In this document: positions 1 through 64,000 of the stretch, one piece after another
How the letters are laid out: each line of letters begins with the position of its first letter
Numbering within the stretch: position 1 is the stretch's first letter
IMG/VR virus record: IMGVR_UViG_3300027733_000042
Location: 26,787 to 90,786 of that record
Origin: a virus
Strand: one strand, 5' to 3'
Length of the DNA stretch: 64,000 nt
Program-made: the position numbers and the translations under genes
Notes under the pieces: generated by a model
What the model was told of the DNA's origin: nothing
The model's input: the letters and a program-made list of their open reading frames with translations, nothing else
The model's database searches: none

Positions 1-645
1 TTTTGTAGTGTCATTAATTGGTGCAGAGCCAGCAGGTTTTGGTGTTTCTGTAGCATTTACTGGAGAGCTTGGAGTTTCAGGAGTAGCATTACCGGATTCA
101 ATAAATGCATCGTATAGTGGAGCAACTAATCCGCCAGGTAAATTATATAAAATAATTCCTTCGCTCAGATCATCAAGTACAGTCTCAAAATCACTAAATA
201 TTTTATAGTCAGATATTTTTTGTTTGACTTGGGCCATCTTAGCCAGAGCAGATGACATAAATAACTTGAGCCATCCTTCTCCGCCAAGTTCCTTTAATCG
301 TATGTACTTGGTCTTATTTACTGGCTCATAAAAATTCTTGTGTAATATTTTATATTCTGCTTTTCCTGGACTGTCCTTTCCGGCAAGATTTTCAAGAATT
401 ACTGGAGCAAATCCTTCAGGCATAACTTCAGATCCGCCAGCTTCTGGATATACCCATGCAAATAATTCACCAATCGTTGAGAACGATACCTGTGGCTTAG
501 AAAAACTTAGTGAAATCGGGTCAGTTAATTTGATCGCTTTTTGTCGAGCTGCAGTATACTGTGCAATCTTTTCATCTGATTGTTTAATCAGGTCATCTGC
601 CTTTTTATTAAAGGCGTCGACAAATATTTTTTTCTTTTCTAACAC
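1..645 (-). CDS. Unrecognised protein, C-terminus beyond window edge
   Basis: The frame is open from a GTG at 645 to the left edge, giving 215 residues with the C-terminus missing. An in-frame TAA lies three codons upstream (652-654), so GTG (or the CTG two codons before it) is the only reasonable start. Residues 1-40 are charged and probably helical, the middle is mixed, and the last visible stretch is a Thr/Pro/Ala-rich linker. A late-promoter element sits at 662-672, 17 bases before the start, so it is probably a late virion or assembly protein. It follows the gp26-like hub gene, so a baseplate hub role is possible, but I recognise no domain. Confidence 0.75.
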   Translation of the reverse strand, partial: MLEKKKIFVDAFNKKADDLIKQSDEKIAQYTAARQKAIKLTDPISLSFSKPQVSFSTIGELFAWVYPEAGGSEVMPEGFAPVILENLAGKDSPGKAEYKILHKNFYEPVNKTKYIRLKELGGEGWLKLFMSSALAKMAQVKQKISDYKIFSDFETVLDDLSEGIILYNLPGGLVAPLYDAFIESGNATPETPSSPVNATETPKPAGSAPINDTTK

Positions 646-661
646 AGACAGTTATTCTTTT

Positions 662-672
662 TATTATTTATT
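662..672 (-). promoter_or_regulatory. T4-like late promoter
   Basis: On the minus strand this reads AATAAATAATA, 17 bases before the GTG of the partial gene at 645. It matches the element in front of most late-type genes in the window and resembles the T4 late consensus TATAAATA. It overlaps the stop codon of the preceding small gene. Confidence 0.6.
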
Positions 673-877
673 TTAGAGATAGCCCTTCTGGTAAATTAAC
701 ACGAAGTGGTTGCGCAGCGACTTGCGTTTCCTGTGAGATAGTATCGTTTGCGGCCTCAATATCTTTTTTAAGTATATTTAACAGCAATGAATATTCCAAG
801 TATTCTAAATTATAAAGTGTATCTAGGGATTGACCCAGCCGCACCGCCAACCGAGCATTAAGCTCCAATAAGTTCAT
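668..877 (-). CDS. Small protein following the hub gene, unknown
   Basis: About 69 residues when started at ATG 877, where it overlaps the end of the gp26-like gene by 20 bases. A longer reading from 973 would overlap that gene by over 100 bases and is less likely. The protein is Leu-rich and helical at the N-terminus, with a polar C-terminal tail. In T4, small baseplate-hub assembly factors (gp51, gp28) accompany gp26, so a hub-assembly role is a guess from position only; no sequence match is claimed. The start is uncertain. Confidence 0.5.
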   Translation of the reverse strand: MNLLELNARLAVRLGQSLDTLYNLEYLEYSLLLNILKKDIEAANDTISQETQVAAQPLRVNLPEGLSLK

Positions 878-1865
878 CAAGTCCAGTTGAAATAATGAAA
901 ATATCTTTGACAGTGAAGCTTCCTCCCAAAAAAATATGGCTCTCCGTTTGTGTTTTACATTTTTCGCAAACACTAGCCGCTTTATTTAGGCTGTTTTTTT
1001 CAAGTAGATCCGTGAACTTATGGATAACTACAAATTTTGTTTCATTCCAGTCAAGTGAACTCATTTTTAATTCACTTAATACAGAAAGGTCGATTTTTCT
1101 CCAATCACGAAGTAGGTATGGACCATGCGCATAAAATGAATCATCGATTGCAATTCCACGTTCTTGTTCATCACGACGTTTCTGTTTAAATTTAGCAGAC
1201 ATTCCAATAGTCGGCAAATGAAGTCGAATTGTATCTCCGAGTTTTTCAGATGATATAGAAAAGCATCTCTCTTCTGACGAGTACCATTTCATTACTTCGT
1301 CTGGAAAATGGAAACCCAATAGATTTTTACTTGTGACTTGTGTTTGATTTACATGACCACATTGATCGTTTGAACATTTAATATATGCCCAAAGCTTATT
1401 CTCCTGATTAGGAAAAGTTAATTCATAGATTCTAAATAGAATATGATATTTGTCGACTTCAAGATAATCATTGAAGTTCATCGGCATCATCTGGCCTTTA
1501 ATTTTAAATTTAGTACAGGCATTAAGCACAAAATTTATCTTTTCACGAATATCAATCGGATCAGTTTCATCGATCGTAGACCAGTGACGAATCTCTTTGG
1601 TTTTTGCAGACCTGATTAATAATTCTGCCTTTTCTGGATAGAACAGTCCTCGAGATGGTAGATTTTCAAGATTTAATATTTTCCATGGAGATTCTTCAGC
1701 TGCCGACATTTCAATCATGTTCTGATGACTGGATGCTTTACCTAAGCTGGTCACCTTTGCTGGTTCCTCTGACTTAACTTCAATCTGCGCGATATTATTT
1801 ACTCCATACTTAAGATCTTGTTCATTCAGGAAACGTTCTGCTTCTTCTGGATTGACTGTGCTCAT
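858..1865 (-). CDS. Baseplate hub protein, T4 gp26-like
   Basis: 335 residues from ATG 1865; an in-frame ATG at 1904 would add 13 hydrophobic and basic residues out of the promoter and terminator region and is rejected. LPSRGLFYP at residues 69-77 resembles the conserved LPS-G--Y segment of the T4 base-plate protein family (gp26), which builds or assembles the hub at the centre of the baseplate. Cysteines at about 164/169 and a CEKC at about 300-303 look like a four-Cys zinc site. It is longer than T4 gp26 (208 residues), mostly through an N-terminal polar extension. It lies immediately after a terminator and a weak late promoter. The family assignment is by motif only. Confidence 0.55.
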   Translation of the reverse strand: MSTVNPEEAERFLNEQDLKYGVNNIAQIEVKSEEPAKVTSLGKASSHQNMIEMSAAEESPWKILNLENLPSRGLFYPEKAELLIRSAKTKEIRHWSTIDETDPIDIREKINFVLNACTKFKIKGQMMPMNFNDYLEVDKYHILFRIYELTFPNQENKLWAYIKCSNDQCGHVNQTQVTSKNLLGFHFPDEVMKWYSSEERCFSISSEKLGDTIRLHLPTIGMSAKFKQKRRDEQERGIAIDDSFYAHGPYLLRDWRKIDLSVLSELKMSSLDWNETKFVVIHKFTDLLEKNSLNKAASVCEKCKTQTESHIFLGGSFTVKDIFIISTGLDELIGA

Positions 1866-1880
1866 TATATGATATTTTTT

Positions 1881-1889
1881 TATCTTATA
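1881..1889 (-). promoter_or_regulatory. Weak late promoter candidate
   Basis: Minus strand TATAAGATA, 16 bases before ATG 1865 and directly after the hairpin terminator at 1895-1928. It differs from TATAAATA by one inserted base. Position rather than sequence supports it. Confidence 0.3.
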
Positions 1890-1894
1890 TATGC

Positions 1895-1928
1895 AAAAAA
1901 GCAACTGGTTCTAAAATCAGTTGCTTTT
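1895..1928 (-). terminator. Rho-independent terminator of the 4367-1950 unit
   Basis: Bases 1897-1910 pair with 1915-1928 around a CTAA tetraloop (14 bp with one G-U pair). On the minus strand the stem is followed by a run of six T. It lies 22 bases after the stop of the gene at 1950. Confidence 0.85.
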
Positions 1929-1949
1929 GCTAATTAAAATATGATAAAC

Positions 1950-2417
1950 TTATGAATTGATAAATTGTGAGAATGACATTACATGAGTAGATGTAGATTC
2001 GTAGACTCGTTCAATTGTCTCAGGATAAACTTCCTGTATTTCTAACGTTTTTGGATTCTTTATATAGACTTGGATCGAATTGTTTGTATAATCAGGAACA
2101 ATTTTATGTAATTTGCCAACTACCGATACTCCATTTTCATGGTCAAGCATCGAGTTTACGATAACACCTCTAATTCTGTCACCCGGTTTATAAAATAACT
2201 TTAATTTACTAACTGCAATATCAAAATCTGTATATCCCTTGTCTCCCTTAATTGATAAGTCAACGAATGCTTTTTGAGATATTGAAATACCTGGTGTAAA
2301 TTTACTACGACCTACTGTGAAGTTAAAATCTCCCTTGGTTCCATAAAATGGAATTCCTCGAGTAAAATCTCCTCGAGAAACAAGTGGTGATATATTATTT
2401 TCGTTAACGTTTTCCAT
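1950..2417 (-). CDS. Unknown late protein, probable virion component
   Basis: 155 residues from the ATG at 2417, which overlaps the TAA of the preceding gene (TAATG). A TTG six bases upstream could add two residues. The N-terminal 50 residues are Gly/Phe/Ser-rich and the rest is predicted beta with many Val and Ile. There is no transmembrane segment. It is the last gene of the tightly packed minus-strand unit that starts at 4367 and ends at the terminator 1895-1928. I do not recognise the family; small size and context suggest a tail or baseplate accessory protein. Confidence 0.7.
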   Translation of the reverse strand: MENVNENNISPLVSRGDFTRGIPFYGTKGDFNFTVGRSKFTPGISISQKAFVDLSIKGDKGYTDFDIAVSKLKLFYKPGDRIRGVIVNSMLDHENGVSVVGKLHKIVPDYTNNSIQVYIKNPKTLEIQEVYPETIERVYESTSTHVMSFSQFINS

Positions 2418-2818
2418 TACCAAGCAAGTGGAATTCCTCTCTTTTTATAACCAACAATTGTATATTCTCCGCCCGGGTCAGCCGATGTTCCATCAGATTC
2501 ACAGAAGTCAAATTTCTTTAAGTATACGTTAATTACTGGAAATTTCAGAAGATATGCAACTGGATAAATTGGTGCATCTGCATCCTTATTATCGATTCCC
2601 CAGATTTTAACATATTCAGCTGAGACACTTGATAGATCTACAAATTCAACTTTAAATACTGGACCTTTTGCAAAGCCATATTGTTGAAGTTCTCCAATTT
2701 GTTGATAACCTAGAGTGGTTGGTGCGCCGGCTGGAGCACGTTTATCTGTACTAATAAAAGTTGGTTCGTAATTTAATTGATTTACCAGAGTAATTAGCTC
2801 TGCTCCAGTGTGCATCAT
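2417..2818 (-). CDS. Unknown late protein, probable virion component
   Basis: 133 residues, starting with a double ATG at 2818/2815. It is a soluble protein, helical at the N-terminus (LITLVNQLNYEP) and then beta-rich, with one Cys. It is translationally coupled to the next gene through TAATG and separated from the previous gene by 15 bases, so the two probably belong to one transcript with related function. No motif was recognised. Confidence 0.7.
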   Translation of the reverse strand: MMHTGAELITLVNQLNYEPTFISTDKRAPAGAPTTLGYQQIGELQQYGFAKGPVFKVEFVDLSSVSAEYVKIWGIDNKDADAPIYPVAYLLKFPVINVYLKKFDFCESDGTSADPGGEYTIVGYKKRGIPLAW

Positions 2819-2833
2819 GTGCGTTTTATTTTT

Positions 2834-3376
2834 TTATATCGACTGTCCAAATATTACTAGAGCAGATACTCTAACATTATATAGCAAGTTAGTATTAATG
2901 ATCTTTATCTTATTTATTAAGTCTTCTGCCTTATTTGACTTCGGATTTGTAAAGATCGTAAAAAGATCATATAATGGATATTCAGTAGCAGTTAGAGTGT
3001 CAGTATTCTCCAGAGATATTTTTACTGATTTGTTTACTAATTCAATCGTTTCACCATTCGTGTCATATGTTGGATAAATGATACGAAGCATTACTCCTCT
3101 AGCATATAATTTACCGCTTTCTAATTCGCTACTAGGCGAAAGTATACTCGTTTGATTATCAAAGATTGTAATATCTCCGCCATTCATTTCAGCAGTAAGA
3201 CCGATACATGTGTACCCGTCCACTGGAAAAGCAAAATCGCCAATGCAGAACTCACCATGTGTAGCTTTACCATCGACTACCCGAAAGCATTTATCGTCGA
3301 ATAGTTGCAAGATTGGCTGGTTTTCATAGCCGCCACAATCGTCGCATACATCATTTAAGTTACCAAGTGTCATCAT
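2834..3376 (-). CDS. Unknown Cys-containing late protein
   Basis: 180 residues. The N-terminal third has five Cys (CDDCGG near residue 11, then single Cys near 30, 45 and 58), which could bind a metal or form disulfides. The remainder is beta-rich and polar, like small tail or fibre accessory domains. Its ATG overlaps the stop of the membrane-protein gene upstream by four bases (ATGA), indicating translational coupling. No family recognised. Confidence 0.7.
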   Translation of the reverse strand: MMTLGNLNDVCDDCGGYENQPILQLFDDKCFRVVDGKATHGEFCIGDFAFPVDGYTCIGLTAEMNGGDITIFDNQTSILSPSSELESGKLYARGVMLRIIYPTYDTNGETIELVNKSVKISLENTDTLTATEYPLYDLFTIFTNPKSNKAEDLINKIKIINTNLLYNVRVSALVIFGQSI

Positions 3377-4056
3377 TTTCCAAGTATTTTTTTCATCTTA
3401 TTGCTAAGGCCCATCTTCTGACGTTGATTGGGCGCCAGGTGAGGATTTTGAGTAGGTGTACTCGGTAAAACTGGTGGCTCAACAGGGTGGATTGGAGTTT
3501 CAACTTTTACTTCTTCAATTTTTTCTGGAGCAACAATTTGTTCAGATACTGGTTCTTCAATTTCTTCTGGTTTAGCTGGCTCAATATTATCTATTCCATC
3601 ATACTTAATAAAAAAATGCAAACACGTAAGTGAAATTATTGGAAGTAATCCACCTTCGATTAATGCTAACCATCGGCGCTGAGCTATTGCATTTGATACG
3701 TCTGCGCCAATCATATCAAATGCTGGAGCAGTAAGATCTGACCAGTCTTTAAAACTCTTGGTTGTAACATCAATATCCGAATAACAGAAGTAGATATTGC
3801 CTATAAATTGTATAAATGTTACTAAAATGAATACAAACCATACTGAGAAACCTTTAATTCGAACAGAGGCTGCAGAAATTGCAGACATTGCCGCTATTTC
3901 AATCGCAACAGAAAGATATATTGCCCAGCTGGTTGGATTTGCTAGATCATACCAGCTAATAACATGGGAAATAGAAACAATCATCACTAGGATGATTGGA
4001 ACCAAGAACATTCCACGGATAACTCCGCGCTTATTTAATTTGATCCACTCTATCAT
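3373..4056 (-). CDS. Membrane protein, four TM segments with Pro/Glu-rich tail
   Basis: 227 residues. Hydrophobic segments at about 13-35, 43-66, 70-92 and 134-152 predict four membrane passes. The C-terminal 75 residues are Pro- and Glu-rich and end in a basic stretch, which would be cytoplasmic if the N-terminus is inside. The start is fused to the preceding gene (shared ATG/stop region at 4056). Other small membrane proteins lie directly upstream, so a role at the host membrane (lysis, superinfection exclusion or DNA entry) is possible, but no family is recognised. Confidence 0.75.
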   Translation of the reverse strand: MIEWIKLNKRGVIRGMFLVPIILVMIVSISHVISWYDLANPTSWAIYLSVAIEIAAMSAISAASVRIKGFSVWFVFILVTFIQFIGNIYFCYSDIDVTTKSFKDWSDLTAPAFDMIGADVSNAIAQRRWLALIEGGLLPIISLTCLHFFIKYDGIDNIEPAKPEEIEEPVSEQIVAPEKIEEVKVETPIHPVEPPVLPSTPTQNPHLAPNQRQKMGLSNKMKKILGK

Positions 4057-4367
4057 TATTTCTCTAAATTTTGAATCTCTTTATCAATCTCAGATTGTCG
4101 ATTAACATCAAGTATTTTACGGTCAGTTGATTGAATCATTCTTTTTTCAGTCTTTAACCCTTCAATAGTCAGCATTTTTTGAATATCGGTCTTTGGCACA
4201 ATATTCGAAATAATAATTGAATCGTTTGATTTAATAGTATTTGTTAACTCTGCATTTGTTTTATCAAGTCTACTATTTGTTGAGCAGGTTTTGAAAAAAA
4301 TAATTATTACAAGTGGTAACATTATACGATGTGCCCAAGTGTCTAAAAAGGTGAAAATTTTATTCAT
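4056..4367 (-). CDS. Small N-terminally anchored coiled-coil protein
   Basis: 103 residues with one transmembrane helix at about 15-27 and then a charged, probably coiled-coil domain. This is the topology of inner-membrane spanins, but nothing in the sequence proves lysis function. It is the first gene after a late-promoter element at 4380-4390, 13 bases from the ATG, and its end touches the next gene. A Cys just after the membrane helix is not in a lipobox context. Confidence 0.65.
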   Translation of the reverse strand: MNKIFTFLDTWAHRIMLPLVIIIFFKTCSTNSRLDKTNAELTNTIKSNDSIIISNIVPKTDIQKMLTIEGLKTEKRMIQSTDRKILDVNRQSEIDKEIQNLEK

Positions 4368-4379
4368 CTTGTTTCTTTT

Positions 4380-4390
4380 TATTATTTATT
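4380..4390 (-). promoter_or_regulatory. T4-like late promoter
   Basis: Minus strand AATAAATAATA, 13 bases before ATG 4367. It opens the five-gene unit 4367-1950 that ends at terminator 1895-1928. Confidence 0.6.
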
Positions 4391-4403
4391 TAACTGGAAG
4401 GTA

Positions 4404-4865
4404 CTAAAATAGCCAGAGTGCTAGGCCAATTAAAATTAGTGCAAGGGTTGAAAAGTATGAAACTGCATATACTAGGACAGGGCGTTTATACTTTTTGTAG
4501 TCGAATGTGATTTGTAGAATATATCCATAATACTCTTCATTTTTAATCCTGTCATACTCAACTTTAACTGAATCAAGTATTCCCTCCTTAGTTAGGAATT
4601 CAGTATATTTTTTCATTCGATCACTAATCATTTTAAGCTCAACTGATTCAGATGATGTTTCTGAATACATTAATATCTCAGGATTAAGATTTACACCAAT
4701 ATATAAATTGGAATCAGCATCTACTAAAAGACCGATTGCATCTAACTTGCCATCTTTTTGTAGTTCAGCAATTATTGATTTGTACTTTGCAAATCGGGCT
4801 AAGTCTTCAAGACAGCCTTGAAGACTTTTAAAAATTTTTACTGGGTTGATTTTGTCTAAGATCAT
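4404..4865 (-). CDS. Tail-anchored membrane protein coupled to ECF-like sigma
   Basis: 153 residues with a soluble N-terminal domain of about 125 residues and a single C-terminal hydrophobic helix (about 130-152) at the very end, i.e. a tail anchor. Its ATG overlaps the stop codon region of the sigma-factor gene by four bases (4862-4865), so the two are made together. A membrane partner next to an ECF sigma is often its anti-sigma factor; that role is an inference from context, since no zinc anti-sigma motif (HxxxCxxC) is present. A baseplate or head-membrane contact protein is an alternative. Confidence 0.7.
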
Positions 4866-5488
4866 ATTATTGTTCGTATTTTTTCTTCGAGATCAGGATT
4901 GTCTTTAATTACTGCTTCTCGAATATCTACTCGAATTTTGCGAAGTTTGGTCTTCACAGTATTTTCATTCATTTTATAGTCGGTCGCAATTTGTCTAACC
5001 TTTTTATTTTTTATCATCTTATCGATTGCGATGTTTTTCATCGTCTCATCGTTAATATTATAAATTTCAGCAAGGGTCTTTGCATATATCTCTTCCACGT
5101 CAAGGTGGTATGATTGTGTTATTTCAAAATCATCGGCTTTATCTACTTTCTGATAAAGATCATCAATATCAAGATGGGTATGCTTTTTCTTATGGTAGAG
5201 GTAATATAGGGTCTCATTTCTAGCGATCGTGTAGATCCATGTAGTAAATCTGCCTTTTTCGAATTTAAACTGTGCGACATTTTTAAAGATACGTTTAAGA
5301 CTATATTGTAGTGCTTCTTCTGTATCAAATTCATTTTTACAGAATTTCCACACGAAAAATTTTAATTTTGGATAAATTAGAGAAGCTAGCTCATTTCGCT
5401 CAACTTCAGTAATTGCATCTGTTAATAATTTTTCAGAAATTTCTTTTATTCTTAGATTGACTCGTTCATTGATTTCGTCGTATCCCAT
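4862..5488 (-). CDS. ECF-like RNA polymerase sigma factor
   Basis: 208 residues with the two-domain plan of ECF sigma factors. A region 2 helix set spans about 35-105, including the hallmark segment [16 protein letters not shown] that binds the core enzyme and the -10 element. A region 4 helix-turn-helix at about 155-195 ([20 protein letters not shown]) would read a -35 element. An acidic linker joins them. The protein should redirect host RNA polymerase to phage or selected host promoters. It is expressed after a 103-residue unknown protein and before a tail-anchored membrane protein. It is separate from the gp55-like late sigma at 40350, so the phage carries two sigma factors. Confidence 0.85.
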
Positions 5489-5489
5489 A

Positions 5490-5801
5490 TTATTTTATTA
5501 CTACCTCGGCGTTATTTTTTAACTCGTTAATTACATTTAAGCACAACTGACATTTTTCATAGGCTTCTGACTTTTCATAGAAGGAGATCGCGTTCTCAAG
5601 ACCACTAATAAATTTATCACGACTCAAGTTGACAGTATAGTCAACCGCATTGATTGTAATATTGATTACCGTGATCTCATGAATTGCAGGATCTCGATAG
5701 TTTGCACAAATAGATTCTACAACTTTATCATAAATTGTAATTCGATGAAGATTAAAAACTTCTTCAAGCGTAATATCACCATTGAATTTGAGGGATGTCA
5801 T
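5490..5801 (-). CDS. Unknown small protein, first gene of the sigma operon
   Basis: 103 residues, soluble and acidic, with two Cys in a CQLC motif near residue 87 and a helical C-terminal half. Its stop codon is one base from the ATG of the sigma gene. A TATAGTATTATA box lies 37 bases upstream. Its function is unknown; a partner or regulator of the ECF-like sigma is possible from context only. Confidence 0.7.
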
Positions 5802-5837
5802 ACTCTGTTTTTTTTTATATTTGTGTTGGTTCTATCC

Positions 5838-5849
5838 TATAATACTATA
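5838..5849 (-). promoter_or_regulatory. Non-late promoter-like box (TATAGTATTATA)
   Basis: Minus strand TATAGTATTATA, 37 bases before ATG 5801. The identical 12-mer occurs at 41642-41653 in front of the UV endonuclease gene. It contains a TATAGT/TATTAT -10-like hexamer and lacks the late TAAATA core, so it may mark early or middle transcription. Confidence 0.4.
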
Positions 5850-5855
5850 AAATAG

Positions 5856-7832
5856 TTAATCTTTAAAAAATCTATCCTTTATTTTTTTCATATGTTCCAT
5901 GGATTCCATATCAAACACATTAGATTGAACTTTAGGTCCGTCGCCAGATGCAGGTGCAGTACTGTTTAATCGACGTAGCTCATCAAAATTATACAAACTC
6001 TTTTTATTATTTTCACGATAGACGTTAAATATTTTTTCTTCGAGTTCTTTTCGATATTCAGCTGGAGCATTCTCAAACGTCTCAATTCCTATATCCCAGA
6101 ACTGTGTCGAGTCGAAAAATGGTGCAATATTTATGCAGGTCATAGCTAAATCATCATTTCCATTTTGACCACGATATGCGCCGCCTTTAGTTTTACCAAA
6201 TGACATAAGTTCCATGAAAGTTAAATATTCGTTTGGAATAATCTTATTAATTGTAACTAGATGTTTAAATCGTTCGCAATATTTAATTTTATTTGTTGGC
6301 CCAAGTCGTAATCCGATCTTTGGAACAACTGCCATTTCAGTATGTTTAGTATGAACAAATTGTCCCGTCCAGTATTCAGAATTATCTGCACATCTTGAGT
6401 GAACGATCTCACCTTTATGATTCATCTCCAGGACTATTCTAACTTTGCTAGGATTAAATATTCGATAGATGATAAATTCAGCAGCAGCTGCAAATTGAGT
6501 AACATCAAGTTCATTTGTTCTAAATGTTCCAATTTGAACTAGTGAAATTGCATCTAATTCGTTTCGAACAGCATCCTTCTTCTTTAAGAGTTCAGAAACT
6601 GGCATCGCAACTACTTTGTAAATATTTAAAACTGAATAGTCGCCGCCAACTCCATCTGCAGTATCAATACTGAATAGGTAATTTGCAGCATCATTCTTAA
6701 AGTCTGATAATTGACGCTTTACGTATCTAGGATGCAATTTTAAGTGATCGTTAATATACATACGATCTTCATCTAGTGCAAAATTGGAGTTTTTATAGTC
6801 TACTCGGATATTATTTAATTTCTTAAGCTCATTTGAGCCAAGTAATAATTGATCTGACGAGAAGAACTGAAGTCCATATTCCTGGTTAAAATCATCAATT
6901 GAACCGATATCAGCAATTGCGTCTTCTTTCCATTTTTCATCACGACCAGGTACTTGCCACCAGTCGACTCGAAGGGCAACATAATTACTTCTATTTTCAA
7001 TTGCATCAACCCAAATATCATGGAACTTGTTTTTACCATTTGGTGTAGATGTAATTATAATCTTTGAATTAGGATCGGCAGAAATCGTTGGGAATATTGT
7101 ACGATAAAACTCATCTAATTTTGCTTGGTCAATATGCGCAAACTCATCAATATACAATAAGTTAACGGTTAAACCGATACCTGATTTTTTAGTGGTTGTT
7201 CTACCAACAACACGACTATCATTATCAAATTTTATATTACCGGTATTGACATGTTTAATACCAGGTTTCATAAAGAATGGAAGATTGTCTAATGAAATTC
7301 TGAACTTATCTAATAATTCTCGAGTAGTTGTAAAATTATCTGCAACAAGTAGTGCAGTTTTTTCTGCATGGAATAGAGTAAACCATAAGATAAAGATAGC
7401 AGAAGTCACAGATTTACCAATCTGACGACTTGCCATTAAGATACTATATTTGTTTCCTTGGAATGAAAGTAGAATTTGTTCTTGAAAATCGCGTAACCCG
7501 CCGGCTTCTTTAATTAGTTTGACTCCATCATGCGTTTGAATAAAACAGTAATTATATGCGAAGTAAATAATATCTTCTTTACATTTGGAAAGTTCTTGCC
7601 ATTCATCTGGAGTATATTCAAACGGTAGATTTGCACGCTTGAGATTAATATCATTATCTCTGAATGGAGAATTATGTAATCCCTTAACATCTAACCCATT
7701 ATCAATTTGATCTAATAATTTAGCGATGCGAACAGTCGTCCATATAGAACTATTTGTATCATCGTCGTCTCCGCTCATTCTGGAAATCTTACGTGATGTG
7801 AATGCACCCCTATTTGACATTATATCCTTCAT
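5856..7832 (-). CDS. Terminase large subunit, T4 gp17-like
   Basis: 658 residues. This is the motor that pumps DNA into the prohead and cuts the concatemer. ATPase: Walker A SRQIGKS at residues 135-141, Walker B LLYIDE at 225-230 followed by FAHID, and the coupling motif TSTPNG at 261-266. Nuclease (RNase H fold): SIDTADGVGGDYS at 388-400 with D390, a second acidic strand (RIVLEMN) near 470, and GNDDLAMT near 570. Length is close to the 610 residues of T4 gp17. It starts five bases after the small subunit with an AAGGA before the ATG, one of the few Shine-Dalgarno-like sites here; an alternative ATG lies 12 bases in. Confidence 0.95.
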   Translation of the reverse strand: MKDIMSNRGAFTSRKISRMSGDDDDTNSSIWTTVRIAKLLDQIDNGLDVKGLHNSPFRDNDINLKRANLPFEYTPDEWQELSKCKEDIIYFAYNYCFIQTHDGVKLIKEAGGLRDFQEQILLSFQGNKYSILMASRQIGKSVTSAIFILWFTLFHAEKTALLVADNFTTTRELLDKFRISLDNLPFFMKPGIKHVNTGNIKFDNDSRVVGRTTTKKSGIGLTVNLLYIDEFAHIDQAKLDEFYRTIFPTISADPNSKIIITSTPNGKNKFHDIWVDAIENRSNYVALRVDWWQVPGRDEKWKEDAIADIGSIDDFNQEYGLQFFSSDQLLLGSNELKKLNNIRVDYKNSNFALDEDRMYINDHLKLHPRYVKRQLSDFKNDAANYLFSIDTADGVGGDYSVLNIYKVVAMPVSELLKKKDAVRNELDAISLVQIGTFRTNELDVTQFAAAAEFIIYRIFNPSKVRIVLEMNHKGEIVHSRCADNSEYWTGQFVHTKHTEMAVVPKIGLRLGPTNKIKYCERFKHLVTINKIIPNEYLTFMELMSFGKTKGGAYRGQNGNDDLAMTCINIAPFFDSTQFWDIGIETFENAPAEYRKELEEKIFNVYRENNKKSLYNFDELRRLNSTAPASGDGPKVQSNVFDMESMEHMKKIKDRFFKD

Positions 7833-7837
7833 GGTCC

Positions 7838-8569
7838 TTAAATTATTTCAGTAAGATCGATGAAATCGTCAGTGTCGTCTTGTTCGATCTCAATATTGTG
7901 TTCTTTCATGAGATCCGATTTATTATTAGGATTAATTAGATTACCCGATACTTTCCCTTTCTGACGATCTTGGGAAGCGACAGGTAAACTTTTTGTAACG
8001 TTTTTAGTTCCTACTGTAATAAAGAACTGGCCTTCCTCTGGACTTGAGCCGACCTTTTGTGTATCTTCGTTTACTGGTTTATCGCGGTTTAATTTTTGAT
8101 ATGTGTCTTCTAAGAAGATGATGTAATTTGCCTGCATCTTAGTTACTGCAGCCATTTTATCTTGTAATTGCCCCATGACCTCGATTAGTCGAGGATGAGT
8201 ATTACCTGAAGTTATTTCTTCCATCACTTTAATGATGGTGATTTTAATAGTCTTCAGCTGAAAGAATAAGTTCGAAATGTTAATAGTATCGAGTTCTTTC
8301 TTGTGTTTTGCGTAGTCACTCTCTTCAAAAATTCCAATATCTACGTAATTTTTAAATAGCGAATTAGTTATTTCGCGAGCTTTTTTCGTGAACTGACTGC
8401 TCATTTCCTCAAAGTCATATGGACTTTCCGTCTTAGTCTCATTGGAAATCTCAGAATCTATAACTAAATCATTTTGATTTTCATTACCTATTGAACCCAA
8501 TAGTGCCTGTATTTCGTCTTTTAAATGTCTTCTATTCTCTTTGTCGATTCCGCCTTGTTTATTTGACAT
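7838..8569 (-). CDS. Terminase small subunit, T4 gp16-like
   Basis: 243 residues. The centre (about 95-160) is a long helical stretch containing HPRLIEVMGQLQDKMAAV, which resembles the HPRxxEVxxxL coiled-coil core of T4 gp16, the ring protein that recognises DNA and stimulates gp17. Both ends are polar, probably disordered, and the C-terminus is acidic (DDTDDFIDLTEI). It is longer than T4 gp16 (164 residues). The position directly before the large subunit supports the call. Confidence 0.75.
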   Translation of the reverse strand: MSNKQGGIDKENRRHLKDEIQALLGSIGNENQNDLVIDSEISNETKTESPYDFEEMSSQFTKKAREITNSLFKNYVDIGIFEESDYAKHKKELDTINISNLFFQLKTIKITIIKVMEEITSGNTHPRLIEVMGQLQDKMAAVTKMQANYIIFLEDTYQKLNRDKPVNEDTQKVGSSPEEGQFFITVGTKNVTKSLPVASQDRQKGKVSGNLINPNNKSDLMKEHNIEIEQDDTDDFIDLTEII

Positions 8570-8573
8570 GAAA

Positions 8574-8819
8574 TTACTTTATTTTATTTTCATACTTGTC
8601 TAATGCTGGATTTGCGTGTATTTTAATCTGTTTTACTGCTTCGACCCATTCATAAACGATGCTATCGATACTTGACAAGTATGAAGTTAACGTGGCATTC
8701 ACGTTAAACATTTGTGAGGATAACGTACGCTTAAGTATTTGGCCTTTGTAATTGAACCCAGTGTGAAGACGTTTTTCACGTCTTTCAAGAATAGGTCTAA
8801 ATATGCTGTTTTTTACCAT
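8574..8819 (-). CDS. Unknown 81-residue protein
   Basis: A small basic protein (IFRPILERREKRLH at the N-terminus) followed by a helical segment. It sits between the gp6-like wedge (its stop is one base before this ATG) and the terminase small subunit (stop-to-ATG gap four bases), so it is certainly translated with them. No motif recognised; it may be a head or baseplate accessory protein. Confidence 0.65.
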   Translation of the reverse strand: MVKNSIFRPILERREKRLHTGFNYKGQILKRTLSSQMFNVNATLTSYLSSIDSIVYEWVEAVKQIKIHANPALDKYENKIK

Positions 8820-8820
8820 T

Positions 8821-10485
8821 TTAGTATGATGTTTTTGGTCGAGGTACTATTGATTTTATTTGAATATTTACTGAGCCTAGACCTTCTTCTGAAAGTCCAG
8901 CAGAGTATGCATTTCCAAAACGATCTGAGAATCCTCCTCGAATTAATGGAAGTTCAGCGTCGATTGTCACAATATCATTAAATTCATCAAGTCCTGTGTC
9001 TACTGCATTTGGATTTGCAATTTTTGCAAGTTCATTCTTCTGTGAAACGAGGTTGACTGATACTGAATCGACTCCATTTACCCCTTCGATAATTTTAATT
9101 AAATCACTCTTTGGAACACGATTTCTACGAGTATTTTGAATAAAGAACGTGCCTAATGCATTTAATATATCGCGTTTAATAATATCAGTGTCAATATCGT
9201 CAAATACGATAACTGACGTATTAATAACATAATTACTAGGAATCGGATCAAGTATCTTAATATCAGTTGAAATAAGTTTTGATCCAGATTTTTCAATATA
9301 TCTAAGAAGTTCGTTCTTTTGATAGTCAGTTAGGATAAATCGGGCAAGGTCAGCATTAAAGTAATCTTGGCCAGTACTAAAGGTTTTTCTAATATCTGGA
9401 ATCAAGAATAGATTAAGTACACGGTTATCGACTGCATCAAGAAATACAGTGATAACTGAGAATAGTTTAAGTTTTCGAAGTAAGACTTCATAATGATCAG
9501 CATTAACTAGAGCAAAGCTTTTTGACATTCTTGGAGCAATAAGTCGAGTTAAGTTAGAATCTTCAGGATTTGACCCAAAAAATGGCGGATGTGTTGTTAT
9601 AACATCAATATAGTCATTTAGATTAATTTCATCGCCTAAAATACTAAAACCGGTATCGATGAATTCAAATTGAACTTTACCTGGATCATTTGTTCTAATA
9701 TTTCCATTTGCTCCCTCAGTAACAAGATATTCTACTGAGATATCTGAACCGAAACTTGGAATTTTGCCATAATTGCCGTTTCCAAAATAAAGATCGATTC
9801 CGCTAGTTATTCCAGTTTTAACCATGTATGCATTATCGCCCCTAGGCATGTCTAACATAGAATCATATTTGGTCCATTTTTCACCATTTACATAAACATT
9901 TACATAGAAATTATCTACATAGAAATTTTGTGGGCTACCGATTGAGAAACTATCGATTGCGACACCCTTTGCGGTAACTGTCTGAGTTTCAACGACTCCT
10001 TGACGAATTTGTAATTTCGTACCATTATCCTTGCCGCTAAATGAAAATTTAACTTCATCTTGTGGAAGATCTAAGATATATGTTAGTCCATTATTTAGAC
10101 AGCGCAGCCTGGTTAAATTTGGAACAATTACAAAATCATATTGTGCGTCAACTGCAGCTACGTTCGTAGAAAGCTTTATCTCACCGATTGCTGAGACTGC
10201 ACGACTTGCATTGTGGCCAGTAAGACTGGCTAATGAATAAACTGAGGTTAATCGAGTTGCTTCATTTATATTAAGTTCAGTAATTGCATCTTCAATATAG
10301 TAGAAAACCAGCTGAGTTAAATTCTCTACAACTAAGAGTAATTGTCCGAAAGGTGACGCTGCCGTGAAAACTACACGGTTCTGATCAAATTTACTGGTTA
10401 AGTAATTTATTGACTGACCGAGTATATCCTCGACATAAATGCTAAGTCGTGTAAAGACTTTAAAATTTTCAGTTGCACTAGTCAT
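8821..10485 (-). CDS. Baseplate wedge protein, T4 gp6-like (gpJ family)
   Basis: 554 residues. T4 gp6 (660 residues) forms the iris-like ring joining the baseplate wedges and is related to the gpJ baseplate proteins of P2-like phages. Here the N-terminal helical region (YVEDILGQSINYLTSK), the central beta domain with YFGNGNYGKIPS, and the C-terminal gpJ-type half (LVNADHYEVLLRKL near 345, then LSTDIKILDPIPSNYVI-type strands and VPKSDLIKIIEGVNGVDSV near 480) fit that family. It is the first gene after a strong late-promoter match at 10505-10513. Confidence 0.75.
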   Translation of the reverse strand: MTSATENFKVFTRLSIYVEDILGQSINYLTSKFDQNRVVFTAASPFGQLLLVVENLTQLVFYYIEDAITELNINEATRLTSVYSLASLTGHNASRAVSAIGEIKLSTNVAAVDAQYDFVIVPNLTRLRCLNNGLTYILDLPQDEVKFSFSGKDNGTKLQIRQGVVETQTVTAKGVAIDSFSIGSPQNFYVDNFYVNVYVNGEKWTKYDSMLDMPRGDNAYMVKTGITSGIDLYFGNGNYGKIPSFGSDISVEYLVTEGANGNIRTNDPGKVQFEFIDTGFSILGDEINLNDYIDVITTHPPFFGSNPEDSNLTRLIAPRMSKSFALVNADHYEVLLRKLKLFSVITVFLDAVDNRVLNLFLIPDIRKTFSTGQDYFNADLARFILTDYQKNELLRYIEKSGSKLISTDIKILDPIPSNYVINTSVIVFDDIDTDIIKRDILNALGTFFIQNTRRNRVPKSDLIKIIEGVNGVDSVSVNLVSQKNELAKIANPNAVDTGLDEFNDIVTIDAELPLIRGGFSDRFGNAYSAGLSEEGLGSVNIQIKSIVPRPKTSY

Positions 10486-10504
10486 TTAGTATAATTTCTT
10501 TAGA

Positions 10505-10513
10505 TTATTTATA
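10505..10513 (-). promoter_or_regulatory. T4-like late promoter
   Basis: Minus strand TATAAATAA, containing the exact T4 late consensus TATAAATA, 20 bases before ATG 10485 of the gp6-like gene. Confidence 0.7.
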
Positions 10514-10541
10514 TCAGCAAAAACTTTTTTAAGCTTTTCTA

Positions 10542-10547
10542 TATAAT
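10542..10547 (+). promoter_or_regulatory. Probable -10 box of the tmRNA gene
   Basis: TATAAT 34 bases before the mature tmRNA 5' end, which would leave a short leader for RNase P to remove. No clear -35 hexamer is seen 17 bases upstream. Confidence 0.4.
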
Positions 10548-10580
10548 ACTCAGGATAGATAATATAGATCTAGCAAATAT

Positions 10581-10963
10581 GGGGTCGCCCGGTTTTGACA
10601 GGTAATTTAGTTCTTTGAAGTGCAGGCCGTGTTAGTATTGGAAACACGTTAATCACCTATATACATTTTAAATGACGAAAAGTCAACTTTCACTTTCGAA
10701 GACGCAATGTCTTTCGTTGGTGCTGATTACGCAGTATCTGCATAGTCACTAGGTCGCACTTACCTGTTTTAAAAAATGTGCACCATCAAGGCACTACGGA
10801 TAGACGTGAGGCATACAGTAAGCCGTTATGAGAGTGAGAAGGAAACTCATTATAAACTGTCCAGAAAACCAAAAATTTTGTCTGTTTCGAAAAATAGACT
10901 AAGCTTGTGAATGAATTTCATCGATCAGTTATTTGGACGAGGGTTCGATTCCCTCCGACTCCA
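10581..10963 (+). ncRNA. ssrA: Phage-encoded tmRNA (transfer-messenger RNA)
   Basis: tmRNA rescues stalled ribosomes by acting as an alanyl tRNA and then as an mRNA for a degradation tag. The acceptor stem pairs GGGGTCG (10581-10587) with CGACTCC (10956-10962), with the same third-position G-U pair as in E. coli. The discriminator A is 10963 and CCA is not encoded. A T arm GAGGG-TTCGATT-CCCTC precedes it. The 5' region GGTTTTGACAGG and GTGCAGGCCG are typical tmRNA blocks. The tag frame runs to TAG at 10743-10745 and ends GADYAVSA, in place of the usual -ALAA end. It stands alone between a divergent baseplate gene and a lipoprotein gene. Confidence 0.93.
10674..10745 (+). other. tmRNA tag-peptide reading frame
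   Basis: From GAC 10674 the frame gives DEKSTFTFEDAMSFV then GADYAVSA and a TAG stop: 23 residues if the resume codon is GAC 10674, 24 if it is AAT 10671. The resume codon cannot be fixed by eye. The nonpolar end YAVSA keeps the character of a ClpXP-type degron but is not the canonical LAA. The tag is longer than the roughly 10-residue tags usual in many bacteria. Confidence 0.75.
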
Positions 10964-10988
10964 CGGGAATACGTCTAAGTGGTGAATT

Positions 10989-11020
10989 GAGAAAGAAATA
11001 TAAAACTTTCTCGCCATTTT
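10989..11020 (+). terminator. Hairpin after tmRNA, possible terminator
   Basis: GAGAAAG (10989-10995) pairs with CTTTCTC (11006-11012), followed by GCCATTTT. The stem is short (7 bp) and the T run only four, so it is a weak terminator at best. Confidence 0.3.
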
Positions 11021-11024
11021 GATG

Positions 11025-11035
11025 TATAAATAATA
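11025..11035 (+). promoter_or_regulatory. T4-like late promoter
   Basis: TATAAATAATA, an exact T4 late consensus core, 20 bases before ATG 11055 of the lipoprotein gene. Confidence 0.7.
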
Positions 11036-11054
11036 AAAAAATACAAATATTACT

Positions 11055-11237
11055 ATGAAAAAGATGATCGTGTTATGCATTGCAATGTCTATCTTGGCTT
11101 CATGTGGAAGTAACAGTGCGCCTGCAACAACAGCGACCGTTGATTCTACTAAAGTTGCGGTTGACTCAAGTGCTTGCTGCCCAGCAGTAGACACTGCAAA
11201 AACAGTTGACACAGCGAAAGTTGTGAAAGTAAAGTAA
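11055..11237 (+). CDS. Small lipoprotein
   Basis: 60 residues. A signal peptide (KKM, then a hydrophobic core IVLCIAMSI) ends in the lipobox LASC with Cys17 as the lipidated residue, followed by a Ser/Thr/Ala/Val-rich low-complexity chain with repeated VDSTKV/VDTAK units and a Cys-Cys pair. The mature protein would be a roughly 44-residue tether on the host envelope. It has its own late promoter and its own terminator, so it is expressed alone. Phage lipoproteins often act in superinfection exclusion or lysis (outer-membrane spanin); either is possible and neither is shown. Confidence 0.8.
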   Translation: MKKMIVLCIAMSILASCGSNSAPATTATVDSTKVAVDSSACCPAVDTAKTVDTAKVVKVK

Positions 11238-11259
11238 TTACTCTTACTTAACGGAAATT

Positions 11260-11287
11260 AAAAGGGATCCAATTGGGTCCCTTTTTT
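11260..11287 (+). terminator. Rho-independent terminator after lipoprotein
   Basis: 11260-11270 pairs with 11275-11285 (11 bp, one G-U) around AATT, running into a T tract. It lies 22 bases after the stop codon at 11237. Confidence 0.9.
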
Positions 11288-11288
11288 G

Positions 11289-11296
11289 TATAAATA
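11289..11296 (+). promoter_or_regulatory. T4-like late promoter
   Basis: Exact TATAAATA, 17 bases before ATG 11314 and immediately after the preceding terminator. Confidence 0.65.
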
Positions 11297-11313
11297 GAAT
11301 AAAGGTATCTTTC

Positions 11314-12633
11314 ATGTTTAAATCAATTTCAAATAAAGAAATTTATGACAATTCAAGTCTATCCTTTGTATTTGAATTCTTTACCCCACTAAATAAAAGA
11401 GAGGCAGCTGCAAAGTTTGCTAGAGCACTAGGTAAACATGTAAAATGGTTTGTCGATATCGAAAAAGGTAGCGAACCCACATATGAATCATTTACCGTAG
11501 CTCCAAGATATTCAAACGGATATAAGGAGATTACTCTATCTACTGGTTTTTTACCATACCAGGAAGCAGTTCACATGTTCTTAAAAACAATGAATGTGAT
11601 TGAAAGTATTGGGTACACAACGGACAGATGTTCAGTAAAGACTAGAATTCGTCTTGATGAGTCAAACTTAAAATTACCAATTAAACTTGACAAATTAAAC
11701 AAGTTTAAATATCTGCTTGGAATCAACGAGGAAGAATTATTTAACCTCTGGCCAGTACAACAAAATGAAAATCGTAAGTTATATCAAAATCACTTAAATT
11801 TTATTCAGCCTAGAGATATTTACAATACTGTCGTTACTGAACGCTTTATTGAACGTATGGATCCAACTGAATTCAAATTTCCAGAATCAGATTTCTTTGC
11901 AAATGACTTTTCTGAATTAGGAGAAGGTAATCTTGTAATCAATTATATCGGTGGTAAAGATTATACGAAGAAGAAGAAAGAGGCAGTTTCTGCAATTAAT
12001 CTAGTAATAGAACATTTATTTACGACAATGTCTTCAAATTATTCATACACGGTAGAGGAGAAGAGAAAGATTAATACGATAGTTAACGAATTTAGAACAT
12101 CAATTGACGGTACTCGTAATTATTTTAATTTTAAAATGTTGTACCCAAATATTTCAGTTTATATTGATCTAAAGGATGACCCTCGAATCGTTGAAGCAAA
12201 CTACACGATTCTACGCGAAAAGGTATTTAAGTTAATAGTCGGCGGTGGAATAACTGAAGCTACTATAAACTATGATAGCCGCAGAAAAGCAGTTCAAGTA
12301 AAAGATGCGGTTCTAAAGAAAAGTATCTTAATTGAGGGTATCGAGTTTTATCAGTGTCAAATTGAAGCAGATGCACATCTATGTTTATTTGAAGGTTGCA
12401 CAATTAAACACTCAAAATTACAAGAGTGTACTATCTTCTCAAATAATATCATCAAAGGTTCTAAAATAATTGATTGTGATTACTTAGGTGGAGAAAATGA
12501 GATTAGCATGAGCTATCTAGATAACTCAGAAACAAAGATGATTAATGCTGAACTTAAGGAGTGTCTTGTAAATCGAGGTAAATTCACAATAAATTCAACT
12601 GTTGACAAATCAACAAAAATTATTAAAAAGTAA
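11314..12633 (+). CDS. Possible amidoligase-like protein with right-handed repeat tail
   Basis: 439 residues. The N-terminal 270 residues have features that recall phage amidoligases of the glutamine-synthetase-like fold: an early FVFEFFTP strand at 18-25, then EITLSTGFLPYQEAV followed by a helix and IGYTTDRCSVKTRIRLD around 70-115. I could not find a complete catalytic set, so enzymatic activity is uncertain. Residues about 320-430 form short repeats rich in Cys, Ile and Asn (ILIEGIEFYQCQIE, CLFEGCTIKHSKLQ), like pentapeptide or beta-helix repeats used in virion surface proteins. It is a late gene with its own promoter, upstream of the large fibre gene. Confidence 0.4.
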   Translation: MFKSISNKEIYDNSSLSFVFEFFTPLNKREAAAKFARALGKHVKWFVDIEKGSEPTYESFTVAPRYSNGYKEITLSTGFLPYQEAVHMFLKTMNVIESIGYTTDRCSVKTRIRLDESNLKLPIKLDKLNKFKYLLGINEEELFNLWPVQQNENRKLYQNHLNFIQPRDIYNTVVTERFIERMDPTEFKFPESDFFANDFSELGEGNLVINYIGGKDYTKKKKEAVSAINLVIEHLFTTMSSNYSYTVEEKRKINTIVNEFRTSIDGTRNYFNFKMLYPNISVYIDLKDDPRIVEANYTILREKVFKLIVGGGITEATINYDSRRKAVQVKDAVLKKSILIEGIEFYQCQIEADAHLCLFEGCTIKHSKLQECTIFSNNIIKGSKIIDCDYLGGENEISMSYLDNSETKMINAELKECLVNRGKFTINSTVDKSTKIIKK

Positions 12634-12666
12634 TAGGTGTAGTATATTCTAACTGCCCGATTCTTT

Positions 12667-12677
12667 AATAAATAATA
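12667..12677 (+). promoter_or_regulatory. T4-like late promoter
   Basis: AATAAATAATA, 18 bases before ATG 12695 of the large fibre gene. Confidence 0.6.
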
Positions 12678-12694
12678 AAAATAACTTATACAGG

Positions 12695-15600
12695 ATGCCT
12701 GTTTATAAAAATTTAAAGGCTGTGCGCAAATTAACAAACTCAAGTCTGACATCAATTATTGATATCACAAATTTGAACTTTGCGAGCCTTTCTAATGCAA
12801 ATTTAGAATTTTTAACAAATATTAAATATGATGAGGTTTTAAATACTTTTCAAGTATACCGCGGAACATTTGATTTTGTGAATATTACTGATAAGCTTAG
12901 CTTGACACTAGATGGAATCCCAACATTTACAATTGACTCACTAGGCCGTGCTGAAGGGCAGCAGTTATTAGTTAAAGTAGCTGAAACAAAACGTCAGCGT
13001 TTTACTGATTTTAATGATTGGCCAGAGATTGGTGTTCCAGGTGAAATAATTTACACTGGGATTCAAAACCAACGCCCACAATTTGGAGAAGACTTTATTG
13101 GATATCTTCAGAGTCGTGGATGGGTAAGTTTAACTGAGCCAAATGCTGCAGCATTCTTAACACTATATGAATTAGCAGGAAGTCCACCAGTACCAGCATG
13201 TCCAGCAGCAAATACTGGAATAATTTGGGTAGGTCCTCCAGGTTATGAAACAGCAACTGTTCCAACTACACAAACTCTATATTATACTGATGAAAACTGT
13301 AATATCTACGATCTTACTGGCGGAGGAGGAGGCGGAGCAACACTAATTTCAATCACATATGCACAATTAGTAACAGCAATTGGTGCTGGAACTCTTATAC
13401 CAGGTCAGCAATATTTACTGACTAATTATCAAACAGTATATGACCAGCCAGATTATGATAATAGTGGAGCGATAAAATATCCAATTGTCACAAAGACCGG
13501 AACGGTGGAGCCTCTAATTCTTACTGCAACATCCACGACAACCATCTCGGCAACTGCACTATCTGCTGTTTGGCCAGGAGATAGAATTCAATATGATTGG
13601 AGCTTTTCGTTCACTGAACTTGGGTTACAACCTGCACTTGGAAGAATCTCAGAGCGAATTACAGCAGACGATAATAATAGAACAAGTTATGACCATCGTG
13701 CCGTATTATTTAAAAGATATGCAGATACATTAACTGGCTGCTTTACTGAAATTAACGAACCTTATCCTGGTGCAACATATCGAGACGATACACCTACATT
13801 TGGAGTAGAATGTGATAATATGTTCCTCGGCGGAATCTTTGATGGATTTGGATTTGACGATCCAGCATTTATTGTACCTAATAGTATCTTTGGCGATTAC
13901 TGCGAAAGTGTTACTACTGGAGGCGATTTTTATAATAATACGATTGGGTCATTTGATCCAGTCGGACTTGGAGCATTCTGTTACGGTACAGTATTTGGGC
14001 ACTGGTGTCATAATAATAAAATCGGCGATGGGTTTTACAATAACCGCATTTTTAACGAGTTTTCTAATAACGTAATTGGTAGCGATTTTAACCAAAACGA
14101 TATTGGAAACGGCTTTAGCGAAAACCTTATTGGCAATAGCTTTATTCAAAATACGATTCTAAGCAATTTTAAAAAAAATATTATTTCAGATAGCGTATTT
14201 TTATCAAACGTTATTGATGATGATTTTTTGGGAAACGAAATAACAAAGACGACATTTCAAAACAATAGCATTGAGGATTATTTTCAAAATAATACTATTG
14301 GGGATAGCTATTTTTCAAGTGGCTTTTTCCAAAATAATCAAATCGGTGATTCCTGTTCCAATAACTATATGAGTAATTTTACAGCGAATCAGATTGGATT
14401 TAGCTTTTTTGGGAATGGATCTAAATTTGCGTATATTGATACATTCGATGGAAACCGAATTGGTGACCATTTTGAGAAAAATTTTGCATATAATTTTTAT
14501 AATAATAGAATCGGGGATTACTTTAATAATAATGGATCGCCTGAGTCAAAAACCGGCAGAGTTGCTACGTTTTCTTCAGCTATAACATTTCCAACTGCTG
14601 GAGGGTATACTACTGGAACATATTTAGATATTCCAACACTTGGTGCAGGTATCGGATTTACGGTAGATATTGTCGTAGATGGTGCTGGCACAATTGCAAA
14701 TTTTAGTGATATTGTTTTAAATTCTCAAGGAACTGGTTATCAAACTGGTAATATTGTTGTAATTGATGGAGCAGAACTTGGCGGAGTTAGTGGAGTTGAC
14801 GATATTGAACTTATGATTGAATCTATTTCATTTGTAGCAAATTACTGTTACGAATTTCATGATAATATTATCGGAAACTACTTTCAGACTGGCAATCAGG
14901 TAAATAATTTAAGCTCAAATAAAATCGGAGATTATTTTCAGACAAATGGTGATCAAAACACTCCATGTTCAGACATGAAGAATAATGTAATCGGTGACGG
15001 CTTTAAATTAAATTTTGTAAATACGTTTAATAGCAATCACATAGGCAATGACTTTGTAGGCAATACTGGCTGGTCAAAGAATTCAGTATTTAGTAATTTT
15101 ATATCTAATCAAATTGGTGATAATTGTCATCTAAATAAAATGCCTGATGTCTTCGGTAGCAATAAAATCGGTAACGACTTTTTTAGGAATACTTTTCAAG
15201 GACAGGAGGCTAGCAGTAATTTACAATATTTTGGAATTAATCCAGAGACTGAGCAAAATGATGGAAACGTGATTGGTGACTACTTTGCATACAATGCCTT
15301 TTCCAGTGTAACTGGTAAACTTCACTTTACTGGAAACCATATTGGAAACTACTTCGGCGGACGACTCGATGGTAAAAATGGTCCAGGAAATACTATTTCT
15401 GGAGGGCAGCCGTTTGCAGACAATTATATCGGAAATGATTTTTTCTCAAATTATATTTATTTAGATGGAAGTGGCAAAGCTGGATTTATCGGTAATACTA
15501 TTGGAACTAAATTTTGGTATAATGCGATACACGGAGACTTTTCATATAATACACTTGGTAGTTTCTTTCAAACAAATGTGAGCAACGGATTCCAATATAA

Positions 15601-15763
15601 CTGGACCCAATATGCGGTGATTGGTGTAGATTTTACGGCCAACCCAGCAACTCATGTTTATAACCCATATACATGTAATATATTTGCGAATTCTACTGGA
15701 ACTCTGAGATTAAGTTATTTCGATAATTTGGATGTTCAAATAATAACTGATCCTGATCTATAA
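12695..15763 (+). CDS. Large tail-fibre protein with beta-helix repeats
   Basis: 1022 residues. The N-terminal 110 residues (NITNLNFASLSNANLEFL type) look like a trimeric fibre base. A Gly-rich linker of seven glycines and alanine lies near residue 207. From about 390 to 960 the chain is made of short imperfect repeats of the type NxIGDxFxxN, as expected of a right-handed beta-helix spike. Near 620-720 the helix is interrupted by a separate domain (AGIGFTVDIVVDGAG, GTGYQTGNIVVIDG) of a kind seen in other phage tail proteins. It is presumably a receptor-binding or depolymerase-like fibre; no catalytic residues are recognised. Confidence 0.75.
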   Translation: MPVYKNLKAVRKLTNSSLTSIIDITNLNFASLSNANLEFLTNIKYDEVLNTFQVYRGTFDFVNITDKLSLTLDGIPTFTIDSLGRAEGQQLLVKVAETKRQRFTDFNDWPEIGVPGEIIYTGIQNQRPQFGEDFIGYLQSRGWVSLTEPNAAAFLTLYELAGSPPVPACPAANTGIIWVGPPGYETATVPTTQTLYYTDENCNIYDLTGGGGGGATLISITYAQLVTAIGAGTLIPGQQYLLTNYQTVYDQPDYDNSGAIKYPIVTKTGTVEPLILTATSTTTISATALSAVWPGDRIQYDWSFSFTELGLQPALGRISERITADDNNRTSYDHRAVLFKRYADTLTGCFTEINEPYPGATYRDDTPTFGVECDNMFLGGIFDGFGFDDPAFIVPNSIFGDYCESVTTGGDFYNNTIGSFDPVGLGAFCYGTVFGHWCHNNKIGDGFYNNRIFNEFSNNVIGSDFNQNDIGNGFSENLIGNSFIQNTILSNFKKNIISDSVFLSNVIDDDFLGNEITKTTFQNNSIEDYFQNNTIGDSYFSSGFFQNNQIGDSCSNNYMSNFTANQIGFSFFGNGSKFAYIDTFDGNRIGDHFEKNFAYNFYNNRIGDYFNNNGSPESKTGRVATFSSAITFPTAGGYTTGTYLDIPTLGAGIGFTVDIVVDGAGTIANFSDIVLNSQGTGYQTGNIVVIDGAELGGVSGVDDIELMIESISFVANYCYEFHDNIIGNYFQTGNQVNNLSSNKIGDYFQTNGDQNTPCSDMKNNVIGDGFKLNFVNTFNSNHIGNDFVGNTGWSKNSVFSNFISNQIGDNCHLNKMPDVFGSNKIGNDFFRNTFQGQEASSNLQYFGINPETEQNDGNVIGDYFAYNAFSSVTGKLHFTGNHIGNYFGGRLDGKNGPGNTISGGQPFADNYIGNDFFSNYIYLDGSGKAGFIGNTIGTKFWYNAIHGDFSYNTLGSFFQTNVSNGFQYNWTQYAVIGVDFTANPATHVYNPYTCNIFANSTGTLRLSYFDNLDVQIITDPDL
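13900..15560 (+). repeat. Degenerate in-frame repeats encoding NxIGDxFxxN units
   Basis: The DNA repeats AAT-AAT-x-ATT-GG(T/C)-GAT-x-TTT with a period of about 30 bases, broken once at about 14540-14850 by an inserted domain. The repeats encode the beta-helix rungs of the fibre at 12695-15763. Such tracts are prone to recombination that changes repeat number. Confidence 0.7.
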
Positions 15764-15779
15764 TCAAATAAAAAATAAC

Positions 15780-16313
15780 ATGGCAGCAGCACAAGAGTCA
15801 ATTTTGGCAAATCTTGAAAATAACTTAAATGATACTATTTTAAAAGAGATTAATGCTCGAGTAAAACTTGAGGTTAATGCGTATGAGATACTAAATAGAC
15901 AAATACTTAAGAATATAAAAAGTAAAGCTATTTTAGAAACTCAAAATCAGAATGATCCAGCAGTTGCCAATCAACTGCATCAATTAACTTCGCAATTAGC
16001 AGATGACACAAAAACTTTTCTTGATGCTACCCAAACAGTAGAGATTAATGGTCAAGCGGCTGGCAGCCTTGCTAGCAAAATTGTGGAAGAGATATTTGCA
16101 GCTCAACCGGTGGCGGCAATTAAAACACCGGCGCTAATTAAATTAGAAGAGACCGCAATTAAAACAAAGGGTAATATTCAAATTACTGCAGCGTATGTTC
16201 AAACCATGCTGGATAATCAATTCCGCTTGAACAATATTCGAAATAAAAGAACTACTGACTCCGTAAAGAATTTTGTTGCTGAACTTACTGTTAAAACGAA
16301 AGCCGTAATTTAA
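15780..16313 (+). CDS. Unknown helical protein
   Basis: 177 residues, almost entirely alpha-helical by composition (Ala, Leu, Lys, Glu, Gln, few Gly and Pro), without Cys or membrane segments. It starts 16 bases after the fibre stop and its last codons overlap the end of the convergent gene at 16310. The context suggests a fibre chaperone or a fibre-attachment protein; this is a guess from position. There is no terminator at the convergent junction. Confidence 0.65.
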   Translation: MAAAQESILANLENNLNDTILKEINARVKLEVNAYEILNRQILKNIKSKAILETQNQNDPAVANQLHQLTSQLADDTKTFLDATQTVEINGQAAGSLASKIVEEIFAAQPVAAIKTPALIKLEETAIKTKGNIQITAAYVQTMLDNQFRLNNIRNKRTTDSVKNFVAELTVKTKAVI

Positions 16314-16858
16314 TCGAAATCTAATTCGATATCAAAATCAAAGTATTTAAACTTTGCAGTAAATGTTCTGAAATCAGGAGTACCTGAACTATATGACAGC
16401 TTAAATCCGTCTTGGCCTGTTAAGATTGGGCGTTGAAAAATAATTGACGCTACAAGATAACCCTGATTATCAAGTAAAGAGAGTCGCATCGGCGGAAAGG
16501 TCGGAGTCTTATTACTAAAATCCAAATAGTCTTTACTGTTTTCAAGAAAGATAAAGTAATTTAAGTACGCATCAGTCAACTTAAAAGTGATTGAAAATGT
16601 TCGAGTAAACAAATCAGGTATCTGAACAGCATTCTTAAAATCCTGTTTCTTACCAAATAGTCGAGTCTGAACAACTGGATCCATTTCCCATCCTGGAAAA
16701 TCTACACTTTGGATAGTGGATGACATAAAGTCATTAATACTATCATATGGTAGTATTAAACTCTGATAATACTTTTTATATTTCTCCTTTACTCGATCAT
16801 TAAAATAATCTGGCGGAAAGGAGAAGATAAATCCATTTTGTCTTGCGTTCAATAACAT
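16310..16858 (-). CDS. Possible tail-tube-fold structural protein
   Basis: 182 residues. The order of elements recalls gp19/gp54-type tube folds: a VDFPGWEMDP loop, RTFSITFKLTDAYLNYFIF, then FPPMRLSLLDNQGYL, and a closing TFTAKFKYFDFDIELDFD beta strand. The tube protein forms the inner channel through which DNA passes; a tube-initiator or completion protein of the same fold is equally possible. It lies downstream of the gp15-like gene on the same strand. No clear sequence identity to T4 gp19 can be claimed by eye. Confidence 0.45.
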   Translation of the reverse strand: MLLNARQNGFIFSFPPDYFNDRVKEKYKKYYQSLILPYDSINDFMSSTIQSVDFPGWEMDPVVQTRLFGKKQDFKNAVQIPDLFTRTFSITFKLTDAYLNYFIFLENSKDYLDFSNKTPTFPPMRLSLLDNQGYLVASIIFQRPILTGQDGFKLSYSSGTPDFRTFTAKFKYFDFDIELDFD

Positions 16859-16891
16859 TATTTGCCTACGTTTTTTACATTTGCCCAGCTC

Positions 16892-16996
16892 TTACTTGGC
16901 AATCGATAATTCATGAGTAGCATGATATTTCAATTCATTTGAAATTTCTAAACTCTCTCCTATAAATTGGATAAAACTTTTTAATCTTGTTTCCAT
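16892..16996 (-). CDS. 34-residue peptide with capsid-targeting-like N-terminus
   Basis: A short frame starting at ATG 16996, ten bases after the stop of the gp15-like gene. It reads METRLKSFIQFIGE then SLEIS and ends at TAA 16892. The segment KSFIQFIGE|S matches the start of three other proteins here (20849, 55044, 55532) and the T4 capsid-targeting consensus KxxxxFIxE|(A/S) cut by the prohead protease. If real, processing would leave a 20-residue head peptide. Expression depends on the upstream transcript, since the late-like box 17001-17011 is only five bases from the ATG. Confidence 0.4.
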   Translation of the reverse strand: METRLKSFIQFIGESLEISNELKYHATHELSIAK

Positions 16997-17000
16997 ATTA

Positions 17001-17011
17001 TATTATTTATT
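17001..17011 (-). promoter_or_regulatory. Late-promoter-like box between 17007 and 16858 genes
   Basis: Minus strand AATAAATAATA overlapping the stop of the gp15-like gene. Transcription from it would begin within a few bases of ATG 16996, so it may serve the 34-residue peptide as an almost leaderless message, or the tube-like gene at 16858 with a long leader. Confidence 0.45.
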
Positions 17012-17792
17012 CAGACGGTGGAAAATCAGGATCAATAAACACGCTATCTAGTGGCGAATTTGATCCGCTTTGAGATTCGCGTAAATTGATCTGCTTAATA
17101 GTATTTCCTTTGTAGAATGTCGAATGGTCGTCAAAACTAGGGAAATATGTTTCGACATCTAAGTTTAATGTGATTGAGACAGTATTCGTATCAGTATATG
17201 AAAATGCATAATTCTTTTGAAAGTCAGCATTATCTGGAAAGACAATTTGTGCTGGAACTCGAAGACCTCTAAATTGAAAATATCTCACTTGATTCTTATA
17301 ATAGAAATCAAAGATTTTTTCGATTATCTTAAATGTCTTATTAATATTGTCGCTTTCAATTTTTACTGCATATTTTAGTGCAATTGGCATTGTAAATAAT
17401 CTAGATGAAAAAGCTTTCATCTGTTTCTCGTCATTCGCATCACGAGTCTCCTGAGTAAACGTTCCACGAACATACTTATTTGTAATATCTGTTGATTTGA
17501 TTGCAAAAGAGCTTAGCGTTACAATTCCGCGAGGCATCTGTTCATAATTTCCTTCTACATGTTTTGGGTATTTACAATCGGTTGGTAATTCTACAAAGAA
17601 ATCTTTCATGAATCCTTCGTCTCCACCGAAATTATAAAAGAATGGAATTTCATGCTTAGTAACTACATCATCTCTCTTAAGATCAATAATAACATTTCGA
17701 TTTAATAAGTCAAGCAGAGTAAGCGTTGCGTTTCTCATGAAAACGTCTTGTGTATTCTCATTTCTTATATTTTCATGTGTTGAACTCTTCAT
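17007..17792 (-). CDS. Tail sheath terminator/stabiliser, T4 gp15-like
   Basis: 261 residues, close to T4 gp15 (272). gp15 forms the ring that caps the contracted or extended tail and joins it to the head. Shared features by eye: an N-terminal helix pair leading to IPFFYNFGGDEGFMKDF, then PRGIVTLSSFAIKSTDITN, a MPIALKYAVKIESDNINKTF strand pair, and an IIEKIFDFYYKN helix resembling the EQIL--F segment of the family. It is co-transcribed with the 714-residue protein upstream (six-base gap). Confidence 0.5.
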   Translation of the reverse strand: MKSSTHENIRNENTQDVFMRNATLTLLDLLNRNVIIDLKRDDVVTKHEIPFFYNFGGDEGFMKDFFVELPTDCKYPKHVEGNYEQMPRGIVTLSSFAIKSTDITNKYVRGTFTQETRDANDEKQMKAFSSRLFTMPIALKYAVKIESDNINKTFKIIEKIFDFYYKNQVRYFQFRGLRVPAQIVFPDNADFQKNYAFSYTDTNTVSITLNLDVETYFPSFDDHSTFYKGNTIKQINLRESQSGSNSPLDSVFIDPDFPPSE

Positions 17793-17797
17793 TTAGA

Positions 17798-19942
17798 TTA
17801 TCTGTTTTTTGCAATATATGGAATATTTAATTGTGGTCTACAATTATCAATTAGCAGTAACATTGATTCATCCTTAATAAATTGTTGACTTAGGATAAAA
17901 TCATGCTGTTCTTCCTTGACCATCGTATTAAATAGTCTTAAATTTGTTATCAATAGAGTTGATGTCGGTAGAGTATAATACTGAGTTAGATTGAATGTGG
18001 TCTGAGTCAGAGATGACGCACTTGAAAAGATCTTTTTAAAATCATTGTGATTTATTACATCTGATTGATCTTCTTCAATCGAATATACATAGACTCCGCA
18101 CTGTTTAAATTCATTAGATGCAGAGACAATTAGTCCGTGCCATGCATCACTCTTGAAATTAGCAATATTATATGCTTTGACTTGTGAATTAATAGTGACC
18201 GTGATATTTAGGTCTCCTTCAGGCTGCGTACTGATATATCGGGTAAAATGTGCAGTTGCCTTGAACCCAGTGCCAGTTTCATTATCGTATCCATCTAGGA
18301 AACTAATTGAACTTGCGGCTGCTGGAACATTAAATAAACACGTAAATGAAATATTTTTCGAATCAGTTAAGTTAAATTTCGGTTGAGCTGAATAGACTAC
18401 TGCAGTCTGACGAACTTTAAATTTAGCGTAATCTTTTCCACCAACTGTATCGATTAAGATATCCCGCTGATCTTTAAATGTTAAATTACGATATGCTTCA
18501 ACTCGGATATATCGACCAGAGTCAGATTGTCCAATATGATTTGGAATTGTATCAAATGGTCCGCGAACTCGACAAAATAGAGTAGAAGTACTTTTGACAT
18601 TTTTATCGTTTGTCATCAGAGCACTGTTTTTCCAAGCAGTATACATTTCGCTGCCCTGATATGCAAGTACTACATCATTTGATTGTATAACATTTGTTTC
18701 TAAACTTGGCAGAGTTGCAAGATTCATGCTTTCTGCAGTTAGAATTGGGTCATTTGTTAATTCATAATTTAAGTCAGATAATGGAATAGTACTTAAGTCA
18801 TAGTAGTTATCGATTAGACTTGCAAAATTAAATGTGTATTTTAGTGGACGAATTGAAACTTCCGGATGGATCGCTCGACGCGAAGAGTCAAACGTGGTTG
18901 AAATAGTTGAGTATTGCTCTGGCATCGTTCCGTCCTTTATGTCATCCTTTACTGCTTCACTAAATAGTTGATCTGCACTAAGTATTACATTGTCCAAGAA
19001 GTGACGTGCGTCATCCTTGAGCAGCATGTCGATGTTTGGACTGAATTTTTTAAGCTGTATTTTCCAAAAGGTCGGAGACATCATAAATCCACGGTGCAGA
19101 TATGAGCCTTGAATTTCAAACATACGATTTAGTAATGGAAAATATAAGAAGTCCCTCTTTCGAGGTTCTGAGTTTGTTCCAAAAATTGATTGAAAATATC
19201 GATGGTCTAGATGTATCTCAAATGGCATTTGAAAATCTATTCCAAATTCAGCATATTTCGGCATGTTACTTGGGAATGCATTCTTTGGAACCATTACTTT
19301 AACACACTTACGATCGACATTTTTATATAGTGTCCACTCTTTAAATACATAATCGCCGCTGTCTGCTTCAGGTAGGGTTCTAAAATAGACGACCTGGTGG
19401 CCATATAGTTGATTTGTAAAATAAGACATCTCCTGATACATACTAACTGCACTACCGACTTCATATGGTCTGAAGCTTGGATCGCGGTTAGTAATAATTG
19501 AGATACTTTTCTCATCAGAACAAGAAGAAACTGGAGTAAACGTGGTTGGAATATTTACGCCGACTTCAAATCGAAGTTTAATCTCATTGACCTGAATAAC
19601 TGATGATAATTCATTTGCTGTTCCATCATCGTACTCATATTTAACTTCAAAATAGAAATCATCTGCTTTATCTAGGAAGATAGACGCAGCATCTCCCAAG
19701 TTGCCTGGAGAAACTTCATACCATAGAGACCAGTCCAGCCTGTTTCTAGAGTATCTAATATATCGCTTAAGATTGGTTAGGTCAAGTGCAGTAGGTGAAG
19801 TAGTAAGTACATCTTCTACGAAATCTGTAAAGTTGACAATTCCACATACCGGATCAAGGGTAGAGAAAATTCTAAAGTTTTTACTAAACGTTAACGAATT
19901 TTTCTGTGGGTCTATTAAAATTTTTACGGTAGTCTTTATCAT
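17798..19942 (-). CDS. Large structural protein with a lectin-like C-terminal domain
   Basis: 714 residues. The N-terminal half has beta-rich segments typical of tail or baseplate proteins and one aromatic-rich block (SYLHRGFMMSPTFWKIQLKK near 290). From about 500 to 660 the pattern ISFTCLFNVPAAASSISFLDG, NITVTINSQVKAYNI, WHGLIVSASNEFKQCGVYVY fits a concanavalin/laminin-G-like jelly roll, often used for glycan binding. It is the first gene of the minus-strand unit 19942-16310. I do not recognise the whole protein. Confidence 0.6.
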   Translation of the reverse strand: MIKTTVKILIDPQKNSLTFSKNFRIFSTLDPVCGIVNFTDFVEDVLTTSPTALDLTNLKRYIRYSRNRLDWSLWYEVSPGNLGDAASIFLDKADDFYFEVKYEYDDGTANELSSVIQVNEIKLRFEVGVNIPTTFTPVSSCSDEKSISIITNRDPSFRPYEVGSAVSMYQEMSYFTNQLYGHQVVYFRTLPEADSGDYVFKEWTLYKNVDRKCVKVMVPKNAFPSNMPKYAEFGIDFQMPFEIHLDHRYFQSIFGTNSEPRKRDFLYFPLLNRMFEIQGSYLHRGFMMSPTFWKIQLKKFSPNIDMLLKDDARHFLDNVILSADQLFSEAVKDDIKDGTMPEQYSTISTTFDSSRRAIHPEVSIRPLKYTFNFASLIDNYYDLSTIPLSDLNYELTNDPILTAESMNLATLPSLETNVIQSNDVVLAYQGSEMYTAWKNSALMTNDKNVKSTSTLFCRVRGPFDTIPNHIGQSDSGRYIRVEAYRNLTFKDQRDILIDTVGGKDYAKFKVRQTAVVYSAQPKFNLTDSKNISFTCLFNVPAAASSISFLDGYDNETGTGFKATAHFTRYISTQPEGDLNITVTINSQVKAYNIANFKSDAWHGLIVSASNEFKQCGVYVYSIEEDQSDVINHNDFKKIFSSASSLTQTTFNLTQYYTLPTSTLLITNLRLFNTMVKEEQHDFILSQQFIKDESMLLLIDNCRPQLNIPYIAKNR

Positions 19943-19965
19943 TACTTGCCTACTGATGCTTTATG

Positions 19966-19977
19966 TTATTTATTTAT
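19966..19977 (-). promoter_or_regulatory. T4-like late promoter
   Basis: Minus strand ATAAATAAATAA, 24 bases before ATG 19942. It is divergent from the late element at 20018-20028, about 40 bases away, so this short gap drives late genes in both directions. Confidence 0.55.
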
Positions 19978-20017
19978 TTGTTAAGAATAAACTAAACTGA
20001 TATTCGCCGCGTAGTAA

Positions 20018-20028
20018 AATAAATAATA
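20018..20028 (+). promoter_or_regulatory. T4-like late promoter
   Basis: AATAAATAATA, 16 bases before the TTG start at 20044; it opens the two-gene unit ending in the head zincin. Confidence 0.6.
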
Positions 20029-20043
20029 AAAAGAAGATTAACT

Positions 20044-20865
20044 TTGAAAAAGGATTTTATATTAGACCCGCTCTGGATTACCCAAGGCACCTATTTAGAC
20101 TCGGAATACTTTAACTATGTTCTCTTGGGTGCCAGTGTGAAGTATAAAGAGGAGATCGCAGCTGATAATATTGACCGATTTTATGAGGTCATGTTTCATA
20201 TACTTAATTTGAACAATTTAGCCGTGACCGGTAACATATTTACTGCAAAATACAAAGAAATTTGGAAAGAAGCTAGAATTAAACAGATTCAGGATGAATT
20301 GAAGAAAGTATATGACTTGCCTGAAGAAACTGCAAAGATTTTTAAGAATGCAAATTACGTGTTCTTGAATATTGCTATTGAGTACATGAAGATTCATCTT
20401 GATATCTTGGACAAGATTAAATTATTTCATATGAATAGAGATATTCATTGTGAAAAAGAAATATTTATTGTAACAAATAAACTTGGAACAAATATTTATC
20501 GAATTTGGAAGCTGTCAGATGACCCAAAAAGAAACTTTGGCTACTCTTTCTCAAAGGTAAAAACGATCACTATTCCAGACCTGGCAAGTAATTCATTTGG
20601 AACAGCCGCTGATGCAATAAATGATCCAAAGCTAATTGGATTAACTAGTAGTAAAAATGTATGTTTTGCCGTTATTCAAGAGAAAGAAGATGAATCCATG
20701 GTTGCAAAAACTGTGAAGGACACCCTGCTTCTAAATAAAGGCATTGCTAAGAATCGCGGGTTTGAACCGCTCCTAATTGCCGAGTTATATCGTTATATTT
20801 GGATAGAAAAAATGTTACCATTTACGCTAAGTCAATGGAGATCAGAAAATGTTAAAGAACTTTAA
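20044..20865 (+). CDS. Unknown late protein preceding a head-targeted zincin
   Basis: 273 residues from a TTG start at 20044, preceded by AAGAAG. No ATG fits better without losing the N-terminal block LDPLWITQGTYLDSEYFNYV. It is mixed helical, soluble, without recognised motifs. Its last 17 bases overlap the start of the zincin gene at 20849, which implies translational coupling and perhaps a joint role such as inhibitor, chaperone or co-packaged partner. That role is inference. Confidence 0.7.
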   Translation: MKKDFILDPLWITQGTYLDSEYFNYVLLGASVKYKEEIAADNIDRFYEVMFHILNLNNLAVTGNIFTAKYKEIWKEARIKQIQDELKKVYDLPEETAKIFKNANYVFLNIAIEYMKIHLDILDKIKLFHMNRDIHCEKEIFIVTNKLGTNIYRIWKLSDDPKRNFGYSFSKVKTITIPDLASNSFGTAADAINDPKLIGLTSSKNVCFAVIQEKEDESMVAKTVKDTLLLNKGIAKNRGFEPLLIAELYRYIWIEKMLPFTLSQWRSENVKEL

Positions 20866-21820
20866 TCAATTTATTACTGAAGCTCGAGGATTCTCGACAA
20901 CCGTTGAGGAATATGCACAAGTGTGTAAGACTCTAATCAACGCAACGCTCGACAAATATATCGCTGCGAATAGGACTGAGTTTACTAATTTTAGTAAGTC
21001 GATTATACTTAAAGATGCCTATCTAGAAGTATCTCAGGAGGCCGCTACTAAATTTCCATTAGACCAAATTAAGATACTGTTTGAGATTTCGGCAGTTGAC
21101 GAGGAGGAATTTATTCCCTATGCTGCGCACTATCAACGCAATTACAATAAAGTAAAATTAATTGAAGGTAAGGGTGTCAAAGTAAAAATTGATATGTTGT
21201 GTAAATTTGTTGTGCCGAAGACCGGTGGTCAAATTGATCGAGCAGTAATCAATAAGTATTTGGACGATATTTTAAATCATGAATTGACTCATGCATACAA
21301 TGATTACAAAGATCCAAATTTCTTTAAAGACTATCGTCTTGGTATGACGACTCAGTATGCTGCAGAAACATATCCATACTTGATGAAGTCTCGAGTGCTT
21401 AAGCTATTTTTTGATTTGCTCTATGTCTTAACACCGACTGAGATAAAGGCAATTGCTGGTGAGCGTAGCGAATTTAAAAGTCAAGAAGAATTACGTGAAT
21501 ATAGTGGATATCGGTGGTCACAACTCGCAAGAGATTTTGACCCAGATGAATATTATGAAATTATCCTTTCCCAAATCGAAGATCGCCGATTCGTTCAATA
21601 TATTGATACGAAATTTGGTGAATTCTTTGTAAATGTATATGTTGACTCTGTACACCAAGACAGTGCAACAGTTGACCCTAAAATTCTTAGACTTAAGAAA
21701 TCTGCAGGTTTAATGGATGTGTTACGCTTCTTTGAACAAAGAATACATAAGGGCGGCCAAGAACTTTTTAGGAAATTGGCCGCGAAAGTTACTGATCAAG
21801 GATCCGGTAAACTTATCTAG
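20849..21820 (+). CDS. HExxH metalloprotease with capsid-targeting N-terminus
   Basis: 323 residues. The start MLKNFNQFITE|A matches the T4 capsid-targeting sequence (MKTYQEFIAE|A of internal proteins): prohead-protease cleavage is expected after Glu11, following the (I/L)xE rule. A zinc-protease core NHELTHAYND places H144, E145 and H148, and LTPTEIKAIAGE near 194-205 could supply the third ligand (E198). The remainder is helical and ends in a basic, Gly-containing tail. Likely a zincin packed inside the head and delivered into the host with the DNA. It has the same architecture as the protein at 55532-56281. It ends with TAG, rare in this genome. Confidence 0.75.
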   Translation: MLKNFNQFITEARGFSTTVEEYAQVCKTLINATLDKYIAANRTEFTNFSKSIILKDAYLEVSQEAATKFPLDQIKILFEISAVDEEEFIPYAAHYQRNYNKVKLIEGKGVKVKIDMLCKFVVPKTGGQIDRAVINKYLDDILNHELTHAYNDYKDPNFFKDYRLGMTTQYAAETYPYLMKSRVLKLFFDLLYVLTPTEIKAIAGERSEFKSQEELREYSGYRWSQLARDFDPDEYYEIILSQIEDRRFVQYIDTKFGEFFVNVYVDSVHQDSATVDPKILRLKKSAGLMDVLRFFEQRIHKGGQELFRKLAAKVTDQGSGKLI

Positions 21821-21826
21821 TCTAGG

Positions 21827-24800
21827 TTAAGCTCCAGCATATATTATATAATTCATAACTATGAATTCTGGTGAGGGGTCTGTTCCAATACCGGTTGATG
21901 ATAGTATATCACCAACAGTATCAAACGGATAAGTCGCTGAGTCATATCCTACAGGAATACGGTGTTTTAAATTAGGTACCCTAAAGTTAGTTCCAGAAGT
22001 GGATCCATAAACTGTGCCAAGTGCAGCAAATAATGTAACATACGTATATCTACTATGCAGTGTCCCATCGCAGAATAACCAGCCGTTCGGTGCAGTGGTT
22101 CCAGCAAATGGAACAGTTACTCCAATTGGCACTGCACCTAGTCCAGCAATAACTCCATTGACTAATAAGTTATCTCCAATTTCGACTGGTCCGCCGACAT
22201 TTAATCCACCACCAATATTTGCATTTTGAGTTACGTCAAGTTGATCTGCACGCAGTGATTCGATATGTGCACCGCCGGTATAAATACCATCAAAATCAAT
22301 AGCGATAAGTGATTCAACATTTGTAGTATCATCACTACTACTATGTATACCAACATAAATATGTTTTCCGACAACCAAGAATCGTGACGCTAAGAAGTTT
22401 AAATCTTTACAATATACTTGTGTTGGAGGGCTAGTTACTGACCATGTAGAATTAGTAGTGTCCACTCCTCCAGAAACATCAACTTTAAATGCATAGGATG
22501 TTGATTTATCTGAATTAACTGCTAGAACATATAGGCTATTCCCTAACTGTTTCATATCATATATCTCACAGGTACCGCTAGGAATAGTTAGAGTCAGCTC
22601 GGTAATTTTGTCATATATGTGTCTGCACGGATCTGCATCATCACTAAGATCTCCAGCAGCTGATGGCAACATTAAATCAAATATTGTTATTTTATTACCG
22701 TATCCGGCGTAAATATATTTTTTATTTGCAACAATTGCACCACGTTTATTTACAGATGGAAAACTATCAATCGGTATTGCAGTCTCGTACGCTACGTGCA
22801 AACTGCCAAGTCCATCCCAGGAAATGTTACCAGTCTTATTGTTTAAATTAAATACGTCAATTCTTACTTGATAATCGGTGCTTATTTCGTGATTTCCGCC
22901 ACTATGTTGCCAAGTAAGAGTTATAACCTTATCATCAACGATATCCATATCAAGTATGGCATTCTCACGATATCTGAACGGTGCGGACACAGTTGATTCA
23001 AACATGGCTGGGACAGCTGAATTTACCACGACTGGAGTGGTAGGATCGGTAATATTAATTGTCGTGACTCCGCCAAGGGATTCGGTGTTAAATACTCCAA
23101 GTAATGTGTATAGACCGTTTGTTGCAACAACTGCATGATTGCCAGCAATCAATACACGATATGCACTATTTAATTCCGGAGAATCACCGCCAGGCGCCCC
23201 ATATCCAAGTCGAGAGATTCGGCGTGGTGCAGTGTTCCTAACACTATCAAGTTCACATATTTGGAAATATGTTCGGTAGAATAGATGTGCTGGACTGGCC
23301 GTATGGTTTGGAGTACGGTCGTTATGTTGATTATTCACAACATACATGTATTTTCCAGCAATTGCAATATCTGCTGCTCCTGGACCAACTAGTGAATCAG
23401 AACTATTATACGAATCAGTAGAAACAAAACACCCTGGCAGATGTGCTATTACATTTGTCGTTGTTCCATCAAATTTTGCAGACCATTCTGAGATCGGATT
23501 ATTTGGGTTCTCTATTGTAAATCTATCAAAATACCCATATTTTTCTACTAATGTCGTCGGGTTCGGATCGCCAGAAACAGTATAAATAGTATTTCCATCT
23601 CGAGCAATTCCCATATGACCTAAGAACGAACTTGGTGAAACATTCGCAGATACTTCAACGTCTACTGCTCTAGGCTCAGTCGTTGCCACTTGGATAATAT
23701 TTCCACCATTCTGTAAAACGTCGTCATTTAAGTATATTCCATTAAGATCAGAAGCAGCGGTCATCATAAAATAATCTTTCGCTGGATGATTTGTGATATA
23801 TCCAGTCTCAGCCGGAAGATTTGCAATCAGATAGTCTTTTGCGATTCCAATATTTGCTCCATTGATTCCACCATCAGATAGGTAAAATAAGATACCGTCT
23901 GCTAAATTTCCAGTGTTTCCAGTAATTTCATTAAGCCCGTATTTTGAACCAATATATACATGGGCTGATTCGTTTACTGAATCAATAATATTTGCCTTTG
24001 GTGTAATAAATTCAAAAACTCCATTAAAATTACGAGTAAATAGAACTCCAGTCTCAGGTATATCCATTGAAAACTGTGCAACATTGTAGTGATCAGAATA
24101 TACTCCGCCTGGCGGAATTACTCTAAGATATCGCATCTTATAGTTTTCGTAAACATTTGTGAGTATCGGATTTGGATCAGGCAGAGTATCATCTTGGTAT
24201 AACTCACCTAATTCTACATGATATCTACCAATCGAACCAAATCGGTGGTCAACATAGATTGATAATAGTGAATTATAGAGAGTCTCAGTACCAATTTGTG
24301 GCATGACCGGCGTTTCCGCAGGACCATATATAAATCCTGGAGGAATTAGGGCAGCCATCGTATCCTCATCAAAATTATTTAAGAAGAGTATATCGTTATT
24401 TGCATTGTTTCCGCCAACTCCACCAAGTGTAACGTCAGTTATATTGTCTGAACGACGATTGAATAGGATAAATCGATCATCATTTGGAGAACCAATACCT
24501 AATCCTCTAGTGAATGGTGAAGGTGAACCGGCTAGGTAATTATTAATAATTGCAGTTAGATCAAATAAGAAATTCCATGAAGTTCCATCCCATTGCCATA
24601 CTGCAAAATTTGATGAGTCTAAATAAAAATCACCAGGTAATAAATCATCGGGAATAGCTGGATCATCGACAATCGTAGGATCACCCGGCCCAACAAACCA
24701 GATATTTCCTCTAGTTCCATCTGGACCTTGAATACCGCCAGGACCAGCTGATCCTTGATTACCAAGGAATCCTCTTAACCCCTGCTCTCCAATGCCTAAC

Positions 24801-24895
24801 TCTAATAATTTATTAAAGTTGAAGTTTATTTTATCAATTGAAATTTCCTGAGCGTCTGCTGGAAATAGTTCTTTTAAATTAATTCGTATTGGCAT
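21827..24895 (-). CDS. Tail fibre with collagen-like stalk, propeller-like centre and collar domain
   Basis: 1022 residues. After a 35-residue base come Gly-X-Y repeats (about 36-66, GEQGLRGFLGNQGSAGPGG type) like phage collagen stalks. The middle (about 330-880) has repeated strands such as IAIAGKYMYVVNN, VVATNGLYTLLGV, VANKKYIYAGYG and VVGKHIYVGIH, as in LVIVD-type beta-propeller repeats. The C-terminus is a phage tail-collar domain: VPFAGTTAPNGWLFCDGT then FRVPNLKHRIPVGYD. It ends the long minus-strand unit and converges with the zincin gene, seven bases apart, with no terminator between them. Confidence 0.8.
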   Translation of the reverse strand: MPIRINLKELFPADAQEISIDKINFNFNKLLELGIGEQGLRGFLGNQGSAGPGGIQGPDGTRGNIWFVGPGDPTIVDDPAIPDDLLPGDFYLDSSNFAVWQWDGTSWNFLFDLTAIINNYLAGSPSPFTRGLGIGSPNDDRFILFNRRSDNITDVTLGGVGGNNANNDILFLNNFDEDTMAALIPPGFIYGPAETPVMPQIGTETLYNSLLSIYVDHRFGSIGRYHVELGELYQDDTLPDPNPILTNVYENYKMRYLRVIPPGGVYSDHYNVAQFSMDIPETGVLFTRNFNGVFEFITPKANIIDSVNESAHVYIGSKYGLNEITGNTGNLADGILFYLSDGGINGANIGIAKDYLIANLPAETGYITNHPAKDYFMMTAASDLNGIYLNDDVLQNGGNIIQVATTEPRAVDVEVSANVSPSSFLGHMGIARDGNTIYTVSGDPNPTTLVEKYGYFDRFTIENPNNPISEWSAKFDGTTTNVIAHLPGCFVSTDSYNSSDSLVGPGAADIAIAGKYMYVVNNQHNDRTPNHTASPAHLFYRTYFQICELDSVRNTAPRRISRLGYGAPGGDSPELNSAYRVLIAGNHAVVATNGLYTLLGVFNTESLGGVTTINITDPTTPVVVNSAVPAMFESTVSAPFRYRENAILDMDIVDDKVITLTWQHSGGNHEISTDYQVRIDVFNLNNKTGNISWDGLGSLHVAYETAIPIDSFPSVNKRGAIVANKKYIYAGYGNKITIFDLMLPSAAGDLSDDADPCRHIYDKITELTLTIPSGTCEIYDMKQLGNSLYVLAVNSDKSTSYAFKVDVSGGVDTTNSTWSVTSPPTQVYCKDLNFLASRFLVVGKHIYVGIHSSSDDTTNVESLIAIDFDGIYTGGAHIESLRADQLDVTQNANIGGGLNVGGPVEIGDNLLVNGVIAGLGAVPIGVTVPFAGTTAPNGWLFCDGTLHSRYTYVTLFAALGTVYGSTSGTNFRVPNLKHRIPVGYDSATYPFDTVGDILSSTGIGTDPSPEFIVMNYIIYAGA

Positions 24896-24897
24896 CT

Positions 24898-27800
24898 TTA
24901 GATGAATTTAATTTTTATCTTCGGACTGATATCTTGTCCAGCTGCCGTTGATTTTGGTATGCTGAAGCTTAATATTAATCTGTCTGTTTTATTTATTTGC
25001 ACATTTTTGAATTCTGCGTAACCTAAAGCTTTGCGCTGAATATCATCTAAGAATACAAACGAGATCGGATTTGAATTTTGTACTGTCTTTGTTGAAAAAA
25101 GGCTAGCATTTCTTTTACTAAAGAATTCAATAGTGTCTGTATTGTATAGTTTGAGAATATTTAATTTTATGTAATCCTTAACATATTCTTGAATTGTGAC
25201 GTAGTTTCCAATAAACTCATTTGAATTTACTAGATAATCATTGAATTTTTGTTCGATTCCATCAGCAATAAGGTAATTAGTGATTGCATTGTTTAAATTA
25301 ATAAATCCATCAAGACTAGAGGTTCCCTCTTTTGCAACAATTTCAATTTGAGTAAGGTCAACATCTGATAATTTTTGGCTATCTGTTAGCATTACTATAT
25401 TAAACTGGGTAAGGTATAGTGTTTCAGGAACAGTTAATATTTTACCTAAGAAATTTTCATCTTCTTCTACTCGAACTGCACCAGATGCTGCAGAATATTC
25501 AGTTTTACTAGAATATCTGTGGTGAAAGCCCCAATCCCAATTACTATTTAGTAGGAAATGCGGAGCTTGACCGATTGCGACTTCACCAATTTTTGGATAA
25601 ATTGGAAGATGTGCAGGATCAGATTCAAGATCGAGTATCTTGGTGTTAGCTACCTTAATATGATTAAAATTAGCCAGAGTCAATAAGTTATCGATTTGTG
25701 TATTCAATCGAGTATTACTTAATGGTAAATCGTTTATCTTATTTTTAAAAAATTTGAAATTTGATTTGCAATATAATACATCGTGTGTAATAGGTTCATA
25801 TCCACCAGGATAACGATTTAGCTCAACAATATTGTTTAATTTAGCCTGTTCATATTGATATCCAATTTCATTATTAAATGAGAATTGAGTTGGAACATCA
25901 ATATCTGAGTTAATAATAATTTGACTTGTATTTTCAACATTTGCAACATCTGGAATCTCTAAATAGAATTTAGGGTCAGGTGATAACTGACTCACTCCAT
26001 TTATATCTAGAGAGTATGATTCAAATTCAATAATTGGATCAAGAGTATTTAGGTATTGTTTAAATTTAGAAAAAGACAGTTTTTGTAATAACTTTTCAAA
26101 ATAGTTCTTACCTCCGCCAATCACAAAGAATGTGAAGTAATTTCGGACAACTACTGTGAATCCAGAAGGCAGCGGTAGATTTTGGAAAATTGAAGTAAAT
26201 GGCGGAAGACTAATTGGAGTTACTAAACTTAAATCTGCACCACCTAGAATATCATCAAGACTAAAATTAAGACGATCATCTATTGCACTATCAATTGGAT
26301 TTGAGTTTTGTGGAGCAAATGCTGAATTCGTTTGGTCAATAATATAAAATATTCCAGATGCAGAGTTGCGCATTGCAACTAGACCTAGGTTACTAATTGG
26401 TGTAAATTCATCGGCTAGTGATGCTGGATAATTTGAAATACTTGGTATTTGGGTTGATTTAATTGTTCCTGAGACTGGCGGACCTGCGACAAAATTAACA
26501 CCATTTGTGCCAGCAACTGAAATTGCAAGCTGTGATGATAATTTTATATTTGAGAAGTTATCAAGTCTAGAGTTATATTTTTTATTCTTTAGAGAATAAA
26601 GTAGAGTATGATTTAGGTTTGACACATCAACTCCATCTACTTGTTCAAATTGAATTCGATAATCTCCATATATTGTCTCAAATGGAAGATCTCCACCAAT
26701 TAGTGGTCCAGCATAAAATGTTTCATTAGGTGGAACAACTGATGGTTTTGCACTTGAGAGGCCAACTGGTGAACCCATAATTATGAATTGCTTCCAAAAT
26801 GAATTAATTTGATCAATTGAACCAATTGCAAGTTCAATAACTAGTGTTATAAATTTATAGTCGGTGTGCTCAATAAATCTAAATCGGATTGGCGGCTGAT
26901 CGCGATTGAAGAAATCTTCCTTCACCGGTTTTAAGACGCAGCTAAATTTATAGCCATCGAATCTAGAAGTAGAGTCAGTTGCCACAGGTTTACCGTCTGC
27001 TCCAAATACAGTTGAATTATGAACATCATTAAATATTAACTTAAATCCTTTGAAAAAAGCCTCATATTGTCCTGCAATATTCTTAAATACTTCTGAATAT
27101 CTGAATTGAGTTGGTGCAACGTCTAAGTCCTCTCCATTTATGTCAGTTCCAAATTTTGGAGTATACGTAAAATATTCAATAAAATAATTTGGGTCACTTA
27201 GTAATTTTGTAATATCGAGTGGCTTGTCAAAATAGTAATTATTTTGCTTAGCTGTCGCTAACGTATCTAGATAATTGAATCGACTCTCAATATAGAACCA
27301 CTCATGGGTAAAATTATTTGGGTTTTGTGAACGATCAGTATGATCTGGTGAAAAATTATTTCTACCAAATACAATTTCTGTATTTAATCGATATGGATTA
27401 TCTCTAGAATCGAGTCCATTTTTTATTCCCCATTTTGTGATATATGGAATAATTTTTGAACGCAATGCAAAATCAATACTTTCATTTTCTTTATAGAAGT
27501 CATATTCTGTTTGGGTTAACCCATTTACATATTTTGTCTTTATTGCATATTCGTCAGATGAGTCAGCTGCAATAACTTTAGTTGGATCTTTAAGAATTGA
27601 GAAACCGGAAAAATTACGTAATTCCAAATTCTCATCTTTGATTGGACACATAAGTACATCACCAGGTGTAAATTTTGTTGTTTGTGATATGATTGGGGAG
27701 CCGATATAATTTGAATAATAACATGGCTGAGTCACTGTAAATTCTATGATAGGATTAATAGTGGTTCCAGGCAAAGCGACTTGATAGATATTCCAAGAAG

Positions 27801-30504
27801 ATAAAGGAGTCAATATATTCCAGACCACACTAAGTACGATTAGTGATAGATTGCCAGTTAATGAGTCATACCCTACCGGTGTGTCAACTTGTGCAATAAA
27901 ATAATTGTCAGCATCGTATTCTATTTTAACCTGCTGTAAATGATTTTGAGAACCATCGTCAAATCCATATGTTACAAGTGTTCCAACATTAAGAGTAATA
28001 GAACCACTTAAACTAGATAATAGTATACTCGTTGTTGAGGTAGCTTGAGTTGCAGGATCTTCAATTTTTGCAGTTCCATTATTAATTACAGAGTATCGAG
28101 TATATTTTATGTCTGCCAGATCTCTCTTTGGTGTTAATAAAGCAAGTCCTTCAGGTATGTAATAATATTGATAAAAATCTATTTCTGGAAAATTTAAGTA
28201 ATCGCTGCTATAAAAATCAAAGCTAATATCTTTGATTGGAAATAGTGAAAGTAATCCAAATGCAGGTCTAAATTTCTTGCGCATGATAAAATCAGTGTAT
28301 GCAATTGCTGGAGACTCTGCGTCTTCTAAAACAACTGCACATTTATTGAAATATGCAGAAATTGCGGACTTTATTGTAGACTCAGTAACTGAATTTTCTT
28401 CAGTCACTAGATCAATATAACTGGAAGTTTTTTTAATCTTTGACCAGCCGGAAGTTGTTTTAATTAGGATATTATTAATTTCCTGATTAATCTTAGCCAT
28501 GTGTTCACGGTCGACAATTAGACGATTACCAGTAACTATAGATCCGCCTTTAAATTGGAACATTGTCCCAACGAGTGACGTCCCGCCAGTTTCATCTAGA
28601 TCAATAACTGTGTACTGTGCAGTAGGTGATGTAAAAGATAATTGGTGAATTGCATCAAACTCTCCAGCAACATTACACTTGATAAAAACGTATGAATCAA
28701 ACGCATATGCAGTGAATGTACGATTTCGTGTGCTATTAATTACATCAGCAAGCGCTTTTGCAATTTCATGTTTTAGACCAATCGCGTTAAAATAGAATAC
28801 ATCATGTCCAACAACATTATCATAATCAATATATGAATAAAAATCTCCAGGATTAGGCGTTAGTGTATATCCAATTGCTGCTGTATAATAATCATATTTT
28901 CCATTAAGGTCAACATTTGTTCCATTTGGATGGTATAATCGAATTTCATCGAGGTGACCAAGATTTGAGTTAATTGTAATAACTGAATGCGAGAACCCAG
29001 CAGATTGACTACTAAACCCAGTGTCTTGTAGAAATAGGTCATGAGATGGGCCAAATAACCTAGCTAAATCAAATTTTGCATCACTTAACGTCAATATACC
29101 AGTTCCAATATCTTTTGCGACAAATCCAAAAACTAGCGGAGTCGCTGTTGTGTTTAGATATGTGAATTGGATATCTGATATCCTAGTGACAAAGTAGCTT
29201 CCGGTTAACTCAGTTAATGTATCTGTAATTTGAACAAGGTCATCTGTATTAAAGCCATGTGGAATATTTGATATTGCAGTTACTGTTGTTCCATCGCAAG
29301 TTAATTCAATAAATACTTTTTCTGAATAATTAACAGTATATGGCTGTTCTAGCTTAGGTAAATGTAATTTACCATAGCAATCAGTCACATAATTAAAATA
29401 CAGAGACTCTGAATCTGAAAAAATATCTTCAAACTCAGCCATATTAAAATCAATATTTGTATATGGAACAACTACACCAGTTGAATTTGATTGAACTAGA
29501 GTAGTATCATCTGATTCTAAATACAGTTTTTTAGTATGCGGAGTATTTGGCCAAGTTCTACGCTCTGCGTAAAGTCTTTCCAGGTCGATATCTAATTTTG
29601 ATAATTCTAGCGTATCCACATATAATCCTAAATAACGATTAAATTCATAATTCTCAGAAGTATCATCGGTAAATATGAAATCAAGATTTAGAATATTTGG
29701 GAAAATGACGCCGTTTCGCTCAAATCCACCAGTAATATTTCCTTCAAAGAATTTTAGAGGAGTTGACTGTTTGTATTGATCGTATAATAATTCGCCTTTA
29801 CTTCCAAGAATACCGGAATCAACTATGATTCCATTCCAAGTAGTAAAATCGTCTTCGTTGAATGATACACTTAGTGGGCTTACTGGAAAATTATTACTAT
29901 TAATATATGAACGAATGTATTTACCTGGTTTTGAGGTTTCACTTAGATCAAAGGTTTTAATAATTGTCGCATTCTTAAACAGGTCAATAATAAACTCTGA
30001 TTTTGATTGACCTGTTTCAAAATTTTGTTTTGAAAGATCAATCTTTGAATTTAAAGGATCCTTAATTTTTAAGATTACAAAATAATTAGGTATCTCCTTT
30101 TTAAGATATAGGGGAGCAAAATATGAAAGTCGCTCGTCATACTTATTAGATGGAAAATATTTGATTCCACTAAAATAATTAGAAAAATCGTACTGATCTT
30201 TAAAATCCTTTGATGTTTTAGTAGTGTCGACCTTTTCTGTTAAACCGAAAATAATCTCGTTTGGAGTTTCACCATTTTTAAAGAATTTATGCATATTTCC
30301 AGCTAGAGACTGTGTAGTATCTATTGGAAACCGTGAATAGTCATCTTTTGCAAGTTCAAGATTCGCCTTAATTGAATCTAACCACATATCGCCGGCTTCA
30401 TTAATTGTTATCTTAACATTGCCCGTTAATTTTGGATTAGTTCTAACCAGTTGAAAACTCGAATCTGCACTAAGCGGTTTAGTGTATAATAAGTCTTTTG
30501 CCAT
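24898..30504 (-). CDS. Giant tail or baseplate structural protein
   Basis: 1868 residues, the longest gene here. It is beta-rich, aromatic- and Asp/Asn-rich, with no membrane segment and no clear enzyme motif. The N-terminus (MAKDLLYTKPLSADSSFQLVRTNP) and its place between other fibre-size genes suggest a tail-fibre or baseplate periphery protein. Two bases separate its end from the collar-fibre gene and four bases separate its start from the gene upstream, so the five genes from 37196 to 21827 form one transcript. No known family is recognised. Confidence 0.65.
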   Translation of the reverse strand: MAKDLLYTKPLSADSSFQLVRTNPKLTGNVKITINEAGDMWLDSIKANLELAKDDYSRFPIDTTQSLAGNMHKFFKNGETPNEIIFGLTEKVDTTKTSKDFKDQYDFSNYFSGIKYFPSNKYDERLSYFAPLYLKKEIPNYFVILKIKDPLNSKIDLSKQNFETGQSKSEFIIDLFKNATIIKTFDLSETSKPGKYIRSYINSNNFPVSPLSVSFNEDDFTTWNGIIVDSGILGSKGELLYDQYKQSTPLKFFEGNITGGFERNGVIFPNILNLDFIFTDDTSENYEFNRYLGLYVDTLELSKLDIDLERLYAERRTWPNTPHTKKLYLESDDTTLVQSNSTGVVVPYTNIDFNMAEFEDIFSDSESLYFNYVTDCYGKLHLPKLEQPYTVNYSEKVFIELTCDGTTVTAISNIPHGFNTDDLVQITDTLTELTGSYFVTRISDIQFTYLNTTATPLVFGFVAKDIGTGILTLSDAKFDLARLFGPSHDLFLQDTGFSSQSAGFSHSVITINSNLGHLDEIRLYHPNGTNVDLNGKYDYYTAAIGYTLTPNPGDFYSYIDYDNVVGHDVFYFNAIGLKHEIAKALADVINSTRNRTFTAYAFDSYVFIKCNVAGEFDAIHQLSFTSPTAQYTVIDLDETGGTSLVGTMFQFKGGSIVTGNRLIVDREHMAKINQEINNILIKTTSGWSKIKKTSSYIDLVTEENSVTESTIKSAISAYFNKCAVVLEDAESPAIAYTDFIMRKKFRPAFGLLSLFPIKDISFDFYSSDYLNFPEIDFYQYYYIPEGLALLTPKRDLADIKYTRYSVINNGTAKIEDPATQATSTTSILLSSLSGSITLNVGTLVTYGFDDGSQNHLQQVKIEYDADNYFIAQVDTPVGYDSLTGNLSLIVLSVVWNILTPLSSWNIYQVALPGTTINPIIEFTVTQPCYYSNYIGSPIISQTTKFTPGDVLMCPIKDENLELRNFSGFSILKDPTKVIAADSSDEYAIKTKYVNGLTQTEYDFYKENESIDFALRSKIIPYITKWGIKNGLDSRDNPYRLNTEIVFGRNNFSPDHTDRSQNPNNFTHEWFYIESRFNYLDTLATAKQNNYYFDKPLDITKLLSDPNYFIEYFTYTPKFGTDINGEDLDVAPTQFRYSEVFKNIAGQYEAFFKGFKLIFNDVHNSTVFGADGKPVATDSTSRFDGYKFSCVLKPVKEDFFNRDQPPIRFRFIEHTDYKFITLVIELAIGSIDQINSFWKQFIIMGSPVGLSSAKPSVVPPNETFYAGPLIGGDLPFETIYGDYRIQFEQVDGVDVSNLNHTLLYSLKNKKYNSRLDNFSNIKLSSQLAISVAGTNGVNFVAGPPVSGTIKSTQIPSISNYPASLADEFTPISNLGLVAMRNSASGIFYIIDQTNSAFAPQNSNPIDSAIDDRLNFSLDDILGGADLSLVTPISLPPFTSIFQNLPLPSGFTVVVRNYFTFFVIGGGKNYFEKLLQKLSFSKFKQYLNTLDPIIEFESYSLDINGVSQLSPDPKFYLEIPDVANVENTSQIIINSDIDVPTQFSFNNEIGYQYEQAKLNNIVELNRYPGGYEPITHDVLYCKSNFKFFKNKINDLPLSNTRLNTQIDNLLTLANFNHIKVANTKILDLESDPAHLPIYPKIGEVAIGQAPHFLLNSNWDWGFHHRYSSKTEYSAASGAVRVEEDENFLGKILTVPETLYLTQFNIVMLTDSQKLSDVDLTQIEIVAKEGTSSLDGFINLNNAITNYLIADGIEQKFNDYLVNSNEFIGNYVTIQEYVKDYIKLNILKLYNTDTIEFFSKRNASLFSTKTVQNSNPISFVFLDDIQRKALGYAEFKNVQINKTDRLILSFSIPKSTAAGQDISPKIKIKFI

Positions 30505-30508
30505 CTAT

Positions 30509-33500
30509 TTAGAATGTGCTAATTTTTCCTTTTCCTTGAACTAGCGGAGCATCTAATGATGTTTCTTTAGTGTATTGTGCGCTTACTTCAAGGTCAAATG
30601 AAAAAGGAACGTCGTTTTTAATATTAATATCGAGTCCAATCTTCTTCTGATATTTTATATTGTTTAATGTGCCCGCGGTTCTATAACCACCAACATATCC
30701 TAGTCTATCAGAACATCTGAATTGAAATAGAACTGGAATATTGAATGCATTTTCAGAGCCAACTTTTACTTGACTCACAGATCTTGCTGGGAAATTTCCT
30801 TGTACTGATACGGATTCGTAATCTTGTGGGAATAAGTATAAGTATGCACCACAGGTATATTTACCAATTAGATATTCATCATTTGGAGTAAATCCTAATT
30901 TGACAGGATATTGATTATCCTCCAGGGTAGTATTATCAGTAGGAGGTGCTGGAGCAATTCGAGTTGCTTGTTTATAATATTTTATGCCAAACGCATTAAT
31001 ATCTTCCTGTACAGATGTTTCAAAATGTATTGCATGGGCAAATGGTAGGGTTTGTTGTGGAGCAGTTGTATCAACTGCTGTTGGTATAGCTGACGCAAAC
31101 ACAGGTCTAAAAACAGACGACATAAGACCAGGACCAGGATATGCAAAACTTGCACCTAATGATTTAAGATATGGATGATCTTTGCTGATACAAAACTCCG
31201 TTAGAAATCCTCCGCCAACACCGCTTGTGCTAGTGTCAGTTGTTCCATTCCAAACTTTGCTATTTGCCGTTGCAGTAAATGTAACATTTTGTGGATCAAA
31301 CGGTAAATAATGTGCCCAGTTTACTGGAACATGTGGTGTTGTCCCAATTGTTATACCGACACGATAATCATACGTTGCAGAATACTGAGATATTAGATCT
31401 ACTGCTGGTTTGCTTGGTGAATATACTTCTTCAGAAAGTCCATAATTTCGGATACGACTTGTTAACCATTGACTCTTAACTTGTGTTGATTGCTGACTTG
31501 CAATTTGTTTAACATTACCAATAATTGGAGTTACATTTTTGTTTACTCCGACTGGAACTAAGTCATATCTACGATTTAAGTGATAGTCACTATCTGGATT
31601 GGCAACTGGATCAGATGATGTTGCAGTTTCATCAATTCCACCAAATAAGAATGACATTAATTCTAAGGTCGTCGCTGATGTATTTTGAATTGAAATAACG
31701 TATTGTTTTGTAATAATACGACCTTCATTATAAACAGTTGTTCCACCAGTTGTGTCTTTAATAAGATCACGGTAATATCCAGCAAAAAGATTAATTGTAT
31801 CTCCATTTGAAACATCTGTTGTGTTTCCATTAGGATCAATAATACTTACTTTAATTACACCAGAATCTAGTGCAATTGATTGTTGTACGCTATCTAATGT
31901 CGTTTTGATCGATTTTAACTGGTCATAAAGATTAATTACGGCACCTTGAGTTGTATAGAATCCGCTGGCGATGTCCTCTGCTAGGTGGGCAAAGAATTTC
32001 TCACCAGTTGTAAATTGATTTGCAAGGTGAGTATCAAGTCCTCGAGCAATGAGACCTTTTTCAAAGTCGATTTTCGTCTTATCAGCAAATGCTTTTTGAG
32101 TAAGAACCGAAGATTCTTCTTCAGAAGAAACACTTTCTGGAAAAGGTATTTGTACTGCGTTTGACCAATCAGACTCGGCAGCATTATCTGGCCATCCAGC
32201 TTCAGAAAGAGATTTAACTTGTATTTCTACAATTTCTCCCTTACGAATTGTAATATCTAATTGATTTGAGTTTACAACGTCTGAATCAGAAACGTTTTCA
32301 ACGTCCCAAGTATATAAACCAGTCGTTGTATCTAAACTCTTGGTTCTAGGCTTAGATAATTTTTCTGTCCATGGAGAAAATGATGCAGAACGTTTAGTTC
32401 CATCAGTTTCAACAAACGTATGTTGCTGAGCGGTTGGCTGATTTCCAGCTTGACTTAAATAACGATATCGATATTTAAACTGTACAACCGTTTGGTCACC
32501 ATATGTTGACTTAACTGGGTCAGGAATCTGCCAGAATCCACGAACACTGTACTTTTTAGGAACAATGAATTGTGGAGTAGTTGAGATTTGAAGAGTAAGG
32601 TTAGTAACAACAGTTGATAAACTAACTGTTTTTTCATCTCTAGTCTTCTGAACCTCAGTTAATTGTTTTTTAAGACGTTTTGCTTCTTGATCAGTTTTTG
32701 CAGTCGTTGTGATATTTGCTTTAATATCATCGATCTTCTTGTTTAATTCCTGAATCTCTTTCTCAGTCGTAGCTTTTTCTTTAATTGTATTTTGAACCTG
32801 AGTTACGTTTTTATCGTCTTGAATATGTTGATCTGTCTGAACAACTGTGAAGTTTGCAGCAGATAATGTTGGAGCAGTCGGTTTATTTGCAACAATCGCA
32901 GGTAACTTACGCTCTTTTGCCATATTAAGGAGAATTAATCCAAAATCGGCAACGAAATTTGTATAGTAATTGGCTAAGGTTGCTGTTGTATTATCTGGTA
33001 ATGGGATAGTTAAGTCATTTGTATAAACGGCTACTCCATTCGAATAATCATCAACTGTTAAATTTTTAGCCTTGCTAATTGGGCGAATGAATACTACTTG
33101 ACGTTCATTAAATCCTACATTAACTTGTAATTCAGGAGCACGATACGGTGCTGGTTTTATTCTAAGAATACTTGCACCAATTGTAATTGGGTCAATTCCA
33201 AAGATTCTTTCAAGAACGACTTCAGTGTCTGTTTTATTAACAGTTATTACTTTATATTCTGAATCATTATTCGTGATTAAGATATCTCCTTCGGATAAGA
33301 GTTTACTGTTTTTAACTCCAGAAAGAACATCAGTATAATTTAAAGTATTGATTTTATAACGACGACGAACTACTGTAACCGTTTGATCAGTTAGTGCCTG
33401 ATCTACCGTTTCTTCAAGAACACGCAGTACATCAAATGATCCTTTGAATCGATTTATGGCAATTTGAACATCAACTACATTATCATCTTCAAAATAATCA

Positions 33501-34090
33501 ATTGAGTTTGTGTCTAAATCTGTTTTTAAAGCATCGTAATTAATATTGTTTTTGCCTTTATAATTCGTATCAAAGAAAGCAGCAATATCATCGTTATTTA
33601 CTGCATTAACAATAAGCCTCTTTACAACGAAACTGTCAATATCATCAGTTAAAATGTCTGAAATATTTAAGTTTACATAAAGTAATGGATTTAGGAATGA
33701 TTCAAAGAACCAGTTATTCTTAACTCCAAATTCAGTAGGTAGAGCAAGTGCTAAATTTTGAACACTTTCTAATTCTTGTAAAAGTTGAGAAGTTTTCTTT
33801 AATTCAAATTTTCGAACTTCACCATTTGCTGATTTGATTCCAATAACATCACTATTTGTTGAAAGAAGAGTCTCAAAGCGAGTATCAATATCTTCAATTT
33901 TTCCTTTTAAATAACCGAATGATGGGACGTTAATTGAGTATGTTGAACCATCGTTTTTAGTTTGGTTAACATTTACGTTTTCTGATTTCGATTCAAGAAT
34001 ATTCTGTAAACTGTACAGAAAGCTATTCATGTTGTCGATATCAACAACGAGTCTTTTTAAAACATCGGATAGTGTATGTTTGACTTCCAT
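30509..34090 (-). CDS. Large tail/fibre structural protein with coiled coil and Fn3-like part
   Basis: 1193 residues. The N-terminal 60 residues are helical. Residues about 415-480 form a Lys/Glu/Thr-rich coiled coil (KEIQELNKKIDDIKAN type). A following section (about 500-640) with KYSVRGFWQIPDP, VVQFKYRYRYLSQ and IVEIQVKSLSEAGWP looks like fibronectin type III repeats. The C-terminal part is beta-rich. It is presumably a trimeric fibre or baseplate component, inferred from architecture and operon; the family is not recognised. Confidence 0.65.
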   Translation of the reverse strand: MEVKHTLSDVLKRLVVDIDNMNSFLYSLQNILESKSENVNVNQTKNDGSTYSINVPSFGYLKGKIEDIDTRFETLLSTNSDVIGIKSANGEVRKFELKKTSQLLQELESVQNLALALPTEFGVKNNWFFESFLNPLLYVNLNISDILTDDIDSFVVKRLIVNAVNNDDIAAFFDTNYKGKNNINYDALKTDLDTNSIDYFEDDNVVDVQIAINRFKGSFDVLRVLEETVDQALTDQTVTVVRRRYKINTLNYTDVLSGVKNSKLLSEGDILITNNDSEYKVITVNKTDTEVVLERIFGIDPITIGASILRIKPAPYRAPELQVNVGFNERQVVFIRPISKAKNLTVDDYSNGVAVYTNDLTIPLPDNTTATLANYYTNFVADFGLILLNMAKERKLPAIVANKPTAPTLSAANFTVVQTDQHIQDDKNVTQVQNTIKEKATTEKEIQELNKKIDDIKANITTTAKTDQEAKRLKKQLTEVQKTRDEKTVSLSTVVTNLTLQISTTPQFIVPKKYSVRGFWQIPDPVKSTYGDQTVVQFKYRYRYLSQAGNQPTAQQHTFVETDGTKRSASFSPWTEKLSKPRTKSLDTTTGLYTWDVENVSDSDVVNSNQLDITIRKGEIVEIQVKSLSEAGWPDNAAESDWSNAVQIPFPESVSSEEESSVLTQKAFADKTKIDFEKGLIARGLDTHLANQFTTGEKFFAHLAEDIASGFYTTQGAVINLYDQLKSIKTTLDSVQQSIALDSGVIKVSIIDPNGNTTDVSNGDTINLFAGYYRDLIKDTTGGTTVYNEGRIITKQYVISIQNTSATTLELMSFLFGGIDETATSSDPVANPDSDYHLNRRYDLVPVGVNKNVTPIIGNVKQIASQQSTQVKSQWLTSRIRNYGLSEEVYSPSKPAVDLISQYSATYDYRVGITIGTTPHVPVNWAHYLPFDPQNVTFTATANSKVWNGTTDTSTSGVGGGFLTEFCISKDHPYLKSLGASFAYPGPGLMSSVFRPVFASAIPTAVDTTAPQQTLPFAHAIHFETSVQEDINAFGIKYYKQATRIAPAPPTDNTTLEDNQYPVKLGFTPNDEYLIGKYTCGAYLYLFPQDYESVSVQGNFPARSVSQVKVGSENAFNIPVLFQFRCSDRLGYVGGYRTAGTLNNIKYQKKIGLDINIKNDVPFSFDLEVSAQYTKETSLDAPLVQGKGKISTF

Positions 34091-34098
34091 TTAGTGTA

Positions 34099-36201
34099 TT
34101 ATCTTATTTTATCAATTCTGAATGTGAGCAAGTTTTCGTCAGTACAAATGATATCGAAAATTGGTTTGTTGTCCGATGGTACAAAATCACTATCGTTTAA
34201 AAGAGCGATTGAAACTCCATATGCACCTAAATTCATTTTATTTGTAGCATCGGTGTATAGTTTAATATTATATACATCAGTTACTAACTCGTCATCAATT
34301 ACTAATCGTAAGCTTTGACCTTTTTTCCAAGCGACAGTTGAGTCATTTATGAAAATTTGAAGGTCTCGTGTTAGAACTATTTGATTACCGCCATTTGTAT
34401 GCGCAATATAATTTGTAAAATTGCTTAACTCAATTACATTGTTTGTAAAAATATTCGTAATTGATGTGTTTGATATATTATACTGCTGATTTCCATTAAC
34501 GATTCGAATTCTATTTGGAGTTCGACGATCAATTGTAATTCCTTCACCTGGGCGAACTGTATCTAAGTCGTATGAAATAGTAATATTTGAGGTTCCATTA
34601 AGTATGCTATCAACTCTATCATTAACACTAGTAATGAGTTGCATCATACTATTTGTATTATCAAAAATTGCAGAATTTGCAGCAAGAGCAGTCTCAATAT
34701 TTGAGATACGAATTTTTAATTCATTTTGATCTTGTGTATTAATTAACAAGTCTTTTAATCCTTCTACACTCTGACTTAATTGGTCAAGTTCTAATAACTT
34801 ATCGTTATATTTTGTTTGTAATTGTTTGAACTGTGTTAGAACATCTGTAAATAATTCTAGGGAGAATGTAGAGTAGTCATTGATTGAACGTTCAATTAGG
34901 ACATCTTCAATTGAAGTGTCAAGTTTAAGGTTCATCTTAAATGCAAACGCATTACCATTGATCTTATTTAATGGATCTGGCTTGAACTTTTGAATCACTG
35001 GGATTTGAAATTCAAGGCCGCTTTGTTGTATTCTATCTAAGAAAAGGACTCCATATAAATTGGTTCGGATATCTAATGGTAAACCATTTGAATCTAAATT
35101 ATTTGGGTCATATGTATCATAATAAATTAGGATTGCATTAAATTCAAAATCTCTATTTGCAACGTAATCGTTAAATTGTGCAAATACTTTTATTTCTGGA
35201 TTCTCACTTGCTAGTTTATAGTTGGCTAAGTCAAAATCTAGTGAAATACCATCTAAACTTGTTCGTAAATATTCAACTGTGCGTAATCCAAAGTGTTTAG
35301 AAATTACCTTATCTGCCGCAATATTATATGCTCCAGTAGTATTGTAATTATCTGTGTAATATGCATTTCGGATAGTCTGAGTAAACCAATTTCCTGGAAT
35401 ATATGTTCCAGCAATAGTGTCTTTGATTTGAGCAAAAACACTTGCATCATCTAAGTCATATGACGCTTTCATTGAAAGTCCAAATGGATGAGTTTCATTG
35501 TATTTTCTACCCGATAAGTACTCGATATTTAAAGGATCTGCTGCATTATTTGCAACAGTCATGTTTGGGAAGTAGTTTGCATCGGTAACTGACTTGAAAA
35601 GAACATGTGGAGTAGTTCCTACATTTGTTGGAACGTGAACATAAACTTCAGTATATGAATTGTCTTTTGATTTTAGTGAATTGACAACATCAATATCTGC
35701 AATATATTTTACTATTCGATTATATGTTGAGTTAGTTTCTGGTTTTTCAACAAATCTGGATTCAGTGCCTAGAGTTGTTGTATTTTTCTCGATTGCATTT
35801 GCATCTTGGAAACGAATTGCTCCAAGTTCTTTTAACCATTTCCAAAATACACGTTCGCCGACTGTTAATTTTTCTTCTCTCTTATATTGAGGTCTGCTTA
35901 ATAATAATGCTTCAAAATTAAGTGCATAGTTCTGAAAACTTTCTGCAAGATTAACATTCTCATCAACATGGATTCCATCAATCATATTAGACTCACCTTG
36001 AGCTAAAAATTGAATTTTATTATCTGTTGCAAGAGTGTTTGGAGTACCAATTTCTGGTATTCTTAATAGAGCGAACTTTGAGAAACGCACAGCATTTTCA
36101 CTGTTACTTATCGTAACATTGATGTCTTCCAGAGCACTTTGAAAGTTATAGAAGATACCCTTCTTATTCTGTACTGGTTTAATTAATGGAGTAACTGCCA
36201 T
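34099..36201 (-). CDS. Structural tail protein, unknown family
   Basis: 700 residues. Mostly beta with a helical coiled-coil segment at about 455-520 (LTQFKQLQTKYNDKLLELDQLS) followed by a repetitive Asn/Thr/Ile section near 545-600. The pattern of globular head, coiled coil and Asn-rich beta section resembles fibre or whisker proteins. It sits in the middle of the five-gene structural unit with short gaps on both sides. No known domain is identified. Confidence 0.6.
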   Translation of the reverse strand: MAVTPLIKPVQNKKGIFYNFQSALEDINVTISNSENAVRFSKFALLRIPEIGTPNTLATDNKIQFLAQGESNMIDGIHVDENVNLAESFQNYALNFEALLLSRPQYKREEKLTVGERVFWKWLKELGAIRFQDANAIEKNTTTLGTESRFVEKPETNSTYNRIVKYIADIDVVNSLKSKDNSYTEVYVHVPTNVGTTPHVLFKSVTDANYFPNMTVANNAADPLNIEYLSGRKYNETHPFGLSMKASYDLDDASVFAQIKDTIAGTYIPGNWFTQTIRNAYYTDNYNTTGAYNIAADKVISKHFGLRTVEYLRTSLDGISLDFDLANYKLASENPEIKVFAQFNDYVANRDFEFNAILIYYDTYDPNNLDSNGLPLDIRTNLYGVLFLDRIQQSGLEFQIPVIQKFKPDPLNKINGNAFAFKMNLKLDTSIEDVLIERSINDYSTFSLELFTDVLTQFKQLQTKYNDKLLELDQLSQSVEGLKDLLINTQDQNELKIRISNIETALAANSAIFDNTNSMMQLITSVNDRVDSILNGTSNITISYDLDTVRPGEGITIDRRTPNRIRIVNGNQQYNISNTSITNIFTNNVIELSNFTNYIAHTNGGNQIVLTRDLQIFINDSTVAWKKGQSLRLVIDDELVTDVYNIKLYTDATNKMNLGAYGVSIALLNDSDFVPSDNKPIFDIICTDENLLTFRIDKIR

Positions 36202-36224
36202 TTAACCTATTGATTTTTTATGGA

Positions 36225-37196
36225 TTAAAAGAATTCCATACCTACTGTGCTAGTAACAATTAGACGATCGTTTGTATTCTGGTCAAGAATATAAAGGAAT
36301 GATGCATTGTTTCCATAAGGAGATATGATATTGCTATTTAATACTGGTGTTGCGCTTATTGGATTGACTCCTAAGTCATACGATCCGTTATGTATGTATA
36401 CTGGAACTGGCACAGGTAGGGCGCTTAGGTTTTGACCTCCACGAATAACGACTGGCATTGTGTTTCCATTAACAGCAGTTAAAATACTGGTCGATGTGAT
36501 ATTTTCGACAACATCAACAAATGAAATTGTAAATGTACTATTTTGTGCTGGTGGATTCACTGCATCAAAATCAACATATAACACAAATTTTGTGATACCT
36601 GCAGCAAATGCACTAATTCCGTCATACACAAAACCTAGGTTTGGTGCAGTAACGACGCTAAGCTTAACTAAGATATTTTTCTTTGATCCGCTAGTTAATG
36701 TGATTCGAGCTTCCGCGGTAGTTCCCATGTTAGTTAGGGTTGCAGTAACCGTTTCTTTTGATTCGATTAATTGTGCATCAAATTCGAAAGAACTTGTCAT
36801 TTTTGCAGGACCATTTGATACTAATGCATCATTTACAGTCACTGAATTTGCAATAATTGTATCTGCATCGATCTCGATATTAACATTGATTTTATCAACT
36901 GTAAATACTGACTGTGTACTTGAATTTTTTTCAAGTCTTGCAATAATCTGATTTGGTGTTCCAGTTTGGAAAATCAAGCCAGTGTCTTGGATAATAACAT
37001 TTTTTGTCTTGATTGAATTAATCGCGTTGTCTGTACCAATTGATATAGCAGTCAAGTCAATCTCCAATAAGTTAATTAGATCCTCTAATTTGTCCTTAAG
37101 TAACAAACTATTTGCATTGCTAATAGATGCGATATCTGTAACAAAGTTTGTTAAGAGAATTTCTTGAATCGGTAACGAAACAGGTGTAAATGCCAT
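36225..37196 (-). CDS. Structural protein, possible fibre or wedge component
   Basis: 323 residues, Thr/Ser/Ile/Val-rich, with a helical N-terminal 60 residues and beta-rich remainder, no Cys. It is first in the unit after the late promoter at 37215-37226. The length is near T4 gp8 (334 residues) and the upstream gene is near T4 gp7 (1032 residues), but I see no sequence support, so this is not used as a name. Confidence 0.55.
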   Translation of the reverse strand: MAFTPVSLPIQEILLTNFVTDIASISNANSLLLKDKLEDLINLLEIDLTAISIGTDNAINSIKTKNVIIQDTGLIFQTGTPNQIIARLEKNSSTQSVFTVDKINVNIEIDADTIIANSVTVNDALVSNGPAKMTSSFEFDAQLIESKETVTATLTNMGTTAEARITLTSGSKKNILVKLSVVTAPNLGFVYDGISAFAAGITKFVLYVDFDAVNPPAQNSTFTISFVDVVENITSTSILTAVNGNTMPVVIRGGQNLSALPVPVPVYIHNGSYDLGVNPISATPVLNSNIISPYGNNASFLYILDQNTNDRLIVTSTVGMEFF

Positions 37197-37214
37197 GTTC
37201 TTTGAATTATTTTA

Positions 37215-37226
37215 TTTTATTTATTA
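37215..37226 (-). promoter_or_regulatory. T4-like late promoter
   Basis: Minus strand TAATAAATAAAA, 19 bases before ATG 37196; it opens the 15.4-kb unit 37196-21827. Confidence 0.55.
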
Positions 37227-37229
37227 ATT

Positions 37230-40200
37230 TTATGCTCGACTCTTTAATAAGAGACGCTTTCTATCGTTTAATCTAGTCTCAGTTTCTTTAGTATATTGTT
37301 TTCTATCAAGAACCCGAATAAAGTTTTGAATCTCGTTTGTATACTGGGTGTTTCGATTATCGAACACATCGCAGCTTAGTGTAAAATCACCAAGATCTTT
37401 AAATTTCCAAACAAAGAATGGAACGGATTTAACTCTCATTATTTCTTCACCGGTGACTGCATTTTTTAATTTCCAGATAAAATCATGCTTACCATCTAGA
37501 TTATTAATCACAAAAAAGACAATTCCATTTTCAGGAACAGCAAACGTCTCTTCATAAATCTTAATGTCATTAATATTAAATGCATTTTGGTCAATCGTGG
37601 TTGGTAGATATCCAGTTTGAACATCATTATTAAATCTCCAATAGTGAGTATCTTGCCAGAAACTAGGATCCTGTACCGCACCAGATAAAACATCACTTGT
37701 TTTTGCGTGTAAGAACATGGTCTCAACATCAAATACTGGTGAAAGAGATGTTAGATAATCAATTAACTGCTTTGAAAATACTTTTTTCGGTAAGAAGAAG
37801 GTATATTCATCTCCTCGGAAACCAGAACCGCCTCCAGGACTTGGGCTAAATATCGGACTGCCTCCACCTGGATAAGAAAGCATGTGATACATTTCTTTAC
37901 TTAGGTATTCTGCTTGCGCATGGATGATATATTGGTAGTCAGAGTGACGTCCATTAATTATTTCATAGTTAAACAATTTAACTCCTGCATGATCGCTGTC
38001 GTTTAATATTTGTACAAGGTCTTCTAGTGTAGTAAATTGTGGAATTGTATAATCTGAAAATAGAGACATTCTAATTTTGTCTCCAGGTCTAGGATTTCGC
38101 ATATAAAACCCAGCTTCAAAGTCATCTAAATATACGAGATCAGTTAATCGTAGCCAATATAACTCATCGACTTGTATGCCTCTAAAATCATTTAGTGTAA
38201 TTGGAGTATCGCCATCGCCAAGTCCCCAATATGATTTCTTAGGGTGGTTTTGTGCTGGATCTTGATATGGAACATATGTATTTGTGCTTGAGTTATAGAG
38301 TTCAGCATCATATAAATTTTGACCCATACCATATCTGTTCTTGTAGAATGAAATCCACTCCAATAGGTTCTTATAGATATCAATTTTTACAGCAGCATCT
38401 TCATTGTTTAAAACATTAACCTTGGGATAGTAAAGCGGTGACGCTCCAAAATCTTGTAGTTGAACATTTGTTAAATTTGAGACAGAATATTCAAATTTAT
38501 CCTCTAATCTAGCAAAACCGATTATTTCAGGTTTCATGTCGTCATGTACAGTAACAAATTTACTAAATACACTAATATGACCGTAAAAATCATATAATTC
38601 TATCGTAACTCGATATTTTCCAGCATATGGTAGGACGTGACCGATTTCATAGAGGTCAACTAGCTTCCCGCGATGTTCAAAATTATATGGATTTGGAGAG
38701 TCTTTTGTAATTCTCCAATTAACTTCATAATAGTTCTTAAAATCGATATTTTCAAGCGTCCAATGCGGATCAAGTCCAATATTTATGGCATCTAAGTCTT
38801 CAAGCTTTACTCCGCGCAAGTCATCGATCGTAAATCTACCTAAATCGATAGAAAGTACAACCGGCGCACCAATTATACGCTCTGGATCATCTCCAAATTC
38901 CCAAGTGAGTCTATTACGTAGATTTGGAAAGCGTTGTGTTTTAATTTCGTTATAAAATGTTGTAATGTAATCAATTACTGCTGCGTTATCTGCATGGGTA
39001 AGATATCTTTGCCCAAATTCAAATGGATTCTTTGCAGAATCATTAATTCGACCAATTCCTAGGTCAAAACCATTTGTGCTTGCTTGTCGATATAGTGGAT
39101 CAATTGCACGTAGCGTTAAATTTACGTCTTGTCCCGGATATGCAACGATTTCGGCTGGATCATTAAGATCATAGTCAAATATTAGCGTTGAATCATTCCA
39201 ATTACCAATTGTCATCTTTTGGAAGTAGACAAATTCACCAATAATATCTTTGATTTTTACGTTTACTGGTAAAAATTCGTTTTTAAGCTTATCATTTAGT
39301 AGATTTAGCTTATAGAATATTTCATTTACTGTGAACTCAGTAGTTTCAGCGACTACTGGAACTCCATCATCATCATAATTATCAGTTGCTACTGTGAATT
39401 GGTAGACGATAGCTAAGAATTCAGTCTTTCTAAATTGTGAACCGCCTCGGATTCCACTATTTTTATCAGTTAGGTCAAGAGTATCAATCTTGCCATCATC
39501 TAAATAGTCAGAAAGGTCAACCATTAACATTTTATTGAAATATGATGATTGTCGATTAAGATTGGTCCAATATTCTTTTACTTGGAGTGTGTCCTTGTAA
39601 CCAAGTATATTAATAAAGTTAACAAGTCCGCGATATGTTCCAATATATGGATAAATCTGATCCTTATTTACAAGTAATTGCTTTCGAGCGCTATTTAAAG
39701 CTTCCAGATTAGGAAAAGCTTCCTTAATATCATAATCTTTTAGGATATTTGCATCCTCTTTTAAGAATTTAATTCCAAAATTAGTTGCCCAATCACTAAA
39801 TCTCTGTTCTTCTTCAATTCCTTCACCATAGAAATAGATTTCAGCAATCTTTGTTTTGGTTACAGTATTTAAGTAGATTGAAAGTGTTCTTTCGAATATT
39901 ACTTCATCAGTTGGACTGAATGCAATATTAACTTGTAGAGGAATTTTTATGTCTAGCGGAGAGCCGCTGCCCGACGAATCAATATCTGAGTACTTAATCA
40001 CTTTACTTTCGACTTTACTAATAAAGTTTTCATCGAGTTGAAGATCTTTAACTACATCATAGATAAAAAACTGGTCGCTATTTTTATTATTCGTCCATTC
40101 AAAAGAGATGCTCTGGTTTGGTGATAGTACTGGAAATTTGTAGTCACTGCCAACTGTCTCGAGCATAAATAAATTCTCATTATCGAATAAGTATGTAGAG

Positions 40201-40307
40201 ATTCCTTTAAAATAGATCGTTCCTTCCCACACACCAGTAGTTGTGTTTAACTGAAGGTTTAAATTCTGACCCAGTTTATCAAAAAAGTTAAGATTGCTAG
40301 TGACCAT
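37230..40307 (-). CDS. Large baseplate/tail structural protein
   Basis: 1025 residues, beta-rich and acidic, with several immunoglobulin- or PKD-like stretches (PGQDVNLTLRAIDPLY near 395; YAGKYRVTIELYDFYGHISVF near 560; FVWKFKDLGDFTLSCDVFDN near 965). A Gly/Ser/Pro linker (SYPGGGSPIFSPSPGGGSG) lies near 820. The size matches T4 gp7, the wedge protein at the baseplate periphery, but sequence evidence is lacking. It has its own late promoter at 40330-40339. Confidence 0.6.
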   Translation of the reverse strand: MVTSNLNFFDKLGQNLNLQLNTTTGVWEGTIYFKGISTYLFDNENLFMLETVGSDYKFPVLSPNQSISFEWTNNKNSDQFFIYDVVKDLQLDENFISKVESKVIKYSDIDSSGSGSPLDIKIPLQVNIAFSPTDEVIFERTLSIYLNTVTKTKIAEIYFYGEGIEEEQRFSDWATNFGIKFLKEDANILKDYDIKEAFPNLEALNSARKQLLVNKDQIYPYIGTYRGLVNFINILGYKDTLQVKEYWTNLNRQSSYFNKMLMVDLSDYLDDGKIDTLDLTDKNSGIRGGSQFRKTEFLAIVYQFTVATDNYDDDGVPVVAETTEFTVNEIFYKLNLLNDKLKNEFLPVNVKIKDIIGEFVYFQKMTIGNWNDSTLIFDYDLNDPAEIVAYPGQDVNLTLRAIDPLYRQASTNGFDLGIGRINDSAKNPFEFGQRYLTHADNAAVIDYITTFYNEIKTQRFPNLRNRLTWEFGDDPERIIGAPVVLSIDLGRFTIDDLRGVKLEDLDAINIGLDPHWTLENIDFKNYYEVNWRITKDSPNPYNFEHRGKLVDLYEIGHVLPYAGKYRVTIELYDFYGHISVFSKFVTVHDDMKPEIIGFARLEDKFEYSVSNLTNVQLQDFGASPLYYPKVNVLNNEDAAVKIDIYKNLLEWISFYKNRYGMGQNLYDAELYNSSTNTYVPYQDPAQNHPKKSYWGLGDGDTPITLNDFRGIQVDELYWLRLTDLVYLDDFEAGFYMRNPRPGDKIRMSLFSDYTIPQFTTLEDLVQILNDSDHAGVKLFNYEIINGRHSDYQYIIHAQAEYLSKEMYHMLSYPGGGSPIFSPSPGGGSGFRGDEYTFFLPKKVFSKQLIDYLTSLSPVFDVETMFLHAKTSDVLSGAVQDPSFWQDTHYWRFNNDVQTGYLPTTIDQNAFNINDIKIYEETFAVPENGIVFFVINNLDGKHDFIWKLKNAVTGEEIMRVKSVPFFVWKFKDLGDFTLSCDVFDNRNTQYTNEIQNFIRVLDRKQYTKETETRLNDRKRLLLKSRA

Positions 40308-40329
40308 TTAAAAAATAAACGTATTTATG

Positions 40330-40339
40330 TTATTTATTA
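40330..40339 (-). promoter_or_regulatory. T4-like late promoter
   Basis: Minus strand TAATAAATAA, 23 bases before ATG 40307, in the gap after the gp55-like gene. Confidence 0.5.
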
Positions 40340-40349
40340 CAAGTTGATA

Positions 40350-40748
40350 CTAAATGCTGTAAATTGAACTTTCTCCGCTGTACCCCAATGAAATAAATTC
40401 AAGTGGCTCATCTTTATCGAGTCCGGTCTTCTTATGGATCTTTTTCCACTCTTTTGCATACCCATTTTTACACATTTGGGTGAAATATGCAAAGGCATTT
40501 GGATTCTCTGACTTAGTCTCGTCAAAGCTTTTCCAATATTTTAAACAGTCAAGAATAGCTGATTGAATACAGTCCTCTCGATCACGATAGTCTTGAAAAT
40601 AGAGACGATCTACTGCACGATTAGCCAGTGAGATAAAACAGTCGATTGCAAATGGGGTTAGTGCACCAGCTGCCTTGCTTTCAATAATTGCTCGAGTAAA
40701 GTCTTTATTGTTAATATAGTGTACGTCACCACGTTTCTTTCTAGCCAT
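40350..40748 (-). CDS. Late-transcription sigma factor, T4 gp55-like
   Basis: 132 residues. T4 gp55 binds host RNA polymerase core and reads TATAAATA late promoters. Similarity by eye is good: YINNKDFTRAIIESK parallels YVNNKELLQAIIDWK of gp55, and KYWKSFDETKSENPNAFAYFTQMCKNGY parallels [23 protein letters not shown], followed by a basic KEWKKIHKKTG. It is shorter than T4 gp55 (185 residues) and lacks most of its C-terminal part. It is co-transcribed after the resolvase gene (nine-base gap). The late-promoter elements listed here are its expected targets. Confidence 0.85.
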   Translation of the reverse strand: MARKKRGDVHYINNKDFTRAIIESKAAGALTPFAIDCFISLANRAVDRLYFQDYRDREDCIQSAILDCLKYWKSFDETKSENPNAFAYFTQMCKNGYAKEWKKIHKKTGLDKDEPLEFISLGYSGESSIYSI

Positions 40749-40757
40749 AGCTATTGA

Positions 40758-41420
40758 TTATTTTGAAAGTCCATAGATCTTTGCAACACCTAAGTACGCA
40801 TCTGTCATATCTATGATTGGAGATAGTATCTTTTCTCCGTCGATTACCCAGTCTTCAGTATTTAATAACTTGTAGAGGTCTGAATCTTTTACTGATTCTA
40901 TAATTGGGTCACTTTTAAATTTCGCTAGTATGTCATGCTTGTTTGCATTACCTTTACAGCCGATTGCATTTTTAAGTTCGCTTGGACTGAAGATGAAAAA
41001 TCTATCAGTTTTATTATTGAGGATTTGGGTTACTAATTGTTGTTTTAAAATGCCAGTCGATTGTGCAATATCAACTAGTGAATTTCCGCTAGAACCAAAG
41101 GAGATACCTTCAAGACATACGATGATATCTTGCTCGTCTTTTACTTCTTCTTTGATTGCGGAAATTAGAATCTCGATTAGCTCTAGATAATTATCAAGCT
41201 TGATTCTTTCTGTGATGTAATATAGTTCGTCCTTTCTTCTTTTTGAAGTAGTTCGTAAGATCTTTAAATTAGGGTAGTATGAATTGATCCAGTCAAAATG
41301 GTCTTCGTCCTTTTTTCTGACTTTAGTATTGACTACTGCTAGCCATTTAAAGTCTTTAAAATCTCTACAGATGCATACACCTGGATATAATATTGAAAAA
41401 TCTATACTTATGATTACCAC
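40758..41420 (-). CDS. RuvC-like Holliday-junction resolvase
   Basis: 220 residues from GTG 41420 (an in-frame TGA precedes it). RNase H-fold resolvase: the first strand VIISIDFSILYPGVCI carries Asp6, then IIVCLEGISFGSSGNSLVDIAQSTG carries the second acid, FSPSELKNAIGCKGNANKHDI is the RuvC-like Lys/Asn block, and IIDMTDAYLGVAKI holds the last acid. It would resolve branched DNA before or during packaging, the job done by endonuclease VII (gp49) in T4. It is coupled to the late sigma gene. Confidence 0.75.
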   Translation of the reverse strand: MVIISIDFSILYPGVCICRDFKDFKWLAVVNTKVRKKDEDHFDWINSYYPNLKILRTTSKRRKDELYYITERIKLDNYLELIEILISAIKEEVKDEQDIIVCLEGISFGSSGNSLVDIAQSTGILKQQLVTQILNNKTDRFFIFSPSELKNAIGCKGNANKHDILAKFKSDPIIESVKDSDLYKLLNTEDWVIDGEKILSPIIDMTDAYLGVAKIYGLSK

Positions 41421-41466
41421 TCATGGTCGATTATTTTGGATCCTATTTAAGTTATACATCACCATG

Positions 41467-41474
41467 TATAAATA
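41467..41474 (+). promoter_or_regulatory. TATAAATA box in the divergent gap
   Basis: Exact TATAAATA on the plus strand, 185 bases before the UV endonuclease gene. The distance is far longer than for other late genes, so it would give a long leader containing the inverted repeat 41538-41613. Confidence 0.35.
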
Positions 41475-41537
41475 GTTTCAATATAAATCTATATATTTTA
41501 TTAAAACCATTCCTTTTTCCCTAGTAGAAAAGGGTTA

Positions 41538-41613
41538 GTGGGCGGGAGTACTAGCTAGTCTTTATTCTTTCTTTAATAATTACTATAGAAGTACTTTAGT
41601 ACTACCCCCGCAC
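41538..41613. repeat. GC-rich imperfect inverted repeat in divergent gap
   Basis: Bases 41538-41553 (GTGGGCGGGAGTACTA) and 41597-41613 (TAGTACTACCCCCGCAC) can form an imperfect stem: seven perfect pairs AGTACTA/TAGTACT, then a GC-rich stretch with one bulge and two mismatches, enclosing 43 AT-rich bases. A third AGTACT copy sits in the loop side at 41590-41595. It stands between the minus-strand resolvase and the plus-strand UvdE genes. It may be a regulatory structure, protein-binding site or origin element; nothing more can be said. Confidence 0.5.
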
Positions 41614-41641
41614 CCGACAAAATTTTAAAAAAGAAGAAAAG

Positions 41642-41653
41642 TATAGTATTATA
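41642..41653 (+). promoter_or_regulatory. Non-late promoter-like box (TATAGTATTATA)
   Basis: The same 12-mer as at 5838-5849. It ends only five bases before ATG 41659, so a transcript starting from a TATAGT -10 would be nearly leaderless. Confidence 0.4.
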
Positions 41654-41658
41654 ACTCC

Positions 41659-42657
41659 ATGAGACTAGGATATTGCTGCATCAATCTTACTTTAAAAGAT
41701 CAAGCTATCACCACTAATCGTGGTATGACAAAAAAGACATGGCTCGCACAAGGTCTTCCTCGAGCAGCTGAATTAGCTGAAGCCAACATTACTGATTTAT
41801 GTAAAATTCTAGAGTGGAATCTAGCAAATGATATTAGAGTCTATCGTATGTCAAGTGATCTATTTCCATGGATGAGCGAATATCGATTTGAGGATCTTCC
41901 TAATTTTATCACGCTTTGCGAGACTCTTACTAAAATCGGTACATTTGTTCAATTTCATGGAATGCGACTGTCCTTTCATCCTGGACAGTTTGATGTACTT
42001 GCTTCTCCAACCGAATCTGTTGTCACTAAAACTATTTACGATCTTGATCAGCATTCTCGTATCATGGATCTTATGGGACTCCCGGCAGATCCTAGTTTCC
42101 CAATTAATATACATGTCGGTGGATCATATGGCGATAAACCATCTGCACTTGCACGATTCTGTGATAACTTTACAAAACTTGCCCCCACCACTCGTGGTAG
42201 ATTAGTTGTAGAAAATGATGATAAAGCCAGCCAATATGGTGTTGTTGATTTATATCAAGGAATTTATATGAAAGTTGGCTGCCCAATTACGTTTGACCAT
42301 TTTCATCATACTTTTTGTACAAATGATTTATCTGGCGAGGCGGCTGCCACCCTTGCGGCTACTACTTGGCATGGACATACACCATTACAGCATTTCTCAA
42401 GTTCAAAAAAGGTTCACGAAGATTCATCAGTTATTAATCGGTCCCATGCAGATTACTTATATGAAGCTATTACAGATTATGGATTTGATGTAGACTGTGA
42501 AATAGAAGCAAAAGCTAAGGACCTAGCAGTTTTAAAATACTTACAGAATTATAGTATATTTAATCCTAGATCTCTAACTAATATAGAAAGAGAAGTATTA
42601 GAAGAGACTTATAAACAGTCTTTAAAGAATAAACCATCTAGAACAAATAGATTATAA
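41659..42657 (+). CDS. uvdE: UV damage endonuclease (UVDE family)
   Basis: 332 residues. UvdE nicks DNA 5' to UV photoproducts and other lesions and starts an alternative excision repair. The TIM-barrel family signatures are all present: RLGYCCIN at the start, YRMSSDLFPW near 60, RLSFHPGQF near 110, INIHVGGSYGDK near 150, LVVENDD near 185, and FDHFHHTF near 215, which together supply the metal ligands. It starts the plus-strand cluster of host-takeover and nucleic-acid genes and has no late promoter close by. In T4, DenV does the comparable repair. Confidence 0.95.
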   Translation: MRLGYCCINLTLKDQAITTNRGMTKKTWLAQGLPRAAELAEANITDLCKILEWNLANDIRVYRMSSDLFPWMSEYRFEDLPNFITLCETLTKIGTFVQFHGMRLSFHPGQFDVLASPTESVVTKTIYDLDQHSRIMDLMGLPADPSFPINIHVGGSYGDKPSALARFCDNFTKLAPTTRGRLVVENDDKASQYGVVDLYQGIYMKVGCPITFDHFHHTFCTNDLSGEAAATLAATTWHGHTPLQHFSSSKKVHEDSSVINRSHADYLYEAITDYGFDVDCEIEAKAKDLAVLKYLQNYSIFNPRSLTNIEREVLEETYKQSLKNKPSRTNRL

Positions 42658-42658
42658 A

Positions 42659-43009
42659 ATGGAAAGAAGATTAGGACCGTCAAAATACAATCCACCAAAC
42701 ATGGAACAGTTCAAGTTTCCAATGGTGGAAGCACTCAAAAAACACTTGTCTGAAATAACACAAGAACAGTTTGACGCTGAATGGGCAGAAATAGAAAAGT
42801 TAGGATTAGACGGACCGTCATTTGATGAAGAAGAATTTAAAAAAGTCACAGGTTGGGACACTCCAGCTGAGTACAGTGCATATTGTTTAGGAAGACACGA
42901 TGAAGCAATAACTATAACTGAGTGGATAAGAAAATGGGATGGAAGTACTAATTCACAGCTAGGCCAAATATTGTTTAGTAAAATAAAAGAAGTAAAAGAC
43001 AAGTTATGA
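42659..43009 (+). CDS. Unknown 116-residue protein
   Basis: Acidic, soluble, helical protein with a Trp-containing centre (EFKKVTGWDTPAEYSAYCLGRHDEAI). It starts one base after the UvdE stop and overlaps the next start by four bases. An open frame of the same length exists on the opposite strand, but spacing and coupling favour this one. Function unknown. Confidence 0.65.
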   Translation: MERRLGPSKYNPPNMEQFKFPMVEALKKHLSEITQEQFDAEWAEIEKLGLDGPSFDEEEFKKVTGWDTPAEYSAYCLGRHDEAITITEWIRKWDGSTNSQLGQILFSKIKEVKDKL

Positions 43010-43209
43010 CATCACCACGAGACACAGCACTTTATAAAATATGTCACTTATTAGACGACAAAACAAAAACCCGTAAACAGTTACGAGTTGAAGTAAAAGG
43101 TATATTACAGGAATATGCTTTAGAAGTTAAACGAGAACAAAAGCAACATATAGAACAATTAGAAAAAAGATCTGAAGCATTCGAAATAGTTAAACGACTT
43201 TTAAGATGA
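43006..43209 (+). CDS. Unknown 67-residue coiled-coil protein
   Basis: Highly charged helical protein (LQEYALEVKREQKQHIEQLEKRSEAF) linked by ATGA overlaps at both ends to its neighbours, so its translation is well supported. No family recognised. Confidence 0.6.
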   Translation: MTSPRDTALYKICHLLDDKTKTRKQLRVEVKGILQEYALEVKREQKQHIEQLEKRSEAFEIVKRLLR

Positions 43210-43619
43210 AAGATAAAAAACACCATACCGAAGAAGAAATACTTGAGTATCCAACTAAGTACATGTACTGTACTGTTGGTGACTTGAAAAAACACATTGA
43301 AAAACACAACATTCCAGATGAAGCTCCTGTTGTAGTACAAAGAGTAAAAGATGTATACTATGATAAACACGGTTGGAAAACATATTTAAAAAAAGGAGAA
43401 CATTACTGGAACATAGTTTACTCCAATGAAAACATGGCTGAAGAAATATTGAGACGTGAACGTGGAGAAGAGCCACATTATTCTATGGAAGATCCTTCTA
43501 AATTCATAAATTCAGATCCTGACTTTTTAGAACAAATGATGGAACAGTACAGTCCAGTGTGGTGTGCTGTGTACTATAAAGACGATGAAAATATTTTATT
43601 TTTAGACTTACATTATTAA
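43206..43619 (+). CDS. Unknown 137-residue protein
   Basis: Acidic soluble protein with the segment VGDLKKHIEKHNIPDEAPVVVQRVKDVYY, which resembles small phage proteins with a C-terminal ligand-binding beta fold, but I cannot name a family. It is coupled to the previous gene by ATGA and followed by a 149-base gap that holds one very short frame. Confidence 0.6.
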   Translation: MKDKKHHTEEEILEYPTKYMYCTVGDLKKHIEKHNIPDEAPVVVQRVKDVYYDKHGWKTYLKKGEHYWNIVYSNENMAEEILRRERGEEPHYSMEDPSKFINSDPDFLEQMMEQYSPVWCAVYYKDDENILFLDLHY

Positions 43620-43639
43620 TATAAGTAGTAAGCGTATCA

Positions 43640-43756
43640 ATGCCTAACTATCAAAAAGCAAAGAAGAAGTATGTCAGCTTAGTTAGGGGTTGTAATTTCA
43701 GTGACTTGGATGGTTTTCATACTTTCCTACCAACGAGAAAACGTACGTTTATTTAA
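43640..43756 (+). CDS. Possible 38-residue basic peptide
   Basis: ATG 43640 to TAA 43754-43756, a very basic peptide (MPNYQKAKKKYVSLVRG and TRKRTFI at the end). It is the only frame that fills the gap 43620-43768 and ends 12 bases before the next start. Support is positional only; no motif. Confidence 0.35.
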   Translation: MPNYQKAKKKYVSLVRGCNFSDLDGFHTFLPTRKRTFI

Positions 43757-43768
43757 AAAACAAAACAC

Positions 43769-43948
43769 ATGAAAACATCATTTAAAATTTTAATTTTAGT
43801 ATTAGCGGCAACGTTGTGTATCTGGCCGTGTCTTGGATATATGTATGACCCAAAGGGTATTACCGCAGGCTGGTTTATGCTTACTGTTGTCACTGAATTC
43901 CTAGTAGGACTCGCATATGTACTTTTCGATAAACCATTCAACGACTAA
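43769..43948 (+). CDS. Small membrane protein with two TM segments
   Basis: 59 residues. Two hydrophobic helices (about 5-24, ILILVLAATLCIWPCLGY, and 33-52, GWFMLTVVTEFLVGLAYVLF) separated by a short DPKG loop. Its stop overlaps the next start (TAATG). The hairpin topology occurs in holins, superinfection-exclusion proteins and many unknown phage peptides; the sequence does not choose between them. It lies among early-type small genes, which argues against holin. Confidence 0.65.
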   Translation: MKTSFKILILVLAATLCIWPCLGYMYDPKGITAGWFMLTVVTEFLVGLAYVLFDKPFND

Positions 43949-44181
43949 TGACTGGAAACATAGTACATCGAATTGAACCGACGGATTGGGTAGTATGGTA
44001 TGCTGATTCGACCGCTAAAAATGGAATAAGAATATTACCATTGCATCCAGATGACGTGGCTCAAATAAATGAATGGGCAAAAGTATTTGATAATATTGAA
44101 GGTCGAATCGCAAGTAGTCCTGAAGTAGAATTTAATATAACTGAATGTAAGCATGCTAAATTAATTTATCCAATTGAATAA
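43948..44181 (+). CDS. Unknown 77-residue protein
   Basis: Small acidic protein with two Trp near the N-terminus (TDWVVWYADST) and an HPDDVAQINEWAKVFD helix. It is coupled to the membrane protein upstream by TAATG. No family recognised. Confidence 0.6.
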   Translation: MTGNIVHRIEPTDWVVWYADSTAKNGIRILPLHPDDVAQINEWAKVFDNIEGRIASSPEVEFNITECKHAKLIYPIE

Positions 44182-44182
44182 T

Positions 44183-44689
44183 ATGAACATACTCAAATAT
44201 AAATTGAGGGAGCTACGTTTTATAAAAGTCTTATTCTCACCATTTAAACCATTTTGTGTAAAGTGGTATTGTGGTAAAATTGCAGTTGGCGTCCCATATT
44301 TTTATCCTAGAAAATGGATTAAGAGCAAAGAAAAACCAGGCTGGACTACGACTGTTCCAAAAAAACTAGGATTTAACTACTGTGGACTTGGTTGGAAAAC
44401 TAAATGGACTGATACCGATTATCGTTTTGAATGGTCACCAATTCTATCATTTGTCTTTTTTAAATGGCAGATTGCTCTAATCATTAGTGCAAACCACCCT
44501 TCCCACTATTGGGAAGCTTGGTTGTATTATGAAAACGATACAGATAAAACCAAGTCACAGAAAGAGAGAATAAAACAGTGTATTGATGAATTTCCTCAAA
44601 GATACAAGAGTTACTACCCAGATGGTACTGAAGAATTAATTGATTATTATAACCTTATCTTAAAACGAAAATATACACAAAAAATATGA
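44183..44689 (+). CDS. Unknown Trp-rich protein
   Basis: 168 residues from ATG 44183; an earlier TTG at 44174 would overlap the preceding gene and is less likely. It has at least 11 Trp and many aromatic residues, including YFYPRKWI, NYCGLGWKTKWTD and SFVFFKWQIALIIS. The last of these is hydrophobic enough for a membrane-associated helix. The C-terminus is basic. Coupled by ATGA to the next gene. Function unknown. Confidence 0.6.
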   Translation: MNILKYKLRELRFIKVLFSPFKPFCVKWYCGKIAVGVPYFYPRKWIKSKEKPGWTTTVPKKLGFNYCGLGWKTKWTDTDYRFEWSPILSFVFFKWQIALIISANHPSHYWEAWLYYENDTDKTKSQKERIKQCIDEFPQRYKSYYPDGTEELIDYYNLILKRKYTQKI

Positions 44690-45015
44690 GCGGCGGACAT
44701 TTTGATTACAATCAATCCCGAATAGGAATGATTGCAGATGAATTAGAACAACTAATCATCGATAACGGTAGAGAAAAAACCAAAGACGAATTAAAGGAAA
44801 CTTAGCGAGAACCTGAATGGTATATAAAATATCCAGAAGATAAATATCACACTAACTATCCAGATGAGGTTATTGAGAAGTTTAAAGCCGGGCTTATAAT
44901 ACTTCGACAAGCATATGTATACACTCAGCGGATTGATTGGTTACTAAGTGGAGATGATGGTTCTGAAACATTCTTAAACAGATTAACCGAAGATTTAGAA
45001 AAATTAACGAAATAA
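44686..45015 (+). pseudogene. Conserved-type phage protein interrupted by in-frame amber
   Basis: The frame begins MSGGHFDYNQSRIGMIADEL and would run 109 codons to TAA 45013-45015, but codon 40 (44803-44805) is TAG. Both sides look like one protein: the downstream part contains YTQRIDWLLSGDDG, matching in style the MSGGHFDYNQ...RIDWLLSGDD family of short phage proteins. A TGG to TAG change (ETWREPEWY) would explain it. It may be a nonsense mutation, a read-through site, or a 39-residue short product. The ATG overlaps the previous stop (ATGA), so translation into the frame is expected. Confidence 0.7.
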
Positions 45016-45024
45016 ACAAATATT

Positions 45025-45037
45025 TAGTAGTATAGTA
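45025..45037 (+). promoter_or_regulatory. Possible early/middle promoter box
   Basis: TAGTAGTATAGTA six bases before ATG 45043, in the only gap between 43769 and 49140. It shares the AGTATA core with boxes before several other non-late genes. Confidence 0.3.
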
Positions 45038-45042
45038 ACAAC

Positions 45043-45459
45043 ATGGAAAACAAAAGAATTATCTTAAATCAAATTCGTACACCAGACGGTACGATTTTAA
45101 AATCAATGACTCGTCATGATTATGTTGAATATACCGATAAAAACGGTAAGGACTACATGGTAGATGGTGGAAATGAATATCTGCGTAGAATTGTACACGA
45201 AGAAGCGCCATATGAAGAACTAACCATTTATGAAGACTCTCCATTTGAAGTTATTCGTGAAAATTACTGTCGTGGAGGTCGTGGAAAAGATGGAACTCAG
45301 CCTCTTACTTGGGTGCCTTTAAGCCAAATGAATGATAACTGGTTAGCTGCATGCATCACATATAATAATGATCGAGGCATGAGCGAAAGCTTTGCAAACA
45401 AAATGTATGCAAAAGAAATAGAATATCGTAAAGTAAACTCTATATCAATTCCTGAATAA
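45043..45459 (+). CDS. Unknown 138-residue protein
   Basis: Soluble acidic protein with a conserved-looking core IRTPDGTILKSMTRHDYVEYTD, then DYMVDGGNEYLRR, and NRGMS-type ending. This style (RTPDGT...SRHRHDYV...DGG..YLRR) is common among small phage proteins of unknown function. It is the first gene after a short gap and is followed by the next gene after one base. Function unknown. Confidence 0.65.
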   Translation: MENKRIILNQIRTPDGTILKSMTRHDYVEYTDKNGKDYMVDGGNEYLRRIVHEEAPYEELTIYEDSPFEVIRENYCRGGRGKDGTQPLTWVPLSQMNDNWLAACITYNNDRGMSESFANKMYAKEIEYRKVNSISIPE

Positions 45460-45460
45460 A

Positions 45461-45973
45461 ATGGGACAGATACCTGGAGAACTATTTACCCCTGTTTTTT
45501 CTACTACTGATGAATTTTCAGAAGGATATAAGCAGTCTACTTTTTTTGTAGATAAAGAATTCTATAGAGAATATAGAAAGCACATTGCAGCCCTTTCCCA
45601 TACTGCTGCATGTGCAAAAATATTTGTCCTAAATAACTGGGAGAAAATAACAGATTGGAGCAAGTTAAATGTTTCAATTAGAGATAATTCAGGAAAGACT
45701 ACTGAGTATTATAACTATGTTCCATCTGATAGGAAGACTTGGGGAAAGAGGGGAAAGAGCGACGCTGTTCAAAAGCTATTAAAAGATATGGAATTTCGTA
45801 GATCTAAAAAACACAATCCAGTAAATGAATTATTTGGAGTTGTTCTAGATCCTACAGATGGAGATTTCTCCTTAACAATAAACAAAAAAGACCATTTATG
45901 GATAGATGATGAATCCGTAATAATTATTGCTGACTATATTGAAAAAAACCTAAATACTAATGCAAACGCTTAA
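45461..45973 (+). CDS. Unknown 170-residue protein
   Basis: Soluble protein with aromatic- and Lys-rich stretches (STFFVDKEFYREYRKHIAAL; YYNYVPSDRKTWGKRGKS). It lies one base after the previous gene and three bases before the exonuclease gene, so it belongs to the same transcript. No family recognised. Confidence 0.6.
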   Translation: MGQIPGELFTPVFSTTDEFSEGYKQSTFFVDKEFYREYRKHIAALSHTAACAKIFVLNNWEKITDWSKLNVSIRDNSGKTTEYYNYVPSDRKTWGKRGKSDAVQKLLKDMEFRRSKKHNPVNELFGVVLDPTDGDFSLTINKKDHLWIDDESVIIIADYIEKNLNTNANA

Positions 45974-45976
45974 TCA

Positions 45977-46729
45977 ATGTACACACTCGCTGAAATACAA
46001 AAAATGGTCTTCTTTGACTTGGAGACAGCCTCTACTTTTCCAACATTAGATGGATTAAATGCTGCAAATCCAAGAATGGCTGACCTTTGGAGCAAACGAT
46101 GTAATTATCTTCGTTCCAGATTCGATGAAAATAAAGACATGAGTGATGAACAGCTATATGAAGCAAAGGCTGCTCTTACTCCTGAATTTAGCAGAATTGT
46201 CTGCGCATCGTTTGGCCGTGTCACTTTCAGTGACGACCCAATTCTCGGTTCAGTGCCATCATTAATTATCAAGAGCTATTCTTCATTTGATGAAGCCGAT
46301 GTTCTTAGTGGAATCAATACAGTATTCACCAAATTTGCTGCATATAAATTTGCTGGGCATAATATCAAACGATTTGATGTTCCAATGATGTGCAAGCGAT
46401 TAATTATGGCAGGTACACAATTGCCGAAGGGATTACAATTGACTAATTTAAAACCTTGGGAAATGCCACTAATCGATACTTCAGAAATTTGGAGTTTTGG
46501 TGCATGGCAAGAAGGATTCAGTTCATTAGAACTCTTAGCGACTTCCCTTGGTTTAGAAACACCAAAGGACGATATTCGTGGAGATGAAGTTGGAGATGTA
46601 TTTTGGAAAGAACGAGATATTCAACGAATCACCGAATATTGTCAAAAGGATGTTCTTGCAGTTGCTCAAGTAATTTTAAAACTATCAGGTTTTACTGTAG
46701 TAGAAGACTATCAGTTACAAACACCCTGA
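45977..46729 (+). CDS. 3'-5' exonuclease, DEDDy type (PolB-exo-like)
   Basis: 250 residues of the DnaQ/RNase H-fold exonuclease superfamily. Motif I FFDLETAS (about 12-19), motif II AGHNIKRFDVPMM near 127 with the catalytic Asp, and motif III YCQKDVLAV near 216 (Y-x3-D, DEDDy class). It resembles the stand-alone exonucleases related to family-B polymerase proofreading domains. It would remove 3' ends during replication or recombination. It is followed after two bases by a PD-(D/E)xK nuclease. Confidence 0.8.
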   Translation: MYTLAEIQKMVFFDLETASTFPTLDGLNAANPRMADLWSKRCNYLRSRFDENKDMSDEQLYEAKAALTPEFSRIVCASFGRVTFSDDPILGSVPSLIIKSYSSFDEADVLSGINTVFTKFAAYKFAGHNIKRFDVPMMCKRLIMAGTQLPKGLQLTNLKPWEMPLIDTSEIWSFGAWQEGFSSLELLATSLGLETPKDDIRGDEVGDVFWKERDIQRITEYCQKDVLAVAQVILKLSGFTVVEDYQLQTP

Positions 46730-46731
46730 TA

Positions 46732-49139
<2,408 letters not shown>

Positions 49140-49167
49140 TCCGGCCATTTTTATGCCGACTTTAATC

Positions 49168-49196
49168 AAAGAGACTGCCAAGTGCAGTCTCTTTTT
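49168..49196 (+). terminator. Rho-independent terminator after GroEL
   Basis: AAAGAGACTGC (49168-49178) pairs perfectly with GCAGTCTCTTT (49184-49194) around CAAGT, followed by T. Confidence 0.92.
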
Positions 49197-49200
49197 AGTT

Positions 49201-49212
49201 TAATAAATAATA
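49201..49212 (+). promoter_or_regulatory. T4-like late promoter
   Basis: TAATAAATAATA, 23 bases before GTG 49235, directly after the GroEL terminator; it starts a late unit. Confidence 0.6.
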
Positions 49213-49234
49213 GTAGATAAAATAACTATTTTCT

Positions 49235-52200
49235 GTGTCATCTGTATTAGATCTATTAATTAATGAAGTTGCGAATATCCTTGGAATAACTCCAGCGGAA
49301 GTTCGAAGTAAATTTACTCCAGCTGAGCTTAGTGATCTGCTAAATAGTTCATTGTGTGAACCGCTAGGTGACACAAATATACTGTTTGATACTACTGAGA
49401 CTCCATGCGATGATTTAGCAGTTCCAAATCTGCTTCCACCAATCGACGCTGGCGGTATTGATATTCCAACTGGTGATAGCCAGCGTGGGGTACAGAAGTG
49501 TATTGATAATGTTGAAGAAACAAATAAGATAATTGAAAAACAAATTGATACTTATAATCAACATAAAATCCTTCGCGATAAATTACTCGAATATCGTGAT
49601 AATTATGCTCCAATCTCATATTATTTTGATGAACGATCGAAGGAAGTCGCTCGAATACTTGGAATTTTTGACCCAATCCTAATTGAACTGCGACGTCTTC
49701 AAGATCTTGATGCAAAATTAAATACTGATCTTTCACAAAATGAAGCGCAGATCGTTACTCTTGCAAAACAATATGCAACTAGCTTTTCACAATCGGACAA
49801 GGCAGCGTATGACCATGCAGTTGCTACACGCGATGTTATTACTGCACAAATCCAGACAAACCTTTCAAATATTGTTAAGCAGGAAGACACACTTAAAACA
49901 ACAAGTGATAGTTTTCCAATTTTTAATAATGAATACTATAAAGCTCTTTCTGGATATCTTACAAATGATAACTATGATAACACTGATTTTGTAACATATA
50001 TTGGTGGAGTGCTTGATAATTTTATTACATACTCCGATGTTGCAGGCATAAATGCACAATTTTATCGATATTCAAGTTGTATTCGAACCAACTTTATTAG
50101 CGGCCGACCACAAAGTATTAAACAGGCAATTGAACGTACTTATTTTACATTTGGTATAGAATTTACAAATTTACACTCAATTCGAACTCAAAAAGAGAAG
50201 TTTAATAAACAGACAGGTGACCCATATACTGAAACCCAAGATCAATTAATTCAAACAAGTCCATTACTTGAAAAACATTCATTTTTTCAAAATGCTCCAT
50301 ATTTTTCTTTAAGACAGTTTGAAATAATCGGCGATACTCTGCCAACTGGTCGGGTTTATACTGAATATTACAACCTATTTAAAGACCCAATTAATAATTT
50401 CTTTTCAATCGAGGAGCGTGGACTTACATCAAATGTTAATCTGGTTGATCCAAAATTAAAAGGTACTGGTTCTGAGACAAAGCGCGAAAATGGAGCAGAA
50501 TATTATATCCAAAATATTGAATCTGTTCAAGATTTTTATACAACATTTGATGCTAGATTTGAAAAACGTAAACTTGAGCGTCATGCCCAAGTAATTGAAC
50601 CAACACAAGATATTATACGTCTCGCGATGCAAACTATTGCACGAAAGGAAATACAACTTCTTCTTGCACTAGGCAGAGTCAACAAATATCTTCCAGGAGA
50701 AAGCACAGCTCTAACCAGTGTGCTTGATACGGTTAATCGACAAAATACCGAATTTTTACAAGGACTTGCTGATTTAGACTCTGAAATTTCTAGAATAACT
50801 CAAAAACTTGATGTCTTAAAACCGACTCCGCAGAAGATCAAAAATCTTCTAAAGGAAAAGAGTCCAGAATGTTTTGATAAAATTGATACGTCAATTGAAG
50901 ATGACCCAACTGCAGATTGCGGCGGTGCAAAATCAATGCTTGGAACAGATCCATTTTTTGTAAATAGTATTAATGGGTGTGACCCGACGCTGCCAAATCA
51001 AAATCAAATCTGTTATTGGGTAGAGTTTGCAAAAATCGCAACACTCGTTGGATTATTGCCTCTACCAAATATCCCAGAGTTCACAAAACTTAGATATTGG
51101 CCAGTCGGATTAACAATTCCTTATCCTGGCGGACTCGTTAAGATTCCGTTACCGATTATGTGGATTCCATTAGTCGCAATTTCAACTCCTCTTGGAAATG
51201 TCGTGCTCTTTTTAACAGTAAATGGAATTTTTATTTCACCAGTTGTATTTTTAGTATCAAGCAGTGGTTTTAAGCAGCATATACTAACAGTAAAAGGTCC
51301 ATCTAAGAAATTTGGATATACTGGAGAAGACGCATCAATTAAACCTGGAATTCAAGTACCTGCAAGTCTTCTTGCAATTAAAGCAAAAGCCACTCGTCTT
51401 GCACAGGAAGCTTCGCTTGGCGTAAATCACATGTTGTCAGCAAAGGAAAAACTACAATTGCAGCAACAAAAAAATATTCTCGGTGCAGCCGAGACTGCTG
51501 CTAATCGAAATGGTAATGCCATTCGAAAATTAAAAGTTGCTCGTGAAAAGAAAAATCTTGCACGCGCAACTGAACATTTAAGCGATGCTGAAAAATTAGC
51601 AAAAATAGTAGATAAAGCAGATTCAGTAAAAGATATAATCGATGATGCTAAACATGCAATATTAAATCGAATCGATGATCTTGGCAAGCCAGCACTTGGT
51701 AAATCAAATAGTATTAAAAATAAAATAACTGCTCGACACGATAAATTATTAGCAGATCTTAAAAAAACGTTAGTTGATGGCGATGATTCAAAAGCCGCTC
51801 GTATCAGAGTTGAATTAAGCACTGACGGAATTAGTCTAAGTGATAAACGAGATGCAATTAAAGCCGATCTAATGTCATACTTTGATCGTATTAAATTTCC
51901 AAAGATTACATTACCTAAAGATTCATCAACGATTGATCCAAAATTAAATGCAATTGTTGAATTTTTAAGTCATATTAACGAATTTTCAAGTATTTATAAA
52001 ACACAATTCTTTTCCAAGGATGATTCGAAGGTTCAAAAAATATTTGCCATTCAGTTAGCTAAGAGTAAGGATAAGATTAAGAAAGCAACAGCCAAAGCAC
52101 TCTCACAAGAAGGAACACTTGATCTTGATACTGAACCCGATAAAGCTAAAAACATTTTAAAAGATACAACAAAAGTATTAACTGACGCAGTTAGTGGAAA

Positions 52201-53728
52201 AGCAACATCAACTACCGCAGATAGCGCAAAAAAGAAAGTAGAGGCAGCTAAGGAAAAAGTAAAAACTGAAAAGGATCCAGCAAAGCGTGCAAAACTTCGT
52301 AAAGACCTAGAAAAAGCACAAGTCGGATTATCCGATGCTTTTGAAAATGAGCGCGTAAAACAGGCACTGGCCCTAACTCCAGCGGTTATTGCAACACTTA
52401 GTCAAATTAGTATAGATTTCAATCCGTTCTCTCCATGTTGTAAGAAAAAAGAATTTAAGTTGGAACTAGGGATTAGCCCAGCAGTGCCAATATTCAATTC
52501 TGCAAAGAGCCTAATGAATAGTTATATTGCTGGAATGTCTGTGCAAGATCTTAAAGTGTTATTTGGTGGAAAAACTAAAATTTCAGCTAGAGATATTCCA
52601 ACAGCTTACTTAAGTTTAATCAAAAAGAGTATTCCAGCAAATCTTGAGATACCGCTACCTGACATTAATCTTTTAACCCTAGCGAAATCTTTTTCTGGGA
52701 TATTATCTTCTTTATTTGAGTTAAAAGCACCCAACATGAGTGCCCAGCCAGCACTACCGCTGAACCTGACAGTTGACTTAAATCTATTAAAGAAACCACT
52801 GGCTAATTTATTATTGACTTATCTTGAGAACAGCTTACCTGATCCGTTTCATAGCGCTGCAACACCCGCAGTAACAGCCCTGCCGCTATTATCTGGAAAA
52901 GTTAAAGCAGGAACAAAGGCAATCATTAGTAATAAAGCAATTTTAGATAAGAACATATCAATTATAAACTGTGAACCAGATACTTCACAAAAGTCCGCAA
53001 TTTCCAGTGGAATATACTCACCAAAAACTTCGTCTACTGCAACAACGTCATCGGCATTTAGTTCAGGGAATGTTATTGTAAATACAAAGAAGGATATTTT
53101 GCCGAATTTTCAGACGCTTGATCTTGATTTCTTAAATATTAATCCTGGAGACTTATTAGCAGTTCTTAAGAATTTTGTCGATCTTAAATTCGAGGAAGTT
53201 GAAAAATTACTTGAACCATTTTATAATATCTTAAAGATAGCAAAGGGACTAAAAGGAACAAACTTAAATCTTCTTGAATCAATACAATTCAAGCTTCCAC
53301 CATATGGCCCAGCCGCAGAGGGCATCCATACTGCAATTACTACTCTTAAAAAACAGATACCTAAATCTGCAACATTAAAGATAATTGATACGGACGCTGT
53401 TTCCGCTGGTGCAAAATTATTAGAACACGCACTTGGCCCAATTGCAAATTCTCCAATGCCAGCATTGCTTGTTGCTGGAGCTGGTGCAGTTGATTCGATG
53501 TTGCCATCTCTTAAAATACCAAAGGTAGATACTGCGTCTGGTGCTATTTCTACTCAAGATGTTCGAGCAACAACTTTTGCTCTACGATCGTTGCACCCAC
53601 TACTTACACAAGACGATCTTCCTCCTTGGGAGCGATTAACTATTAAAAATATACTGTTCCTATTATTTGTTGATGAATTTATTTCAAATGCAGCAGATAA
53701 ATTAGGCTTTTTTAGAGCTTTTATCTAA
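49235..53728 (+). CDS. Very large probable virion protein, possible tape measure or ejection protein
   Basis: 1497 residues from GTG 49235 (CTG and TGT codons before it lead to no better start). Long helical and coiled-coil stretches (about 90-240, 740-800, 980-1055, KKKVEAAKEKVKTEKDPAKRAKL type) are separated by a hydrophobic block at about 620-680 (LVGLLPLPNIP, PLPIMWIPLVAISTPLGNVVLFLTV). Several Cys lie in CD/CC clusters. Long helices with a hydrophobic centre are typical of tape-measure and DNA-ejection proteins, but no family is recognised. It has its own late promoter, so it is a virion or late assembly protein. Confidence 0.6.
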   Translation: MSSVLDLLINEVANILGITPAEVRSKFTPAELSDLLNSSLCEPLGDTNILFDTTETPCDDLAVPNLLPPIDAGGIDIPTGDSQRGVQKCIDNVEETNKIIEKQIDTYNQHKILRDKLLEYRDNYAPISYYFDERSKEVARILGIFDPILIELRRLQDLDAKLNTDLSQNEAQIVTLAKQYATSFSQSDKAAYDHAVATRDVITAQIQTNLSNIVKQEDTLKTTSDSFPIFNNEYYKALSGYLTNDNYDNTDFVTYIGGVLDNFITYSDVAGINAQFYRYSSCIRTNFISGRPQSIKQAIERTYFTFGIEFTNLHSIRTQKEKFNKQTGDPYTETQDQLIQTSPLLEKHSFFQNAPYFSLRQFEIIGDTLPTGRVYTEYYNLFKDPINNFFSIEERGLTSNVNLVDPKLKGTGSETKRENGAEYYIQNIESVQDFYTTFDARFEKRKLERHAQVIEPTQDIIRLAMQTIARKEIQLLLALGRVNKYLPGESTALTSVLDTVNRQNTEFLQGLADLDSEISRITQKLDVLKPTPQKIKNLLKEKSPECFDKIDTSIEDDPTADCGGAKSMLGTDPFFVNSINGCDPTLPNQNQICYWVEFAKIATLVGLLPLPNIPEFTKLRYWPVGLTIPYPGGLVKIPLPIMWIPLVAISTPLGNVVLFLTVNGIFISPVVFLVSSSGFKQHILTVKGPSKKFGYTGEDASIKPGIQVPASLLAIKAKATRLAQEASLGVNHMLSAKEKLQLQQQKNILGAAETAANRNGNAIRKLKVAREKKNLARATEHLSDAEKLAKIVDKADSVKDIIDDAKHAILNRIDDLGKPALGKSNSIKNKITARHDKLLADLKKTLVDGDDSKAARIRVELSTDGISLSDKRDAIKADLMSYFDRIKFPKITLPKDSSTIDPKLNAIVEFLSHINEFSSIYKTQFFSKDDSKVQKIFAIQLAKSKDKIKKATAKALSQEGTLDLDTEPDKAKNILKDTTKVLTDAVSGKATSTTADSAKKKVEAAKEKVKTEKDPAKRAKLRKDLEKAQVGLSDAFENERVKQALALTPAVIATLSQISIDFNPFSPCCKKKEFKLELGISPAVPIFNSAKSLMNSYIAGMSVQDLKVLFGGKTKISARDIPTAYLSLIKKSIPANLEIPLPDINLLTLAKSFSGILSSLFELKAPNMSAQPALPLNLTVDLNLLKKPLANLLLTYLENSLPDPFHSAATPAVTALPLLSGKVKAGTKAIISNKAILDKNISIINCEPDTSQKSAISSGIYSPKTSSTATTSSAFSSGNVIVNTKKDILPNFQTLDLDFLNINPGDLLAVLKNFVDLKFEEVEKLLEPFYNILKIAKGLKGTNLNLLESIQFKLPPYGPAAEGIHTAITTLKKQIPKSATLKIIDTDAVSAGAKLLEHALGPIANSPMPALLVAGAGAVDSMLPSLKIPKVDTASGAISTQDVRATTFALRSLHPLLTQDDLPPWERLTIKNILFLLFVDEFISNAADKLGFFRAFI

Positions 53729-53746
53729 ACCATTATCTGCTTTAGG

Positions 53747-53760
53747 TGTATAATTTAATA
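53747..53760 (+). promoter_or_regulatory. Possible -10 region of the S1-like gene
   Basis: TGTATAATTTAATA, including an extended -10 (TGTATAAT), 14 bases before ATG 53775. No late core is present. Confidence 0.4.
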
Positions 53761-53774
53761 CTAACAATCAAAAT

Positions 53775-54950
53775 ATGACCGAACAATTAATAGATGAAAG
53801 TATCTTTCAAAACACCGGTAAGTATAATACTTCCGTAAAATTAACCGACGAAGATAAACGCAATCGCGTTAAAGTTTTCTGTAAAGAATCATATGCTCAA
53901 GAGCTATATGACGCCATGATCGCATATGATAAGTCTAGCGGTCGCACCCTTATGGGCAAAGATTTAGTAGATGGCCAAGTCTATAAAGTAACTGCAAAAA
54001 CGATTTCGCACAACGACCGTACTATTCTTGCAGAAGAAGTAAATACTAAATGTACTGTTACTATTCCATTCAGAGAATACTCAAAACCATTGGAAACATT
54101 GATGAGTGGCGAAACCTCACGTACTTTTTTAGTTATTGTATACAAATCATCTGGATATGGAGAATTTTTTGCTTCTGAAAAGAAAGCACTTTCTATCTCG
54201 TATAAACAAGAGTTGTTCGCTCATCTTCAAGAAAATACTTGGTTTGATGTTAAAATCACCAAATTAATTAAAGGTGGATATCTTGCAATCTACAAAAAGG
54301 AGATTGAATGCTTCATTCCTGGATCTCATGCTGCTGCAAATGTTGTTCATAACTTTAGCGAATTGCTTGGCAAGACGCTTACTGTGATGGTCGATAACTA
54401 CGATGCTGCAAATAACTTATTCATTCTTTCATATAAGAAATACGTTACGCACTCTATGCCGACTATGATTAGTGAACTACAATTTGATAAAGAGTATGTA
54501 GGAACTTTGACAAATCGTCCATATGACTTTGGAGTATTCGTAGAATTTGAAGGATATTATACTGGACTTGTCCATAAATCTGAATTCGAAAATTATGATG
54601 AGATCTGCAAAACAATGAAGTCTGGCGATAAACTTAATGTGTATGTGAAAGACGTAACCTCTAAGGGAAATCAATATCGTGTTGTTCTTACTTTGAGTAA
54701 AGATCAAGTAAGTAATGAGAAGATGCAATGGCAATCTCTTCGTAATCGAACTGAAAATCACTGCTTTAATTACAGTGTAAGCGATAATAAGAGCTCAATT
54801 TCAATTGATATTGATGGCGAAAATTTCGAAGTTTCATTAAGACGTAAAGATCTTGAAAAAAATCTAACCAAATATCCACTGGTTAAGGTATTCAAAGTTG
54901 ACCCAATCAATAAGAGACTTAAATTTGAATTCGTTGAATCCGTTTCATAG
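53775..54950 (+). CDS. Ribosomal protein S1-like RNA-binding protein
   Basis: 391 residues with at least two S1 (OB-fold) domains. The first spans about 150-220 (NTWFDVKITKLIKGGYLAIY, ECFIPGSHA) and the second about 235-305 (DKEYVGTLTNRPYDFGVFVEF, GLVHKSEF, VYVKDVTSKGNQYRVVLTL). The first 140 residues may hold a further degenerate domain (GQVYKVTAKTISHNDRTILA). Bacterial S1 brings mRNA to the 30S subunit; a phage copy could favour phage messages or alter initiation. It is monocistronic between its own promoter and terminator and ends with TAG. Confidence 0.8.
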   Translation: MTEQLIDESIFQNTGKYNTSVKLTDEDKRNRVKVFCKESYAQELYDAMIAYDKSSGRTLMGKDLVDGQVYKVTAKTISHNDRTILAEEVNTKCTVTIPFREYSKPLETLMSGETSRTFLVIVYKSSGYGEFFASEKKALSISYKQELFAHLQENTWFDVKITKLIKGGYLAIYKKEIECFIPGSHAAANVVHNFSELLGKTLTVMVDNYDAANNLFILSYKKYVTHSMPTMISELQFDKEYVGTLTNRPYDFGVFVEFEGYYTGLVHKSEFENYDEICKTMKSGDKLNVYVKDVTSKGNQYRVVLTLSKDQVSNEKMQWQSLRNRTENHCFNYSVSDNKSSISIDIDGENFEVSLRRKDLEKNLTKYPLVKVFKVDPINKRLKFEFVESVS

Positions 54951-54974
54951 TACAAAATATAGTAGTAATCTAAT

Positions 54975-55005
54975 AAAGCAGCAATATTCAAATTGCTGCT
55001 TTTTT
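54975..55005 (+). terminator. Rho-independent terminator after S1-like gene
   Basis: AAAGCAGCAAT (54975-54985) pairs with ATTGCTGCTTT (54992-55002) around ATTCAA, followed by T. Confidence 0.92.
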
Positions 55006-55010
55006 ATTTA

Positions 55011-55021
55011 GATAAATAATA
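55011..55021 (+). promoter_or_regulatory. T4-like late promoter
   Basis: GATAAATAATA, 23 bases before ATG 55044; it opens the unit of two head-targeted proteins. Confidence 0.6.
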
Positions 55022-55043
55022 TAGACGTAAATATTAACTAACT

Positions 55044-55532
55044 ATGAAAAAACACATCAAAGGCTTTTATAGCTTTCTTTTTGAACAAGATATGGCAGCT
55101 ATGCCTGGAATGCCAACTCCTGCAGCGCCAAAGAAAGCTCAGCCAGTTCACTTTATCTTTATCGACGATGCAGATGGTGATAATATTCGTAAGCGAAAAT
55201 ACCCAGATGGTAGCATGTCAGTCGATTTTCCATCATATTCTGTTACTCCTGAAGAAATTAAAGAGTGGGCAGATAAAAATATACAGTCTACTGGTAAAAA
55301 TAAGATTTCGGACACAGTTATTGAATTGCGCCGTAAAAATATAGTAAATATTGTAACAGGAGACAAAGTAAATATTGGAGATGATGATTTTCCATTTATT
55401 GAAAAGTTAAAAAATGCAGTTTCATCAGATATCTTTGGAACACGCGAACCTGATATACAAATTATATTCACAAAGGACGGCACTCCAACCACCGAAGACA
55501 TGAAAGTTACATTTATAAAACACAAGAAATAA
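55044..55532 (+). CDS. Putative internal head protein with capsid-targeting N-terminus
   Basis: 162 residues. The start MKKHIKGFYSFLFE|Q resembles the T4 capsid-targeting sequence, with a possible (L)xE cleavage after Glu14; the residue after the cut (Gln) is less usual than Ala, Gly or Ser. A Met/Pro/Ala-rich linker (MAAMPGMPTPAAPKKAQP) follows, then a globular alpha/beta domain (VHFIFIDDADGDNIRKRKYPDG and two further strands). Its stop overlaps the start of a zincin gene (TAATG), so the two are probably co-packaged. The function of the globular part is unknown. Confidence 0.6.
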   Translation: MKKHIKGFYSFLFEQDMAAMPGMPTPAAPKKAQPVHFIFIDDADGDNIRKRKYPDGSMSVDFPSYSVTPEEIKEWADKNIQSTGKNKISDTVIELRRKNIVNIVTGDKVNIGDDDFPFIEKLKNAVSSDIFGTREPDIQIIFTKDGTPTTEDMKVTFIKHKK

Positions 55533-56281
55533 TGCTCAAATCATTCGCATCTTTTATAAATGAGTCAGATGACTTCCAACAAGATTTTATTAAAGATCTT
55601 GCTCTAAAGTTAATTGCGAAAATACGTACTGCTCATGGCCAAGAGTCTGAGCAGTATGAAACATTTGCTGGTATGGAATTTAGAGAGCCATTCTCATTTG
55701 ATTTAAAACTCGAATTACGCAGAGATTCTGCATTAACTGTCAAATCTGATGAACACTTTAAGAATTTACCATGGGAGCAACTTAATTATGCTAAACATGG
55801 ATATTGCATTGACGCAAATACTAAAGTCAATAATGGTGATTTAATAATTCCTGAGATAATTGTGACTCTTGTTATGAATCCGAAGGCTGAACCTGGACTG
55901 TATACCATGTTACATGCTAGATTAATTGATATTCTTACCCATGAACTTAATCATGTTGATCAGATTGGACTACAGAAGGACCCATTTACTGAAAACCCAT
56001 CAGATGCTGAGACTCGTGGTGACGCAAAGAAGAGTTATAAGTATTTTTTACTTAAGGACGAAGTTGAATCAATGGTTGAAGGCATGTATGCACGATCGCA
56101 ATACCTTGACACCCCATTAGATTACGTATTTGCTGATTATTTGCAGCCATTTGTACAATCTAAGTATATGACAGCCGATGAATATCAAATCGTACTTGAA
56201 ACATGGGTAAAATATGCCCTAGAGCGTTATCCTGATGCATCTTTTTCTAATAAAGTTGAGAAAATAGTGAATTCGCTATAA
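55532..56281 (+). CDS. HExxH metalloprotease with capsid-targeting N-terminus
   Basis: 249 residues. MLKSFASFINE|S repeats the architecture of the protein at 20849: a capsid-targeting-like start with expected cleavage after Glu11. The zincin core THELNHVDQ gives H137, E138 and H141, and FLLKDEVESMVEG gives a candidate third ligand (E177), comparable with TPTEIKAIAGE in the other protein. The C-terminal 70 residues are helical. It is translated with the putative internal head protein just upstream. Expected to be packed in the capsid, processed, and ejected to cut a host protein, or to act on the prohead core. Confidence 0.75.
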   Translation: MLKSFASFINESDDFQQDFIKDLALKLIAKIRTAHGQESEQYETFAGMEFREPFSFDLKLELRRDSALTVKSDEHFKNLPWEQLNYAKHGYCIDANTKVNNGDLIIPEIIVTLVMNPKAEPGLYTMLHARLIDILTHELNHVDQIGLQKDPFTENPSDAETRGDAKKSYKYFLLKDEVESMVEGMYARSQYLDTPLDYVFADYLQPFVQSKYMTADEYQIVLETWVKYALERYPDASFSNKVEKIVNSL

Positions 56282-56297
56282 AACTAAACAAGTCAAA

Positions 56298-56313
56298 CTA
56301 GTATAAGATAGTA
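56298..56313 (+). promoter_or_regulatory. Possible early/middle promoter box
   Basis: CTAGTATAAGATAGTA, 13 bases before ATG 56326, sharing the AGTATA core with other non-late boxes. Confidence 0.35.
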
Positions 56314-56325
56314 AAAATTATCAAT

Positions 56326-56595
56326 ATGAATCAGTTTGAAAAATTAAAGGAAGAAGTAGCGGCTGCACAATCTGCAATCTTTGATCCAATCAACACCATT
56401 CTTGCCTCCGCTGAAGAAGATGCTCAGAAATATTATGTAAAGGGTGTACGCAGCGCTGGAAACCGCTTGAAAAAGAAAATGCAAGACATTCGAAAATCAA
56501 TTAAACACCCTGCAGTTAAAGCACAAATGACAACTGTCCAAGTGTCTGCAAAAGCACTTCGTGAAAGCTTAATCGAGGAATCAAAAACAAAATAA
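56326..56595 (+). CDS. Histone H1-like (Hc1-type) DNA-binding protein
   Basis: 89 residues. EEDAQKYYVKGVRSAGNRLKKKMQDIRK resembles the conserved core DAEKFYxKGNKAAGTRxRKxLQxIK of the small Hc1/histone H1-like proteins widespread in Bacteroidetes. These basic helical proteins bind and compact DNA. Here it may coat phage DNA, remodel the host nucleoid, or accompany DNA in the head. The C-terminal third is more polar than in bacterial members. It is monocistronic, with its own promoter box and strong terminator. It also supports a Bacteroidetes host. Confidence 0.75.
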   Translation: MNQFEKLKEEVAAAQSAIFDPINTILASAEEDAQKYYVKGVRSAGNRLKKKMQDIRKSIKHPAVKAQMTTVQVSAKALRESLIEESKTK

Positions 56596-56613
56596 GAACC
56601 TATCTTACTTTTT

Positions 56614-56641
56614 AAAAATGCCTCTTTGAGGCATTTTTTTT
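56614..56641 (+). terminator. Rho-independent terminator after histone-like gene
   Basis: AAAAATGCCTC (56614-56624) pairs with GAGGCATTTTT (56628-56638), continued by T. Confidence 0.92.
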
Positions 56642-56668
56642 GTCTAAACTAAAACTTTTACCGACTTG

Positions 56669-56683
56669 TTAGTACAATAGTTA
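56669..56683 (+). promoter_or_regulatory. Possible early/middle promoter box
   Basis: TTAGTACAATAGTTA, 22 bases before ATG 56705 of the gp32-like gene; TACAAT is a good -10-like hexamer. Confidence 0.4.
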
Positions 56684-56704
56684 CAAATAAAACATATACA
56701 CATT

Positions 56705-57739
56705 ATGACAGATTTTTTCGATCTACCAGAGGATGCATTCTCAAAAGGGAAGAATGCACAAAAAACAAAAAAGACTGATCCGAACGTTTACGATCCGGAT
56801 CCAAATGCACACAACGGTTCCTACAAATCAGTATTTAGGTATGTTCCTTATATTTTCGACAAAACGAAAAGTAAGTATACCAAGTATTCTGCTAAGTTTT
56901 GGAATCCATTGACTAAAGAGTCATTAATAATTGATTGTCCATCAAATACTGGACAGCCATCTATTCTTTGGACAATTGAATCAGTTCTACGTTCTCTTAA
57001 AAAAGAAGAACCAGAAGTAGTTGAAGAAATTGGAAGAAATTTTTCAAGATGGTACACACATCACTCAGCGGTATATGTCAAAAAAGACCCACAGCGCGCT
57101 GACCTTGAAGGAACAATTAAAATCTTTAAATTCAGAAATCAAATCGATCAAGTGATCGAAGCGCAAATGCATCCTGAAGAATTAGAAGGACTTGAAGGAA
57201 TTAAGAAAATTAATCCTTACCATTTACTTGAAGGAAAAGACTTCTTATGTATTGTTGGTAAAAAGACCAAAGATTTCAGAGACTGGTCAAAATGTAAATT
57301 CATGGATGAAGTAACTCCATTTATCTTTAAAATTGGTGATAAACTAGTTCAAGTTAAGAACGAGGAAAAATCAATCAAATTGGTTAATGAGTTCTTACTG
57401 AAGAATACTCCAAAAATGGATGAGTATTACCACCAAGAATGGACTGAAGAAACTTTTGAAAAAGTAGCAGAAGCGATTATTGCAGCTATTCCACAAAGAC
57501 CTATTTTGGACATGATTCTTGAAAAGAGCAAAGACCAAAAGATGAATGCCTTAGTTCGTGGAAAAATGAGACCAAATAAGTCAAATAACCCAACTTCTGC
57601 AGTTAAAGAAGACTTAGACTTTGGAACTAGCGTATCTACTCCGACGCCTGCTGCTGAAAAATCGCAAAGTGCTTCATCTGCACCGGCTGCAACCACTGCA
57701 ACCGATGATGAATACGATGCTTTATTTAAAGACCTATAA
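56705..57739 (+). CDS. Single-stranded DNA-binding protein, T4 gp32-like
   Basis: 344 residues (T4 gp32: 301). gp32 coats ssDNA and organises replication, recombination and repair. The N-terminal basic segment (KNAQKTKKTD), an OB-fold core (KYTKYSAKFWNPLTKESLIID; FSRWYTHHSAVYVKKDPQ; GTIKIFKFRNQIDQVIEAQMHP) and an acidic tail after an Ala/Ser/Thr linker (ending DDEYDALFKDL) match the gp32 plan, the tail being the contact for partner proteins. The clear Cys/His zinc site of T4 gp32 is not seen. It starts an operon with an unknown gene, RNase H and GroES, an order reminiscent of T4 32-59-33-dsbA-rnh. Confidence 0.8.
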   Translation: MTDFFDLPEDAFSKGKNAQKTKKTDPNVYDPDPNAHNGSYKSVFRYVPYIFDKTKSKYTKYSAKFWNPLTKESLIIDCPSNTGQPSILWTIESVLRSLKKEEPEVVEEIGRNFSRWYTHHSAVYVKKDPQRADLEGTIKIFKFRNQIDQVIEAQMHPEELEGLEGIKKINPYHLLEGKDFLCIVGKKTKDFRDWSKCKFMDEVTPFIFKIGDKLVQVKNEEKSIKLVNEFLLKNTPKMDEYYHQEWTEETFEKVAEAIIAAIPQRPILDMILEKSKDQKMNALVRGKMRPNKSNNPTSAVKEDLDFGTSVSTPTPAAEKSQSASSAPAATTATDDEYDALFKDL

Positions 57740-57753
57740 AAAAATCAGAATAA

Positions 57754-58053
57754 ATGTCAAACGAACCCGAATCAACACCTGAGGTTGAACAAAATCAACT
57801 AAATGATGAGCAATTGAAAACCAATCTATTATTTGGTACTATAGCTTATAAGGATGAGGAATCGTATGAAAATTTCATTCACAATATGAATCTTAGTCAG
57901 GCGCTATTTGTTTTAATAGCGTCTGCTAATTTTGCTCAAGCAAAAGGTGCATTCAATATTTTAGAATCTGAAGTTGTGGCAAATGCCGTTCGTACGATCC
58001 GTAAAAATTCTAAACCAGTTCAAGAGAGTAATGACCCAGTAAAACAAGAATAA
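57754..58053 (+). CDS. Small acidic protein in the gp33 position
   Basis: 99 residues, acidic at both ends with a helical centre (NFIHNMNLSQALFVLIASANFAQAKGAFNILESEVV). It lies between gp32-like and RNase H-like genes, where T4 has gp59, gp33 and dsbA. gp33, the late-transcription co-activator that links gp55 polymerase to the sliding clamp, is of similar size and acidic-helical character, so gp33 is a reasonable hypothesis from position; there is no sequence proof. Confidence 0.65.
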   Translation: MSNEPESTPEVEQNQLNDEQLKTNLLFGTIAYKDEESYENFIHNMNLSQALFVLIASANFAQAKGAFNILESEVVANAVRTIRKNSKPVQESNDPVKQE

Positions 58054-58056
58054 CAC

Positions 58057-59196
58057 ATGGATTTAATAGTTGATGGAAATGCCTTCATAAATGTTGCAAT
58101 TAGCGTAACTAAATCGCTTGCAATGAAGGACAAGCGTACCGCTGATGCATATTATGTCAACGATTTATTTAATGATGGCGGATTTATGCTTAAGGAGCAT
58201 ATCCGAGTTTCATTTAGAAACTTTAGTTTTACCTACTTAAATTCACTAATTGCACCTATTGGGACATCTCTCGGTAGCGTGCATTTTGTTTTTGATTCAA
58301 AAAGCTGGAGAAAGGAATATATTAATTCCTTTTTTGAAAAGTCAACATTTACGACGACTTCTGCGCCAGTAGAATTTAAGTACAAAGGAAACCGAAAATA
58401 TGATGACCATCACTATCTCTTTTTTGATTATTTTCAACAAGTAATCATTCCTGCGCTAAATGAAAAATGTGGAGTAAATCATTACAGATTTAAAGGGACT
58501 GAAGGAGATGACATAATCGCATATCTATGTGAAACTCTGTCGCAAGACATTCTCGTTTATTCAGTAGATCAGGACTTAAAACAATTAGTTGGAATACCAA
58601 ATAAGAACGTTCTACTTATCGTTCCAAAACAAATGAGTAAAACAAAAAAGATATTTGTTCCACCGACTCTTATTCCAGAAATGGCAGATGACGAAGTTGA
58701 CGATTTCTTTTCATTGAACGATGCGCATATTGCCGGAACGTCAACTGATAAAATCATCAAATCTTTCATAAATAAAGACTATGCTGAACAAACCGTTGAT
58801 CTTTCACATGAAGTTCTTACTAAGATTCTATTAGGCGACAAGTCAGATCATATTCCGAAAATCACGAATATATCTCCGGCAAAAGCCGCCAAAATCATTG
58901 AATCGCTTCAGTCAAAGTTTGGAGAATCATTAATTTCACTATTGGATGACTTAAATGAAGAATTTATTTTAACAGTATTAGAAGAAGTTAGTATAGTAAA
59001 CAAACTAAAGGATTTGGATAAAATTAAGGAACTTAGAGACCACTTACTCTTTAATATTAAGATAATACGTCTAACTACTAAAGTTTTCCCAGATGAAATC
59101 CAAGACGTCCTAGTATCGTTCTTTAACGAATATCAACCGCTTAAATTCCATGCAAAGGAATTTGTAGCTCTTAAAAATAATTTATCTACATTATGA
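58057..59196 (+). CDS. rnh: 5'-3' exonuclease / flap nuclease, T4 RNase H-like
   Basis: 379 residues (T4 RNase H: 305). It removes RNA primers and 5' flaps from lagging-strand fragments. FEN1-family acids: DLIVDGNAF at the N-terminus, FDSKSWRKEY near 90 with YKGNRKYDD, GTEGDDIIAYL near 150, VYSVDQDLKQL near 170, and LLGDKSDHIPKI near 265 leading into a helix-hairpin-helix (SPAKAAKIIESL). It overlaps the GroES start by four bases and follows the gp33-position gene by three. Confidence 0.87.
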   Translation: MDLIVDGNAFINVAISVTKSLAMKDKRTADAYYVNDLFNDGGFMLKEHIRVSFRNFSFTYLNSLIAPIGTSLGSVHFVFDSKSWRKEYINSFFEKSTFTTTSAPVEFKYKGNRKYDDHHYLFFDYFQQVIIPALNEKCGVNHYRFKGTEGDDIIAYLCETLSQDILVYSVDQDLKQLVGIPNKNVLLIVPKQMSKTKKIFVPPTLIPEMADDEVDDFFSLNDAHIAGTSTDKIIKSFINKDYAEQTVDLSHEVLTKILLGDKSDHIPKITNISPAKAAKIIESLQSKFGESLISLLDDLNEEFILTVLEEVSIVNKLKDLDKIKELRDHLLFNIKIIRLTTKVFPDEIQDVLVSFFNEYQPLKFHAKEFVALKNNLSTL

Positions 59197-59492
59197 AACC
59201 AGTATACGAAAGAATCCTAGTTAAACCAAAAGGAAAAGAAACCAAAACACAAAGCGGCATTATGCTGCCTGCGAAAGCTGTAAAACGACCAAATGTTGGG
59301 ACTGTTATTGCATGCGGAGATGGTTCAGTCAATAACCCAATGTTAGTAAAACCTGGAGATCTTATCCTGCATAATCGTTATGCCGGGCTTGAACTCAATT
59401 ATAAAGGTGAACCACATTACATAATCATGTCGAACGAAGTTATCGCAATTTTAGATGATGAATCTGAAATACGCCTCGATGAATTTGAATAA
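59193..59492 (+). CDS. groES: GroES-type co-chaperonin (Cpn10)
   Basis: 99 residues, normal Cpn10 length. It begins KPVYERILVKPKG, carries the mobile loop that docks on GroEL (ETKTQSGIMLP, about 16-26), then NVGTVIACGDG, VKPGDLIL, and a beta-barrel end SNEVIAILD, with a short acidic tail. T4 uses the unrelated-in-sequence gp31 instead; this phage has a recognisable Cpn10 and also its own GroEL, about 11.7 kb upstream in another transcript. ATGA coupling with RNase H. Confidence 0.92.
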   Translation: MKPVYERILVKPKGKETKTQSGIMLPAKAVKRPNVGTVIACGDGSVNNPMLVKPGDLILHNRYAGLELNYKGEPHYIIMSNEVIAILDDESEIRLDEFE

Positions 59493-59493
59493 T

Positions 59494-59910
59494 ATGAAAC
59501 ACACAATTAGAAGAATTCTTCAGCTTCTTGCAATTAAGTGGTTGCGTATCTTTGCACCACGTGATACTAGAGAACCTAGTGCATATGAAAAGGAATGCAT
59601 TGCAGTATGTAAAGCACTTATTTGCCAAGAAGACAGTGTTCTATTAATCTCTCCTATTTCAGGTAAGAGATACATCAAGAGCGATGATAATCAAATATTT
59701 ATTATTATTCAGGCAAGTCAAATAACTATCGTTAATCATAATTATAGTTATAATATCGATATCTGGGGAAAAGCGCTTAGTCGAATTGTAAATATGTTTG
59801 ACCTTGATGTTGAAAAACGCAGAGATGCTATGGAGACTGAAATTAGATCAAATGTGAAACATTCATTAAGTAACATCCATAAAACTCTAACCCGTGCGAC
59901 CGTTCACTAA
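59494..59910 (+). CDS. Unknown 138-residue protein
   Basis: Started at ATG 59494, one base after the GroES stop; an earlier in-frame ATG at 59455 lies inside GroES. The N-terminus is basic and amphipathic (KHTIRRILQLLAIKWLRIFAPR), followed by a small beta section (VLLISPISGKRYI, IFIIIQASQITIVNHNYSY) and a charged helix. No family recognised. Its end overlaps the next gene by 17 bases. Confidence 0.65.
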   Translation: MKHTIRRILQLLAIKWLRIFAPRDTREPSAYEKECIAVCKALICQEDSVLLISPISGKRYIKSDDNQIFIIIQASQITIVNHNYSYNIDIWGKALSRIVNMFDLDVEKRRDAMETEIRSNVKHSLSNIHKTLTRATVH

Positions 59911-60178
59911 CCTTTTTTATACAGGAATAACCATTATTAGTATTCCAGTAGGACTTATTATAATTGCGATAGTTGCCGGATTACATAAACCGATTGTTCC
60001 ACTGCCTAAAGAAAAAGTTATCATACCTGCAGTTCTTTCGCAACCTCTGCCAAAGATCATTCATGATACGATTCGACTGGAAGCACCAGTAATTAAACCA
60101 AAGAGAAAAAAGACAAGTGTTGATAGTTTAATAACTCATCGAGATACTGTACCTCGGATATCCGATACTCTTAAATAA
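59894..60178 (+). CDS. N-anchored protein with Pro-rich tail
   Basis: 94 residues from GTG 59894. One transmembrane helix (about 8-28, FYTGITIISIPVGLIIIAIVAG) is followed by a Pro/Lys-rich stretch (PIVPLPKEKVIIPAVLSQPLPK, then PVIKPKRKK). This is the outline of a small periplasm-spanning protein, similar in plan to TonB or inner-membrane spanins. It is the last gene before a strong terminator. Function is not determined. Confidence 0.6.
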   Translation: MRPFTNLFYTGITIISIPVGLIIIAIVAGLHKPIVPLPKEKVIIPAVLSQPLPKIIHDTIRLEAPVIKPKRKKTSVDSLITHRDTVPRISDTLK

Positions 60179-60180
60179 CA

Positions 60181-60211
60181 AAAAAGGAGAAGATAAAATC
60201 TTCTCCTTTTT
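60181..60211. terminator. Bidirectional terminator between convergent genes
   Basis: AAAAAGGAGAAGA (60181-60193) pairs perfectly with TCTTCTCCTTTTT (60199-60211), 13 bp around TAAAA. A-run and T-run flank both sides, so it can serve the plus-strand cluster and the minus-strand sheath gene, whose stop is at 60232. Confidence 0.93.
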
Positions 60212-60231
60212 TGTTTTAATAGGCTTCAGTA

Positions 60232-63204
60232 TTAGAAGCTTGGAATAAATCCTGTAGATTCAGAGCTTAATGAACCTCCAACTCTAGTGATTGTAATTCT
60301 ATTGATAAATTTGTGGATTCCTCGTGGGAAGTCTACTTTAATATCAATAATCGCAGTATTTGCTGAAATCACCTCATTCGTATTGTTTGATGAATCGAAT
60401 GTAATTGTATAAGAACTTAATCCTCTTGCTGAAACAACAGCATCTAAATAGTTTTGAACAATTGTCTTAACTCTCATTCTTGTGATCTCATCGTTAAAAT
60501 CAAATAAGAAGTTGAAAAGGATCTTCTCAATATCTTTTTCGATAGTAGATAAGTTATCACGAACGTGAGCGTTATTTAACGCTGAGTTAATTCGTTGGTA
60601 TGCAGTGTTGTTTGAGAACAATAAGATACCGAATCCTCTACGTTTAACAATTAAGTTATGACCAATTGGTTCTAAGAAATCTCTGTCATCATCAGTTAAG
60701 TCATATTCAATTCCAACTACATCAACATCATTGATTGCTCCACGTTTACCGCCGGCTACAATCAAGAACGGTGTACCATTTTTGAATTTTCTAACATATA
60801 AGTTAGAAATATATCCAGCTGGTGGAACTGAGATGTTTTTGCTTCCGCTTCTTACGATTAAGTTAGGGAAGTTAAACATTGAGTAGGAAGATAATGGAAC
60901 TCCATTTACATCTTCTTCTGCAAATTTGAATAATTGTGTTGGTTGTAATGAAAGATCTCCACCGTCTGCAATAAGTCTTGCCGAAACAAGTTTATTTGAT
61001 GTATCAATAAAGCTTGGATCAACTGATCTTTCGAATTGTTGAATCGATGGTGAATTTAAAATCGCCATAGCTTGACCATTCATTGCAGCAAGTTTAGATA
61101 GGTAATATTTAGAATTGTTTGAAATCTCACCTTCATAAGTATCAACAACATATCTAAAGTCTACAACTTCACCATTTGCAAGAGTTTGTGGAATAGAAGT
61201 ATCAGTAAATAAGTATGATAAGATTCCACTTTGACGATCTCCTGTTCCATTAGGAAGTGATGTATCACGGATTTTAAATCCTTTTACATATTGTCCTTTT
61301 AAAGTAGGTACGAAATTGTAAATACCTTTATAAACTTGAATTGCATTTCCGGTAGTATCTAATCCAATTACTTCATCGGTCGTTGGAGACATTACTGTGA
61401 TTCTATAAGAAGCAATATTTGGCGTTGATAAACTTACTGGAACCTCTGTTCGAACTTCAATAATTTTCAATAAACGAGCACGACCACTAGTCGTTTTAGC
61501 TTTAATATATTGATTAACTTTGATAAATTCATCAAATGTTGCTCTGTTAAGAGTATTGATGCTAACAATTAATCGGTTTGGTTGTAGGATCGTATAATCA
61601 AGGAAATCCGTAGTTAAATCAAATGTGTGTTTGAAATCAGCACCACTTGCTAATATAACTTTAATATATTTACCAAGTGTTCCTAAAATTGGAGTATTTG
61701 CATATGAATTAATATCGTCTTGGTTAATAAATGTATTGTCTTGATATGTAACAAATTTAATATATGGAATAGGAATAGTTCCATTTGCTAAATTATCAGT
61801 AACTTTTACATAATAATTAACAATACCGTCTGTAACAACATCTCCATTTCTTAAGAATCCTTTCATATATGAACTATATAAAGTACTTCCGTGCATTGCC
61901 GCAAGATACGTATCTCCACTTGTTGGAGTAATTTCATATAAATCGCCGTTTGCAACTGGATTAGAGTTAATAAATCCAGCATTAAAGTTAGTTTCTGTAT
62001 CAGCATCAATAAGTTCAAAAACAAGTTCAGAATCCGCCGGGCGAGAATAACTTAGTGTATCAATCAATGGTGTAAAATCCGCAGTTGTTGTATCAGGATT
62101 AAACCCTCCATCATCAGCTGCATATATATCATCTAAATTTAAGTCATCATATCCGTGTCCTACGATATCTACACGATGTGTATGAACGTCTTGATCAGCA
62201 AATGCATCCTCAGTTAAGTCAATTAAGTCTAACTTCTCAACATCAAGTGCACACATAATTCCAGTAGTTGGGAATAGTCTATTTACTAGACGATCAATTG
62301 ATACTGTTAATCCACGTTGATCTTTAAAATCAGGAATTAGAGTTCCAACTGTTCTGCTTATTACTTTGATTTCGCGAAGTGCAAAGAAATCTGCAGATTT
62401 TGAAGATTTCAATCCAGATTCATCAAAGAATTGTTTATAAATTGGGTCTTTTGCAAGTTTTAAATAATTTGTCCAGTCGCCATTAACTATAATTACTTCA
62501 ACGAAATAATCAGAAATAAAATCATCCTTGTGAAGGAATGTTGGAAACTCAATATCTGATCCAGCAATAGTAGAATACCATTCTTTTGCAGTTACATCAA
62601 ATCCAGCAACAGCAGCTTTTCTAACCCAAATTGTAGTATTTGAGTTTCCTAAGTTCACAAAAGATAATACTTTGTTTGAATCAATAGTAGTTGTTCCAAA
62701 TCCACCTGGATTTGTTATAAAATTGTCAAGTAGTGCTAGGTTTTTAGAACGATTGAGTTGTGCAGAATCAGCAAACCATAATCTTCTTCTATTGAAGAAT
62801 TCAACTATTGGATATTGATTAATTACAGTCTCCTGATCATTATTGTTTGATGCAGCTTCAGTGTTGAATGTTGTGAAGTATGCATTGTCTAAGTTTAAGG
62901 TATCACTTGTGTCCAATGGAACTACATTTAGTGCAAATACTGGACCTTCTCTAAGAGCAACTTCGATTGTTCTATGGAAGAAGCTACCAGCTTTTTCTAA
63001 TTTTGGGTCTATTTCACCATACACAGCTTTTAATGTTCTAACATCGCTGACGAGAACTACAGTGTTGAATGGACCAACACGACTAGATCCCACTATAAGT
63101 CTACCAGTGGTAAGAGGAAGTACTACGTTTTCGCTTTGGTCAATTTCGATAGTATAAACACCGCTCGACTTAAAATTATTTAGGTTGATGCTTGATTCGG
63201 CCAT
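60232..63204 (-). CDS. Tail sheath protein, T4 gp18-like
   Basis: 990 residues (T4 gp18: 659). The sheath contracts to drive the tail tube into the host. The N-terminus follows the sheath pattern (FKSSGVYTIEIDQSENVV, RLIVGSSRVGPFNTVVLVSDVRTLKAVYG). The C-terminus has the conserved inner domain: LEPIGHNLIVKRRGFGILLFSNNTAYQ, FLFDFNDEITRMRVKTIVQNYLD, ARGLSSYTITFDSSNNTNEVISANTAI. The roughly 330 extra residues lie in the middle (about 330-700), where sheath proteins carry surface domains. It is monocistronic with its own late promoter. Confidence 0.87.
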   Translation of the reverse strand: MAESSINLNNFKSSGVYTIEIDQSENVVLPLTTGRLIVGSSRVGPFNTVVLVSDVRTLKAVYGEIDPKLEKAGSFFHRTIEVALREGPVFALNVVPLDTSDTLNLDNAYFTTFNTEAASNNNDQETVINQYPIVEFFNRRRLWFADSAQLNRSKNLALLDNFITNPGGFGTTTIDSNKVLSFVNLGNSNTTIWVRKAAVAGFDVTAKEWYSTIAGSDIEFPTFLHKDDFISDYFVEVIIVNGDWTNYLKLAKDPIYKQFFDESGLKSSKSADFFALREIKVISRTVGTLIPDFKDQRGLTVSIDRLVNRLFPTTGIMCALDVEKLDLIDLTEDAFADQDVHTHRVDIVGHGYDDLNLDDIYAADDGGFNPDTTTADFTPLIDTLSYSRPADSELVFELIDADTETNFNAGFINSNPVANGDLYEITPTSGDTYLAAMHGSTLYSSYMKGFLRNGDVVTDGIVNYYVKVTDNLANGTIPIPYIKFVTYQDNTFINQDDINSYANTPILGTLGKYIKVILASGADFKHTFDLTTDFLDYTILQPNRLIVSINTLNRATFDEFIKVNQYIKAKTTSGRARLLKIIEVRTEVPVSLSTPNIASYRITVMSPTTDEVIGLDTTGNAIQVYKGIYNFVPTLKGQYVKGFKIRDTSLPNGTGDRQSGILSYLFTDTSIPQTLANGEVVDFRYVVDTYEGEISNNSKYYLSKLAAMNGQAMAILNSPSIQQFERSVDPSFIDTSNKLVSARLIADGGDLSLQPTQLFKFAEEDVNGVPLSSYSMFNFPNLIVRSGSKNISVPPAGYISNLYVRKFKNGTPFLIVAGGKRGAINDVDVVGIEYDLTDDDRDFLEPIGHNLIVKRRGFGILLFSNNTAYQRINSALNNAHVRDNLSTIEKDIEKILFNFLFDFNDEITRMRVKTIVQNYLDAVVSARGLSSYTITFDSSNNTNEVISANTAIIDIKVDFPRGIHKFINRITITRVGGSLSSESTGFIPSF

Positions 63205-63222
63205 TTCTATACAGATATTTTT

Positions 63223-63233
63223 AATTATTTATC
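63223..63233 (-). promoter_or_regulatory. T4-like late promoter
   Basis: Minus strand GATAAATAATT, 19 bases before ATG 63204 of the sheath gene. Confidence 0.6.
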
Positions 63234-63294
63234 CATATAGATTTTAATAAATCGAAAAAAATACCAAAAATAAAGATCCATGAGGATAGACCAA

Positions 63295-63304
63295 AGTATA
63301 ATAA
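63295..63304 (+). promoter_or_regulatory. Possible early/middle promoter box
   Basis: AGTATAATAA, 25 bases before ATG 63330; TATAAT is a perfect -10 hexamer. Confidence 0.4.
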
Positions 63305-63329
63305 ATTAAATACTGTTTTGTAAATACAT

Positions 63330-63764
63330 ATGAAAATATCTAAAGTTAGAGACGTAAAAACACCGACCAGAGGCACTTCAAAAGCTGCCGGCATAGATTT
63401 TTATGTTCCGAATGATTTTGAAGAAGTAATTGTCTTTCCAGGCAAGTCGATTCGAATCCTTTCTGGAATCAAAGTACGAGTACCTGAAGGATATGCGCTA
63501 ATCGCATTTAATAAGTCAGGAGTAGCATTGAGTGGATTGGATGTCGGCGCTTGTGTAGTCGATGAAGATTATCAAGGAGAAATGAGTTTACATTTATTTA
63601 ATCCGACGGATCTTAGTATAATAATTAGCCCAGGTAAAAAGCTTCTTCAGATGATTTTGCTTAAAATGAATTATGAAGAGGTTGAAGAAGTTCCATTAGA
63701 AGAACTTTATCCGGAAGTAAGTGAACGCGGAGAAGGCGGATTTGGGTCAACTGGCTTACATTAA
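63330..63764 (+). CDS. dut: dUTPase (trimeric family)
   Basis: 144 residues. Hydrolyses dUTP to dUMP, keeping uracil out of phage DNA and feeding dTMP synthesis. All five motifs are present: KAAGIDFYVP (1), FNKSGVAL (2, Asn-Lys in place of the usual Pro-Arg before Ser-Gly), GACVVDEDYQGE (3), GKKLLQMIL (4), and ERGEGGFGSTG (5, the phosphate-binding C-terminal arm). The length is standard for the family. The gene is followed by a zinc-ribbon gene 17 bases on. Confidence 0.93.
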   Translation: MKISKVRDVKTPTRGTSKAAGIDFYVPNDFEEVIVFPGKSIRILSGIKVRVPEGYALIAFNKSGVALSGLDVGACVVDEDYQGEMSLHLFNPTDLSIIISPGKKLLQMILLKMNYEEVEEVPLEELYPEVSERGEGGFGSTGLH

Positions 63765-63781
63765 TTAAAAAAATCATAAAT

Positions 63782-64000
63782 ATGGACGTAGTACCAGGTG
63801 GAGGAGAAGCTCCAAAATTAAACATTAAGCTTGAAGATGCACCTTACATTGAATGTGAGGCGTGTCAGCATACCGTTTTCGAAGAGAAGATGATGATTAA
63901 AAAAGTATCTAAGTTTTTAACAGGAGGTGCACAAGATTCAATCGTTCCTATCCAGGTAATTGCTTGTGCAAAATGCGGTAATGTAAACGAACTATTTAAA
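63782..64000 (+). CDS. Zinc-ribbon protein, C-terminus beyond window edge
   Basis: From ATG 63782 the frame is open to the right edge (73 residues). Two Cys pairs, CEAC near 27-30 and CAKC near 62-65, form a zinc ribbon around a basic helix (KMMIKKVSKFLTGG). The N-terminus is Gly-rich (MDVVPGGGEAP). Such small zinc-ribbon proteins are frequent in T4-like phages but I cannot name this one. CATAAATA directly before the ATG resembles the late core but is too close to serve it. Confidence 0.7.
   Translation, partial: MDVVPGGGEAPKLNIKLEDAPYIECEACQHTVFEEKMMIKKVSKFLTGGAQDSIVPIQVIACAKCGNVNELFK

Follow-up and report, generated by a model that had tools for sequence, protein, structure and literature searches.

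The closest described counterparts of the locus reported here are the T4 proteins IPI, IPII, IPIII and Alt, which have a short N-terminal leader with an aromatic pair at the targeting positions and an [IL]xE cut site, all features that are also found here, where relatives of the phage encode a protease of the gp21 family. Mutagenesis in T4 assigns targeting by IPIII mainly to residues 4 and 7, and processing to residues 8 and 10; an Asp at the cut position of a T4 leader permits targeting yet inhibits processing (PMC9026906). The T4 cargo comprises an anti-restriction protein, an ADP-ribosyltransferase and proteins of unsolved role (PMC9026906), whereas the candidate cargo described here is a predicted zincin and a tagged partner. 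Jumbo phages also encode zincin-like metallopeptidases (SprT-like, ArdC-like and the group 1 zincin), for which a function in host targeting or maturation has been proposed (PMC7824862). They belong to the broad class predicted for the protein studied here, which differs from the SprT and ArdC types in having no Pfam match above the cut-off and in its HExxH motif being followed by a Glu 36 residues on.

The window that we analyzed is a 64,000-nucleotide stretch of a 90.8-kb virus record (IMG/VR IMGVR_UViG_3300027733_000042), in which genes were called as longest open reading frames. The window covers tail, neck and replication functions of a giant phage related to T4, with genes for the terminase, baseplate, sheath, a late sigma factor, exonucleases, a gp32-like single-strand DNA-binding protein (SSB) and GroEL. 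No direct DNA similarity to named phages was detected. The best sheath matches were to megaphages, Prevotella Lak phages and a Flavobacterium phage, and based on these sequence matches the host is likely a member of the Bacteroidota. The structural region also contains an 1868-aa open reading frame (24898-30504), and the phage-encoded GroEL (548 aa, 47493-49139) precedes the partner gene described below by ~6 kb.

The zincin-type gene and its neighbors

The original prediction described a packaged metalloprotease gene at 55532-56281, with the N-terminus MLKSFASFINE/S (the slash marks the predicted cut), HELNH at residues 137-141 and KDEVESM as the source of a possible third zinc ligand. All of these elements were present, with KDEVESM at residues 175-181. 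The gene and its surroundings have the following features, all on the + strand:

54975..55002, +, terminator-like hairpin 5' of a three-gene cluster (consensus match only)
55044..55532, +, partner gene (162 aa), translationally coupled to the zincin gene; leader MKKHIKGFYSFLFE/QD, followed by a linker rich in Pro, Ala and Met; directly upstream in every homolog with upstream sequence
55044..55085, +, residues 1-14 of the partner, forming its leader
55532..56281, +, predicted zincin-type metalloprotease gene, 249 aa (51 distinct homologs, invariant HExxH and E177, model pLDDT 84.6, pTM 0.84)
55532..55564, +, predicted capsid-targeting leader MLKSFASFINE, cut after E11 (from conservation and pattern searches; residues 1-10 of low model confidence)
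55940..55954, +, HELNH, residues 137-141, with predicted zinc ligands H137 and H141 and catalytic E138 (invariant; in helix 124-145)
56060..56062, +, E177, predicted third zinc ligand (invariant; near the start of helix 175-192)
56326..56595, +, leaderless 89-aa basic protein resembling histone H1 (Hc1); third gene of the cluster, conserved
56614..56638, +, terminator-like hairpin 3' of the three-gene cluster (consensus match only)
56705..57739, +, gp32-like SSB; fixed downstream neighbor

Scanning of viral contigs identified 51 distinct homologs of the zincin, with identities down to ~34%, and no relatives were found in bacterial genomes. HExxH was present in 51/51 and the leader was retained in 49/51, with F5 in 51/51, [FYH]8 in 51/51, an aliphatic residue at position 9 in 50/51 and E11 in 50/51; degraded or weak leaders were seen in L028 (HLYEN) and L034 (HSNDN). 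The dN/dS of the zincin against its closest orthologue was 0.11, and by this sequence measure purifying selection acts on the gene.

The AlphaFold model of the 249-residue protein is confident overall and low in confidence over the first ten residues; it places HExxH within one helix and E177 near the start of another. Within KDEVESM the original prediction had left the choice of ligand open; the first Glu, E177, is invariant and is preferred for that reason. E179 was rejected as the third ligand, as a Pro takes its place in the group of homologs L140-L152. PDB searches with the zincin, by sequence and by fold, gave no usable match: the best fold match to the model was a non-peptidase (E 0.044), and M1 aminopeptidases reached only E 0.45. 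Nor did the zincin match any Pfam family above the cut-off, including SprT, WLM and ArdC; the best score to these three profiles was to WLM, for a single member of the family and below the cut-off (E 0.017). Since neither a PDB fold nor a Pfam family was matched, the metalloprotease call was based on the motif, its invariance and the layout of the helices. Together with the predicted ligand set, these features suggest that the product is probably a zinc-dependent protease of gluzincin-like type.

The expectation that relatives would keep both the leader and HExxH was borne out among the 51 homologs, only two of which were without a canonical leader, and did not extend to a remote homolog in the Flavobacterium phage immuto. 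In that phage, a domain homologous to the zincin (HEIEH and YFLLPKEVDA) forms the C-terminus of QQO92100.1, which is annotated as the NMN adenylyltransferase NadR. This 907-aa protein (L043:3724-6447) has nucleotidyltransferase-like regions and another HExxH, the last of its two HExxH domains being the zincin-homologous one, and is without an N-terminal leader. As the immuto domain keeps HExxH without a leader, enzyme and tag are separable. An internal MKTTSFSDFIES of the immuto protein was considered as an internal leader and dropped, as the required spacing was absent.

The original prediction treated two leader-bearing genes as the set and missed a third in the window, the partner gene directly upstream of the zincin, whose 3' end overlaps the zincin gene start. 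Counterparts of the partner lie upstream of the zincin homologs, usually with an overlap of 1 or 4 bases, and most of them have a recognizable leader, which is weaker in L140-L152, the most distant zincin group. Downstream of the zincin, the H1-like gene and then the SSB gene follow in nearly all homologs. Judged from gene order, with its coupled partner and its fixed place beside the SSB gene, the zincin gene is a core gene of these phages, and the conservation in place of the three-gene cluster fits a constant function better than that of a patchy arms-race effector. The partner may be an inhibitor, a chaperone or a second effector.

The second HExxH protein and the spread of the leader

As the original prediction reported, a second gene with a like layout is found at a distant locus, also on the + strand:

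20849..21820, +, 323-aa protein, the second with both a leader and HExxH
20849..20881, +, its leader, MLKNFNQFITE/A
21278..21292, +, HELTH, residues 144-148 (H144, E145 and H148 unchanged across 6 sequences)
21440..21442, +, E198 of YVLTPTEIKA, a candidate for the third ligand (invariant in 6 sequences, as are Y192, L194, I199 and A201)

These two are the only HExxH genes among the 85 called genes of the 90.8-kb record. A strict form of the leader pattern occurs in 4/85 genes, versus 0.04 expected from shuffling, and a simple estimate of the chance that both HExxH genes would bear it is ~(4/85)(3/84) = 0.002. Downstream of HExxH both proteins have Y-x-L-x3-E-[IV]-x-[AS], YVLTPTEIKA being the counterpart of YFLLKDEVES in the zincin. 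Beyond the HExxH helix the two share no significant sequence, in keeping with the claim that they are alike in little outside their motifs, and the profile alignment of the two families proposed as a check gave no useful score. The 323-aa protein has few relatives and a poor model (pLDDT 58). Nevertheless, in a structural search the models of both proteins matched the same three viral proteins (A0A6J5L9D6, A0A6J5L930 and A0A8D9CA42), and on that basis they probably share a fold as remote relatives, as far as the weak second model can indicate.

The leader is by no means confined to these genes. The strict pattern was found in 12/311 and 18/296 genes of relatives of 270 and 253 kb, respectively (0.04 to 0.14 expected across records). 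Related giant phages bear it on ~2-6% of their genes, and eight related records showed a strong excess of the pattern at N-termini. The leader was also present in 13/418 genes of a separate 635-kb megaphage, versus 0 after shuffling. When T4 was scanned from every Met in six frames, the pattern matched IPII, IPIII and one internal Met in uvsW, making IPII and IPIII, which bear the defined capsid-targeting sequence as their leader, the only T4 gene starts recovered. Y4, F7, I8 and E10 of T4 IPIII correspond to F5, F8, I9 and E11 of the zincin, and both T4-defined targeting positions are thereby conserved in every zincin homolog. At 11 residues and ending I-N-E/S, the zincin leader is within the ~10-19-residue T4 norm ending in [LI]xE. 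These comparisons support the leader being a T4-like capsid-targeting sequence, E11 being the last residue before a gp21-type cut site.

Leader-tagged proteins in the relatives include nudix hydrolases, nucleotidyltransferases, a CHAP protein, a VanY peptidase and a HAD-like hydrolase, and most are without a known domain. The CHAP, VanY and nudix proteins are not obvious head cargo, which counts against a cargo reading of the leader. As so many unrelated proteins carry it, the “two-part protease design” of the original prediction is too narrow. The T4-like leader, the S77 protease of the relatives and the joint conservation of leader and HExxH agree with that prediction; the leader as the mark of a two-protease system was not supported. 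A nudix hydrolase with a like leader (MVILNFNDYISE/G) is encoded upstream of the window (L044:11936-12445, - strand), and the relatives G002 and G013 also encode leader-bearing nudix proteins.

The S77 protease and its 14-residue array

A domain of the S77 (gp21) family scored above the Pfam cut-off in 11/14 related records, in an open reading frame of ~660 aa flanked by a DnaJ-like gene and a gene positioned like that of the major capsid protein. One relative, G002, encodes the S77 domain together with both HExxH proteins. The window's own 90.8-kb record is a fragment in which the S77 gene is absent, and we infer such a protease for this phage from its relatives. A search for S77 in the Flavobacterium phage MaF61 gave no match.

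The middle part of the S77 open reading frame consists of tandem 14-residue units (e.g., NINYSEYVAENVEK), and the leader core, [FY]xx[FYH][ILV]xE, recurs as the unit of this array. In each of five S77-bearing genomes, the S77 open reading frame was the sole gene with at least three leader-core matches. Ten relatives had 6-10 copies spaced at multiples of 14, and the LR745206 megaphage had 11. Across the five genomes, the core was observed 45 times in the S77 open reading frames versus 0.6 expected, 54 versus 2.6 in residues 2-25 of the other proteins, and 50 versus 35 in the rest of the proteome. Nine patterns altered in spacing or last residue lost this joint enrichment, their maxima being 11 versus 3.6 at N-termini and 5 versus 0.7 in the S77 open reading frames, for two different variants. 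The leader-core pattern was chosen post hoc from the data, and for that reason the results for T4 and the megaphage provide a more independent check.

The aromatic pair common to array and leader falls at the T4 targeting positions, and the aliphatic residue and Glu at the T4 processing positions. The [ILV]xE part of this likeness could stem from a shared protease alone. However, a shared protease would explain [ILV]xE only, and the presence of the aromatic pair in both leader and array makes it insufficient as the whole explanation. T4 gp21 and gp22 have no such repeat array, unlike the S77 proteins of the relatives. The prohead core scaffold-proteases of Tenacibaculum phages pT24 and PTm1 resemble the proteins described here in that an S77-like domain and a scaffold-like region are joined and the gene is close to those for portal and capsid, but have no array, with one leader-core match in pT24 and none in PTm1; these proteins and one from MA9V-2 were rejected as array carriers. 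In a limited search of open papers we found no earlier report of the likeness between leader and scaffold. The gp21-type protease fused to the scaffold-like array is encoded at L236:6728-8749 (- strand) in one contig, with equivalents in G002, G003, G004 and G015.

Proposed head loading and competing explanations

Because the array and the leader share the T4 targeting and processing positions, we infer that the leader joins the prohead core as an extra scaffold unit. During prohead assembly, the zincin leader would dock in the scaffold core by copying one 14-residue repeat, and the fused gp21-type protease would cut scaffold repeats and leaders alike after [ILV]xE. Cleavage would free a mature zincin with Ser12 at its N-terminus, which may be stored in the head together with its co-translated, tagged partner. 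The putative zinc-binding, active enzyme would then enter the host with the DNA and cleave protein targets early in infection. Sequence-level support for this reading comes from the conserved leader, the invariant HExxH and E177, the coupled partner, the fixed gene order and the S77 scaffold array of the relatives. We give a probability of roughly 0.6 to the gene encoding a zinc-dependent head-cargo protease of this kind, with a scaffold-mimic leader, a gp21-type cut, storage with the partner and entry with the DNA.

The zincin could instead be packaged and act inside the head, as a second maturation protease trimming structural or scaffold proteins rather than host targets. Its status as a core gene with a fixed position in all sampled phages, unlike patchy host-targeting effectors, would suit such a role, as would the conserved zincin of group 1 jumbo phages that was proposed for maturation (PMC7824862). 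We consider this unlikely, as the relatives already have an S77 protease, the zincin gene adjoins genes for the SSB and a DNA-binding protein rather than head genes, and other leader-bearing proteins resemble nucleotide or cell-wall enzymes and not enzymes acting on capsid parts.

The tagging of many unrelated proteins also raises the question of whether the leader is a general N-terminal signal, such as for recruitment to the phage GroEL or another compartment, in which case the proteases would be cytoplasmic. GroEL is encoded in the window, and according to the title of a reference in PMC10052503 the N-terminus of the T4 capsid protein directs proteins to GroEL. Yet in T4 this pattern is borne by proteins known to be packaged, the cut-site Glu is kept in 50/51 homologs and the scaffold array contains the pattern as well, which together make a general signal quite improbable. 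The missing Pfam and PDB family matches would be compatible with a zincin-like fold that is not a protease, having some other hydrolase role or a structural site. This is very doubtful given that the catalytic Glu of HExxH, for which a purely structural metal site would have no need, is present in all 51 homologs.

Returning to a head-delivered protease with a scaffold-mimic leader, a wider and more tentative proposal, to which we give somewhat less than even odds, is that head loading is a readable code in this lineage of giant phages. The leader would equal one scaffold repeat, tagged proteins would co-assemble with the core and be released by the same cut, and varied enzymes would be delivered, including the core zinc protease and its co-packaged partner. 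In open papers we found no explanation of how a prohead core recognizes a T4-type targeting sequence, and a tag that matches a scaffold repeat would be a direct and testable answer. If true, the head cargo of giant phages could be listed from sequence alone, and the gene at 55532-56281 would point to a core protease that is probably head-delivered. Lastly, small genes just past the presumed capsid gene on two contigs (L236:4558-4923 and L248:5245-5604, both on the - strand) encode a leader followed by KGKG-type repeats, and are perhaps basic core proteins.
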